This document shows, one piece after another, positions 1 to 64,000 of a DNA stretch of 64,000 bases. The stretch spans positions 37,946,392-38,010,391 of the forward strand of contig CM057142.1 of the NCBI GenBank assembly GCA_029964075.1. The letters are read 5' to 3'. The position numbers and the translations under genes were made by a program. The notes under the pieces are model-generated. The model worked only from the letters and a program-made list of their open reading frames with translations, ran no database searches and had not been told where the DNA came from. How positions within the stretch are numbered: the stretch's first letter is position 1; each line of letters starts with the position of its first letter. The DNA comes from Patiria pectinifera. Taxonomy: Eukaryota; Echinodermata; Asteroidea; Valvatida; Asterinidae.

Positions 1-108
1 ATTGTTAGAATCTCACACGGGATCTAAAGAATGAAGATGGGACTTTAAGCTGAAGTCAGAGTTGAAACAGAGATTTGAGACATAAGGATTGCTCTTGGAG
101 TGACTTAC

Positions 109-235
109 TTTTCTGCTCCCAGATGTTGGTGGCCCACACCGAGAGAGGCTCCTGCTTCTTGGGTTTGGCCTTCTTACTGTCCTTCTCAGGATCAAAGTCA
201 TGGTCCAGAAGAAGCTTCACTACTTCCATTTCATT
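109..235 (-). CDS. Exon 33 of the ankyrin/PARP-like gene (last in window)
   Basis: Acceptor TTTGTAG|AAT, donor AAAA|GTAAGT, 127 nt, phase 0 to 1, residues 1647-1689. EMEVVKLLLDHDFDPEKDSK ends an ankyrin helix and KKQEPLSVWATNIWEQK enters a new region. The open donor shows that the gene continues left of position 1. Confidence 0.84.
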
Positions 236-3200
236 CTACAAAATAGATAAATGAATACATGATGAAAACAAGACTTTACAGTAAGCATGCACAAGGAAGG
301 TTTCCTCCACATGTTTTTCTGACATCCATTAACAATTGGTGTACATGTTACTGACTAAATGACACATCCATGTCTGAAGTATGAAAGCTGAAGTTCTTTA
401 AAATTTAATATATACAGGGTGGTGCAAAAAGAAGGAAACCCACTTTTGACATGAATTTTAACCTACTTACATAACTTAATATTTGAATTTGTTTTAATAA
501 TGTAGTGAAGTATAGCTCTTCCACCATACATGGTGAAAAAAAGTTTGAAAAAACAATTGCAAGAATAGTGTTATTTTGCTAATTTGAATACAAGTCACCA
601 AAACCTCTGTTGTCCACGTGTTTGTCTAGTGTAGTGTTTTTTGTCTTCAAATCAAGCTCCGGAGCTCAGTCAAGCAGTTTGAATAAAGCCGTCTTTGGAC
701 AAACAGATTTGGTACATGAAATTTTTAAACTACCATATCTCAGAGATAAAATATGCATTTGCAATCACTTTTTCAATGCTTATGTTTAAAGATCAATATT
801 TTAATACCATTAAATTGAATTCTTGAAATTTGCTCAACAAGTAGGTGAATATTGCTGTCAAAAGTGGGTTTCCTTCTTTTTGCACAACCCTGTATTTCTG
901 TTAAATATGATTGTAGAGCCAGAGCATCAGCAAAACTTGGACAATTCTGTATCATAGTCTGCTTCTAGTGTCCATATAGTGGGTAGGCCTACACCGCGTT
1001 ATGGGGAAGTTTTTATTGTTAGGCAAATTAGGACCGAGTTATGGGGACTTTCTGCTGTCCCCACAGCATGTTCAGTCCCCACAAATACCTTGTGCAGATG
1101 AGTGCATGTCCCCACAACTACGGAACAAGAATGTGTGTGTTTTCTGGTACAAGCAACTCATTCGGTTTTTTGGATAGCAAAGTTGTAATCCAAGTTGATC
1201 ACAAGTCAACCCAGATGTCAGGTCAGAAGTCAATGACATAGGAATGCTGTTGTAACAGTTCAATTGATTAGCTTGTGACTTGACTTGCGATCGGACGACA
1301 AAAACCTGTGACTGATTTGTGATGACTTGATTACACCTTAACGAAATGGTGCATTCACGTGCCGTTTCGTAAACTTCTCCAGTGTTGAATCAAAGTTCCT
1401 TAATGTAAAGCAGAGGGCTCTCTCACCAGTTTGACTGCGTGCATGAGTGGCGTGAGGCCGTCCTTGTCAGCGTAGTTGCAGCTGGCCCCATTCTTCAAGA
1501 GAAACTTGCAGGCCTTGAAGTTATCAATGTACATGTGGAGGATCAGGGGGGTGCGTGGGGCAGACCAGTCCAAGGGGCCGTGGTACCAGGCCTCAAGGCT
1601 CTCTGCCTGTTTCTTGCGGTTCAAGGAGCTGGACTCCACGTTGGGCAAGGCAGTGCAGAAGTTGAGGCTTGCGCCTGACTTGATGAAAAGTCTGGGAGAA
1701 GTATAACCATTCAACCAGTAAATAAGTGAAAAGATATAAAGGTGACTTTGCAGCAAGTGTTTCACTTCAAATTCTGGAAAGCTGACCATGCTTAAACCTC
1801 AGTGAATTTTGCTGCGAATGTTTCTGATGCCACACTAGCTTCACATTCCTCTTGTTTAAAATTAAGTAAGACAACTGAGTAGAAAGCAGGAGTGTGACAA
1901 TAAAATAAAGGCATGAAGTATCGTGAAATTTTTTTTCTAGTAGTCTCAAAATATACACTCTCCTATGTGTTTAATATGCATAAGAGTTTATGCTTGTCTT
2001 AACTTCCTAAAAAGACGCAATAAAACAAACCTGATGACTTCCTCTGTTGAAGAGTCGAAGCGGAAATTCCAGAATAGCGCCGCTGCAGGAGTGCGCCCCC
2101 TATGATCCTGACAGTTCAGGCAATTCTTGAACCCACTGGCGTCTCTTTCTGGAAATATTTTGACAGACGAAGAAACACTGCAACTCTAGTGCACTGAGTG
2201 ACAACAAAATGTGTATGGTCTAGGCAGGGGGGGGGGGGGTCTAGCTAGGTCTAGCTCATGTATAGCTTTGGCGTTAGGAGATTTTTGTGCACCTTATTTG
2301 GTGGAAATATTTCCATTTTGTTTAAAGGGATCACTTACACCAGAGATGAAGTTGTGTTTTTTTGGAAAAAAAACCCTGAAGAGTGTGCTCTATGCCCACC
2401 TTGTTGGTAAACACAGTGGAGGTAACATTTCACAGGTACGTAAAGCATTGAGGACTACCAGCAAACATCATTCACATTAGGTTTTTGCAGCGCCATTTCT
2501 ATGGACTGTGGACCAACTAAACGGTTACACAGGGAGAGTTATGGAAGACCATCTCGAGGGACAGGATGCATCGATGCATTTCCAAAAGGACCGGACACTC
2601 AAGCGACACCGCCACGGTTTTGAGCACATTTGGAATAAAAATTAGTTGTGCGTACTTCGTGCAGAGCACGCGCAAAGCAGTACGCACAGAGTGGTCAGAG
2701 AGCGCCATCTACTGTTCGTGCAGACTCATAGCGAGGCTGCATTTGAAAGTCTTTCCATGGTTATTTTCTAAGTTATTGAGCCGTTATGTAAGAACCCATT
2801 CTAGTGGACAAAGCCTTGCAACAGCCCATGTTGTAAGCTACAGTGGCGCACCCCAGGATTTGGCTTGGGGGGGGGACTCACAAGTGGTATTTTTTTCAAA
2901 TTTGTTAGAAGTTTAAAATTTTTCAAAAAATGTTGCCCAAAATTTTTGGCCACATAAAAACTTTTTTTTGGGGGGGGGGGAAAGACTATTTTGATGTTGG
3001 TGGCGCCACTTACACCCCTATTATACTACTTGAAAATAGGCCACATACATATCACCAAGGGCAAATCGTGGGAATTAAAAAACAAATTATCCCCCCCCCA
3101 AAAAAAATAAATGACAACCTCTTGGGGGGGCTCAAGCTGCCCGAGGCCCCCCCCCCCCTCTCCCCCTTGGGTGCGCCACTGGTAAGCTATACAGGTTGAC

Positions 3201-6200
3201 TACAAAGTCACTTGGCTCGGTAGTTCAAAATGAATTCTTAATAAAATATACAACCAACTTACCTGCAAATATCTTGCAGAGTGCAAGGTTCTGGTTGGCA
3301 GCTGCGTAGTGGAGAGGAGTACAACCCTTGTCATCCCTAGCAAACAACTTCACGCCTCGGTCAAACAGGGACTTGGCAATCTGGTGGCAAAAATGTCACA
3401 ACAATCATCAACATTGTTTCTTACTAGACCTATTTGAATTTCAATATCGGCCACATTGTAAAAGGGTGAGCTGCCATCCTTTTAAAAAAATGCCAAGAGC
3501 AATATGATCTCTCCAACTCACTCCACGTGATTCGGTAATAATTATTTAATTTACTCACTTTTTTGGTGGCTTGTTTGAGATTCAGTAAATAGTGCAGGAT
3601 GTTTTTTTTCTTCAAAATTTGGTGACCACAGGGAAATTAAAAAAATCTGCTCAAAGAAGCCACTTTCATCAGAACCTTGTTAATCTCCCTGATGGAGAAT
3701 TCAGGAGGAATTTCCACCAAGTACCAAGATAAATCCCTTTGAAAGTGCTAAGATAGCTCAGCGAATAGAGTTCCCGAGTGGTAGACAACACGTTTGAGGT
3801 TAAAGTCCAACTCTGACATACGTTCAAGATCCCACAAAATGATTTCTTAAAGTCTTTTTTCACTGAATAATTTTTGTGATTTCTACAAAAGAACACACTT
3901 GGCTCTCAATTAAGATAATTCACTCAGGTTGACATTCTGATGAAAATGAACATCACGTTAACAGATCCCATTGATTTCAAGATTTGCTTCAGGGTTTGTT
4001 GCTAAAAACTATGCTCCAGTGACCACAGAATGATTTTTTTTGGGGGGGGGTGGGGGTGGTGTAGGGTGATATGGTTTGCAAGTTTTTACGTTTGAAAAGT
4101 AAAATGATAATATTGAGATGCATTTGACAAAATCTAAAGGACACAAAGTTACTCACCTGTTCATAGAGGCTTGACCAATTGGATGAGACGGCATGCATTG
4201 ACAGCAGATGCAGTAAGCTACGAGCTCTACGATTGGTCTGTTGCAGTTTCTGGGCATCTCGCTGCTTGCGGATCATTGTGCTGGCCAACTGGAATTTCTG
4301 AGCCTCCAGGATAGCCTGCAAAGACAAGAGTACAAGTTGGAGAAAAATGTTAGTAACGGCTCTACAGAAACAATGCTCCTTCAAGGGAATGTACATCATT
4401 GGTTTTTGATGTATTTTTCAGAAATGAACTTTTTGAGGGGTTAGTATATATAGATCAAATATTGTTACTCTGACATTTTTGAAGTTTTGTGTTCGAAAAG
4501 GTTGGAAAAACCAAGAAAAACAAAAATGTTCAAGTAGTCTGGTTCCCTGACTCCACAAAAGATAAAATGGATCAATTTATAGATGATGGAAAATTGTAAG
4601 GCACGGGAACCAGTCTAGCTGGCCTGCACCCGTTCATGAAACATGTAACCAATAGCGAACAAAATTTGGACTGAAAAAATGGTTAATTTGGAGCAGTAGT
4701 TGAAAAATAGTTAGGTTTTTCCAACGCTGGTCGGCCGACCACCGTTGGAAATGTATACAAAAATACCATTTTCTAGAAAATGACTTCACACCAGGTGCCA
4801 TAATTTTACAAGATGCTTGAGACTGTCATTTACCAACATCCTAGTAAGGTATTTCGTAAAAACTTGGTAGTTTTATTTTTCGATGTTTGCAAATGTTGTA
4901 TATTCCCTTTCATATTTCTACTTCGAGCAACCTTGAGCAATTTTGGAAAGAATGTAGTACCAGACGCCACTCTTTTGGTTGTGAAACAAAGTTTAAGGAG
5001 AGTCAAGTAAATTTTCAAGTATTTTCTAACAATTGGAAATGTTTCTCAGTCCCAGATTCATGTCTTTTCAACATTTTTGCAATGACCGACCTTCATTGAG
5101 ATAATTTACGATGAAAAAAGTGGCGTCAAGATGCAACGTTCTTTCCACAATTTTAACCGTTGGGAGTTGGGGGTTGAGTTGGGAATTATTACAAATCATC
5201 ACTGTACGGGTAATTCAGATACAAGACCATACAGCATCGAGATATGAAAAATCTGTCGCACAATACAGTTATAAAATTATACACAGCACACAGACCATAT
5301 TTTGAGCACTAGCAGTCCAAATATGTGGTCTTCACATCTAGTAATTGCTAAGCAAATCATTGACCATTTGGAAATGTATCTTCGAAATTAAGTCCGAGGA
5401 TAAATAAGAAGCTGAAGTGGTTTCACAAAGGTGCAAACATTAGAAGAAATAAAACCCGAGGATTATACACACAATGTGTAGAACTTGTAAGAGAACACAA
5501 CAATGTCAAACAGCTGCCATAACTATTGCCACTGAAGTAGGGATATGCCTTGTGATGCTTATCGTATCGTGACCTTAGTATTGTGGCTTCAGTCATATCA
5601 TGAAGAATTTCATCATTACAGTGGAGATGCTGTGAGCTGTAGCTATGACCTTCTTAAGGAGAAGTGCTGCACCCGATTTCACGAAGCACTGTAACACGTC
5701 GCAACTCGCGACGCATCGTATACTCCATTTCACAAAACTTGCGATGTGTTGAACACGTTGTAAGTTCCTTGACAACGGCTTAAAACACGTCGCAATTTAA
5801 GACGTGTCCAGTGGTCATCGCAAAATAAGAAGAGTCCTTTTCTTAGCCAGTTTTATGCCATAAAAATTCATAAACGAGACTATAATGCTGAGACAATGGG
5901 TGTAAAGTTGTAAATAGAAAATGCTTTGAATAATTATGAATTAGCCTGGAATATTGCAGTTGAAATTTCAAAGTAGCTATACAGTCCACTGAGAGCTTGA
6001 TTTCCTTTAAAATTGCATCACACGGCCGCCATTTTGCTTTACGTTTTAAAAAAATTCGAGAGGAGATCCGACGACTCTTTGTTGAATATGAGACGACTAT
6101 TTACTGTACGCTGACTAAATACATAAAACAGTCACTGAATTGTGCTACAAATACACCTACGACGCATCGCACCTACAACGTGTTTTGTGAAATGGATCGC

Positions 6201-9200
6201 AGGACGCGTCGCAGCTGCGACGCATCGTAGAGATACGATGAGCTTAATGAAATCGGGTGCTGCACTCTCAACTGACCTGGATGATATTGATGTATGACAA
6301 GCCAAACTTCTGGAGTCTATCCATCATGAGGTAGACCACTCCCTGCCAGCCCTCCCAGACCACGGCTTGGAAGAAGGAAGCTTTGATGGGGGCCCGAGGG
6401 GGCTTGACTAGCGCCTTCCACTGCCAGAATCCAGCCTTGGGCTGTGCATTGTTCTTCTGCTCCTCAAGCTCGGGAGGAACGTAGGTGACCGTAGTGTTGA
6501 TGTTGGCTCCCTTCTGGATCAGCATGATAGCAACACTGTGTAGGGAGAGTTTGATTACAATAATTACAATTCGGGCGATTCACAATGCAGTGCGCCACTA
6601 AGAGTTTGCCATGGAGAGTCCATTTTTCAAGTTTACAGTCGACAAAACATGGCCCATTTGAATGAGTATCAGTAGACAACTTGAGCTAATATGTTATAGA
6701 TTGGGGCATAGCGTTCTGCGGCCTATCAAAAAACACCATATTGATCAAAAGAAAAGGACAAACAGATCCTCGAATCATACGCTTACAAAACTACTGACAG
6801 GAAAAACTAACAATTTCAAATGTCCCGCACTGCGAATTTGTTGACCATCTCCCACAATGCATCTTAGTGGCGTACTACATTGTGAATTGCCCGAATCAGA
6901 CAGGGACATTAAAGGTTTACAGAGATAGAAATAGAGAGAATCTACAAACAGTTTTGGAACAATGATGAATATATGAGAAATAAAGAATTTGAAGGATTTG
7001 TGTGACAGAGTAATTTATTGATACTTCAGACGGAGAAAACCTGTACCCCCCCCCCCCAAAAGAAATACAAGCAATTTTTACTGTGCTGCCATCAGTAAAA
7101 TAGCACATGGTTTGTGTGCCTTGACGTCCACAGCCACGTACAGACCTCATTATGTGTGTGTCTACAGGGATGTCTATGATGTCAGTCTGTCATCGTAAAA
7201 ATGTTCAAATTTTACAGTGAGACCACCACCTTTTTCAGTATAATGCCATCCCTTGAATGTGGCTGACCTTTGTCCAAATCTTGATATGGCTGAGATCGTC
7301 CAGCCAAGAGCATTCAACACTAACAATGACCTCAATAAAGAATTCAGTTGAAGCTCACCTATCATTGCCTCCTAGGGCTGCCATTCCAAGGGGAGTGTTG
7401 CCGTTGTTGTCTTTGACGTTATAGTCCTTGATTCTCTGTAGAAATTACACAAACGATTGTTGAACTTACATTTGATCAAAATCACTGGTTAAATCAGTTT
7501 AACCACTGTTGCATACATGGAGCAGGTGCTTTTGCAGAGACATTCGAGTGCAAATGCCCTCTAGTAGAACAACGGTAAAACATATCACAAAACTCACAGT
7601 CCTTATCATCTGCTGTACATCGCAACAAATGTTTCTATTGATAACCAGCAATGTGACCACCTTTGGTAGGCTGGTCTTGACTAGTCAACTAGATTAACTC
7701 AACTATCAACTAGTGTGCCTTTAAAAGTCAAGGTTTTTTCTGCAAAACCTCTGCTTTGTCTCCAGGAGATGTCTTAAGAAGATTTTTCGGCCCCTTGATA
7801 CGGAGGACTCCAGCTCAATTTGGGTCCCTCTGCTAGAACGTAAGAAACCATAACTACAAGGCCACACCCTGCTTCTAAAAGTGCCGAGAAGCAAATGAGA
7901 AAACAGTTTCACTACCTCTGCAAGGTGCATAGCTGAGATGGTGGCCCCCCGGTAGGCTGCCCAGTGCAGGGGAGTCTGTCCAAACTTGTCCTGGGTATCC
8001 ACCTGCTGACCCTTCATGGCATCTAAGAGCACCGTCACTATCTCGATGGGGTCAGTCTGTGTATTATCCCGGTGTCTACATGTACATCAATAAGAGAAAA
8101 AAAAGTAGTAAACCAGACAACAGTTAAGTACTCTCTGCAATAGAACCTCCTCAGCGGTTACAAAGAGTGAGCTGGGGGAAACCACTGCTAGGGTCATTCG
8201 AACGCATTGCTGATGGCGCCTGAAATTCACGCGAAGATGCTACGGGTGTCCCTCGTTCCACTGTGGTCACAAAGCACTGTCTGCTGTTCATGCACAGAGT
8301 CCATAAACAACGCTTACAGTGACCTCAATACGAAGCCATTACAAAGATTAGATCAGACTCTCGTGCAGTTCATACACATGCACTCGAAAGTGAATGTGCT
8401 TTAGTAATGTATGCAACATGATCACGAGCATTGTTCCCCATTGCTTCTAATTCGGTTTGATGGATTCGGCTATGAAAGATGAAAGAGTTACTTGGCACAC
8501 CAAAACAATCTCAACAGAATTGCTGTGCCTTGAACGTGTGGAGGCACCATTCTCAATTCTGCACCAAAAAATGTTGGATGCCTTTTTGAAATTTAGTGTT
8601 TTGAACCAGAGGATAAATGATGAACTATTGTCTCTCCAACCCCAGGGTTGCAGAGACTACTGTCGCTAAACCCTTAAACAGTAAGAAATAAAACACACTG
8701 CAATGTTTTATCCAAAAATTCAATGTTTTGCCGAAGAATGTGAAATTATTTTTTGAGGTATCAATCCTCACAACATATTTCAATTTTTTTTTCATTCTCA
8801 AATGCAAAGTAAAAGGGTTTCCTTCCCAAAATGCTATAAACAAACTGCCGTCTTTCTTCTTAAAACTTTTGATTTCTGTAAAAAAACTTGACAACTTTTC
8901 CGAGATGTCTTGCGAGATGTCGTACCGGTTTATTTTCACAAATGCATAGTGGAGGGGCAGGCGTCCCCGTATGTCCTTGACGAAGACGTTGGCTTTCTTC
9001 TCAATCAGGAATTCCGTCATCTCCGTGGGTGTGTCAGCGCTGCCCGTGTCTGAGTTGACGGAGTAGTGAAGGGGCGTACGCTGCTTGGCATCGGCCGAGT
9101 TGACACTGGCCCCTAACTGGATCAGGACACTGGCCGACTGCACGGCCTTGTTTACATCTGTCAGGAGACATCATTCAGTGATTTTTTAATTCAAGACCAT

Positions 9201-12200
9201 TGAAGTGATTTTTCAACAAAGAAACAAATCTAAATTTATGTACAAACAGCTTTAATAGCTCAGCATTAACAAGGCTAGGCTAATAAGGTTGAACAAAATC
9301 ATTGCACATTTATGATTTTTGACTTTGGTCGAGTGGTAAGACATCTGCACTAGAAAGCAGGAGGTTGTGGGTTCGAGTCCCACCTGAGTGATTTTTTCCA
9401 ACTTTCATTCGGGAGGTAACACACTGAGTATACAGTGTTTAAACATCGGTGAAGGGAAAAACCTATAATTTGATTTATATAACCCCAACGCAAAATTCCT
9501 TTTCATAAATACCTTTTCGGTCAAATAAAAATCAAAACTTTTGGGTCCAAAAGTCAAACAAGTCAAAAATTATAAATTTCCAACGATTTTGTTCGACAAT
9601 TTTACTTCATGTTTTTTTCAAAACATCCCTCTTTCTATATTATGGAATGTCCCTCTACAACTCATTACCTTATATGGAGATTGGCACACACGTACTGCGC
9701 AATGTGGCACAGAACGCAGCTGTGCCAGTGTAGTGTGAATTTAGGACTATGAAATACTGACTCACTGGTAGTATTGCGCATGCTTACGTGAGGATTGTGA
9801 ATGTTCAACCAATGAAACAGTAAAAGGCATCAGATTTCATAGGAGGCTAAGTTTCATGGGACACAGAAAAAGTGTTTAAAGACCAGCCAACCGGTCTTTA
9901 TCAACCATTTAAAACCGGCTACGTGACAAGCTCTCGACCAATAGGAATGGGTAAACTGTCTTAGGCATTTATGAGTATCAGATTAAGACCAAGATACTAT
10001 TTACACTGGCAAGACCTACCATGGCCTGCTATGGTTGTACAGTGAAGGGCTGTCATCTCATACTTGCCGTCTTTGGCGGAGACGTCTGCTCCTTTGGCTA
10101 CTAGGATTGGAATGAGGTCATGCAGGCCAGCTCTGCACACAAACAGTGAAATGGTAGAGAGTTGTAGAATCACAAACAAGAGCTTCCATTTCCATATTCA
10201 TTATCTTTTCTGCAAGTGTTTTCTCCAAAAGAATTCTAAAGAGAAAGAGAACTGGTACGGTGGTTTATGGGCCACAAAGTCTATTCGGTTATTAACCCTA
10301 ACCTTGCCAAATTCTCCAACATCCTCTTTGTACGAAATGAGGATTTCGAAAGAGTGAGGCTGAATGGCAAAACTGTGTCACTTGATTTTGGAGGATGCAT
10401 TATAACAAGGTCTTATAACAAGCTGCACCTTGTGTTGTTTATGCTGAGCCATGCATAAATTAGGCCTAGATTATTACTTGAAATCATTCACACTGCTTTG
10501 GGATTTTGTAGGATTGAGGCAGTGGTTACCCTCCAATGAAAAAATTCAAGAAATAACGGAGGATTTGGGAGATTTAAGGCTGTATCCAATTTTTACAGGG
10601 AGGCAGTTGGAGGATTTTGCAGGATTGAGGTGGCATCCTAGCAAAAAAAGCCTAAGGGGTTCGGGTTATTAAAGTTATTTACATACGTTATTTGGTAACA
10701 TTTTTGGTTTGATTAATCAACAATCACTTTGTGAAAATAAAGGCCTCCTTTTAAGAAGGCACAAGAACATGTGCCAAAAATAATTTTCACTTCAAGAATC
10801 CATACACAAAATTCTTCAACAAGGAAATGGTACATGTGCAAGAAGGGATATGTTTGGTTTAAATAATATCAAGGCTAATGTTCTTTAGAAAGCAATTGAA
10901 TATAAGGTATAATACCGGTCATATATTATTATAGTGCATGTATAATGTTGGTTATTTGACGTTCCTTTGTCAGCATCATTTGTGTTTACCAACTGGCTAG
11001 AGAGCATTGTAAAGACATGGCTGCTGAAAAAAATATGTTACATACAAAAAAATTGGACAGTCTTTATTTTTTTATCGTTAAATCTTATGAATCCAAGGTT
11101 TGATGTTATGACAAAAATTATATTGATGCCTTGTTTGAAATTAAACTTAACATCGAGTATTCCGAGCAATCTCAAAAATTTTTTTTTTACAAAATAAGCA
11201 GCTTGATTCTCAAGTTGTATCCAACACTGAAAACATTGGAATTCACAAGCAGTGAGCAATTCTTCATATTGTTTACAGCTTTTACCTAGCAGCCAAAATC
11301 AGTGGGGTTGCCTTGTCACCACGTTTGCTTGCTGTGAACAGGTTCACGTTGGCTCCCGCTTCAATCTGTATATAATAATAATAATAATTACATGTATACA
11401 GCACTTTTTACTAAGATAAAGGCGCTTTACATTATTATTACTCCAGCTCATTGGGCCATTTAAACATTCCAAATACAATCGCAACTCCATGGGGAGTATA
11501 CAGCTTGATGCTGCCATTTCGGCGCAAAGCAGCTACAATCGATCACAATAACCATCTCTGCCCTCACAGGTACCCATTTACTCCTGGGTGGAGAGAAGCA
11601 ATGAGTGACAAAGTGCCTTCCCCATGGGCACATGCCCCATAGCTGAAACCACAACCTGAAGAAATACCCGCAAACTACGAATTCAATGCCCCAGACCACG
11701 AGGCCACGGTACCCCACATGGAGGAACATGTCCGGGCTGCAGCCTTTTAGAAAGACTCTACTACAGAATCTTTACAGATACTGTGGATAGTGCTGCGTTG
11801 CCAACTCCAGTGCACAATTTACAGCTCAGGATAAACCTAGTAGATAAAGCACTATGGGCGGCAACTGGAACTAAGTCAGGATCTTCAGTTGTTATGAGAT
11901 TAAAACGGACGGAAATATATTTGGCACATCTGCTGGAGCAACGGAATATTGTCAATTATAATAGTTTCCTAATCACTGGAGAACATGAAATATTCTTCAT
12001 TTTCATATGTACCCTCTATAATTGTTCCAAACATAAAATTTGTCAATGTGGACACTCTGTGCGCATGCACACTTGGAAAATCAAACTGGCTTGTTTGGGC
12101 AGTGTTGTCACCAATCATGTACCTACCAATAGCTTGGAGCTGTCTTGTCTCTTGTGCAGTATGGCTCGCTGTAGGGGTGTAAAGCCACCTTTATCCAGAA

Positions 12201-15200
12201 TGTCTAGCTTGGGCTTGGCCTTCAGTAGAATGGTCAAGGCCGGAATATTGCTGGCCAGGGATAACAGGTGGAGCGGACTGGCGCCCTCTACAGCAGGGGG
12301 TAAAATTATACCAACAGTGGCGATGATAAACTTTAACCCAATTTTAAATTTTGTTGTATCCTGAATCCTTAAAAATCCAACACTATGTACAAAGACCCTT
12401 CCTTGAGAAAATTCCTGCCAGGATCGAAACGTCTAGCCTCTAGCTTTTTTTGACTTTGCACATTCGCTGGATAGCTCAGTTGGGGACCTCCAACATTGGG
12501 CTGGATAGCTCAGTTAGTTGAACACTGGAACGGCAATCAGGAAGTTGCAGGTTCACCCCTGCTCCAAGTCAATTTCTTTGTTCCAACTTTTTAAAATAAT
12601 TATAATGCACCTAGTAAGTTTCCCTTTGCGGTTGATTGGTAAATTTATGATACACAGTAAACAGTGTAATGTTTCTGTTGTGGTGCTATTGCATTGCTAG
12701 GAATCTAGGCGTTAATCTCAGATGTCAGTGGGTCACTACTGACCAGCTGGGAGTAAGTATGGGCAACCACTAGATGGGCTAGTAGTTTGTACATGCATCA
12801 TGTGATGCACATCTGAGAATGATGCACACTGGGAATTAGCTATCTTTTCTTGACAGGTTCGTAAATTGACAAATGAAAGAAATATGTTCAGGCCATGAAT
12901 ATGTATGAGGGGTAGCGATTACAACTACTAGCAAATGACTCACCACATTGTTGGGCGTCTTTGTCCTTCCCGCTTACTACGACAGCGTTGACGTCTGATT
13001 TGGCAACTTCAATCAGAGCCTATAAAAAGAGAAAGACAAAAGTTAAATACCAAGGAGGTACGGTTTGAAGGACTCAGTGAAAGGAGAAGATGGAGGGAAG
13101 ATTCAAACCAATCTCATCCCTATCAAGGTAATAATATAGGGGGGGGAAATCACCCCAAAACATGCCACAGTGTATGTAAAATTCTCATCCATGTACACAT
13201 CCCTGAGCATATTTTCATAAAAGGCCCGATAAAGCGATCTTCAAAGCTGATTTGGGTCTAATGTTTGTGTGACAAATGAGTACATTTTCCAGTATAGTAG
13301 CCACAGAAAGCAATTGCTTCTAGAAACCAATTGAGTGCAACAAAATGTTTAGGTTAACTTTTTGGTGCAAGTGTATGTAAACTTTTAGCCTCAACTGTAC
13401 ATGGTATTTTGCCATTTTCTTGAAAACTGACAAACCCTCATTTTCACCTCTGCCCAGTTCTGTCGCATTTTTCCAGAACACTTCACATATACAGTGATTT
13501 TTTTCCAATGTATACTCAGGCATGCAACTGGGAATTTAGAAACAACGAGGAAACTCCAAACCACACAAGAGGTTGTACAGTATTGTAATGGCATTCATGA
13601 GAAGTAAAAAACGAGGATATCAGCAGATCCGAAGAAAAGTTGCATTCCTGCTTGATTATGATGATGAAAATTCTTTGTCAGGTCAGGTGCCTTATCAAAT
13701 GTCTGAGATTTTGCTTAAGTTGGTTAGTACGTTAGCTTACTTTGAACATGCTGAGGAAATTCTGCAAGGTCTTTCCATCCTGCAATGCAGAAAAGAAAGA
13801 AAACAAAAACCTCATAGTTATGGCCATTTAAAAATGTTCAGCAATTAAAAAGCAATCGGTAGAACAAAACAGGATTGCATGTATGGTTAACAAAATCATA
13901 CATGTCAGATATAATAGGGACAGGAATAAAGTGGACCCAATCCATATAATGATGCTTATATGGAATAACTGCTAAACAAGTTTTATATTATTAGCGGCCT
14001 GACAATCGCTCAGTTCTTGCATGGTAGACTAGTCCACTACCTCTTGTCAGTATCGATAATGAAGGGACTGGGGTTCTACTTGCACAACCAATCCGTTTAT
14101 TGTCAAAGGGCAAACCCATCAAACCTTTTTTCTTTGAAATAAAACATATAAGTTGAAAAATGCACGCGGAGAAACAATAAACTTTGTTGAAGAACACAGA
14201 CATTTTTAAAAAGTGCCAATACCAGTTAAAGAATGATTATCATAGCAGTAATAAAAGCACAAACGTGCATGGCAAGAAACAAAAACCAGAAGAGTCGGCA
14301 AAACCTTAAGCCGGCCTCAGATCGACCTGCAATTTGTTTGCATCCAGCGGAACCGTCAGTAGCAAGCACAAAACTAAGAAACCGTGTGATTATCGTGGCA
14401 CAAGCGGCATCTTGACACAGACCAGTGGCAACCATGTTCGTGTCAACCACAACGCGACAATGAAGCCATGGAATAGAGGCTACCATGTGACTAGTTTGAA
14501 ATGGCGGCGCACGATGATCATAAAACTCTTCCACAAGCTGATCAGGCTGATAGGTTACACAAGAAAATTAGATGATTTGGATGTCACTACCACACACGCG
14601 TTGACTGTGATTGATTCCCACTTGTCGGGAACAAGTTCCTTCATCGCAGAAGTTGACATTTTTCAACTTTTGAGACTCTTAATTTTTTAAGTGCCAGCTG
14701 ATGCCCATCGTTCTTCTTTGTAGTTACTCTCAGGTTGCAAATAAATCAGTGGTAGACAGTGCCAGACGGTCGTACTTCGTTGGACAATTCATCAGCCGAT
14801 TTTTTGTATGATTTATTTCATCCTTTGGGCTGGGAAATAGTAGTCTGAGTATCACCCGTTATCCATGGAGCCCAGACTCCTGTCTAACATCTGATATATC
14901 AAAGCATGCAGTTTATGCGATCTTACGCCTCAGCCATTCGGAGTCGACTTTACTAAATCGTGACGTCATTTCATTCCCAAATCTGGACTAAATGTTTGAT
15001 TGGTCAATTCGAAAGCAGTGTTTTGTAATACAACAGCCGGGCGCATGACACAGCCTTTGTTGCTGTGTCTAGGTTTTTTTTCTTATCCATATCTATGACG
15101 CGACAACGGGTGAATGACCGAAGACCCGATATAGAAAGCGCCCGCTGATTGGTCAAAACCTAGACGTCAAGATGCGATTGTCTTTCATAACTAATCAGCT

Positions 15201-18200
15201 AATCTGCTCAATGCTATAGACATTTTATTCAACGAGTGATTGCAAATCTCACATACTGACAAACCTTCTTTCCTTTGGGGGGGGGGTTCTAATCCACTTT
15301 TTTCAAAGTACTTAAAAGTACCTGGTGTGATTTGTGATGACAATAACAGATTCAATTCAATACAATTCACTGCAACATTTATTTCTGTTCAACCATAAGC
15401 TTGAATTGAAATCAAGAGGCATGTACACTGAGAGAAATCAAAGAAATATACTAATATAGAGAAAAAAAAAATAAACCAAAACGGGAAAATTAATTAATAG
15501 CAATATTCGGCAAAAATAAGGTCGAAACGAAGATCCTCACCTTTATTGACATCTGAGGTGTTCTTGACATCTGAGGTGCTCTGTATCCAAATCCTCTCTG
15601 ACGGATTGGCACTTTAGTCCTCGGCTTTGTAGGGAATTAAAAACAGAAACAAAATGTGAATGAAACACTAGATTCAGACATGTTCTCCCAAAAGACCTTG
15701 AGCAACTTCCTTCAAGCATTTGTGTGATAAGACTGGTGATAAAAACATTGACAGACACACAAGTCTTGAAGGTTTGTACTATGAATTTTGGACATCACAG
15801 CGACAAAGGTGTGTTTTTTCTATGGTGGGCGAGGACACAAGGGTTTCTTTTTCGGTCCCAAGTCTCAATAAACTACTAAAACACAAGAAGACTTCATCTA
15901 TTAATTCTTTAGGTTTGTACTGTGAATTTTGGACATCACAGCGACAAAGGTGTGTTTTTTTATGGTGGGCGAGGACACAAGGGTTTCTTTTTCGGTCCCA
16001 AGTCTCAATAAACTACTAAAACACAAGAAGACTTCATCTATTAATTCTTATGTATCGATTATCCTCAGTTCAGAACCATTTAAAGTTGTCAATTGTTGTG
16101 AACCTGTAATGCACCTGCACTAGCAAGCATGAGGATGAGGATATGAGTCTCACCTAAACAGCTTGTGTAGTTTTGGACACAAGCTCTTGAACAGCCGTGA
16201 GTTACACAGTACTTATAAACTTTTTTTCCTGGGCAGGGCAAAGCATTTATTGGTATGCAGTGGCGTATTTAAGTGGGGAGACATGCTTCCTCCCCCTAGA
16301 AGAGTTGAAAAAGAAATTACAAATAGATGCATCACAGCTTTGTTTACTTGGCACTTGCAAATATTTTTGGGGCTGGACCCGTCAGCAAAATCCTGCAAAA
16401 GCCAGGAAGCATTCCTCCAGTTTCTTCCTACACACTGCCTCGCTAAGGAACTCCTTACCTGTGTCTTGTTTTCCAGTTGATTTTCAACTGTCCCAGTTCA
16501 AGCATAACGTCAATACTTATCTTTCTACATAAAGTATTTTTTTCTTTCTCTCAGATTTTCTTTTCTATCCCTTCTTTGTGTAGCCCTCGCCTTGAGTGGC
16601 CCTTAAATAGGACATTGTGATGGGCAACTCTCATAAAAAGCTACAGCAAAACGTACATCTCCCTTATAGGGGGAAGATGCTCACAAAAACAACCACCCCA
16701 AAATCAAAGTCTCAAATACTTGCTACCTACTTGAAAATTAGCAATGATGCATCGGAGTAGTGGAGTTTGACCGTGTTTATCAACCGTTTTGGCCGCCTCC
16801 TCTAAGGATATAACCTTCTTCTTCTTGGCTGGCTCCTCAGAGTCATCTTCCTCCTCCATCGGTTCTTCTGGTTGTTTGTCAAACTGTTAGACCAGATAAC
16901 GAGACTTAAATAAAGCCTTGCAAAATGAAATCGCCACGATTGTTTTTTTTCCCAAAAGTTGTAATCTGGTACAAACAAAAGGGCACGCGTGGTCTAGCGG
17001 TGGAGCACAGGATTCATGATCGTGAGGTTGTGGATTTGAGCCCCGCCGTGGCCATGCGTGTTGTGCCCTTGAGTAAGGCGGTTTGCCTCAATTACTCCTC
17101 TCAACCCAGGTGTTAAATGGGTACTGGCATTATTCAATGCTGGGAAGGTAACAGACTCGCTGTGGAGGAGGTGTGGCAATCCCCCCACAGCAGCATATGA
17201 GTCTGGCCCAATCGCTAAAGAGAGATGGGCACTCTGTTCCTGTTAACACAGGTTTGTCCCCTTTACCTTTTTTTCTTTTATAAACAGAAGTCTGCCACAA
17301 TTCAATTCACAAGTTATATCACAGGTATGTTTTGAAGTAGGACACTATTAATGACAAAGGAATGCATTCTCATGTGGATGGACAGGGTACATACTGTCTG
17401 AAATATTGACACAGCACTCTCACAACCTGTTCTTTTTGAACCGACACTTCTACACAGAGGAGATTTCTTTTCACACGGTGTCGCCCGGGAACCACATTGT
17501 TATAATAAGGAATGCCTCTGTCACAGTTGATATGAACAGCCTGTGAACTTAACGTATGACTTGTGAGTGACTGAGGAAGACTTATGTGCATGATAACATA
17601 CATTATATCTTCACTGAACGCAGAACAGAACAAATGCTAGTCTTGGTTCCAAGACATCTATTGCGGTGTAGTGTTTCAGCATGCCGGGTTAGTGGACTAC
17701 CCAGCGATCCACCGAAGTGGGCGCCCTTTACACACACGCCAACACAAGCAGCAGAGGAAGCCTGGGGAATCTCGTGCCATGTCAGTATGTTACCCGACTA
17801 ACAGTTTTCCAACCATTGTTTTTGTTTCCACCAGTGCACATGCACTATTATTCCTGTTAAATTATGCATATTAGGTCACGCCCTACTCCAGTGCGAGATT
17901 CCAAAGACGTTCCTTGAGCGCAGTTTGTCTAGCGAGTCAGGTTCGTAGATGGGAACAGAACGCCCTCTATCAGGAAAATATGCGGCAATCATGCTGCTGC
18001 GCGGTACAAAGGCTGTACAGTCTATCGTGAATTACCCCACTAAAAACATCTCGCACCAAGACTAAACCAATGCTGAATCAACGGACTGCAATCCACAATG
18101 CTTACCGTTTTGGCGATGGTTGGGAGTAGCACACCCAGGTCGTTGTGGGTGCAGCGGCTGGCCATGATGTGCAGTGCATTGTCTCCATCCTCAGCTACAT

Positions 18201-21200
18201 CCAGGGATAAGCTGCAACCTTTGTCCAAGAATAATTGCACCAGCTCCATGCAGAAATTATCCTGCAAAATAAATCAATAAATTTAATACAAAAACACACA
18301 GATATAAAAAATGTTGAGCTCCATCTCCCCCCCCAAAAAAAGGAAAAAAAACAATTGTAACTTCTTTTGAGATGGTGGTGTTCAACATGAAAAGAATATG
18401 CCTTTCTAGCACCTTTACAAGCATTGCTTATGACACACATTGAGAAACTCTTATCACCCTTGAAACCCCCCACCCCCCCCAAAAGTCTCCGGTTTCTGGT
18501 CTGTGCGCGCATCGCCGTAGCCATGTATAAGCTTTATGTGACCTCTCTGGGCTCCCATATATTTTGCACTAAGTTTAGTCGGGCACCAATTGCAGATGGT
18601 GTTGTAATTATGTACCTGTGCATCTGGAAACCAGACTGAGGAACAATGGTTGCGTATCTTGAACCTGTAAATGCTTTTGAATTAGTGCAATATGTAAGGA
18701 AGCAGACTAATGACCAGCCTGGCAGCATATGCACGATGTCGCTGTATGGTCTGAGGTTACCGTTTTCTCTAAAAAAAACTTTCCCTTCTTGATCACCATC
18801 AAATTTTCTTGAATTTCCCTGTTTTGTGGTGTTTTTCCAAATTCCCTTAGTTTTAATTCCCATAGTTTTCCCTGACTGGTAAAATGAAAACTTATTTTCA
18901 AACTTTCCCTTATTTATCTATTATAGTTAAATATTAACCCACATTTTAATCATTTTGTAACGTTTGTGTGGAAAATAAAGTAAAGTAACATAAAGTAAAT
19001 TTCCAGAATGGCTGGGAATAATGGAAAAAGGTCATGTCCCACATCACTGGGCAAGTATCAAGGGAAGGCATTCTCAGCTATCATGTGCCCCCTGACATGT
19101 CAAAACCCCCATGTCAGACATCCAGGCTATTCAATAATTGCTCAAGTGTACCTGCTGCAGAGCCAGGTTAATGGGTGTCTTGCCCTCCTTGTCCTTGACC
19201 GTGGCATCACAGCCTTTCTCCATCAGTAGCTTGGCTACGTCCAGTATAGCATTCTTCTGAGCTTCTTTCTCCGCTTCCTACAAAGACAAATGTACACAAG
19301 AGAGTGCTACAAAAGTTTTCCTAGTGCTCATCAACAAATCCAAATTTTTCTGTTACTAAATTTTATCAACTTACTTGTTTATATCCCAACCCCCACAAAC
19401 CTCCATTTTTCATTTGTTGGACATATCCAAACCTCTGGGGGCGAAAAGGAGGATTTTTGACTTTTTGATAACCCTTCACTGTTTGAGGTACAAAGGTGTC
19501 GCTGGTTTCCTACATAGTGAACAATTTAGACGAGTCGCAAAGCTTCTTCGAAAAAAAGCTGGAGACTAAGGGCTTAAGAGCATTTACTTTGTGAAGATTT
19601 GTGAAACCCTGAGAATTAAGGTATGGGATTTTTTGAGAAATACGAATATCATATTCAAGATATATAAATACTTCTGCCTTGAGAAATCATGAGGAAATAC
19701 CAACCACCAAATGCATTGCCTTGCCTTTACTTTTGGATGTGTTTGAGGTTGCATAAGAGAAGATACCAACGTTGTTAATGCTAAACATTTTATTTTGGCC
19801 ATCACTGATGAAGATTTGTAAGTTTTTTTGTGTCCACATTCTGAGAGATACTTACATCACCTCGATCAGGCATCCCACCGGCAGCCAAGTAGTGAAGCTG
19901 TTGCAGGAAAAAACACAAAACAAAACAAATCTATCAATCATGCTTGAAATATGTACTAAGCTATAATGGGCTCTTATATGGTGACAAATCAAAGCCATTG
20001 CTGCCGCTCATGCAATACCTACGCTAAAATGCAACGGCTGGTGCTCTTCAGATAAAGGTGGTTGTTGTAGTCAACCCAATCATAAGACAAATTACGAGTC
20101 AGGTCACAAGTAGCATGGGGTGAACAACAACAACAAAATGTCTGTGACATAGTTCATTTGAAGAGTTATCAACTTGACTAGAAACTGGGGGAACTTGAGA
20201 TGGACTTGTGATGAGATTGTGATGGACTTGTTGGGTTTATGATCGACTTGTGATGGGTTTATGATGGACTTGAGATGGGTTTGTGATGGACTTGTGATGG
20301 GTCTGTGATGGACTTGTGGTGGGTTTGTGATGGACTTGTGATGGGTCTGTGATGGACTTGTGGTGGGTTTGTGATGGACTTGTGGTGGGTTTGTGATGGA
20401 CTTGTGATGGGTTTATGATCGACTTGTGATGGGTTTGTGATGGACTTGTGATGGACTTGTGATGGACTTGTGGTGGGTTTGTGATGGACTTGTGATGGGT
20501 CTGTGATGGACTTGTGATGGGTTTGTGATGGACTTGTGGTGGGTTTGTGATGGACTTGTGATGGGTCTGTGATGGACTTGTGATGGGTTTGTGATGGGCT
20601 TGTGATGGATTTGTCATTACTTACAAGGAACGTAGTCCAATTTCATGGAGATACTAAGCAGAAAATATTGCTTAGCCGAGACCCAGAGACAAGCAGTAGA
20701 CATATGGGCCAAATTTCATAGCGCTGCTTAACAGTTAGCAGAAAAGTTGTGCTTACTACAGCAGAAAACTATGCTGCTGCTGCTTAAGCACTACTTTATG
20801 GCATGGATGTCCTCACAGTTGCGCGCGCATGGAGATGTCTATTGTTACGTCACTGATTTATGCATTTTTATCCAAAGGGTTTAAGCGTGCTTTTGCTGCG
20901 CTTACTGCTTACTGTCTCCATGAAAAAGACGGAGGCTCTGCTAGCAAAAAATCAGCTGTTAAGCAGCGCCATGAAATTGGGCCCTGATGGCATTTTGCTT
21001 GGTCACCATGAAATGAACCCCTGACTGTAATTCATGCTCCTTTTTGAGTCATGTTTTGAATTGCGCTCGAAATCAGCATCCGGGACACGTTCTCATTCAG
21101 CCAATTGCAGCTACACAATGTTACATGCTAAACTGACGAATTATAGCAACCGCTCACGTGTGCCTTCTTTAAACGTTTGTGTTCACGGCTTCGCCAAATT

Positions 21201-24200
21201 AAAAACAAACTACTAACACAAATTTCCAAAAATGTGTCTTTAGACGCATCTTCGGAAATGACCTTCTTTTGTTGTTTTCTTCAAATGACAGCATGCCAGA
21301 AAGAATAATTTCACAAGGAGTTTAGTGCCATTTACTATCTTTAAACCAAGTATGCTTTTATATCATAATTTCATCAGTTACTTTTTGGAAAGCTCCAAAT
21401 GATATACTCTACCTCTAAAGTGCCTGGATAGTAAAGGTTCTACTCACAGCATTCCTGTCGTCGATATCCACCAGTGTGAGGTCAGCTTTCTTCTTAATCA
21501 GGTACTTCATCTGTTCTACCATGTACTTGGTCATTGGGCTGGCAGCGGTCAGCATGACTAGAGTAGCTCCGCTGTCGTCCCTGAAGTTGAGACTGACCCC
21601 TGGCTGTTCCAGTAAGAGATCAGCACAGCCGGTGTGTCCCTTCATCAAGGCCACACCTAAAGGCGGGGTCTGGACAAAAAAACAAACAAAAATGCTGATA
21701 ATTCAATGCTGATAAACATTAACAAGGCGTATTGACATTTTTATCAATAATGCTAAGAAAGTTAATTTCATACATTAGTTTAGTGGGAGGAAGGGGTTAT
21801 CGTGCACCCTCGGGAATGAACGTCTAATCGACGTCTCTAGGTCAGAAAAAATGAGAAGAAAACTATTTGCTGTGTTAAATAATTTTAAAAATGTCCCACG
21901 TATTGTTTTTATGCAAATTAGTGCCGCCATTACCGAAAAATCTGTTGTTCACTTTGTCTCAGCCAATATTGCAGATATGTTGTATCGCTCACTTAATGGT
22001 GAGTTAAGTTTGTCAAGATAAGGGAAAGGAGAAGCAATGGACCTTGTTACTTTTCTATCCAACTTCACTTCATTTACATGTATACACCCAACTATAGCTA
22101 CAGCTAGGAAATAGGCAGGAATACAACAAAAGAATGCCAACAAAAGCAGATCAGACCAAGAAAATAGACTACTCGTATCATTTAACATGTGTGCCCGGCA
22201 AGGATCGTCACATTGATGGTAGTTTTTACAAGAATGAGTTTGGTTTCAAACTTGTCAAACATTGGCTTCGGACTTTAATGTTCAACACCTAAGGTATGTT
22301 GCATAGAAATTCCGAGCTATCAAAATCATTTGCAAAGGAGAAAATAGCACTGGAATTCAAGAACAAACTGAAATCGCTATTTGTAGGTTTTCAGATGGAG
22401 CGACAACACAGCTTCACTTCTTACAAAAAAGGCGTGTTTATGTCAAGAGATCCCGACTAAACTCCAACTTACCTTCCAGTCATTGAGGATGTTGGGGTCC
22501 CCGCCAGCTTTGAGCAGCAGTTTGAGGCAATGCCACCAGCCATAAGCAGCAGCATAGTGAACGGCAGTGTTTCCTGAGGAGTCCTTGTCGTCAGGGTCAG
22601 CTCCTTTCCTTAGGAGTAGAGTAGCTACTGGATAGTGGCCGTTCATGCAGGCGAGCATCAGGGCGGTACGCTTGATCTTATCTGCCAAGTACAAAAACGA
22701 ACATGATCAACAATTTACATAGTTCACTTAAAACTATAAAAGGGTTCCTTAAGGGTTCCTTTTATGTTGCCGTGCAGGTAATAATGCAATTTGTCTGAAT
22801 CAAGGTTAATATTTACTAAAAGTAATGAGGGCTGAATTTGAAATCTTATAAAGAACCTCTGGGTGCGATTTTCATTCATTTTAATAATTTTGTGGGCCAT
22901 CTCAAGGGTATTTCTGGGCCTGTTGAAATTTTATGCTTGTTCCTTAAGGGAAAATACATTTGCAAACCTCACAAAACGAAATGATCAAATTATCACACAA
23001 TACCATACTGTATTGTTAGGGAATGAAAGTTTAAAGCATCCTGTAAAATCGTGGCTCCTGGTGTGCTGTCATTTTCAAGAAAAACAGGATTATTCCAATG
23101 CTGGTTGGTGGACCAGCGTTGGAGAAAAGCGGCTTTTTTTCAAAAACTGCTCCTACTTTGTCATAATTAGTTATTCCGCGTTTTCTTTGCAGTTCATTAC
23201 ACGCCTGTGAAGGGGTGCAAGCCTGCTAGACTGATTCTCTGACCTTACAATTCCCCAAAGTCTATAAATTGCTCCGTTTCATCTTAAGTGGGGTCGGGGA
23301 ACCAGACTACAAGAACATGATTGGTTTTCTTGGTTTTTCCAGCATCTACAAACCCAAATCGTGAAACAAGTCATTTTAACAATATTTGCTATAACATACT
23401 AATCCTCCAAATCTATTTATTTCTGAAAAAGTACCCCCCCCCCCTTTCATGGTCAGACAGGAAGAGATAAGGGAGGCCACTGTGAGAGACATTCAAAGGC
23501 ACTGCCTACGATGCCCGACGCTCACGTGAAGACGCTATGGCTTTGTGCACATTCAGAATAAAACTAGTTGTGCGTACTCTGCACTATACATACGCAAACC
23601 AGAATTACGTGTTCTACATAACCCCCCGAGGACAGACACACAAAGGGAGAACAGATGCTTTCAGTCTGCGGGAGTTGTGTATTTTGTTGGAAACGGTCCT
23701 CTGTAGTAAGTTTGTGTGCTTATTCTATGGGAGAGTGTTAAATTACAAGGACAAAGGGAAACACAAAGCACTGTCCTCGAGAGCGTAGTAAAACACGACA
23801 TGTAGTAAAACACGTAGTAAAACAGGATGTGTGTCCTGTCCACTGGGCTCTCGAAAGTGGTAAAAAGCGAACTCTCTTGTTCGTGCAAGGAGCCAATACT
23901 AAAGAGATTTGGAGGGTGTAGGAGAGTAGGGCACAGAAGGGAACGAGAGACAGCAATTTGAATAAAATACCCTTTTTGGCAATGATTGCCTTGACGTCGA
24001 TCAGAGCTTTGGCGACTTGGAAGTGGCCAGACTGGGCAGCAACCATGAGCGGGGTGAGCCTATTGGTTGAGGCCGACGTCACGGCCTCGATGTCAGCACC
24101 GTGCTTGATCAAGCTCTTCACGCACTCCTACAATGAATGCAAAAACAAAACAGAATGTTACTGATGCTTGGGCTCTACCACAGTCCACTAGAAATGATTC

Positions 24201-27200
24201 AAAATCACAATAAAAAATGTGATTTCTTTCATATAGCAACAGATAAAAACATTGAATCCCAACATTCACCCTCCTATGCAAACATACATTCTGTGCCAAG
24301 TAGTCCTTTCAGTCAAAATCAATCAAGTGACTGTTTTCAACAACAGCCTACATAAAGAAAGATTGACTGGCCGGGACTGTTTATGTAACTCGATACAGCT
24401 TTGCTTTGGCTGTGGGTAATTGATAAAGCCAGCTGTGCCCACAACTTGCCTGCTTTGTCTATTCATGGTCTGTTGACCCAGTTTGACCAGTCACAGTGCT
24501 TGCTTGACATATGATCCAACTGCTGGTTACTAGCCCGTATTAAAAGTATAGCAGGGGACTTGGGTGGAAGTTTTGACTGTCTGTGACTGTTTTAACAGCA
24601 GGAGGGTTAAAGTTTTGGAATGTGCTGAAACCCAATTCTTCTTTAACCCTTTCTGCTAGGATCAATCATCAATCCTGCAAAATCCTCCAACTTCCACCTA
24701 TGACCTCCTGCACCACAGTCTATAATTGCTATGGTCCTACATTTCTTTTGTAAGGACAGCTGTACGTACCACATGTCCAGCTTTGGTTGCATAATGGATG
24801 GCATACTCTGCAGTGGCCGATTTCCTCTTCACTCCACACAGTTCATCAGTGTTGCCTGCAAGTTGAAATGCTGCATGCTATAGAATTTTTTTTGTTGTTC
24901 CTTTTGGTAGATCTTTACCAGCTTGTTTTTAAGTATTATTATTATTTTTTTTTAATATATTTTCTATTTTTTTTTTACTCATGATGCTTATTTTTTTAGA
25001 GTAACTTGTAATGAAATGTACATTTTCACATTGGGATTTGCCACTCACCAATGTTAATTCGGACGATTCGCAATGCAGCGCGCCACCAAGAATTTGCTGT
25101 GGAGAGTCCGTTTTTCAAGTTTACAGTCGACAAAACATGGTCCATTTGAACGGGTGTCAGTAGACAACTTGAGCTAATTTGTTATAGATTGGGGCATAGC
25201 ATTCTGCCGCCTTACAAAAAAATATCATATGTATAAAAAGAAAAGAAAAGGGCAAACAGATACTCGAATCATACGCTTAGGAAAGTACTGACCGGAAAAA
25301 CTAACAATTTCAAATGTCCCGCGCTGCGAATTTGTCCACCATTTCCCACAATGCACTGGGAAAAGTGAACTCTCCGTGGCAAACTCTTGGTGGCGCACTG
25401 CACTGTGAAACGCCTGAATTTTATAGACACTGTATACTGTGTGATATCAAAAAGCTTGCAAGAAATAATAAAAAGTTCAGTGATTGTGGTACCCACTACT
25501 ATATCAGACTCAAACCAGCCCCCGACCCATTGTATCACCCTCAAAAACCACTATTAATATTTGAGTGCTCATGTTTGTAATGACTTGAAAGTTCAATGAA
25601 AATGCTGTATCTGTTTCAGCACAATGAAGTTGAATCTTCAGTCAAAAAGGACTCGTGAGTCTTAGGCACTTACCAGACTCAATCTTCTTGAGTAGAACTT
25701 CGATGTTTTGTTGGCGTCCATACAGAGCTGCTACCATGAGTGGAGTCATAGCTTTGTTGTCGGTCTCATCAGGATTCATCCCTCTATGAACAACACAAAT
25801 CCACACAATATTAGCAGCAGAATTTAAAAGATACTTCCACTCTTATTTATATTTTTTTAAAAGATTCTTCAAACACGTAAAAATGCTTCGGAAAAAAAAA
25901 ATTTAAAACACAAAATGAGAGAAAACAATGAAGAAATGTTCAGTTTTTGAGGTGGAAAAAAATCACGAGCAATATCCCACAGGAAGACCACGCCCACTTG
26001 TCAGGCAAGGAGAGATTCGAACCCAGGCCACTGAGGCTGAAGACTGCTGTCTCACCTACTCAGGAGTAGTTCAAGGGGTCCACTTCCCTCACAAGCTGCA
26101 GCGTAGTGGATAGGCTTGCGTCCTTTGCTGTCAGCGATGGCATACTCTGGGCAGACAGAGAGCAGCTTGGCAAGGATCTTAGGGTTAGGGTTGATGGCTG
26201 CACAGTGCAATGGGGTGACCTGAACAAAGAAGGGGGAACAACATGGTTCTTGTCAACCCTAGCTTCCAGTGCGTACAGCTGTAGATGGCAAGCTGCACAA
26301 AAAGTAAACACCGCCCAAAAAAAAAGAAGTCTACACTCACAGGAGGGCTTGTAATTTTGAATCTGATCTTCTTATGATGACGTCGTTTATGTAGACCTTT
26401 GGGGATTTTGTTAGCTACATTTTGATACTCTGTTTGCTACCAAAGACTGTGAATTGTCCAAGATTGACACTGGTTTACAAAAAAAATCATGCAGTTTGAA
26501 AAGTTTCAAATTTAAAGATCACGTGAGAAGAAACTGCGAAGAGAAACCACCCACACATGTCCATATTTGGCCCCTATTGACTGCACGGTACCCGAACAAA
26601 GCGCAGGTAATTCAATCCGTGTGCTTCCTTGCAGTCAAGCACTGTGTGATCGGTATTCCCTGACGTTCGTTTCGGGCAGTGTGACATTGTCACACAGCAA
26701 TTTCCACCTGTGTACTCTTAAAATTTGCAACTTTTTAAACTGCATCATTTTTTATAAAACGTTGTCATGTTGGACGATTTACAGTCTTTGGTAGCAAACG
26801 GGGCCTCAAAATGTAGCTGACAACATTTCCCAAAGGTCTATATGAATGACGTTATAAGACGATCAGATTGAAAACTTTGACCCCTCCAATTAGTGTGGGC
26901 TTTCTTTTTTTGTGGTGTTTACATACATGCAGGGCTGGGTAACTACTACTTTTGCTTCAGTCCAATTTGTTTATCAGGCAACTTTTAGGTTACCCCTCAT
27001 GGTTCATTTGATGATTTTGTATTTTCAAATGACGCAAAATTACAAAAATGCTACTATCCTTACAAAATAGATGCAATCAGCCTGCTTTAATTTGAATGAA
27101 AGCAAAACAGCCAGTGGGCCTTACCCTGTCATTATCGTAGGGCTTCTTCTTGACAGAGACTGCTCTGAATGGTGACAGGTCCTCCGGCTTATCTAAGAGA

Positions 27201-30200
27201 AGCACCTGTCAGCGCAAAACCAATCAATTAGAAGAAACAAAGAAAATAAGGTGTCTAACCTGAATATTGTTTATAATGGTTACGTCATGTACTATTAAAA
27301 TTCACTGCAACCATATGCCTGATGCTCACGCCAAGACGCAACGGGTTACTTTGTGCATACTCAGAAAGAAATAGGTCGTGCATACTTCGTACTAATCACA
27401 CGCACGCGGTGTGTCCCTCCCACTAAGGCTTTCAAAAGTGGTTGTACTGTCTACTGTTCGTGCACAGAGTCGACACCGACGATACATTTTCTTTGAAATG
27501 TTGGTGTATATCAATAGACTTAAATAAACCATATAAAAATGCATGATTATGAAACAGAAAACACATTGATAAAAATTTGATTTGTAGAATTTCTGGAGTT
27601 AGAACTGACCTGTTCGTGGAGTTTGTTGCAGTTGAGCCCCCCAGACTGGTTGAACTTCTCAATCAGGCAACCGGCTAGCTTACGATGGCCTGCTGTGATT
27701 GCTTTGACGATGTTCGTTTGTACATGAGACTAGGGATCCAAATGACAAAACAATAGCAGGAAATGTATTACAAGCAGGTTTTGTAAAAAAAAAAACACAC
27801 ACATACCTTTCATCTCTGATGAATCCATAACACCACCCAGTGTCGGGATGGTTTGAGGCAGTACAGGGGTACAGGGACGTATCACGCAGGGCAGGGTGGG
27901 GTGGTACAAGATCTCATGGGTTTTTAATCCCAAAGGTGTTGTCCTAAAAAGGTGGCCTCCCACAAACCTAACTCAAGACCCATTACATGTATCTCTCAAG
28001 AAAAAAAACAGGGGGCAGTTGAAAACATTTGTGTTGCAGTGGCCAGATGAGGAGGGGTAAAGGCTGCTCCTTTACATGTGTCTGCCTTTGCCTTGCCAGC
28101 AACAATGTATTGATACTCCAGGATACATTATGTAGACATGTTTGGCTAAGGGACCGTGACCATTCAGCCCCGGTATCAAAAGGGCCCCACGGTAAGCTCG
28201 TCCCCTCCCAAGAAGTCCTTTCGCTCCGTCCCAGCTACCGGCCCAGGAGCTGATCCGGTTGCTAATCAGGAACTCCTCTATCCTGGGGTCTATTGTTTGC
28301 AAGTATTGACACATGTAATATATCCCAGAAGAAGCCTGCTTGTGGTTCTCATCTCTCAGCGCAAAACAATAGAACACTTTCATCGGCACAGATCAAAACC
28401 CCTGCCATGCCGATTCGCGCACAATGGGACCGTAAATTAAAAAGGCGTTTGGAAGGATTTTATCTTTAATCCGGTAAGTCTGCTATTGTTCTGCTCTGGA
28501 CATTCTCTGAAGGGCAATAAATTGATGCACCTGACTGACTTCAAAACTTCTGGTCAGACAGGACCATGTACCGGACGTGACTGGCTCTGGACCGGACGAG
28601 GTACCGGGGGACCCTTTTCATACCAGGGCTGAATGGTCACGGTCCCTAAAGTAACGTGAATTACACTTGTTGGAGTGTAACATCTTCGCTTCACCCATGC
28701 GTCATATTCCTAGGTACTTAAATCTGATACACTCATCACTTGACCCTTTGGTGCGTTGATTGTTTGGATTAGATGCACAGAGTTTTTGCGGCGCTTGCTA
28801 GCGACCGCCATGTGCATTAAAGGAATTAACAAGGCTTTAGCCTGAAGGTTTCTGGGTATCATTTGGACACCTTGTCGGCTCTTCTGATATGAACCCCTCA
28901 TTTTGTTATCTTTTTATTTTTATTTTATTACACTTCTCCACTGGTTGATATAAAAAAATATTACAAGATATACAGGAAAAAAAGAGTTTATGCCAGAATA
29001 AGTACGGATTAAGCCAGTGAGTGGCAAGATGGAACAGGTGACTAGCACCTCTACAGAGCCATCCTACCACAGGAAAACCAGATCCTATAACTTAATTTTT
29101 GTTATCTTTTCTATTAAAAAAAATCAAAACAAAAAAAAACAGAGGGAGCAGGCCGTATGATAGGTAGAACAAAAAGCCAAAAGGAAGAATTTAACAAAGG
29201 GGGTGGGGGCAGTAAGCGATACTAGAACTGAAAAGAGTTAATTTCAAGTGGAAGACTGGCAAGACAAAAACAAAAAAAATAGGGTTAATTAGCGATTCCG
29301 AAGCCACCCTCCCCTGCTGCCTAGGGGGCACATAAGATTTCTGAATACCAACTTGTTTGGTCTATTGTCCCTATTGTAATACTCTGTGTAGATGGTACCT
29401 AGTACCCCAAACCATGTGTGTGTACACACAAACAGCTTCTCCGCTTCATATTATAACACTGATGAAGCTCACAATTTCAACAACTTGGACACCCTGTTTT
29501 ACAATTCAAGGCAAAGGCTGACTTAGGTACGTCCACAAACCTTTCCACGAGAGTCTGCAAGCATGATCATGTTGATGGTTTTTTCGGAGACGCCTGAAGA
29601 AAGTGCTTCTTCCAGGTAGGTTCGGTCGCGCATGTTTCTGGACAAATCCTAAAGCCAACAAGAACAATTCATAATAAGGCAAGAGTATTAACGCTCGTCC
29701 CATTAAATTCCCTTTAAATTCTGAAAATTCCTGTAAATTCCGATGAAAATTGATGGCATCTTTTTGAATGTATTTCCGTAAACAAACTGCTCACAATAAA
29801 AAAAACAATGCCCGGCCACACAGATTTGAGAGCAGAGCCGGCTCGGCTCAAACTAGGTCAGAGAAGATATAATATATATTATGTTATGGCCCATGGCGCC
29901 ATCAACATCATGTTTATTCATATAGCGACGCACTTAACAAGGCCGCTGCCAGCTGCCTCCTCGTCATTCTGTAATTTGTATGGGGGGCTGTCATTGCTTC
30001 ACGTAGCGAAAGAGTTAAGGCAGCAATTGTAAGGCCAAACATGATGTGAAGTAAATGTCCACGAAAAAAGTTTGGCAGTGGAACACGATTTTGCTGTTTA
30101 TAACATGCTCCAGCAAAATCAGACCAAACTGGGGGGGGGGGGGTTCAGATGTGTCATTGGAAACTTTGCAATATGTAGTTCACTTCAACACTTTCCTCTA

Positions 30201-33200
30201 CAATGCCATTTGTGTTATTGTAATTAGACATTCCAACATGAAGTTACGCCTTTTCATAGTTGAAATATTTGATATAACAGTGGCTGTTCACACCAAGTAA
30301 AGGCTTTTACACTTGAAAGATTTCAATTACTGTTTCAAGTCATATTACCAACAAAAAAGGACTGTAAATTTGAAGGGGGAAAAAAAAGGGGGAAAAAACA
30401 CTTTTACTCCTCATTTCTATTGGTTTATTTATCATTACAGCCTACGCCTTGTTCTATCTGATTTCACATGTACAAGTCCGATTTGTCACTTGCTTTTGCT
30501 CTACAGTATGTCAAGATACTCCTTTTCCTTAACCTTAACCCCTGTGAGTTTCATTTAATTTCAGTCACGCATCACTGCACCATGGTCACTTGATCACAAT
30601 AACATTTTGGGCACTGTGGCCAAGTTCCATGCCTTAATCGATTTCAGTCCTGTGTTATGTAAGCTGTGAAAAATCCTGCATGTCGTGAAAAAAGGCTAAT
30701 GTGTTTGGGAATTGGAATAATTAACCCTTGAGCATTAAACTGAGGTCTTGCCATGATGACTGATAGCCAGGCAAAATGATTCCAATCCCCAACCGCAGCC
30801 CGTTTATAAACATCCTGGCAAAAATCATGTGCAGCGGACGCGCGCACGCGTTTGCGTTGTTTGCGCAGAGCAAAAAGAAACCCTCATTCACTGATTGTGT
30901 GTTTCGGTTTTAGGCGTATCAGCTTTGATAATGCACCAGACTAGAATAGAAAACGCAGATACGCAAATAGCCGTACACAATTTTGATATTGCCATAAGTT
31001 TGTGCACAAACATGGATGCGCCGGGCAGGCATCACTTTGAACATGAGGCAGCGCTCTAGTAATTTAATCGGAAAGATTTCCATATAAGACGTTCACTCAA
31101 CACCCTGTGTACAAACCCTATGAGAGTGGGCTGAAGAAAATGCTTGTATTTTCTCACTGCTCAAATTGACTTTGATGACATGAAATTGCTATCTGGGGGC
31201 TTGTTAGTCAATACAGAGGAAAATTAGTGAACTTCTTATATGGAAATCTTTCCATTTAATCTAGCTCTATGATACAAGCATAACATGAAGTATGCATGCA
31301 GTCAGGTTAGCATGCACACACTAATTCTAGACTGTTCTATCAAGCTTACCTTAGTGAAGGCATTGTTGCCTTCTCTGCTCCCTCGTCCCACATTGATTTC
31401 CCTCACAGCATGTCCAAGACTCTTGAAATTATATCTGGAAACCCAAACAATAACTCAGAATGAATTGAGCGATTACTCAATCCCCGGAATTTTATAAAGA
31501 ATCAAGCAAATCATACGGAACACATCATCAGAAAAAAAGGCTCCCTCACAATGTATGATTTCTAAAATGTATGATTATGTAATAGATCAGTGTTAAAACC
31601 AAAGTGTCTATGGTATAAATTTGCATGAGTCTTTAAATCGTCTGGGAGTATCATAGAGAAATGTTATCTTTGTTCCATGTTTAACCCTAACCCTACCAAA
31701 TCCATCAAAATCCATCCCCCATTTGGGGGGATTTTGGCAGATAAGCCATGTGTGCCATGTCCATCAAAATTCACCAGCACCAGTGGTGGATTGCAACGGA
31801 TTTGGTCCTGCAGCATTTTGTAAAGCAGAGTGGGTGATGGATTTTAATGGACGTGGTCTTCTACACAGTAAAACTAAGTAGGGAGATAGGGTTAACCCTA
31901 ACCCCCCAGGGTATGTTTGCTAGAACCCTGCCAAACGTAGCAACATGCAACACTTGGCTTAAAGTGACAAGCCTGCCAAATGTAGCAAGATCCATCAGGG
32001 AAAAAGTCTCAAAGGCCACACTGCCTCAGAGTCGGTGGTCACCACACGCAGCAGCATACAACTGTGGCATTGTTCAATGGGACTAGCTCTCATTGTTTCA
32101 GAGCTGGCCATTCATGCACTGGTGTTGGTAGCTGAATGCATCAAAGTGCACCAGTTCTTTTCCACCCGATGCACTGTGTTGCGTCTGGCAGGGTCAGGAT
32201 TAAAACAGTTCTTCTGACTGCATCAAGTATGATTTGAAGCACTATGTATGGTGAAATAGTTACAAGAATTGGTGCTGAGAAACTTTACTCAGCCTTCTGG
32301 ACTGATTTCAGACTTTCTTTTCCCTCAAGACTTCCTTTGGTAGCAAAACAAACAAACTTTAAAATGAAAATGCAAGGAAAACATGGAATGAATTTGAATA
32401 GCTTTGCTCTGCACAATACCTTCCAGTTTGTTGGTGCTGCATGATGACTTGGGGCAGTTGAGCTCTCTCTTTGGTGCTGTCAATCTCCGGGATAAGGAGC
32501 TTCAAGGCTGCCTGGTTGTCTACCCTGACAGCGTAGTGCAGGGCACTCAGCGGGACGCTGGCACTCCGCTGAACCAGGACTGAGGCTATGTCTTTGTTGT
32601 CAACCAGTTTCTTGAGGAGGCTCATGTCGTTGGTCAGCACGGCGCGGATGCTGCGCTTGCACTGGACAAACTTGGACACCTCGGGAATCTCAGACTCATT
32701 CCTAGGTTTGACAAGCACATGTAGGGGGAACAAAAGCAGAACAATGGTCAAGACATAATCTATAAGGGATGTAATTTCACCAAGCTGTTTGTGAAAAGTT
32801 GTTACCTTAATGCAGAAAACATTTGATCAGTAAAAGCCAGTCGCCACACTTATTCAAGAAAAAAGTGAAAAACTATTTTGTTAAATATTACTCTTTATTT
32901 CCAGAGAACAGTCAATTGACTGATCGTTTGAAATCACCTACATTTCTTGATTTCTTCTAAATGACGGCAAGCCAGAGGGAATAATTTCAACGTGTGTTTA
33001 GTGCCAGTACGATCTTTAACCCTAACCTTCCCATCTCCGTCAAAATCCATCCCCCATTTGGGGAGATTTCGGTAGGCAAGCCATGAGTACCAAGTCCATC
33101 AAAATCCACCCACAGCAGTGGTGGATTTGCGGTGGGTCTTTGGTGGATTTGGTCCAAAAGCAATATGTGAAGTTATGTCAGTGATTGATTTTGGCGGACT

Positions 33201-36200
33201 TGGTACTGTTCTTAGGAAAAACCAGTAGGGAGTTTAGGGTTAATCCAAATAATTAATCGATAGGTTACTTTGGGATGTGCCTTTAATATCAAGTGACATG
33301 GTATATTTTGTTTGTAATTGATTTTTTTTAATTTCTGAATGTTTGTATCATGTATTCAAATCATGGTTGTTCAAAACACCAAACCTGTATGCTCAAGTGA
33401 ATCACAATAAAAACAGGTGAGTGCAAAGACCCTGCAGGGATTTGAAAGAGATTTATTCAGAGCATTATTCAGAGGGACATTTAAAATTAAAAACAGGCCT
33501 CGTTACTTTGGTAAGGCAGTAGCGAGCATGGGTCAAAGGGTATACAGAATGGCGAGTTTTTTAACAACTTCCGAATACTGCAGACTGAAGAACAGATTTC
33601 TCACTCTTCATTGAAGCTTGCCCTTAAAATGACTCACTTGACTTCAAACATTGGGTCCTTGGCCATCACCTCAATGTTGGTGTTGGGAGTCAGTTTGTCG
33701 TTGGGATGCAGCTTCACTTTAGGCTTTTTCTCTTTCTTGGGTTTCTCCTTCTTCACTTTCTTCTTCTTGGCCTTGGTTTTGGTGGCCTTCTTGTCCTTGC
33801 TGGCCAGTGGCTTGCGTCCTGACTTGGCAGTTTTGGCAGTGGTTTTGCCCTTGGTGCTCTTCGCCTTTGCAGTGATTTTCTTGGCCACTGAAAGAGCAGA
33901 TTGTGAATAAAATACAACTCACTGATCGACTCCCACTGCCTGAAAAGTTGGCCTGTCATATTTAACAGTGATACCCTTATTATAAGATAGAATGTGATAC
34001 CCTTCTCTTGTACAAAATTTACACGGCGAGAAACCTCGCTGTCAATAATCCCCTATGGTGCAGGAAACCGATTCACATTATTGTACATTTGAAGTTAAAA
34101 AAAAAACTTTCTGGTGGATTAGGAAGGATCTGAAAGGGTATGGACAATTAATGACCAGAGTGTTGTCACGTTATCTCAAGTCAATCACAAGTCATCATAA
34201 GCCACCAAAAGTCATCACAAGTCATCACAGGTCATCTCACGTCAATCAAAAGTTATTCTCAAGTCAATAACAAGTCATCACACGTCCATCGCAAGTCATC
34301 TCAAGTCAATCTTAAGTCAATCTCAAGTCAATCAAAAGTCAATCACAAGTCATGACATGTCAATCACAAGTAATCATAAGCCATCACAAGTCATCTGACT
34401 GGAAAATGTCGCTCAGTCTCAAGTAAAATCAAAGCTACAGCCAAACGATCTACATTTCGTTGTCGCTGTTCACATATATTGTACATAATGCTTCTGCTCA
34501 ACTTGTGATTTGACTTTTATTACTGTGCTGCAAATTAAAAAAAAAATTAACTGACTGACCTTTCTTGGTTGCCATTTTGGTCGTGACTGTGGCCTTGGGC
34601 CTGCCTCGTCCTTTCTGCTTGCCGGCTGGTTTAGGACTGTCTGATTTCGTTTTAGGCTTGGCTTTGGGCTTTTTTGCGGGTGATTTCTTGACCTTTGGAT
34701 TAGTCCTGGTTTGGGTTGAGGTGGATGGTTTATCTGCATCATCTTGGTCTTCATCTGTGTCTTCATCGTCCTCATCCTCATAATCATCGTCGTCATCGTC
34801 GTCTTCTTTCAGTTCCTTCATCTCACGGAATCGAGGACCTACAGGAATATATAAAATTGAATACTGTCAGAACAAGGCCCTGTAATGGCATAACATGTTG
34901 CTTCCCTGATACAATTTTATCTCATAACCGATTTTTAATATAAAACCTTGTGGACGATAAGTACATCAGGCAAATTAATTTTTTTCACTACATATGTAGT
35001 GTTTCCCGGTTGCATAAAAGACTGACTCAAGCTACAGAAAAACACAGATTACAATAAGTAGTGTTTCCTGGTTGCATTTTTCATCAAGCTTTCATGGATC
35101 AAAAAGACTGACTCAAGCTACAGAAAAACACAGATTACAATAAGTAGTGTTTCCCGGTTGCATTTTTCATCAAGCTTTCATGGATCAAAAAGACTGACTC
35201 AAGCTACAGAAAAACACAGATTACAATAAGTCAATCTGAAGCAGAAATCCCAGCAACATAAGTTTAGCATGTTTGAGGCTATTAACTTTAAAGATGAACA
35301 ACCCACTGACCCTTGTCATTGTCCAGCATTCCATTCTCCTTCTTGATAGCCAATCCCAGGATCTGATCTACTCGGGCAATCTCACTGCGCGGCAGTGACA
35401 GTAGCCCACCAGCCTGCCTGTTCATGACCACATCGGTCAGAACGCTATCAATGTCGATGGTGTCACGGTACGACATCTCATAGGTCCCCGGCAACGTGCG
35501 CAGCTCTAGCCAAAGAATCTTAAACATCTTGGTGGTTTGGTAGACATTCTGGGCAGTCTTGCAGACGAAGAATTTCCCTGGGGGATAACAAGGGGATGAT
35601 TTTAGAAAATGCTGTCCATGGGAATAAAAACTTATTGTGAGGCGTTCTGGCAAATAAAGACGGAACTGGGCACAGGCCGTAGTGAAGAAAAAGGAAGAAA
35701 AAAAAAGGAAAAAAAACCAACTGGGGTGAATTTTTTCCAATTTTCAGATTTATTGATATTTGTAATCATTGATATGTCTACTACACATCGTTTAATGAAT
35801 TAGTATAAATATTGTAGAATAAATCTTTCATTTTCATGATTACCAAACTTGAAACTCAATATTTTACTTTTTTCAACGTCAATAAATGCGACCTTTAGAC
35901 AGCCATAACTTGTCAACGGAATGCCCCACAATGTCTCACAAATCACCTAAGCTTTTGGTTTTTTTCCTCAATGAAGTAAATGATACTCTTCGGGATGTCA
36001 TGAACATGTGGGGTGCTGTGGTCCAATGGTTACGGTGTTGGACTCGTGTGCGGTGGTACACGGGTTCGAATCCTGACCGTGGGAACATGGTGCTTGCGCT
36101 CCTGAGCAAGGCGCTTTACCATTATTGCTTCGTCCTTCGGATGGGACGTGAAGCCATAGGTCCCGTGTGTTGTGTAATGCACGTTAAAGAACCCAGTAAC

Positions 36201-38418
36201 ACTTATCGCTATAAAGAGAAGGGGTTTGCCCCGGTGTTTCTGGCAGTGGCTGCTTAATGCGCCGCAGCACCTTGTAAACCATTATAAAGGTGCTACATAA
36301 TGGTTCTCATATTTCTCATGTACTTCGTTTACCTGTCTCTAATAATAGACATAATTTCCAGCGCCTTGAGTACCTAATTGTTGGTAGATACGTGTGCTAT
36401 ATAAGACTTCGTTATTATTATTAACACCAAATGTATCCTGTCCTTTAACCAACCCTACACTTCTCACAGCGCATGTGACCAAGTTTGACCAAGCTAATGG
36501 CAGACACGCCTAAAGCAACTTTTAAGTCACATGACCAAAATTGTGTAATCTTATTGGTCAGTGCACACTGTTTGATTGACAGGCCAGTTCAGTCCATTGA
36601 AATTTGGGATTTTTAACCACTTAGCGCCAGGATTATTTTTGCCGAAATTTTTGATTTTCGCAAAAGGCACAATTTTGTAACCAATTGTGACCAAGTTTGA
36701 CCAAGTTTGACCAAGCTAATGGCAGACACGCCTATAGCAACTGTTAAGTCACATGACCAAAATTGTGTAATCTTATTGGTCATTGCGCACTGTTTGATTG
36801 ACAGGCCAGATCGGTCCATTGAAATTTGGGATCTTTAACCACTTAGCTCTGGGATTATTTTGGCCGAAAATTTTGATTTTCGCAAAAGGCACAATTTTCT
36901 AACCAATTTCTGATACACAGAATACAAATACTGATTCGCAAGAGTAATTTCAACAGTAACTGTATAATATTTCTAGCCGAAACCTCAAATTGTTTTACTC
37001 CAGGGTGTGCACTGGAGCGTAAATTGTAGAACAATAGGCCGTGCACAACGGCCAATTCAAGATCAACACACGGTCTGCCTCCACAGACTTCACGGACTTT
37101 GTGTGTGTGTACAAAAGGCACGAGGGATGAGCGCGTTTAGACGTCACCCGGTGGAGAGTCGAGGCAATCTTGACGTCTTAACCCGTCAGCCGTGCCTGTG
37201 TATAAAAATAGCCAGGCGTGATGCGAACTGGTAAACAGGGTAAATTAAAGCCACATTTTCATTTCAAAGATACAATTGTTTTCCGTTACTCCTTCTTTAG
37301 GGCTCTGAGCTCTGAGTATGTTCTTTGCTGTGCTTACTACTACCAGTCTCTGTGAAATAGACGAGAGCTTTCTTAGCAGAAACGTCTGCGCTTAGCAGCA
37401 CCATGAAATTGGCCACTAAACAGACTCTATGAGAAGTGCTTGCACTTGCTTACCATTGTCTGTTCTAACAGCCAAGAAAGTGTTCTTATTAAAGACCACC
37501 TCCTTGTCTGAGACAGGCGTCCTTGTAGCTTGTTTGCTGATGGCGTCCACCACATCTGACTGGTAGTACTCTGCTGGCATGCGTTTGCGCTTGATCTGTG
37601 GGCTGCGAGGACTTGGGGCACTTACTGCCCGCCTCTTTCCCTAGAACCAAAAAAGATGAGAAAGATTTCAAACTTTCATTTCAGAACAGTAGTTTACATT
37701 GCCGGTGGGTTTTGCTACGTAATCTTGTAGAGGATGTTCTCACCAGGTCTTGCAAGCACTGGGGATACAGTCATTGTTTTACATTATTACATTGGTGAAA
37801 GACTAAAAATAACATTGACATCAAGATCAACTGTTTCAGATAGACATAGATAGACAGGAGTTCAGTTGAAATGTTGAGTTTGTTTGTCGCATAGCCGCTG
37901 ATTGAAATCTGTATTGATTAACCCTAACTCCTTCAGTGATATACTAGGAACCTTCCTCACACTTGCAAAATCCAACACATATGATAACTCTGATTATGGT
38001 GGTATGCATGACCTCATGTACATTTTGTAAAGCATAATCAGTTTACTAGTGCAGGGGTGCGTTTTGGCGGTCATAACCAAGAATTGGCTTGGTTGTTTCT
38101 TGTCAGTGAATTTCTGCGGGAATTTTAAATGGACGAGAATTACTCACGGTAATGCAATACTCAAACCCCCAAAACCATTAGCCAAAGAGAAACAACAGAA
38201 CCAATTCTTGGTTATGACCACCAAAACGCACCCCTGTACTCACTCTAACAGATTCCAACAAAACATGCAGTTGGATTCTGAAGGGTTGGGGTTGTTAGGG
38301 TTAATGTTTTGACTGGCTCAATGTTTATGTACGTGCATAGAGTGACATCACAACAAAATGGAGTACTGACCTTGGAGGTTGAAGGCCCATTGGTGAGGTC
38401 TGCACCCTCATCAGCCAT
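109..38418 (-). CDS. Large ankyrin-repeat protein, probable PME-5/tankyrase-like poly(ADP-ribose) polymerase (33 coding exons, 3' end beyond the window)
   Basis: Thirty-three minus-strand exons join without a phase conflict into 5,065 nt (1,688 codons plus one base). Seen: residues 17-40 are Arg/Lys-rich (nuclear-localisation-like); residues about 70-167 form an unassigned globular region; 168-260 change from poly-Asp/Glu to Lys/Pro-rich; 261-343 are very Lys-rich; about 400-1688 carry many ankyrin motifs (TPLH.AA, GA.VN). Residues 990-1018 are an acidic/basic insert and 1346-1426 a Trp-rich insert. Known: C. elegans PME-5 is a large ankyrin-repeat PARP with its catalytic domain at the C-terminus. 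Inferred: this is an orthologue-type nuclear ADP-ribosyltransferase, since the charged N-terminus, the GRGSREGNNA segment and the ankyrin array resemble that family. The catalytic part is not in view, so it could instead be a non-enzymatic ankyrin protein. No promoter was recognised. Confidence 0.72.
415..892. mobile_element. Tc1/mariner-like MITE, 478 bp, TA target duplication
   Basis: Terminal inverted repeats of about 37 bp starting CAGGGTGGTGCAAAAAGAAG (the right arm has one mismatch), flanked by TA on both sides (413-414 and 893-894). No transposase reading frame, so non-autonomous. Lies in intron 32. Confidence 0.8.
1427..1691 (-). CDS. Exon 32 of the ankyrin/PARP-like gene
   Basis: Acceptor CTCCCAG|A, donor CTG|GTGAGA, 265 nt, phase 2 to 0, residues 1558-1646. 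LFIKSGASLNFCTALPNVES, TPLILHMYIDNFKACKFLLK and KDGLTPLMHAVKL, two ankyrin repeats. Confidence 0.88.
2031..2148 (-). CDS. Exon 31 of the ankyrin/PARP-like gene
   Basis: Acceptor TTTCCAG|AA, donor TCAG|GTTTGT, 118 nt, phase 1 to 2, residues 1519-1558: DASGFKNCLNCQDHRGRTPA then ALFWNFRFDSSTEEVI. Confidence 0.86.
2566..2740 (+). repeat. Dispersed intronic repeat family R1, copy 1
   Basis: Shares a diverged core (GTTGTGCGTACTTCGTGC, then CTACTGTTCGTGCAG) with stretches near 8195-8380, 23490-23880 and 27300-27480. No coding potential; identity unknown. Confidence 0.5.
2841..3181. mobile_element. hAT-type MITE, 341 bp, 8-bp target duplication
   Basis: Ends CAGTGGCGCACCC and GGGTGCGCCACTG are perfect inverted repeats. 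The 8-bp sequence GTAAGCTA occurs directly on both sides (2833-2840 and 3182-3189), the hAT signature. Interior has long G and C runs. Lies in intron 30. Confidence 0.88.
3263..3380 (-). CDS. Exon 30 of the ankyrin/PARP-like gene
   Basis: Acceptor GCCACCAG|ATT, donor GCAG|GTAAGT, 118 nt, phase 0 to 1, residues 1480-1519: AKSLFDRGVKLFARDDKGCT then PLHYAAANQNLALCKIF. Confidence 0.88.
4157..4315 (-). CDS. Exon 29 of the ankyrin/PARP-like gene (coiled helix)
   Basis: Acceptor TTTGCAG|GCT, donor CAG|GTGAGT, 159 nt, phase 0, residues 1427-1479. Long Gln/Arg-rich helix (STMIRKQRDAQKLQQTNRRA) and LLHLLSMHAVSSNWSSLYEQ. Confidence 0.86.
4382..4817 (-). repeat. MITE-like family R2, copy 1 (inverted orientation)
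   Basis: Reverse-complement relative of 38655-39082 and 23033-23432; it shares the ends and a near-palindromic core around GGTCGGCCGACCACCGTTGG. About 430 bp, non-coding, in intron 28. Confidence 0.75.
5664..6265. mobile_element. Inverted-repeat MITE, 602 bp, beside a splice donor
   Basis: Left end GTGCTGCACCCGATTTCACG matches the complement of the right end (GTGCAGCACCCGATTTCATT). The subterminal regions carry repeated GACGCATCG and ACACGTCGCAA words, CpG-rich against an AT-rich background. The right end lies 11 bp from the exon 28 donor. Confidence 0.78.
6277..6535 (-). CDS. Exon 28 of the ankyrin/PARP-like gene (Trp-rich insert)
   Basis: Acceptor TACACAG|T, donor CAG|GTCAGT, 259 nt, phase 2 to 0, residues 1340-1426. 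VAIMLIQKGANINTTVTYVP closes an ankyrin repeat; PKAGFWQWKALVKPPRAPIK and FFQAVVWEGWQGVVYLMMDR form an aromatic insert between repeats. A 602-bp MITE begins 11 bp into the following intron. Confidence 0.87.
6569..6896. mobile_element. MITE family R3, copy 1 (about 50-bp inverted ends)
   Basis: Near-identical over its length to 25056-25420. The ends pair (ATTCGGGCGATTCACAATGC against the complement of the right end). A TTAGTGGCG deletion has shortened the right arm in this copy. Lies in intron 27. Confidence 0.78.
7359..7435 (-). CDS. Exon 27 of the ankyrin/PARP-like gene
   Basis: Acceptor TCTACAG|AGA, donor GATAG|GTGAGC, 77 nt, phase 0 to 2, residues 1315-1340: RIKDYNVKDNNGNTPLGMAA then LGGND. 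Confidence 0.85.
7916..8075 (-). CDS. Exon 26 of the ankyrin/PARP-like gene
   Basis: Acceptor CATGTAG|A, donor GAG|GTAGTG, 160 nt, phase 2 to 0, residues 1261-1314. TDPIEIVTVLLDAMKGQQVD and FGQTPLHWAAYRGATISAMH. Confidence 0.86.
8195..8380 (+). repeat. Dispersed intronic repeat family R1, copy 2
   Basis: Diverged match to 23490-23880 (CACGCGAAGATGCTACGG against CACGTGAAGACGCTATGG) and to 2566-2740. Non-coding, in intron 25. Confidence 0.45.
8926..9157 (-). CDS. Exon 25 of the ankyrin/PARP-like gene
   Basis: Acceptor CTGACAG|AT, donor ACCG|GTACGA, 232 nt, phase 1 to 2, residues 1184-1261. NKAVQSASVLIQLGASVNSA, QRTPLHYSVN and GRLPLHYAFVKIN. The reading frame stays open past the donor, but only this donor joins the next exon in phase and keeps the repeat pattern. 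Confidence 0.83.
9320..9450 (+). mobile_element. tRNA-Ser-derived SINE or tRNA pseudogene
   Basis: A box TGGTCGAGTGGTAAGAC, anticodon-arm-like CTGCACTAGAAAGCAG (AGA anticodon as in tRNA-Ser) and a perfect T arm (GTGGG, loop TTCGAGT, CCCAC). The variable arm is too short and the acceptor stem imperfect, and a tail similar to 12500-12720 follows. Judged a SINE head rather than a working tRNA. Confidence 0.6.
9500..9760 (+). repeat. Repeat family R4, copy 1
   Basis: Close relative of 57855-58100: shared AATCAAAACTTTT, CCAACGATTTTGTTC and GTGAATTTAGGACTA blocks in the same order. Non-coding, intron 24. Confidence 0.7.
10020..10132 (-). CDS. Exon 24 of the ankyrin/PARP-like gene
   Basis: Acceptor GTGTGCAG|A, donor CATG|GTAGGT, 113 nt, phase 2 to 1, residues 1146-1184: AGLHDLIPILVAKGADVSAK, then MTALHCTTIAGH. 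Confidence 0.86.
10292..10672. mobile_element. TTAA-flanked MITE (piggyBac-like), diverged copy
   Basis: Starts TTAACCCTAACC and ends GGGTTATTAA, with TTAA at both ends, as in 31681-31895, 33016-33243 and 37918-38304. The right end is degraded. Intron 23. Confidence 0.5.
11286..11365 (-). CDS. Exon 23 of the ankyrin/PARP-like gene
   Basis: Acceptor TATACAG|ATT, donor GCTAG|GTAAAA, 80 nt, phase 0 to 2, residues 1120-1146: IEAGANVNLFTASKRGDKAT then PLILAA. Confidence 0.85.
11372..11735 (-). mobile_element. tRNA-derived SINE, minus orientation
   Basis: Read on the minus strand it has a degenerate tRNA-like head, a body with GTCACTCATTGCTTCTC and GCTTTGCGCCGAAATGGCAG, and an ATT-rich 3' end. 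The same body occurs on the plus strand at 48400-49130, which defines the family. Confidence 0.72.
12127..12287 (-). CDS. Exon 22 of the ankyrin/PARP-like gene
   Basis: Acceptor GCTGTAG|AG, donor TTG|GTAGGT, 161 nt, phase 1 to 0, residues 1066-1119. GASPLHLLSLASNIPALTIL and LDILDKGGFTPLQRAILHKR. Confidence 0.87.
12465..12720 (+). mobile_element. tRNA-derived SINE
   Basis: GGATAGCTCAGTTAGTTGAA (A box) and GCAGGTTCACCCCTGC (T arm) followed by a TTCCAACTTTT tail similar to the element at 9320. A partial extra head (GGATAGCTCAGTTGG) sits just upstream. Intron 21. Confidence 0.6.
12944..13019 (-). CDS. Exon 21 of the ankyrin/PARP-like gene
   Basis: Acceptor TTTATAG|GCT, donor TGTG|GTGAGT, 76 nt, phase 0 to 1, residues 1041-1066: ALIEVAKSDVNAVVVSGKDK and DAQQC. 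It follows the longest intron (3.7 kb). Confidence 0.82.
14836..15170 (+). repeat. Repeat family R5, copy 1
   Basis: Inverted relative of 48656-48936: it shares ACAACGGGTGA, GACGTCATTTCATTC and the GACCCGATATA / CGCCCGCTGA end in opposite orientation. No coding region. Probably a DNA transposon derivative. Intron 20. Confidence 0.6.
15771..16050 (+). repeat. 141-bp tandem duplication (two copies)
   Basis: Units 15771-15911 and 15912-16050 are nearly identical; I see two or three differences (for example ACTATG against ACTGTG). Low divergence implies a recent event. Intron 20, non-coding. Confidence 0.9.
16360..16620 (+). mobile_element. 3' tail of a CR1/L2-type non-LTR retrotransposon
   Basis: The frame ending at 16532 has LRNSLPVSCFPVDFQLSQF then KHNVNTYLST and a stop, the usual C-terminal signature of CR1/L2 reverse-transcriptase ORFs (...LWNSLP...FK..L). 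A short 3' UTR follows. 5'-truncated and inactive. Intron 20. Confidence 0.6.
16731..16883 (-). CDS. Exon 20 of the ankyrin/PARP-like gene (acidic/basic insert plus repeat)
   Basis: Acceptor CTAACAG|TTT, donor CAA|GTAGGT, 153 nt, phase 0, residues 990-1040. Insert EEPMEEEDDSEEPAKKKK resembles a nuclear-localisation signal behind an acidic patch; then HGQTPLLRCIIANFQ. A donor 4 nt downstream would break the phase. Confidence 0.84.
16985..17200 (+). mobile_element. tRNA-derived SINE
   Basis: GTGGTCTAGCGGTGGAGCAC is an A-box-like head, GTGGATTTGAGCCCCGC a decayed T arm; then a body with TTAAATGGGTACTGGCA, a common SINE body word. Intron 19. Confidence 0.62.
18106..18261 (-). CDS. Exon 19 of the ankyrin/PARP-like gene
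   Basis: Acceptor TTTGCAG|GAT, donor ACG|GTAAGC, 156 nt, phase 0, residues 938-989. MELVQLFLDKGCSLSLDVAE and DNALHIMASRCTHNDLGVLL. Confidence 0.87.
19152..19277 (-). CDS. Exon 18 of the ankyrin/PARP-like gene
   Basis: Acceptor TTTGTAG|GAA, donor CAG|GTACAC, 126 nt, phase 0, residues 896-937. Charged helix EAEKEAQKNAILDVAKLLME, then GCDATVKDKEGKTPINLALQ. Confidence 0.87.
19856..19897 (-). CDS. Exon 17 of the ankyrin/PARP-like gene (42-nt micro-exon)
   Basis: Acceptor CAACAG|CTT, donor GAT|GTAAGT, phase 0, residues 882-895: LHYLAAGGMPDRGD. It supplies the LHYLA half of the ankyrin repeat whose first half ends exon 16 (DDRNA). Confidence 0.8.
20200..20616 (+). repeat. 11-bp minisatellite, about 38 units
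   Basis: Alternating units GTGATGGACTT and GTGATGGGTTT (variants GTGGTGGG, GGGTCT). Because 11 is not a multiple of 3 and the units lack stops, long artefactual frames stay open; it is not read as a gene. Intron 16. Confidence 0.92.
20706..20984. mobile_element. MITE family R6 with GGGCC ends, 279 bp
   Basis: The left end GGGCCAAATTTCATAGCGCT pairs with the right end (complement GGGCCCAATTTCATGGCGCT) over about 30 bp. A fragment of the same family lies just upstream (20636-20683) and another at 37300-37413. Confidence 0.75.
21448..21669 (-). CDS. Exon 16 of the ankyrin/PARP-like gene
   Basis: Acceptor TGTCCAG|ACC, donor GCT|GTGAGT, 222 nt, phase 0, residues 808-881. TPPLGVALMKGHTGCADLLL, then GVSLNFRDDSGATLVMLTAA and a helix pair ending KKKADLTLVDIDDRNA. 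Confidence 0.88.
22473..22681 (-). CDS. Exon 15 of the ankyrin/PARP-like gene
   Basis: Acceptor TTGGCAG|AT, donor AAG|GTAAGT, 209 nt, phase 1 to 0, residues 738-807. Two consensus-like ankyrin repeats: RTALMLACMNGHYPVATLLL and GNTAVHYAAAYGWWHCLKLL, with KGADPDDKDSSG between them. Confidence 0.9.
23033..23432 (+). repeat. MITE-like family R2, copy 2
   Basis: Starts GCATCCTGTAAAATCGTGG, as 38655 does, with the palindromic core decayed (GGTTGGTGGACCAGCGTTGG). More diverged than the copies at 4382 and 38655. Intron 14. Confidence 0.72.
23490..23880 (+). repeat. Dispersed intronic repeat family R1, copy 3
   Basis: Contains ATGCCCGACGCTCACGTGAA and CTAGTTGTGCGTACTCTGCA, matching the copies near 27300 and 2566. 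Non-coding, intron 14. Confidence 0.5.
23971..24127 (-). CDS. Exon 14 of the ankyrin/PARP-like gene
   Basis: Acceptor TTGTAG|GAG, donor AAGG|GTATTT, 157 nt, phase 0 to 1, residues 686-738. ECVKSLIKHGADIEAVTSAS followed by RLTPLMVAAQSGHFQVAKAL, classical ankyrin sequence. Confidence 0.87.
24770..24855 (-). CDS. Exon 13 of the ankyrin/PARP-like gene
   Basis: Acceptor CTTGCAG|GC, donor GTG|GTACGT, 86 nt, phase 1 to 0, residues 657-685. Half repeat: SATAEYAIHYATKAGHV. Confidence 0.84.
25056..25420. mobile_element. MITE family R3, copy 2 (full-length)
   Basis: Ends pair over about 50 bp (AATTCGGACGATTCGCAATG against the complement of 25371-25420). The interior is about 90% like 6569-6896 by eye. 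Intron 12. Confidence 0.82.
25674..25783 (-). CDS. Exon 12 of the ankyrin/PARP-like gene
   Basis: Acceptor TTCATAG|A, donor TCTG|GTAAGT, 110 nt, phase 2 to 1, residues 620-657. Ankyrin repeat KAMTPLMVAALYGRQQNIEV with a KKIES end. Confidence 0.86.
26056..26219 (-). CDS. Exon 11 of the ankyrin/PARP-like gene
   Basis: Acceptor GTTCAG|GTC, donor TAG|GTGAGA, 164 nt, phase 0 to 2, residues 566-620. One full ankyrin repeat (VTPLHCAAINPNPKILAKLL) and the start of another (GRKPIHYAAACEGSGPLELL). Confidence 0.88.
27125..27193 (-). CDS. Exon 10 of the ankyrin/PARP-like gene (short)
   Basis: Acceptor TCTCTTAG|ATA, donor AGG|GTAAGG, 69 nt, phase 0, residues 543-565: ISRRNLSPFRAVSVKKKPYD then NDR. An AG 13 nt upstream would put a stop codon in frame, so this acceptor was chosen. 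Confidence 0.75.
27300..27480 (+). repeat. Dispersed intronic repeat family R1, copy 4
   Basis: CCTGATGCTCACGCCAAGAC and TCTACTGTTCGTGCACAGAG link it to the other three copies. Intron 9. Confidence 0.5.
27610..27729 (-). CDS. Exon 9 of the ankyrin/PARP-like gene
   Basis: Acceptor CCCTAG|TCT, donor CAG|GTCAGT, 120 nt, phase 0, residues 503-542. Ankyrin helices VQTNIVKAITAGHRKLAGCL and a GGLNCNKLHEQ turn. Confidence 0.83.
28149..28647. mobile_element. MITE with 36-bp inverted repeats, about 499 bp
   Basis: The left end AGGGACCGTGACCATTCAGC is repeated as the inverse complement at the right end with two differences over 36 bp. GC-rich relative to the intron. Target duplication unclear. No transposase frame. 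Intron 8. Confidence 0.82.
29541..29648 (-). CDS. Exon 8 of the ankyrin/PARP-like gene
   Basis: Acceptor GCTTTAG|GAT, donor AAG|GTTTGT (weaker), 108 nt, phase 0, residues 467-502: DLSRNMRDRTYLEEALSSGV, then an Ile/Met-rich helix ending ADSRGK. Confidence 0.82.
31350..31434 (-). CDS. Exon 7 of the ankyrin/PARP-like gene (GRGSREGNNA segment)
   Basis: Acceptor TTCCAG|A, donor AAG|GTAAGC, 85 nt, phase 2 to 0, residues 438-466. Encodes SLGHAVREINVGRGSREGNN followed by AFTK, a glycine-rich finger between ankyrin repeats that I associate with the PME-5-type family. Confidence 0.82.
31681..31895. mobile_element. TTAA-flanked MITE (piggyBac-like), 215 bp
   Basis: TTAACCCTAACC at the left and TAGGGTTAA at the right, i.e. 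TTAA duplications around CCCTAA/TAGGG ends. Interior shared with 33016-33243 (ATCCATCCCCCATTTGGGG). Intron 6. Confidence 0.78.
32420..32701 (-). CDS. Exon 6 of the ankyrin/PARP-like gene (first ankyrin repeats)
   Basis: Acceptor ACCTAG|G, donor GAAG|GTATTG, 282 nt, phase 2 to 2, residues 344-437. Contains AVLTNDMSLLKKLVDNKD and SALHYAVRVDNQAALKLLI, ankyrin helix pairs. Confidence 0.85.
33016..33243. mobile_element. TTAA-flanked MITE (piggyBac-like), 228 bp
   Basis: TTAACCCTAACC ... TTTAGGGTTAA with an interior like 31681-31895, including the CCCCCATTTGGGG dyad. Intron 5. Confidence 0.78.
33638..33887 (-). CDS. Exon 5 of the ankyrin/PARP-like gene (lysine-rich linker)
   Basis: Acceptor TTTCAG|TG, donor TCAA|GTGAGT, 250 nt, phase 1 to 2, residues 261-343. 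Extremely Lys-rich, histone-H1-tail-like (AKKITAKAKSTKGK, KKKKVKKEKPKKEKK), ending with a less charged KLTPNTNIEVMAKDPMFEVK segment. Confidence 0.83.
34163..34412 (+). repeat. Degenerate 10/11-bp minisatellite
   Basis: Units AAGTCATCAC and AAGTCAATCAC, the reverse complement of the 20200-20616 minisatellite unit (AAGTCCATCAC). Intron 4. Confidence 0.85.
34560..34838 (-). CDS. Exon 4 of the ankyrin/PARP-like gene (acidic then Lys/Pro linker)
   Basis: Acceptor CTGTAG|GT, donor AAAG|GTCAGT, 279 nt, phase 1 to 1, residues 168-260. Seven consecutive Asp follow KELKE, then Asp/Glu-rich, Ser/Thr and Lys/Pro-rich stretches with repeated KPK/KSP motifs. The composition suggests a disordered linker that could bind DNA or histones. 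Confidence 0.82.
34996..35229 (+). repeat. 86-bp tandem repeat, two full units and one shortened
   Basis: Units start GTAGTGTTTCC at 34997, 35058 and 35144; the first lacks about 25 bp. Near-identical sequence. Intron 3. Confidence 0.9.
35311..35577 (-). CDS. Exon 3 of the ankyrin/PARP-like gene (unassigned globular domain)
   Basis: Acceptor CCCCAG|GG, donor AAGG|GTCAGT, 267 nt, phase 1 to 1, residues 79-167. Begins GKFFVCKTAQNVYQTTKMF and has a beta-rich look (KILWLELRTL). I do not recognise the domain; it is not ankyrin. Confidence 0.85.
36012..36440 (+). mobile_element. tRNA-derived SINE with conserved central domain
   Basis: Head TGGTCCAATGGTTACGGTG and T arm ACGGGTTCGAATCCTG. The body contains CGTCCTTCGGATGGGACG and AATGCACGTTAAAGAACCCA, words I associate with broadly conserved metazoan SINE domains. 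It ends GCTATATAAGACTTC plus ATT repeats. Intron 2. Confidence 0.82.
36475..36908 (+). repeat. 222-bp tandem duplication
   Basis: Two copies spaced 222 bp (GACCAAGCTAATGGCAGACA at 36487 and 36709), with an extra GACCAAGTTT step at the junction. Some divergence (about 95% by eye). Intron 2. Confidence 0.88.
37300..37413 (+). repeat. Fragment of MITE family R6
   Basis: Contains AGCAGCACCATGAAATTGGC and GTGCTTACTACTACC, matching the right half of 20706-20984. Truncated. Intron 2. Confidence 0.5.
37454..37640 (-). CDS. Exon 2 of the ankyrin/PARP-like gene (basic N-terminus)
   Basis: Acceptor TTCTAG|GGA, donor AATG|GTAAGC, 187 nt, phase 0 to 1, residues 17-79. Contains GKRRAVSAPSPRSPQIKRKR, a bipartite nuclear-localisation-like cluster with Ser-Pro sites, then the start of a globular region (EVVFNKNTFLAVRTDN). 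Confidence 0.85.
37918..38304. mobile_element. TTAA-flanked MITE carrying a nested element
   Basis: TTAACCCTAACTCC at the left and GTTAGGGTTAA at the right, as in the other TTAA elements, but split by a second inverted-repeat element at 38052-38236. Intron 1. Confidence 0.72.
38052..38236. mobile_element. Nested hAT-like MITE, 185 bp
   Basis: Ends CAGGGGTGCGTTTTGG and CCAAAACGCACCCCTG form inverted repeats of about 36 bp (one or two mismatches). The flanks TACTAGTG / TACTCACT are only partly alike, so the 8-bp duplication is decayed or absent. Confidence 0.7.
38371..38418 (-). CDS. Exon 1 (start codon) of the ankyrin/PARP-like gene
   Basis: ATG at 38418-38416 begins MADEGADLTNGPSTSK, 16 codons, then donor AAG|GTCAGT. 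The next exon continues in phase 0. A strong polypyrimidine tract and CAG lie just upstream (38437-38438), so this exon also contains about 18 nt of 5' UTR and is probably not the first transcribed exon. Confidence 0.75.
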
Positions 38419-38436
38419 TCTTGCTTTTCTGGATGG

Positions 38437-38470
38437 CTGGGTGGGAAAAAAAAGGAAAGAAAAGAAATAA
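38437..38470 (-). promoter_or_regulatory. Strong splice acceptor just upstream of the start codon
   Basis: Read on the minus strand this is a pyrimidine-rich run ending CCCACCCAG, only about 19 nt before the ATG. A second AG follows at 38429-38430. It implies a non-coding 5' exon further right, which I could not place. Confidence 0.6.
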
Positions 38471-38654
38471 ATGCAATCAATCTCTTACATGCGGATGCGA
38501 CTCAAACCGCCAATGATCTCCTGTTAGTCAATGCAGACATCTTAGCACTCGATTGTCAAGTGACTCAATTGTGAAGTCAATCTGGACTGTTTTTTGTTTG
38601 TTTAATTTTAAAGAGAATATACAATATTTGCAAACATCGAAAAATAAAACTACC

Positions 38655-39082
38655 AAGCATCCTGTAAAATTATGGCACCTGGTGTGAAGTCATTTTCAAG
38701 AAAGTGGTATTTTTGTATACATTTCCAACGGTGGTCGGTCGACCACCGTTGGAAAAACGTAACTATTTGGCAACTACTGCTCAAAATTTACCACTTCTTC
38801 CGTCCAAATTTTGTTTGCTATTGGTTACATGTTCATGAACGGGTGCAGGTCAGCTAGACTGGTTCCCTTACTTTACAATTTTCCGGCATCTATAAATGGA
38901 TCCATTTTATCTTTAGTGGAGTCAGGGAAGCAGACTACTTGAACATTTTTGTTTTTCTTGGTTTTTCCAGCATTTTCGAACACAAAACTTCACACATGTC
39001 TGTGTTACAATATTTTACTAACCCCTCAAATAGTTCATTTCTGAAAATTACAGCAAAAGCCAATGATGTACATTCCCTTTAA
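38655..39082 (+). repeat. MITE-like family R2, copy 3 (best preserved)
   Basis: Full-length counterpart of 4382-4817 in the opposite orientation. Core CCAACGGTGGTCGGTCGACC then ACCGTTGG is nearly a perfect palindrome. Lies upstream of the start codon of the ankyrin gene, possibly in its first intron. Confidence 0.78.
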
Positions 39083-39350
39083 TTCAAGAAACACAACTTT
39101 TCAGGAAATTTATCACATTGCTGTGTGTCTCACAATATACATATTTTTAGTCCAGTATTTTGCGGCACAAAAAATCAAACATGGATTTGGAAATTAAACC
39201 AACAACATAGTCAAAGTCATACTCATAATGGCTATCGTTACAACAGCCCTAACATGATTTTCAACTGCTATCGTTACAACATTGCAAAAGCACCACTGCA
39301 AATCTATATAGGCCCTAGTAACATTTATAACTGCCGTTCCAACCAGAGCA

Positions 39351-40076
39351 CTTTGGTGGCTAGACCCGTGAACGTGGCGTTGTATACAACGCCACGCGCT
39401 TCCCTCGGGTAAATACAAGCGAAAGCATTCTATCTTTTGATCCGCTACATAACACCATGTATAATTTTGCCCATAGGTGAATCACTTACTTGTTAGGCTT
39501 CCTGTGAATTTACGCGAGTGTTGGATCTGTCATTGCCAAGAAATTCGAAGTAAAATACGGCACAACTTTGTCACAACGAACGTTTTCAAAATGATCAGAA
39601 AATCAAAGACAGGCATGACACTCTGGTACCCCGAGTTCCGCATGCACAAAACGTTAGGAGTATCACCAGTGGGTACCCGACTAGCCGTCTTACATGGCAG
39701 GATGACCGTAATACAATATAAAATTCTGCTAAATCCACTTCGAAAGTCTGCCAAATCACCCAGTATATATTGCTGTTCCATTGTGCAAGGGTTTGTTTCA
39801 GGGATCTTTCAAAAAATGAAGATTTTTCAAACCAAATGTGCCATATTTCTCTAATATTTTTCCTTTTTTCGGTCATCTTCATAATTCTGCCGAAAAAAAT
39901 ATTCTGCTGATTTTATGTGCAACTCATTTTTGTATGCAAATATTCTGTCAAATGTAGCCGAAATTCGGCTAGAACGGTCACTCCATCTTAGTAACCGCGG
40001 TTCACAATAGAGTGTTTTTACTATAGACTGAAGCGTGGCTATGTATATAGCCACGTTCACGGGTCTATTTGGTGGC
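39351..40076. repeat. Inverted-repeat element with palindromic ends
   Basis: TAGACCCGTGAACGTGGC at 39361 onward recurs inverted near 40040-40065, and each arm carries its own dyad (GTGGCGTTGTATACAACGCC at 39374). About 0.7 kb between them has no convincing gene. Probably a DNA element of unassigned class. Confidence 0.55.
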
Positions 40077-40407
40077 TTGATTGGTTAAAGTAAATGCTCA
40101 ACCACTAACCAGGCCTGCCATGCCCGTTTTTTCCTTCTTTTTTTTGAATCAAAATGCTACTTTTTATTGACGTAGGCCTAGGCCTAAGTAACATTATATT
40201 AAATTAATTGTTTTCTATATTTTTTTCTAATCCATGGCTTAGACTAGTTCCATAATAAAAAAGGGGGGGGGGGGAGACAGAGGATCATCTGATCATGATG
40301 ACCGCACGGTTGTCGGTTATGCCTCCTTTTTTTCACTGCAATTGTAGGCTGAATCTTCATCGTGGATCATTTTTTACTTCAAGGACCTGTGTAGTGGTTA
40401 TGCCAGG

Positions 40408-41233
40408 GGAAACAGGTCAACTCGTACGCGAACCAACTCGTACGCGAGTCAACTCGTACGCGGATTGGTCAACTCGTACGCGAGTCAACTCGTACGCGAG
40501 CCAACTCGTACGCGTGCCAACTCGTACGCGAGCCAACTCGTACGCGAACCAACTCGTACGCGAACCAACTCGTACGCGGGCTGTTTTAGGAGTGGTTTCG
40601 AGTATTGGGTTGGCATGGTTGGGAAGAATTTGGGAATAGTGTGACGGGTAGTCCGTAGTTCAATGTGTGACCGTTGTGTGTGATTGGGAGTGAACCCGTG
40701 AATGATGATAATAAAGTAACTTTCCGGTGAAATTATATAAAATTCTGATTTTAACAAAAAATAAAACTTGCCCAACCAACCAGCAATTGTACCGCGGCAT
40801 ACACAGGTTACAGCGATTCAATCATGCAATCTGTATACAGTGCGCGGTGCGGCGGGAACCAATCATACTGGTTATCGCGAAGAAAACTTCCCAATCAATC
40901 AAGCGAACTTGTAAAAAAACAAACAAACGCAGAATTCTTCTCTAAAAAATCGCGAATGTAAGTAGCACTGGCAGATTCAAAAATCAACTACATTTAATTT
41001 GAAAATGTCAACCTTTCAGAAAAGGTAAAATTATGCCGACTTACCGTACCGAACCTAATTTCATCTGTCCATGTGAGCTAAACCAATCGTCTAAACTCAC
41101 GCGTACGAGTTGGTCCGCGTACGAGTTGGTCCGCGTACGAGTCGGTCTGCGTACGAGTCGGTTCGCGTACGAATTGACTCGCGTACGAGTTGGTCGCGTA
41201 CGAGTTGGTTCGCGTACGAGTTGACCTGTATTC
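40408..41233. mobile_element. Foldback-type transposon with 16-bp tandem-repeat arms
   Basis: The left arm (40418-40581) holds ten units of CAACTCGTACGCGAAC (variants in the last 3-4 bases, one 4-bp insertion). The right arm (41100-41223) holds eight units of the reverse complement. The outer ends GGAAACAGGTC and the complement of GACCTGTATTC pair. The 8-bp ATGCCAGG flanks both sides (40400-40407, 41234-41241). Foldback elements such as sea urchin TU and Drosophila FB have this architecture. The 0.5 kb centre has no transposase. Confidence 0.85.
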
Positions 41234-41241
41234 ATGCCAGG

Positions 41242-44200
41242 CAAGGTTTGGGTGAGTTCCAGTTGAAATTAGTGTCTTACGGGGACAAAATTGCACATTT
41301 TCGATTTTTTTTTTCGGACCTGCCAATGCTGCTGGTTCAAGTGAACAACTTCCTCCAGCCCTAAATGACAACCCAATGATAAAATTTAGGGCTGGGTAAC
41401 TTCAGCTACATACTATACATAGGCCTATATGTAAAATGCTTGGTGTCGGTATAAGACGTAATAACCATAACAGAACATGCAGAACGCAATCACGGTAGAC
41501 ACACGACGACTCAGGTCCTCGCCTCACGAGCATTGGGTGTGGACTGAATAAACACTGACTTTGCCTCGCATGTTACACTATTTAGTTGATCGCTAGTTTT
41601 AACACATTTTCATTATTTTGCTGTTACGAAAAAAATATATGAAACTATTCGGAAAACAATTCGTTTGTGTGTAAATAACGCGGCCTTACCTCTATACCAT
41701 GTGTCTACACCTGCAGCACACAAGCAAATGCACATTGAACAATTTTCGGATACGTTTTCATGTATACACAATTTACCATTGAAGCATTAAATTTTCAATT
41801 CCAGATTATTGTCTCTTATAAATTCAGTGCTCAAAAGAGGAACAAATTTAAAATTTGAAACTACTTTTGGTGGGTAGCCACATTTTTTTAATAAGTGAAG
41901 ATAGGTATTTAATTATTATCACAGTATTGAGGGCTGATAGAAAGCACCGATCTTCATTTCAATATGTTTTTTTAATTTTAATATTTAGGAACGAATTTTT
42001 TAAGTATTCGCTGCGGCCTAAACCATGTCATGAAATTTAAAAACAATGGATCAACAAAAGGAAATAATGTTAAACTTGCACGTAAGCCTATTAAGGTTGG
42101 CATATTCCGGAAGGTCTGCACTCGTGAGTTTGTTTTAAATACTTCAATCCAATAGCAATCATGTTCCCCATTAAACCGATCCGAAAAATGCCTTGACCCA
42201 ATTCCAGGTCAGCGCAGCCGACGCGACGCGCGACGCTTATTTGTTTTGCAAGGCGCCGTGTGCTGAAGGGCGTATGAAAAAGAAGAATACACATCATAGA
42301 CCATGCATATAATAGGTTAAAGGTTACTTTTGTCCTGAAGTTGCCCAAATCTAGTAATCTCATGTCAATACTATTGCTAACCGTGTATGGATGGGTCAGA
42401 AAATCCACATAATGTCTTATATTTAGGATAACATTTTGAGAAAAAACAACCTTTGTTTACATTAATTGACCTGCGCCCGGCGCGGCGATTATTGTGACGG
42501 TGGCGCATGATCATGATACGGCTGCATGGCACTGCATAATACAAAATGCGTGTAGCGTAATGACACAATAGGCTGTAAGATATCACAGGCATATATGATA
42601 CCCGTGACTATTCATTCGCGCTATGCTATACATGGAAATTAACCCTGCGGAAACCGTATAACTATAAGTTGTGTGAATATTGATATTCTAACGATCATGC
42701 ATTATCATTTCGTGACAATTAACGCATTTAGAGACAAAAGGGTGTGATCCAATTATCAGCATCAGCATTATTGTTGTGTAGGCTATAATTATTTTATGCA
42801 TGAATGAGGGCGTCAATCGCTTCTCAAAAGGGGCGGGGCGGATATCTTGATGAGAACTAATGCGAGAGCGAAGCAAAGCGCGAAGTGGGGTCCGGGGCCC
42901 ATAAATAAGGGCCCCGAAATATTTTGGATTACGCTCTGTACGTGTGTGGTGCAATTTGCCACTTTAACCAATTTGTCTGAGCAAAGAGAACCCTTTGAAA
43001 ATGCCCCGAAAAATAAGTAAATAATTTTCTGACAAACATCTGGCTGGGTATGTAAGTAGGGATAATAATTATTTATCAGAAGTTATCAAGTTTACAGAAA
43101 TTAGATGTTAATTTGGAATTTTCCGAGATTTATTCAAGTGCACCACGTAAGGGAACACTCCGCCAATTTGTGCCCAATTTCCGGACGCCACCGTTTTTTA
43201 ATTTCGGATTTAATTTCATGACACTGAAATTGTTCACAGAGATTAAATAGCAAGCATTGATAAGGTCAAAAGTACCAGTATTTCACTGCATGAATTTGAG
43301 GTTTATCAACAAAGAGGTTTGGCAACACTTACACGAGGAAAGTCGGGTAAGCTTCGCTTCGAAGTGCGCCACGTTAGGGAACACGACTATATACTTTTTT
43401 GTGATCCGTAGACAGAACTTTAAAACGGTGTTTGTGTTCAAAATTCTGAAACTTGAAAAGTACATGAGTGATTTGAATGATTCTTGTACTAAAAGAAAGC
43501 TTAATGACTGGGCTTTGATATCCTATATTTTGAAAGTGCTACAGGCAAAAATTGGTCCTGCCATTTGGCATGTATGTTTTTTACTCACCCTGTAAAAAAC
43601 GAGAATGGGACGTGTATAAATCGACCTACGCGTTTCTGTATCTGGTGAACAGCACAATGTTGGCGCTTGCAACCAAGTTGCATATTGCAACTGTCGCCCA
43701 TAATTATTTTATGTTCGTTGAATTGAAGTTTGCCTTTAAAATAATAATAGAAGATGCCTTTATAAATATCGGCAATAAAGCCAAAACTGCAGAAGTACTT
43801 CGTATCTGATGATGTGATGGAACATAAAGCACACTGATCCAGATGAGGGTGGTCTGGGATGGGCGGTGGCTAACCCCACCCACCCCCAATGTTAATTAGA
43901 CCAATAATAATTAGCCTAACTATAATGGGAAAAATCCCTAATTTTCTAAAGCTCCCTTAAAAAAAAACGTCGTCACTGATGTGTGATTCTTGATTCATTG
44001 CTACAGGATTTGGGCTTTCAATGCGTCAATTGACTGCAACGCCTCATAATCCAAACATCGGCCTAGGACTGGACAGGACCCTATACCCCCCTTGGGAAAG
44101 TCCTGCATCCGCCACTGATGGCTTTAAAATGGCACCTGTGCCACGCGGGCCACCCGACGCACCGCACCAGAGGCGAAACAATTAAGGGTGCGTATTTACG

Positions 44201-46780
44201 GGCAGCGGAGGTTAAGGTTTGAACAGGTTCAAGGTTGAAAATACTATACAGTATTCATGTAGTATGCATGTACACATGTACATGTACATTATCATGTACT
44301 CAGCCGACTGTTCTATAGCGGAATTAATGCTTAACGTACCTGCGTGCGGGTAAGTGATGAGGAATCATGTTTTCCGCGTGATGAGCCAGTTTTTGAGCCA
44401 GTAGTTGACGATCTCAAGCGACTGGACATGACTATTGAACACACCAGGCGATAGCCAGGAGTATATCAACAAAACAAAGAGTTGTCTTCAATGCCTCGTT
44501 AATGCTGGCTGGATTAAATGACTGGAACAAAATAGACCATGTAAATGTAGTACATACATGTACATGCACTTCTATTACGGAAGAGCCCTATTGCATGCAG
44601 TTCTTGCACGAGCTGTATATCCAGCTCTGCATGGTTATTATCATTTTCAGTTATACAGGGGGCGTTAACTATTGCTGATGCATCTGCGCACGTCATCGTG
44701 ACCTTTAGATTGTGTGATCGAATGACCCGTATTTTACGGTTAATCATTGTTGTACTTTCCTTATAGTGGGAGGCAATATTTATAGTAAATGTTAAACTAG
44801 CTTTCATAAAATAATAGTGTTTTTTTTAATATACCGAATAAAATTGAAGGATCCTTACTGAACGCGAAATAAAAGATCAAAATATGTCCGTTTTCAAAAT
44901 AAAAATTAATATGCATCTTATTTATGCAATTCCAAGCTAAAATTTTAGCTAAAATTGGCAACACTCATAAACACTTCCAAATATTGACTGACAATTTCTG
45001 AACACTCGGGTTTCTCTTTACAAAAGCTGATCCAGAATTGGCCTCCTGAATAGTCAATTGGTGTACACTGAAAAATTGACTGGGTTAATTTTACCAAAGA
45101 AAGGATGAAAAATGGAACTACCCAAACTTGGGTTGTTCTATAACCAATTGTTTGGGTTAGAATTTCTTCTAAATTCAACCAAAACTTGTGGTCAATCAAG
45201 ACCAAATTTAATTTGGTCTTGTGTGACTACAACTTTTGGCTGAATTTATGATCTTCAAAGACCGAAAGTAGCTGTTGTCACAGACGTCATCATGTGATAT
45301 GCTGCACTGTTAAGGAAGGGAATAAATTAAATTAAAATGAAACAGGTCGTGTTTTGATGGGCTTCCGTAGTTGTTTACGTTAAGAAAACACATTTTACAT
45401 GATATAGTATTGTTTCACCTGAAAGTTATGTAAAGTTGACTTAATTGTCTTTTACCTAAAAATGTGTAAACATATTCACACATACATCAAGTAAACTTTT
45501 ACACAACTATTAAGAAAACTTTTACCCAACAAACTTTTTACACAATTGCAAGCGGGTTCGTACAGTACATATAAAACATGGTCACTTGACAGTGTCACTT
45601 TACCGAATTTTGTAATTAAGTGAAACATCGATTTCATTATCCAACAAGGAAATTTAATTAAATGGCGGTGAATGAGACAAATCAAGCTGAAAAAAGTGAC
45701 CTTAATTGGCAATTCTGTGTAAAGTTGACATCATACATTAAAGTCGCAATTATACAAACGCTTTTTCAGTCCGTTTCGAACCAGCTGCGTAAAAAAGCCT
45801 ATTGTTTATAATGGCCGAAGTACGCAACCAACACCAAATAGGCTGGAAACGCTCTACATGAGTCGTTTTCACTTGGCCCTCTTAGTTTATCAAACATGCA
45901 ACTTTTTTCATCTTTTTATATTATATTACAGTGAAAATTAATTACCGTACAACTCCAACCCCACCATTTCTTAACTTATTTTCAACACCGCATATGAAAA
46001 ATCGATGACGGGGCACTGCGGTAGGGGGCTGATGAATTAGATGTTTTTTATTGACCTGCTGGTTGCGAGGTAGCAACAGCAGTTTCGTATCTGACCTCAT
46101 TGAAGAACAAGACATGGGTATCGACTTTGATAACGAGGGAAATGGAGCAAAAACACCAGGAGAGTCGAGCTTCGATCACAATGCGAGCACACATGAGAAT
46201 ACTGACGATCGCTGTTACTCGAAAGTTGGTGCCGGCTGATTCGGGCATCATTATGACTAGTTGTTTGAGATACACGGGCGAATATAGACTCTTGGTCCGT
46301 GTAGTTTACTCGGAGATAGTATAGCAATTGCTCAGCACTAGGACGGCGTTTTATAGTTTTCGATATTCGCCAACTGTGTGAAACTAACGAAGCCACCTGA
46401 CATCAAATATCAACGACGAGTGTTTCATGTTTCACAAGCTCAACCCATTCTTCCGACAGATTTAATTCAACGAAAAACTGTAGACAGTTTCTTTTTTTCG
46501 AGAACACGAACGTTTCCGCGGAAATCAGGTGGAAAACTTCAAGTTTAGAAATCAAAAGCTCAAAAGTTTTTGTCCGCTGAAAACAAAAAAAAATCCCCTA
46601 TTTGCATTCGGAACAGTACGGATGAGCTAGTGCTTGCTAACAGATCTTTGAGGCCAAGCAGAAAGGCTCATAACTTTCTCTCTTCATTTTTCTGATACAT
46701 TTGAGCGAACATTGTCTTCATGGGCGTGCTAACATTTGCTTGAATCTCAATCATGCACTCGTCCGCGGCTACAAGAGCAA
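41242..46780. other. Intergenic stretch without a recognisable gene
   Basis: AT-rich sequence with short low-complexity runs (TACATGTA repeats near 44260, polyA/T). Several open frames of 60-112 codons exist on both strands, but none shows a domain, codon pattern or splice context I can support. A hAT-like end (ATCCGCCACTGATG, near 44110) may be a truncated MITE. Confidence 0.6.
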
Positions 46781-46785
46781 CTTGA

Positions 46786-47758
46786 TTGCCGCTGTTTGTT
46801 TCGAACTTCATTTATTTTGTGCACTTGTCGGGTTTATATGCCTTAGGAAATCAGTGCCCGTCATCAATCACCCCAGTTTCTGTTGAGTTTTACGGGGCAA
46901 CAAATCAAGCCCCGAACTCATCTTCGTATGGGCAGTCCACTGTACCTAACGCTGTCATTTGCGGGCGAGACTGCCATGCCGACCCAAACTGCAAGTCGTT
47001 CAGTTATCACAGGTGCAGCCGTGTATGCGAATTGCATAACGGCACACGGCTCGATGCTAACTTGGTTGAGACGACAGGCAGCGTTAACTTTGACTCTCGT
47101 CAGGACACTCCATACCTATCGGTCGAGTATCTCGACGATAGGTACTGCAGTTGCAAGAAGCTACTGAAGGCAGGCTACAACACGAGCGGAGTCTACACAA
47201 TCTATCCGGCTGCGTACGGCGATGGTCTGCGTGTTCACTGCGACATGGACACGGCCGGTGGCGGCTGGGTTACCATTCAGCGTCGGCAGGACGGCAGTGT
47301 GAACTTCTTCCGCAACTGGACCGAGTACCGGGACGGCTTCGGCAACCTAACGGGTGAGTTCTGGCTGGGCAATGCGGCTCTACAAGGTCTGACCACGTTT
47401 GGGGGACCGTGGGTGATAAGGTTCGATTTCGAAGACCGTGGGCGGGGCCTATGAAATGAGTTATGATATTTACAACACGAAGAGTACAGCTGGTAATTCA
47501 CTGTGGCAAATTAAGAACCGGCCATTTCAAACTGAGGATAATCATAATTCATTCTTTGATGTCCCCTCAGTTTGTCAGGGCGGCTGGTGGTATGACTATT
47601 TTCCGTGTGGGAAAGTCAATCTAAACGGTGTTTACTATTCCAAATATGATCCGTCATTTGACAGTACTGACGCAATTAAATGGAAAGATTGGAAGGATGT
47701 AACCTACTGGTCAAACAATGGGATGAAATATTGTGCTATGAAAATCTCGGAAATATAA
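46786..47758 (+). pseudogene. PAN/apple-like plus fibrinogen-related domain protein, no start codon and one frameshift
   Basis: From 46847 the frame encodes a Cys-rich PAN/apple-like module (NAVICGRDCHADPNCKSFSY), then a fibrinogen-related C-terminal domain opening CSCKKLLKAGYNTSGVYTIY with DMDTAGGGWVTIQRRQDGS and FRNWTEYRDGFGNLTGEFWL. At about 47441 an extra base in a G-rich run moves the frame; the domain resumes in another frame (AYEMSYDIYNTKSTAGNSL) and ends GMKYCAMKISEI at 47758. About ten residues usual between those blocks also seem absent. A stop (46783) precedes the frame and no ATG lies in it. A possible acceptor (GCCTTAG, 46840-46846) would allow an upstream exon. The uninterrupted 0.9 kb suggests a retrocopy. 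Such proteins are usually secreted lectins. A base error in the assembly is the alternative. Confidence 0.8.
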
Positions 47759-48399
47759 GAAGATACGTAGTCTCGTGTGTTTGCACCGGGCGGTCATGTA
47801 TTCAGTTTGTAAAAAATGAAGGCAAACCCAAACGGGAATCACGACTAGCACCAAAACAGTTCGATTTTTCCGAGTCAATATTTTGACGCCCGAAATTCGT
47901 TTTGCGCACCATTGCAAGAATTAAAAAAAAAGGCCCAATTTTTAAAAGATGCTTGTGTAGATGTTTATGTGCTACTTTTAAATGCTCATTCCAATTGACA
48001 TCATTTGGTTCAAAACGCGTTTTGTAGGCCAATTGGGCGCATTCCAAGCCTTCCCTTTAACGTTACGTTAACATCTGCAGCAGTTTTTATTTTGAAGTAC
48101 ATTAAAACACACGCAAAAAAATAAAACAAAAACAAAACCACATTGCCTTGGCGCCTTTTGGTGGAGGACGGACGGGTATTGTTTTGCTGTGATAAACAAA
48201 CATGATACGTCTTTATCGTCAACTCCTGCTGGCACTACGTTCGAATTTCCATTAAACGGTTGGATGACGAGCGATATCTCAGAAAATTTAGAATTTCGGC
48301 CAATGGACAAAAGTGTTGTCAAATTTTGGTATCTTAGGATAAATATAGACGTATTGGGATAAATTGTAACGGGCCATTGTCTTTGGCTTCCTTTAAAGT

Positions 48400-49130
48400 G
48401 GAGTGCCGTGGCCTCGTGGTCTGGAGCATTGAATTCGCGGTCTGCGGGTAATTCTGCAGATTGTGGGTTCAAGTCCAGCCTGGGGTTATGGTGCATGTGC
48501 CCTTGGGCGGGGCAGTTTAATTGTCACTCATTGCTTCTACACATACACCAAGTCCATGGACTATTCCCTTGCACAGCAAGGGTCAATGGTATGCGAGCAG
48601 ATTTGGCGATTAATTATGCAACTAGACTGCCTCTTGAACTCGAAATTCTGACCATTCAGCGGGCGCCTTTTATATCGGGTCTTCGGTAACCCGTTTTGAA
48701 AGCCAATATCTGGTTATTGGATATCTATGCCCGTTGTTTTATTATAAAAACATGACGTCCAAATTGACCAATCAACAGCTTAGTCCAGATTTCGGAATGA
48801 AATGGCGTCATGTAGACTCCGATTGGCCGGCGCGGCGTGCGGGGTCGCATAAATTTGTATGCTTAGATAATCAGACGTTGGACCGGAGACAGAGAGGGCT
48901 CCGTTGACAACGGGTGAGGCTCGGGCTCTCCACCTAGAAGTAACACTGTGAGGGCAGAGATGGTTATTGAGGTTGATTTTATAGCTGCTTTGCGCCGAAA
49001 TGGCAGCATCGAGCTGTATACTCCCCAAGGAGCTGAGGTTGTTTTTGGAATGTTTCTTGGCCCAAAGAGCAGGGTAGCGCCTTGAGCGCCAACACTGGTG
49101 GTTTCGTGCGCTTTATAAAATACAAACTTT
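48400..49130 (+). mobile_element. tRNA-derived SINE split by another element
   Basis: Head CGTGGCCTCGTGGTCTGGAG and T arm GTGGGTTCAAGTCCAGC, then GTCACTCATTGCTTCTAC; the body resumes at about 48940 with GTGAGGGCAGAGATGG and GCGCCGAAATGGCAGC. In the intact relative at 11372-11735 these parts are adjacent. The end GCGCTTTATAAA abuts the retrotransposon fragment. Confidence 0.75.
48545..48936. repeat. Repeat family R5 copy inserted in the SINE
   Basis: Shares GCGGGCGCCTTTTATATCGG, GACGTC and ACAACGGGTGAGG with 14836-15170 in opposite orientation. Its absence from the SINE at 11372-11735 shows that it is an insertion. Confidence 0.62.
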
Positions 49131-49732
49131 TAAAGGACCAAAAGGGATCGCAAAGAATGTACAATGTTTTAGTTTCTTCTAAACATGTGAAAAGGAAATT
49201 TATTGACGTCAAACTTAATATTGACTTTGAAATATCGAAGTGGTCTTCAAGTTTCAAAATTCCTTATTTTTGTACTGTTGATATTAAACTAAGATGGTTT
49301 CAGTTGAGATTAATTCATCGGATCCTAGGTACTAATTTGTTTTTGTTTAAGATCAATAAGAAGGACACTAATCTGTGTTCATTTTGTAATAATGAAGAGG
49401 AGACATCAGTCCATCTTTTCTGCACATGTCCTCATACTATTTCACTCTGGTCCTCAGTATTTTCATGGATAAAGGAGAAGACCAATGTTTCAATTGCAAT
49501 GGATAATGAAAATCTTTTATTCGGTAATACTAATGTTGACAGCAAAATGATTAATTTGATATTGTTGATTTATAGATTCCATGTGTACAAAATGAAAATG
49601 AATGAGAAACGCCCCTCACTTTTGGTTTTAAAAAGAGATGTGATGAACTATTATTCGATGGAAAAATTACTGTTTTACACTAACGGAGACAGCTTCAAAT
49701 GGGACCAATTCTTGATATTAGGCCAAGGTTAA
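49128..49732 (+). mobile_element. C-terminal fragment of a non-LTR retrotransposon ORF2 (L1/Tx1-like)
   Basis: About 200 codons ending at a stop at 49732. RWFQLRLIHRILGTNLFLFK followed by CSFCNNEEETSVHLFCTCP, a reverse-transcriptase-associated zinc-binding motif (C-x2-C ... H-x4-C), is typical of the ORF2 tail downstream of the RT domain. RT and endonuclease parts are missing: a 5'-truncated insertion. The frame itself is intact. Confidence 0.85.
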
Positions 49733-49860
49733 TTTATTTTATTAGATTTTAAGTCTGTATTTGCTTTATATACATTGCTTGTACGTTGATTGCTTGTATG
49801 TTAAGAAAGAGAAGAGTTTTCCTGGGGAAAACAAAAGAAAAAAAACACCGAAATACAAAC

Positions 49861-50220
49861 TTAAATCCACCGGGATCGATGGGTTAAATCATATGGTGTA
49901 TCTTCGTGTAATAGGGACATTGCTCATCAGTTTATTGCTGTTGACTAAAGTTGACAATTCCCAAGTATTCAATAGGGCTATAATGAATCTTGTGAGTATG
50001 CTTAGAATAGTGCTTGTGATTTTTGTAAACTTTCTTAATCTTAAATCCATCTGGATCGATGGGTTAAATCATATGTTGTATCTTCGAGTAATAGGGACAA
50101 TGTTCATCAGTTTATTGCTGTTGACTAAAGTTGACAATTCCCAAGTATTCAATAGGGCTATAATGAATCTTGTGAGTATGCTTAGAATAGTGCTTGTGAT
50201 TTGTGTAAACTTTCTTAATC
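49861..50220 (+). repeat. 180-bp tandem duplication
   Basis: Units 49861-50040 and 50041-50220 differ at about 7 positions. They sit 130 bp behind the retrotransposon stop codon, so they may be part of its 3' UTR. An open frame crosses both units but resembles nothing I know. Confidence 0.9.
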
Positions 50221-50921
50221 AAGGGTGGCGTGTTAGAAATCTTGAGAACTATTAACAGTGTTAGTTTTGTGATATTTTGTTCAAGATGTATCCCCCCTGC
50301 TATTTTCGAGTTTCACCTCGAAAAAAATTAATTTGTTATTTTCAATTGCTATTTTCCTAGCAATATAAAAGTTATTCACTTTTGAATGAGACATTGAACC
50401 AAAAAATCCACCGACGTTTAGGGCCTAGTTATTGAATTATTTCTTCACAAAATTTGAATAATTAGCTGCCAGACAATAATTCGGCTCTCACCGGGTGGGT
50501 TATTGTGCACAAAATGAAAGTCCTTTTTAAGAGGGTTGCAGACACCCACAATTTGAATAAAGTAGTTTTCTCGTTCAAGCAAACCATATAATAATTGAAG
50601 AAAAAAAATAGGAGAAAACAAATCCATTTGTAAGAGCATGGGGTAGCCCCTGTGCATCTTGAATAAACCTCCTGATGTACAAGTCGCCTTTTAGTGATTA
50701 TTGATTATTAGGTTTAAGAAAATTCAAAATGCTCTGTGAGCTGTGGGTCAGATTGTACCATCGTTTAAACTGTGTTATTGTTAATTGGTTTAATAAGTTT
50801 TAAAAGTAAATCAAGTGAATCGCGCATTGCGCGTTGTGTAATTAATATTGTTTTGTTAAAATAATACAGTGTTAATAATTATTGTCGTCGAGTCCATCAC
50901 TAGTCCGGTCACAAGTCCATG

Positions 50922-51153
50922 CAAGGGCGGATCCAGAACCAAATTTTCGAGGGGAGGGGGAGGGATGGAATATTTTTTTTTCAAAAAGGGGAGGGGATGA
51001 AATATATAGTATCGTGCGCTATTTCCACATGTAATATCAAAACTAAAAGGTATGTGTAGTTGATGGCTTGCGAGGGAGATACACAACATGTTTACTGTTT
51101 TTCCTAAAAATTTAAGACCTAAAAGTGTCTTCAATCCCCTGGATCCGCCAATG
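50922..51153. mobile_element. hAT-like MITE, 232 bp
   Basis: Inverted ends CAAGGGCGGATCCAG and the complement of CTGGATCCGCCAATG, flanked by AGTCCATG (50914-50921) and AGTCCATC (51154-51161), 7 of 8 matching. It entered a remnant of the AAGTCCATCAC minisatellite. Confidence 0.78.
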
Positions 51154-51161
51154 AGTCCATC

Positions 51162-52830
51162 ACGAGTCCTTTCACAAGTCTGGTATTAAACAGGGAACCG
51201 TGTACGTGGATGAACATGAATGCTTTTTTGTCGCCATTCACTTGAATGATAATAACTTTGGAATGGGGGGGGGGGGCATTGTGGTGTACTTGTGAAGACT
51301 TGTGAGAACTCGTCATGAACTATGTGTTGGCAACACTATTAGGCCATTTAAAATGTATTTTTCAGTTTTCATCACCCCACGCGACGATTTTCAAGCTCGC
51401 CCCGATTTTGTTTATATTTGTATTTTTTTAATGTGTGTATTTTCTTCAATTAAGTATAGTTTCAGACAAATTTCTTACAAATCCTCGGGCAACTCCGTTT
51501 TTACAACGTGAAGTTTATCAGGTTTTTCTTCGCTTGGCGCATATAAACGCATGCGGCATGCATGAATTACGCGGACACTGGTTTCCACTGCTAGACATGG
51601 CTAGATCAGCAAGAACGATAATGAAAGATGTGGGAGCCAGCGTGGTGCATGTCCGAATCATGCCCAAACAGATTTCGAAGACTCGGACGTAAAAAGATTT
51701 CTGACGCAAACGGCGTTGGAAATGATCGAAACTATCAAAATATTTAACGAAGGACGTTTAATTAACACAACTTGGTCCCTCTTTCTGCATATATATTTTC
51801 TGCTTTCATTACTTTTTTTCTCGGTGTCAATGCTTTTGTTTGTGGTGTTTCAGCGAAGCGCGATTTTCCGTGTGAACGTTGCCGTGAGCAACCGCCGCGG
51901 CGGCGCGGCGGGCCGGTCCACATGGCAGTCCACGCATGATGTTATAGTGCGATACGGACCGTGTTGGCCTGGCATTTCCCCTTCGTAAGTAGTGATGTAA
52001 GCGACTTCAATTTTCCTCTTTTTTAGTGAGTATCGTCGGTCTTCAACTTAAAACCCGTAAACATGGATTCACCTCTTCTAGGTTTAACATTAGTTCCATA
52101 ACATTGGACTTCAGCGCCCTCAAGTCATTTTGGAAGTGAAAATTAAAGTGGAATTTATATAATGTAAATTATGAATTCCCCTCCCGACCGATTTTTTGTT
52201 TAGTCTGAGGATGTAAACGTCAAAAATCATTTTAACCCTCCGACGCAGAAACTAGCCCTTTTGGGGACCCAATTTGGTTAATTACCTTAATAAAAAAAAA
52301 AAAAATTCCAACCAATTCTGGTGATCTTCCATCTAATCCTAGCAAGAGACACCCTCTACGGATATATGCAGTCACCTTTAGTGTGTGACCCCGGGTCAGG
52401 CATATCTGAGCCTGACAACCTGGGCTGCCCATATACATGTACACGTGCACAAAACAAAGTCACTTACGGGTAGCCAAGTGCACGACTTGACCACAGACTA
52501 TGTATACAACATCTGTTTCCTGTCTATGACCTCCTTATTATAGTCTACAGACATGTCGAGATTGTGTACGTATAGATACTGTGTTGTGTAGCCTCAAACC
52601 AAGGCGCTAAATATCTGGGTCCCCGGAGGGACCCCTTACTGTAAGCGTGTTAGTAAATGGGTTTTCTGCGTCGGAGGGTTAAATGGCCTAAACTAAGGTA
52701 TTATTACGTAAGAAATAAGTAAGAATCTTACATGTATATTTAAGGCCAGTCTTATTGAATGCTGACATTTTAATTTTTTTGTTTGTTAATTTTAAATTTA
52801 ATTTTTTTTTTTACTGAAATAAAACATCAA
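51162..52830. other. Intergenic stretch, nothing recognised
   Basis: No supported gene or complete repeat. It contains minisatellite remnants (GAGTCCATCACGAGTCC), a GC-rich patch around 51890-51915 and polyT/A runs. Confidence 0.5.
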
Positions 52831-53001
52831 CAAAACCAACAGTATAAATCAGGCTTATGTCACAGTATGTAAATAAAAAAACATAGTGATGATGACCACG
52901 AAAAAAATGCATACTGCTTTTATTTCACTCTCAGTGCACAGAATAATTATTATGAAAAGCCAATGGACAAAAGACTACATAGATTACTTAATAGTCACGT
53001 C

Positions 53002-53416
53002 CAGCGGCGTAGCTACGGGGGCGTGTTGGGGGGGGGGGGGGCAAGCCCCCTAAAAAACCGCGCCCCCCAGTCGCCCCACTGGAAAACTGGAGAAAAGCAG
53101 TCGTATGAGTTCCCATGATTAGCGGGTTGAACATTAAGTGCCTTTTTCACTTTTTTTGTGTATTTTTCCGCAAAACCTTGTTGTTCGCGAGTGGCTTTTT
53201 ATTTTAACGTCCCGTGGAAAGCGAATAACGCTGGCCATTGTCCAACAACGACCATGATATCGGTTTTGAAATCCGCCCCATGGGAAGATGGTGTTCTCCC
53301 CCCCCCCCTCCACCCCTCTATTTGATTTTACGGATGAAATTGGGCGCCCCTCCATAGTAACATCCAGCCCCGCCCCCTCGCCCCCTGCCAAGGATGAGAT
53401 CCTGGCTACGCCGCTG
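53002..53416. mobile_element. hAT-like MITE, 415 bp, absent from copy B
   Basis: Inverted ends CAGCGGCGTAGC / GCTACGCCGCTG. Flanks GTCACGTC and GTCGTATC differ only by transitions, and the duplicate locus has the unoccupied octamer GTCATATC (60736-60743), so the insertion is supported by an empty site. Confidence 0.85.
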
Positions 53417-56400
53417 GTCGTATCCCGTGCATGACAGAAGCATACAATGAGTTGTAGTGAGTCCATCAAGAGTTAGTCATTGCCTCACGATAATATTTAA
53501 TCACAAGTTTACGCGTCACAACTATAACAAGGGATTAACAGTGACAAAGGAATCTCTTTGTACATCTGTTCGATTTTTGGGTGACAGGGAAAAGATCCAC
53601 TTTTTACAAATTTTGATTGACTATTTGCGTAGCTTGCTTGTGATGGCTCGTGATGACTTGTGATGTCTTGTGACAACTTCATTTCTGCACACTGAGTGAA
53701 TACGATAAGTTTCCAAAAATCTCATGACCCCAATTTCATGTTCGCACAGTGTGTAGTATTGAACTTGAACTGACCTGTAATGTTGAACAGCGCCCTCTGT
53801 CATAAACGTGGAACTAAATGCAGTGTGAATGTTTTCACATTACGTAAAGGTGAAGGTTGACTCTGCTATTTTTCTCTACTAAATTTTATTACCGTTTTGT
53901 TATTAATTGATGCATTTTATTAATTGATATATAATAATGAAACTATTAAATTGCTTGAAGTGGGCGTCCTTTTTTTTTTTTATCTCCCTCCCTATGAGTT
54001 GACCATCTTTTGACATTACCATAGAACAAAATTTTCGAAAGAAGACAATATCGCATCAAGGATAAAAGTAGTTACACAGATCGGATGGCCATTGAAAATT
54101 CAAAAATCGCGGTGGTGGCGGGGAGGACATATGTAGCAAGATATGCGACAGAGGGACCCCCTCCTTTATGTTGGTCATTGTGTTACCAGAATCTCAGGAG
54201 TATCTGGGTGGAGGGGGGGGGGGTAGTAGGTGGCAATAATCTAGGGTGAGTATAGGGTGTAGGGACATGGGGGGGGGGGTACCACTCTGTCACAAATCGT
54301 GCTGGGTTTAGGGAAGGAGAATGGACCTAATTTGACGCTAATGGCACTCTTTTTCCTTTTTCTTTCTTTGCCTTACATCATAAAACCGACAATTTACTTT
54401 TTTTGACAATATTATTCCAAGCCAGGATTATATTTTAGCCAATTCGATCTTTCTTTCTTTCTTTTATCATAAAACTGACAGTTTACTTTTTTTGACAATT
54501 CAAAGCCAGGATAATAATTTAGCCAGTTTGATCTTCCCAAAGTATACGCACAACAACATTTGTACAATTTACAGTTCAGGGGTAAACACTTTCAGTACAT
54601 TAATTAATAAAAACAAATCTATCAGGGATTTATTGATCTTATCCGCATGTTGCATTTTATCATTTAAATTTAAAAAAAAAAGCACAAACGTTTGAGCGTA
54701 ATAATAATAGTGCCTCCCACGGAAGTTTCCTACAGCAAATTAAATTTGCATACGCCCGCTTGATGTGCACCCGCACATTTGAAGTGTCGAGCTGGCTTTA
54801 ATTGTTTCGTCTCTACTTTAATACAATATTATTACAATTCTGTATTATTTATTATAATGAATTAATTAAGCAAAATATAACCAACCTCACGCTAAAATGG
54901 CTTTTTCACCGGAGAGGAACACCCAAAACATGGAAAACCCTCAGTTGGTGCAGAAGTGGCTGTAAAACTGAGGCCGCTGCCTTAAATAACATCTCGATTG
55001 TGCTCATGAATATGCAAATTCGTATGATGAGCATATAAACAAGAAAGGCCCGAAAACCCTCAAAGCAAGCAATACAAGATTTGAAAATCAATTAAAGTTG
55101 AATTGAACACAAGGCCAAGGACGCATTTTAATGATTGCAGTTAAACAGAAAATCTATTACATGTACATGTACTTTGCAATAATTATGCCACCTATTACTA
55201 ATGCCGACACAATGGAAAAAGAAATATTAGACCGGTAAATATGCAAATTCAACTTACAAACACAGCATTGTACTTGTTGTGTTCAACAATTAAGGTATGC
55301 AGAAAACATTATACGTCTGGTGAAAACTTCTTACAAGTAACAGCAGCAGAGGTGGAAAATAAACAGTGACGAAAGCAACTAACACTAGTAACTTAGTAAG
55401 ACACACAAGATATAACGGTCGCAAAACAGAATCTCAAAAAGAACATTATCTGTAACAATGATCGTCTGGGAAAACATTTAATTGCTGTCCAGCCTGCATC
55501 TGCGCTTCGTCTGGCCTATGATACTTTACATATCAAGGACAACCCTTACCATGTCAAAGTCACATAACATTTGGTAAGTTAAGTTCATTGTTAGTATGAA
55601 ATCAATCGAATTCATCATTGATGAGCAGGGGTTCGCTAGAGGGGGGGGGGGCGTTTTGTCTGCAAAATCGTCCTATCGGCAAAATCGTATGAATTATAGA
55701 CTTCCAATTGTCCCTTCCGTTTCTAACGGCGCCCCATAAGTCAAAATGCTGCCCCCCCCCCTCCCGGCAACCAGGAATAAATTCAGGTGTGTATTTGCCT
55801 GCAATTGGGGACCCCCATTGTCCCTCTTTTGTTTGTACTTCTAACTTTTTAGGAAGACCTCCCATATGTTTTGACACGAATCCAAATAGCGGACCTCTCG
55901 GTAATTGGGCACCCTATATTGTCCTCTTGTTCAACGTCCCCAATGCAGAAACAAACTCACACACATCCACGTTTGTTTATGGTGTATAATCGAGGATTTT
56001 ATATTGTTCTTCTTCCCTTTTCCTTTGTTTATACTTTTAACTAGTTATAACTTTTTGGACACAACTCTCATTGGTTTTGTACACGTTTTTCAACCGAGGA
56101 GTCCTCGATTTGGTATCTGTCCTCGATTCATCGATGATGTTGCACGTGTGTGTCCTCGATTTACACCATAAACAAACGCACATAATTATTTACCTTTCAA
56201 TTTTTTCATGATTTCCATGGATGTCCGTTTTCATTTTGCGACGGATAAAAACCCAAAATGCCTCTAAACCTGTTTTCCAGAGAGGGTGAAACCGTGTGCA
56301 AGTCCAGAAAATGTTCACACTTTCTTCACGGTGGACCTATTTTGTTCACAGGTCCACGAACAGTATGCAAAATTAGAGCACACCTTCACACAGTCTAGCG

Positions 56401-56419
56401 ACGCCCGTGTGGAATATAA

Positions 56420-57122
56420 CTACAGAATTGCCTTCATAATGATAGAAATGCCAACCACCAGGAGAGCTGCATAATCGACTCTCAGCCGATTAGAGCCGCC
56501 ATCGGCGTTTTCCGTCAGCACAGCAACGATGCGCACAGGACCGCCACTCCCATCCCCAATTTTCATCGGCAGTGCATAGGCCGTTGCACCTGTGGTCGGC
56601 AACAAGTCCACGTTGGCCACATTCTCCATGCCGAAGATGTTCTCCTTAAGCAGGACCTCGTGAACCGCGAAGTCCACCTGGCTCTGGCCGGACTCGAGAG
56701 AAGCCGAATCAATGCCAACGCCGCTGACTTGTGTGTTATCCACCAGCCAGGTTGCAGCAGCCTTGGAGATCCCTGGAAAATGCAGCAATGAATTGCCATC
56801 TGCGTCTAAGTAGTCATCCTCTCCCGCGTAACCATAATACGCCGACCGGTTGGTCCAATGCGCTCCGTAGCCGGTATAGACGAAAAGCAAAGCGCCGTCG
56901 GGAACTGGTCCGTTGGCAGACACCCAGTCGGTCAGATCAGCTGGTGACAGCTGGTAGTCGGCGTTCGCCGCAGCCTTGGCTGACACGTCCACCCTCACAG
57001 CGGGACCAACGAGGTTCCTGGCAGGGATTTGGTCAACTCGCCATTTGCCTTTTGCCGCGTGCGCTGGGGCGTCCATGTGTGTACCAAAGTGCTCTGCAGT
57101 GGAAAACTTGTTACCTTCCAAC
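56420..57122 (-). CDS. Cyclase-family gene copy A, exon 2 (catalytic domain)
   Basis: Acceptor TTTTGAACAG|G completes Trp70. 703 nt to a TAG at 56422-56420. Carries the metal-binding motif, a YTGYGAHW loop, GVGIDSASLE and the hydrophobic tail. Uninterrupted frame. Confidence 0.88.
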
Positions 57123-59132
57123 CTGTTCAAAACAAAGTAAACTTTTCTTGAAAGGCTAACAACACAAGAAAACTGAACATACATACACTACACTGCAGGT
57201 CCACAAATCGGCATCATTTATAAGAAGGCAAAACTTACAATGGAATGGCTCGTTTGTTCTTATGCATTATTTTTTATTTCCATTCGTGGGGGGAAGCTAT
57301 GAGCTACTTTTGATTCAGTCATTTTAGATTCTCCTCAAACTTTTTTTAGAACCTCGCCCTGTCCTCTTTTGAAAAAGCGCAGCTTTAGGAGAGCCAGAAC
57401 AACAAGTTAATCATGTCATTCGGTTTTAAGCTGTCAGTCACAAGCTATAGAGCTATTGCATACAGCAGCCATCTTTAGGTGTGTTTTGTTATGATAATTC
57501 TACGATGAATGAACGAGAAGTCTATTTTGCGTATTCCGGCTGCATAAAAGGACACACGTCAAAGATTATTGCAGTGCAAATGATTTAATCGAACGAACCG
57601 TGACGAGGAATTCGTTGTTATTGTTAACCCGTGCGAGTTGTTAGTTGAGTTGTAAATTAACTTCTATGTTTGACTTGTGACTGACTCGATTACTAAGGAA
57701 TAAATGTGTGCTTGGCCGGTTTTAAAATAACGCTCTGTTTAAGACCGCGGTTGGAGTCTGGATTCTGATAATTACCCGAGCCGAAAGCGAGGGTAATTAT
57801 CAGCATTCAGACTCCAACCGGTTTTAATCATAGTGTTTAATACCGGCCAAGCGCATATTTAAATCAAAACTTTTCCGTCCAAAAGTCAAGCAAGTCAAAC
57901 ATAATAAATTCCCAACGATTTTGTTCAACAATTTTACTTTATAGTTTCGGGACATCTCTCTAGCTATATTATATTATGTGCAGTCTCACGAGTAGAGTTA
58001 AACAGCTCCCTATGGAGATCAGCGCGTCGCGCGTACTGGGCGATGTGACGCAGAACGCAGCAGTGCCGGTGTATTGTGAATTTAGGACTACACAAATGGT
58101 GGTTTGAGGGGAAGTAGTGGGAATTACTGGTCCTGAGGTGTATGTCAGCTTGACCTACACCGAGGGACCAGTAATTCCAACTATTTTCCAGAAATAAACA
58201 ATGCTGTATTTGTTTTACTACACCTCATAAATACAAGTAGCCTCACTGCCTTTTTAGTAGCCTCACTGTCTTGTCGTTCTTCGTCAGTCAATGACGGAAA
58301 TCTAGTAACGTTACCCGTACTCGTAGACGCCATTGTTGTTTCTGAGCTGCAAAGTTTCGTGTGTCATGGCACCAGGGTTGAAATAGTCTGGTGCCTCAGT
58401 AGTTACAATGACTACAACAACAGACTGGTTCGGTAAAGATTACTAGCCACAGACTACATGTCTACGAACGGGTTCCAGAGGGAATTTTTGGTGCTACCAA
58501 AGAAAATACCGCACGGCAGCGAGCTGGATACTCACCGGGATGACGCCACCTGGGCGCGTATCATTTCCACTTCCCGGACACGCGGCGGAATCGGCCAATG
58601 ACGTGCTCCAATTTGATCATGAATATTTATGAGGTGTAGTAATTATAAATACAGCTTTAATTGTTGCATGTTGTTTCACAACGCAAAATACAGGGTATAA
58701 GCCATATTACCACGCTTCATTGCTAGTAATTTGGCGTTCTCGTTTGCTTAGCACATTATTACAATATTTCGCTAAGCGACGTTTTCTGTAGAATTAAGGT
58801 AGATGGAATGAAATTGAGCACCGGTGTTAATTAACCACGATTTGTTTCTCTTATTGAAGACTGTACGAAGATACCACTCGGTCCTGTCCAGTATTAACTT
58901 AGATGTAGAAGACGATGTCTTACCAAGGCGTGGAAGGCGTTGGTCCTCTCTGGAGTATCGTCAGCTCGAACGGTGTAGATCCCGGCCAACCTAGGGTTGT
59001 TACATTGTCGTACTTGTACGTCATGTCCAGGACTTCACCCTTCTTAAGTGCCGTTGCTAGCCCTGCAGCAAGCACTAACCCTAGCAGGGTCAGATGTGGC
59101 AACATGGTGTGCTTCGGAAGATGTGTAGCCAT
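56420..59132 (-). CDS. Secreted cyclase-family protein (kynurenine formamidase / isatin hydrolase-like), copy A
   Basis: Two exons (58924-59132 and 56420-57122) give 303 residues. Start ATG at 59132 has a good context (ACAATGG); residues 10-28 form a signal peptide (MLPHLTLLGLVLAAGLATAL). The cyclase signature HFGTHMDAPAH is at residues 81-91; known for the family: His81, His85 and Asp87 bind the metal and the last His acts in catalysis. TYKYDNVTTLGWPG in exon 1 also fits the fold. The last ~18 residues (DYAALLVVGISIIMKAIL) are hydrophobic, behind a small polar GGSN stretch. Known: such enzymes hydrolyse a cyclic or formyl amide. Inferred: an extracellular, possibly GPI-anchored, metal-dependent amidohydrolase; the substrate is unknown. 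A close paralogue starts 7.1 kb to the right. Confidence 0.86.
57720..58200. repeat. Intronic hairpins and repeat family R4, copy 2
   Basis: 57750-57823 is a 28-bp-armed hairpin (GGTTGGAGTCTGGATTCTGA against its complement, loop about 14 nt). 57855-58100 matches 9500-9760. 58108-58183 is a second dyad (GGAATTACTGGTCC ... GGACCAGTAATTCC). All within the cyclase intron (57123-58923). Confidence 0.75.
58924..59132 (-). CDS. Cyclase-family gene copy A, exon 1 (signal peptide)
   Basis: 209 nt, ends CCTTG|GTAAGA in phase 2, residues 1-70. Contains the signal peptide and the first strand region KKGEVLDMTYKYDN. Confidence 0.85.
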
Positions 59133-60600
59133 TGTATTTGGATCTCAGTTCTCTGTCAAATAAAATGTAAAACTTTCTAAAATTATTTTGCGACTTTGCA
59201 TTTTTGAAGTTAATTTCCGAGGGAAACATACGGAAGTTTCTTTAGAAACAGAAGAAAGGATGACAACGCGTGTATGCAGTTTTAGTGCTCTAACCTCATA
59301 TTGTTTTCGGTCTGCTTGCCCTCCAGAAAAGCGTGAAACTAAGGGGTTTATGTTATTGTCCCTATACTGTTCGCGGAATGATTGTCTACATTCGTTCAAC
59401 ATTAATAAAACGCTGGGCAGAAGTTAAAAAATGGAATGGATTGGTTCAAGTCGATGTCGGCCATATTGCATTAGAGCGCTTGGCATTTGATCACGTAACC
59501 GTGGGTTTTGGTGTTAAATGAAAGCCCGACAGGTAGGGCAAAGAAAACAATGTTCTTTGACGTCAAAAATACATATATAAAGAATACCTATTATTGTTTT
59601 TAAAATCGGTTGTCAGGGCAATTGTGAACATCCCACTGAATTAGTTTTGGTATCATTTTGATCCCGATAAATTCAATTTCATCCCGATCGGCCGACGTGT
59701 TCCAGAGCTAAAGGTTTCGGCTAGGGTTAGGACCAGCTAACTACTCTTACCAACAGTCTCCACTCCAGCTGGACGAACTTCAGTGCACAACCAGAGACAC
59801 AGTTGCGGCATGCACATATCTGTTGAACGGTCTTACATAAACTTCTCTCGGTTTCCGCCGGTAATGCCCTTTGTACCATTCCTCGTGACGGAATGTTTCA
59901 GTCAGTGATATTTGTTGGTTGTTAATAATTGCTAAATGAGTGCCAGCCAGGGGTGGTAACCATTGTCGTCATTCAATATCAAGTTTTGCCCATTGTCGAC
60001 ATTTTTAACAGCAAATAAGATAGGAATCTCGGCTGCGATATAATAATCGGCTAGCACGCATTTTTTCCCTGCAACTTAGTACCGTCGTCGACCTGAACGA
60101 GCGTATGTAAATCACGTGTGAGAAATGACATTTAGAGCAGTTTTGAGAAAATTGTCCTGAAAGTTTGTGGCGCAATTGGTTAGGTGAATGGTTTTGGGTC
60201 TGGTGTACGCTTTTGTTCGTACCCATATTTAGAACTTTTCTACTGTTTATTATGTTTCGTTGAAATAGATTTCATCTCTTTGTTGATCCTTCTAGTCAAT
60301 TACAAGTACCAAGTTCAATTAGGGCATTGAAAGATTATGACAAACGGCGCATGCAGCAAACAGATGCCTTGTTGTTAAACTGTGTTCTGAAATCAAAAGC
60401 TATTCAATCAATTGTTGATGATTAACACAGATGCTTTAAAAAATGGGATAGTGTTCGTTGATAATAATCAAATTTATAGCTTGTCAGTTATGAATAAAGG
60501 AGGATTTTGATAACCTATATAATTACGAACACAGGCCTACTGTAAATAAAAATTTGATTGAAAGCATATATAATTTAAACTTTGGAATTTTTTTTAAACA
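59133..60600. other. Upstream region of cyclase copy A
   Basis: No supported coding region. It should hold the promoter, but I see no convincing TATA or initiator. AT-rich, with short polyA/T runs. Confidence 0.4.
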
Positions 60601-60980
60601 TAGGCCTACACAAAACCAACTTTTTAATTGTTTCACAGCATAAATAATAAAGATAGTGATGGCCTACAAAATGGACTGTACTGCTTCATGTTTCACTTTC
60701 AGTGAACAAATTATGAAAAGTCAATGGAAAAAAAAGTCATATCCCGTGTATGACAGAATCGTAAAATTAGCATGTAGTGAGTCGATCAAGAGTTAGCCAT
60801 TGCCTCACAATTCAATCACAAGCCAAACCACTTGTCAAATCACAAGTTTACGTGTCACAAGATTAGTATAACAAGGGATTAACGGTGACAAAGAATTCTG
60901 CTTTGTGTCTATTCGATTTCTTGCGTGACTAGGAGATGTGATCATTTTGATCGACTATTTGCGTAGCTTGTGATGGCTCG

Positions 60981-61497
60981 TCATGACTTGTGATGTCTTG
61001 TGGTAACTTCATTTCTGCACACTGTGTGAATACGATGAGTTTCCGAAAATGTCATGACCCCATTCTATGAAGCCCGGGAAGGGACAGGGTGGAATTTTTT
61101 TTTTGGAGTTTGCTAATTCGTTCGCACGAATTACTAATTCGTTCGCACGAATTACTAATCCGTTCGCACGAATTAGTAATTCGTTCGCACGAATTAGTAA
61201 TTCGTTCGAACGAATTACTAATTCTTGGGAACGAATTAGTAATTCGTGGGAACGAATTAGTAATTCGTTCGAACGAATTAGTAATTCGTTCGAACGAAAT
61301 AGTAATTCGTGCGAACGAATTAGGAATTCGTGCGAACGAATTACTAATTCGTGCGAACGAATTAGGAAATTCCAAAAAAAAATTCCACCCTGTCCCTTCC
61401 CGGGCTTCATAGTCATGACTTGTGATGTCTTGTGGTAACTTAATTTCTGCACACTGAGTGAATACGATGAGTTTCCGAAAATGTCATGACCCCATTC
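60981..61497. repeat. 85-bp direct duplication flanking the 21-bp-repeat foldback
   Basis: 60981-61065 and 61413-61497 are the same 85-bp segment with two differences; copy A has it once (near 53650-53735). The foldback sits exactly between the two. Confidence 0.85.
61065..61412. mobile_element. Palindromic foldback element, 348 bp, with twelve 21-bp repeats
   Basis: Outer arms of 47-49 bp (CTATGAAGCCCGGGAAGGGA ...) are almost perfect inverted repeats. The centre (61114-61365) is twelve units of the type TAATTCGTTCGCACGAATTA plus one base, each unit itself a dyad. Because the unit is 21 bp and stop-free, at least four frames on both strands stay open; no protein is inferred. Absent from copy A. 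Confidence 0.85.
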
Positions 61498-62044
61498 CAT
61501 GTTCGCACAGTGTGCAGAATTGAAGTTGAACTCACCGGTAACGTTGAACAGCGCCCTCTGTCATAAGCTGGGAAATAAATGCAGTGTTAATGTTTTCACA
61601 TTGCCATGTCTCGTAAAGCTGAAGGTTGACTCTGCTATTTTTCTCTGTTAAATTTTATTACCGTTTTTGTTATTAATTGATACATTTTATTAATTGATAA
61701 ATGATGATGAAACTTCAAAGGGGTAAAGTGGGCGTCCTTTATTTGAAAAATCTCCCTTCCTTAATATGACCATGTTTCGATATATTAGCATTGACGGATC
61801 CAGAATGACATTTTGGAAATGCCAAGAAGACGGAAGTTTCCTATACGGAAAAAAAATGAATTTGCCTATGCCCGCTTGATGTGCGCCCGCGCACTTGACA
61901 TGTCGAGCTGGCTTTAATTTTTTCGTCCCTAATTATGCAAACCCAACGGCTTCTGATATTATTATTAATTAATTAAGCAGAATATAACCAACCTCGCGCT
62001 AAAATTGCTTTTTTTTTTCAACAGAGAGGATCACCCCCCCCCCA

Positions 62045-62615
62045 AAAGGATATTATCCGTATCAACCCCAAGACATGTTTGATCACTCATGCATTGGTTA
62101 CCACACTTTTGTGCGTGTTTCTCTTGAAAAGTACATCCGAAAGAGTAGCCTGTGGTTATGCAAAATATTGGAGGCTCTTTGAACCGTGTTAAAAAGTTAT
62201 AGGGCCAAGTTGAAAAGTTAAGGAACCTAGTTTACCTGAAGTTCGGTTTGTCCGATGACTTCGATGAGGTTGCCACCAACTCGTCATCGCTTTCTTCTGA
62301 TGTGAATGAGGAGGAATGGTCATCAGAGGATATTTCTGAACCCCTATCCGCGAAAATTTCGTCGAGAATTTCAGAAGCGTCGGCCATGTCTGGTTTTCTG
62401 GTTGTGGGTTATCGTCCAATCAGAGGCCGATGCCAAAATTGAGGGCGCTATTTACATTTCAGTTGCACGTGTAATTGCCGTGTGCCATTTGGAGCTTTTG
62501 GGAACAACAGAGTATCGAATTTGTGGTACAAAGGGTCACATTGGTAAAGAGACTACATGCCACTTTGAGCACAGGTGGCACTCATGGGGCTGATAGGGTT
62601 ATGTTGGCAGCCTTT
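62045..62615. other. Copy-B-specific insertion of unknown type
   Basis: Between blocks matching 54895-54925 and 54940 onward in copy A, copy B has about 570 bp extra. A short Ser/Asp/Glu-rich open frame (62248-62442) lies inside, but no domain is recognisable and no inverted ends were seen. Confidence 0.45.
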
Positions 62616-63521
62616 GGTACAGAAGTGGCTGGAACACTGAGGCCGCTGCCTTAAATAACATCTTGACTTTGCTCATGAATATGCAAATTCGTATGAGCAT
62701 ACAAACAAGAAAGGCCCGAAAACCCTTGAAGCAAGCAATACACGATTTGAAAATGAACACAAGGCCAAGGACGCATTTCAATGATTGCAGTTGAAAAGAA
62801 AATCTCTCACCTATTACTAATGCCAACACAATGGAAAAAGAAATATTAGGCCTATTACTATATTATTAGTAAATATGCAAATTCAACTTACAAACACAGC
62901 ATTGTACTTGTTTTGTGTTCAACAAGGTATGCAGAAAACATTGTACGTCTGGTGAAAACTTCTCATAAGTAACAGCAGCAGAGGTGGAAAATGAACAGTG
63001 ACGAAAGCAATGGCATTATGGAAAACACTAGTAACTTAGTAAGACACAAGATATAACGGTCGCAAAACAGAATCTCAAAAAGAACATTATCTTCAAACAA
63101 TGATCGTCTGAAAACAATTAATTGTTGTCCAGCCTGCATCTGCGCTTCGTCTGGCCTATTGTACTTTACATAATTATTAAGGACAACATAAACATTAAAG
63201 TAACATAAAATTTGGTAATTTAAGTTCATTGTTAGTATTTGGTAATTTAAGTTCATTGTTAGCATGAAATCAATCCAATTCAATATGGATGGGCATGGGC
63301 GTCGCTAGAGAAGGGAGGGGGAGGCGTTTTGTCTATCTGCACAATTGTCCTGTCGGCAAAATCGTGTGAATAACGCACTTCCCATTCTCCCTTCCGTTTC
63401 TAACGGCGCCCCATAAGACAAATGCCAACCCCCCCGGCAACCAGGAATACATTCTTTGATCATCCCACCCCCCCCCACCACCACCTTCAGATTGGTCTAG
63501 CGACGTCCATGTGGAATGTAA

Positions 63522-64000
63522 CTACAGAATTGCCTTCATGATTATAGAAATGCCAACCATCAGAAGAGCTGCATAATCGACTCTCAGCCGATTGGAGCCG
63601 CCATCGGCGTTTTCCGTCAGCATGGCAATGATGCGCACAGGACCGCCACTCCCATCCCCAATTTTCATCGGCAGTGCATAGGCCGTTGCACCTGTGGTCG
63701 GCAACAAATCAACGTTGGCCACATTCTCCAAACCGAAGATGTTCTCCTTAAGCAGGACCTGGTGAACCTCGAAGCCCAGGCTCGGGCCGTAGTCTAGAGA
63801 AGCCGAGTCAATGCCAACGCCGCTGACTTGTGTGTTATCCACCAGCCAGGTTGCAGCAGCCTCGGAGATCCCTGGAAAATGCAGCAATGAATTGCCATCT
63901 GCGTCTAAGTAGTCATCCTCTCCCGCGTAACCATAATACGCCAGCCGGTTGGTCCAATGCGCTCCGTAGCCGGTATAGACGAAGAGCAAAGCACCGTCGG
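63522..64000 (-). CDS. Secreted cyclase-family protein, copy B (5' part beyond the window)
   Basis: The 3' part of a paralogue of 56420-59132: same stop position in the reading frame (63522-63524) and about 90% or more identical residues. Differences cluster at SLDYGPSLGFEVHQVLL, where copy A has SLESGQSQVDFAVHEVLL, plus FGLENV for FGMENV. GVGIDSASLD and the hydrophobic tail are kept. The metal-binding motif would lie to the right of 64000, so activity cannot be judged. Confidence 0.85.
   Translation of the reverse strand, partial: DGALLFVYTGYGAHWTNRLAYYGYAGEDDYLDADGNSLLHFPGISEAAATWLVDNTQVSGVGIDSASLDYGPSLGFEVHQVLLKENIFGLENVANVDLLPTTGATAYALPMKIGDGSGGPVRIIAMLTENADGGSNRLRVDYAALLMVGISIIMKAIL

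Follow-up and report, generated by a model that had tools for sequence, protein, structure and literature searches.

The question raised by this locus of the sea star Patiria pectinifera (GCA_029964075.1, contig CM057142.1) is how a foldback element whose family duplicates 6 bp of target DNA came to lie between two copies of an 86-bp sequence. The length of the target duplication serves as a criterion in transposon classification and is generally ascribed to the geometry of the transposase. We find that the 86-bp duplication is a real exception to the 6-bp habit of its family, and that it is best explained by known, rare biochemistry, which would to our knowledge be new to this superfamily. 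The analysed stretch of 64,000 nucleotides is here called the window (C14:37946392-38010391), and the features of the locus are given in Table 1.

Table 1. Positions, within the window, of the foldback element, its flanking duplication and the paralogous empty site
Feature	Position	Strand	Remarks
Left copy of the 86-bp duplication	60980..61065		Ends with CCATTC (61060-61065), site R, a typical target hexamer
Foldback element core, TATGAAG...CTTCATA	61066..61411		346 bp; bounds taken from the 6-bp duplications of relatives
Left terminal inverted repeat	61066..61103	+	38 bp, perfect complement of the right end
Array of 12 near-palindromic 21-bp units	61114..61365		Consensus TAATTCGTTCGAACGAATTAG
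Right terminal inverted repeat	61374..61411	-	38 bp
Right copy of the 86-bp duplication	61412..61497		Begins with GTCATG, site L, an atypical edge
Paralogous empty site, copy A	53650..53736		Same sequence once, without the element; end approximate (small indels)

The 346-bp element has the terminal sequences TATGAAGCCCGGG...CCCGGGCTTCATA. An initial sequence-only reading had described twelve self-complementary units within perfect arms of 47 bp. The array, enclosed by the inverted repeat, does contain 12.0 copies of the 21-bp unit, with only 2 of the 12 being exact 20-bp palindromes and the remaining ones nearly palindromic in a by-eye reading of the unit list. The perfect arms are shorter, measuring 38 bp, and inward of them the T runs are unequal (10 versus 9). 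As single-stranded DNA, the element folds almost end to end with -173.5 kcal/mol, against a mean of -44.5 kcal/mol for shuffled sequences (z of -31.3, none of 100 shuffles as good). The 18-base element end matches the window twice, once per strand, and two matches were found in 0 of 100 shuffles. Three stop-to-stop frames of 126, 143 and 183 aa run through the array, and their translations are the repeat itself. Long inverted repeats, internal tandem subrepeats and a high number of copies are all present, as in non-autonomous foldback elements and MITEs.

The two copies of the duplication, with the termini GTCATGAC...CCCCATTC, are flush with the TATG...CATA core on both sides. The long direct repeat noticed at first is therefore there, at 86 bp with 2 mismatches (84 matched bases) and not at 85 bp. 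A tandem paralogue, A, lies about 7 kb upstream of the element, and the paralogous stretches A (window 52830-56901) and B (60610-64000) have pieces that are 69-93% identical; a reading frame with a Pfam Cyclase match (56420-57187, minus strand) overlaps the end of A. The flanking sequence is, as the sequence-only reading stated, single in A; the element is missing there, which is what a target duplication predicts for an empty site. Each 86-bp copy carries one private substitution relative to A, and the B-versus-A differences are common to both copies; the duplication therefore postdates the separation of A and B. The palindrome GTCATGAC, which opens the repeat (60980), recurs 71 bp on, at base 72 of the repeat (61051), and copy A has a one-base difference at both palindrome positions. 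A genome search with the right copy plus its right flank returned the window copy and copy A only, with no second allele or other locus.

To know what the family usually does, we searched the 613.5-Mb assembly (1020 contigs) for element ends and compared the lengths of the flanking repeats, as had been proposed from the sequence. The end is common, at about 340-355 matches per strand: the 34-base end (up to 3 mismatches) gave 355 matches on the plus and 350 on the minus strand, with 0 for the reversed control pattern, and the 27-base core (up to 1 mismatch) gave 346 and 340, respectively. Exact searches for the end gave no match, either with 18 bases against viral contigs or with 22 bases against genome contigs of bacteria and archaea. 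The copies came from 39 regions of the first end search and, additionally, from listed match places. The measured set comprises 79 deduplicated copies with both ends, including that of the window, plus L123 and L124, for which the duplicate check consisted of their different places only, making 81. Excluded before reaching 79 were L002-L007 (alternative cuts of the same places), 14 loci duplicating a place or a segmental copy, and 24 loci listed as unpaired or as having too short a flank; here L012 was lost through an indel in its left end, and L071 and L072 were each split into a counted and an uncounted part. The shorter flank has 250-300 bases in 13 copies and about 130 in L123 and L124, so longer flush repeats would be missed there.

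An exact 6-bp duplication flush with TATG/CATA was found in 52 of the 81 copies (51 of the 79 and one of the two added), and a near-exact one, with 5 of 6 bases, in 10 more, all among the first 79. The match is 4 of 6 bases in 4 copies and 3 or fewer in 15, the window copy among them. The family rule is thus 6 bp, which the window copy breaks with its 86 bp. Flush matches above 6 bp are restricted to the window copy, L104 (65 bp, AT-rich and repetitive) and L042 (6 of 7 bases); in all other copies, longer matches score no better than chance. A long flush duplication of unique DNA occurs only in the window copy, and the 81 copies showed no graded run of lengths in between, whether near 15, near 25 or elsewhere. 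Element lengths range from 135 to 1012 bp, with a median of 437 (including one flanking base per end), since the 21-bp array varies.

Some observations were set aside during this comparison. In L036, an 84-bp repeat is displaced 170 bp into the right flank and 92.9% alike, and the insertion between its copies is an ordinary one. The flush similarity of L104, at best 65 bp, belongs to an AT-rich repetitive stretch (4 of 6 bases; BLAST 80% over 125 bp). A family duplication of 4 bp plus one variable base per side turned out to be simply 6-bp duplications flush with TATG/CATA. The chimerism between left and right inner arms of the window copy is uninformative, because several other copies mix inner-arm types.

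Other rearranged members were seen in the genome. In L083 (G000:C18:114700-119000), whole elements follow one another in tandem, and the repeated spacer between them, of about 62-64 bp, has GTTCTC at its start and end; this is apparently an expansion of element plus flank. Element ends that have an identical outer flank of 40 bases, oppositely oriented, lie about 15 kb apart in L031/L032 (C10:8.141 and 8.126 Mb) and about 210 kb apart in L068/L069 (C13:3.65 and 3.86 Mb); these pairs are inverted duplications that include family members. L106, L114, L119 and L120 are longer relatives with a common inner segment like ACTAACGCGTTCCCGGATCCA adjoining the array.

The window has further features of its own. 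A second foldback-like element (40408-41233) with 16-bp repeat arrays (ACTCGTACGCGAGCCA-like) at both ends is flanked by the 8-bp direct repeat ATGCCAGG (40400-40407 and 41234-41241, by eye), which suggests a superfamily other than that of the 6-bp family. A tRNA-like match at 9326-9383 (Rfam RF00005, 34.4 bits for a gathering score of 29, model positions 8-63 of 71) is perhaps a tRNA-derived SINE, and Pfam matches correspond to cyclase, fibrinogen C-terminal, PAN and ankyrin domains.

Concerning classification, TA..TA termini together with 6-bp target duplications are marks of IS3EU and, mostly, of GingerRoot, according to PMC10045372. The family has TATGAAG..CTTCATA termini, with bounds fixed by the flush duplications in 52 of 81 copies, and its 6-bp duplications (exact in those 52, with 5 of 6 bases in 10 more) agree with the same superfamilies, the window copy being the exception. 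It differs from them in its long inverted repeats with the 21-bp palindromic array and in the one copy with 86 bp. Beside unpaired ends, where frames were inspected by eye, we found no transposase or autonomous parent assignable to the family; there were longer composites and neighbouring frames resembling other mobile elements: L056 has one like a reverse transcriptase, L023 one like a GIY-YIG nuclease, and L122, on its minus strand (26-977), frames like a tyrosine recombinase. As no transposase was found, we call the family IS3EU-like by its structure and not a proven member, and the window element is probably a non-autonomous foldback DNA transposon with putative membership. The family is moderately large, is unmatched to any named family and fits a known kind.

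The two edges of the duplication were also compared as possible targets. A profile was built from the 51 copies with exact duplications and scored against all window positions. It is symmetric, with T avoided at base 1 and A at base 6 of the hexamer, C avoided three bases before it and G three bases after it. Site R, to which the left end is joined, reaches the 98.9th percentile, with 0.94 for both halves, and 6 of 51 real sites score as high in the leave-one-out test. Site L, joined to the right end, stays at the 42.9th percentile, and 3 of 51 real sites are as low. Its left half scores 0.20 (2 of 51 as low), while its right half is ordinary, with 0.73 (16 of 51 as low). Taken alone, the 16 bases that flank the element on its right score 0.85, and the weakness of L is thus confined to its part outside the duplication. 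The contrast points to R as the site chosen by the transposase and to some other route to L, even though it is modest, comes from one site and a post hoc test, and is not uniform.

The reading with the fewest assumptions is an uncoordinated insertion of the IS3EU-like foldback element, which we put forward tentatively, with slightly less than even confidence, as the origin of the 86-bp duplication. The left element end would have joined the host DNA at site R, which is a normal target, and the right end the opposite strand at site L, 86 bp away and not 6 bp, that is, 80 bp upstream of its normal place. Repair synthesis would then have filled the two 86-nt gaps, generating the direct repeat. 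We infer the two separate joinings, the gap filling and the missing transposase; the anatomy, the paralogous empty site, the 6-bp rule and the scores of R and L are direct observations. Since neither a transposase nor an autonomous copy was found, integrase-type chemistry is deduced from the ends and the duplication length. Uncoordinated joining is favoured because both edges are flush with the exact ends defined by relatives, because the 86 bp is single in copy A and was duplicated after A and B had separated, because the family duplicates 6 bp and R scores high where L scores low, and because precedents exist in XMRV, HERV-K and IS481EU. Against it count the single event, with no intermediate lengths in 81 copies, the weak, post hoc and uneven target contrast (given the right half of L and the 16 bases beside the element), and the recurrent palindrome GTCATGAC, for which this model has no need, whereas a repair model could exploit it.

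The main rival, which we consider rather unlikely, is an event with two copies, in which elements or sister-chromatid ends at R and L, 80 bp apart, would have led to a hybrid-element insertion or to an offset allelic crossover. By our own derivation it predicts the order repeat-element-repeat exactly, with both edges flush. Recombined family members exist, namely the composites L010 and L017, without matching duplications, and the tandem array L083, and some of the 15 copies with 3 or fewer matching bases (which include the window copy) could be reciprocal deletion products. According to PMC2775673 and PMC3744419, hybrid-element insertion with flanking rearrangements, duplications as well as deletions, is known for P elements, and a related alternative transposition with duplications is known for Ac. 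The likeness to P elements ends at the need for a second transposase target, since the score of L as a whole is that of random DNA, with an ordinary right half; moreover, the search with the right copy and its flank revealed no element at L alone or at R alone, and no second allele. An origin in break repair, as raised by the sequence-only reading, is retained as an unlikely alternative, while for replication slippage at a cruciform, also raised there, no specific support was found. The element may have inserted normally at R and suffered a break at its right end afterwards, or it may have been excised and then taken up at a break that had long 5' overhangs; in both cases about 80 bp would have been copied from the empty chromatid before end joining. 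Such a patch fits the one-sided target signal as well as uncoordinated joining does, as only R resembles a full target and the L edge may then be a repair edge, possibly helped by the repeated palindrome GTCATGAC with which it coincides. The literature, at the level of titles and abstract openings, recognises duplications associated with breaks and end joining. However, the patch requires the exact joining of an untrimmed element end, and the junction, as read in the sequence, has neither filler bases nor microhomology.

A misassembly, with filled and empty haplotypes joined so that the 86 bp appear twice, is very improbable. Heterozygosity at the level of many marine invertebrates would account for the 2 of 86 bases that differ, and the genome search returned no second allele, but the join must fall exactly at the terminal base of the element, with haplotypes that do not overlap there. 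Hardly credible is an older 86-bp tandem repeat hit at its junction by chance. The short duplications of other copies (6 bp, exact in 52 of 81), which the sequence-only reading had named as the observation that would make the long repeat an older coincidence, are indeed present. They do not have this consequence, because the junction lacks a 6-bp duplication of its own, with the caveat that its loss is possible, given 15 of 81 copies with 3 or fewer matching bases. In addition, the two copies differ at 2 of 86 bases, are younger than the A/B split, and would have been hit with base-exact placement. Since the junction lacks the 6 bp, and since L036, beside its repeated stretch, keeps them, the most likely origin of the duplication is the insertion itself or a subsequent event using the exact element end. 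The original view of a transposon-like foldback with an unusual flanking repeat therefore stands, the repeat having most likely arisen at or with the insertion and being exceptional among the 81 copies.

We regard it as possible, on the doubtful side, that an IS3EU-like transposase can join the two ends at a distance of 86 bp, for instance over a target bent into a loop, making a wide duplication in a single step. If so, a eukaryotic DNA transposon with 6-bp duplications would be added to IS481EU, with its discrete long duplications, and to the retroviruses, with their rare long ones. An exception as wide and clean as this one, whose ends are intact and whose family has a well measured 6-bp rule and a known target preference, tests how strictly the two joinings are coupled, and it also bears on the origin of small tandem duplications in genomes. 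A target duplication of this length had seemed unfamiliar for DNA transposons at first sight. No DNA-transposon duplication of comparable size was found in titles and abstract openings, a search with subscription journals mostly outside its scope, and PMC2869330 contains the phrase 'unusually long target site'; for integrase-made insertions, up to 450 bp are reported.

Among known systems, the Drosophila elements Foldback and Galileo have long and internally repetitive inverted repeats, like those of the window element. Galileo generates 7-bp duplications and belongs to the P superfamily, unlike the present family with its 6 bp. IS481EU, a related superfamily poorly separated from IS3EU in the tree, includes one family with duplications of 4, 15 and 24 bp (PMC10045372), and thus several lengths in one family, as here. 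Its lengths are spaced about one helical turn apart and reach about 25 bp, a series that was not seen here, and its families from H. meleagridis have TGT..ACA ends. The closest parallels in size are retroviral. Against a norm of 4-6 bp, XMRV has a 273-bp duplication at 1 of 15 sites, ascribed by its authors to uncoordinated integration after end deletion (PMC2857682). In HERV-K (HML-2), duplications of 111 and 250 bp were confirmed with known pre-integration sites and estimated ones include lengths from 13 to 450 bp, recombination being also considered by the authors (PMC5488345). These are likewise rare insertions flanked by long duplications; they differ in being retroviral and, in the aberrant XMRV provirus, in having a damaged end, whereas both ends of the window element are intact.
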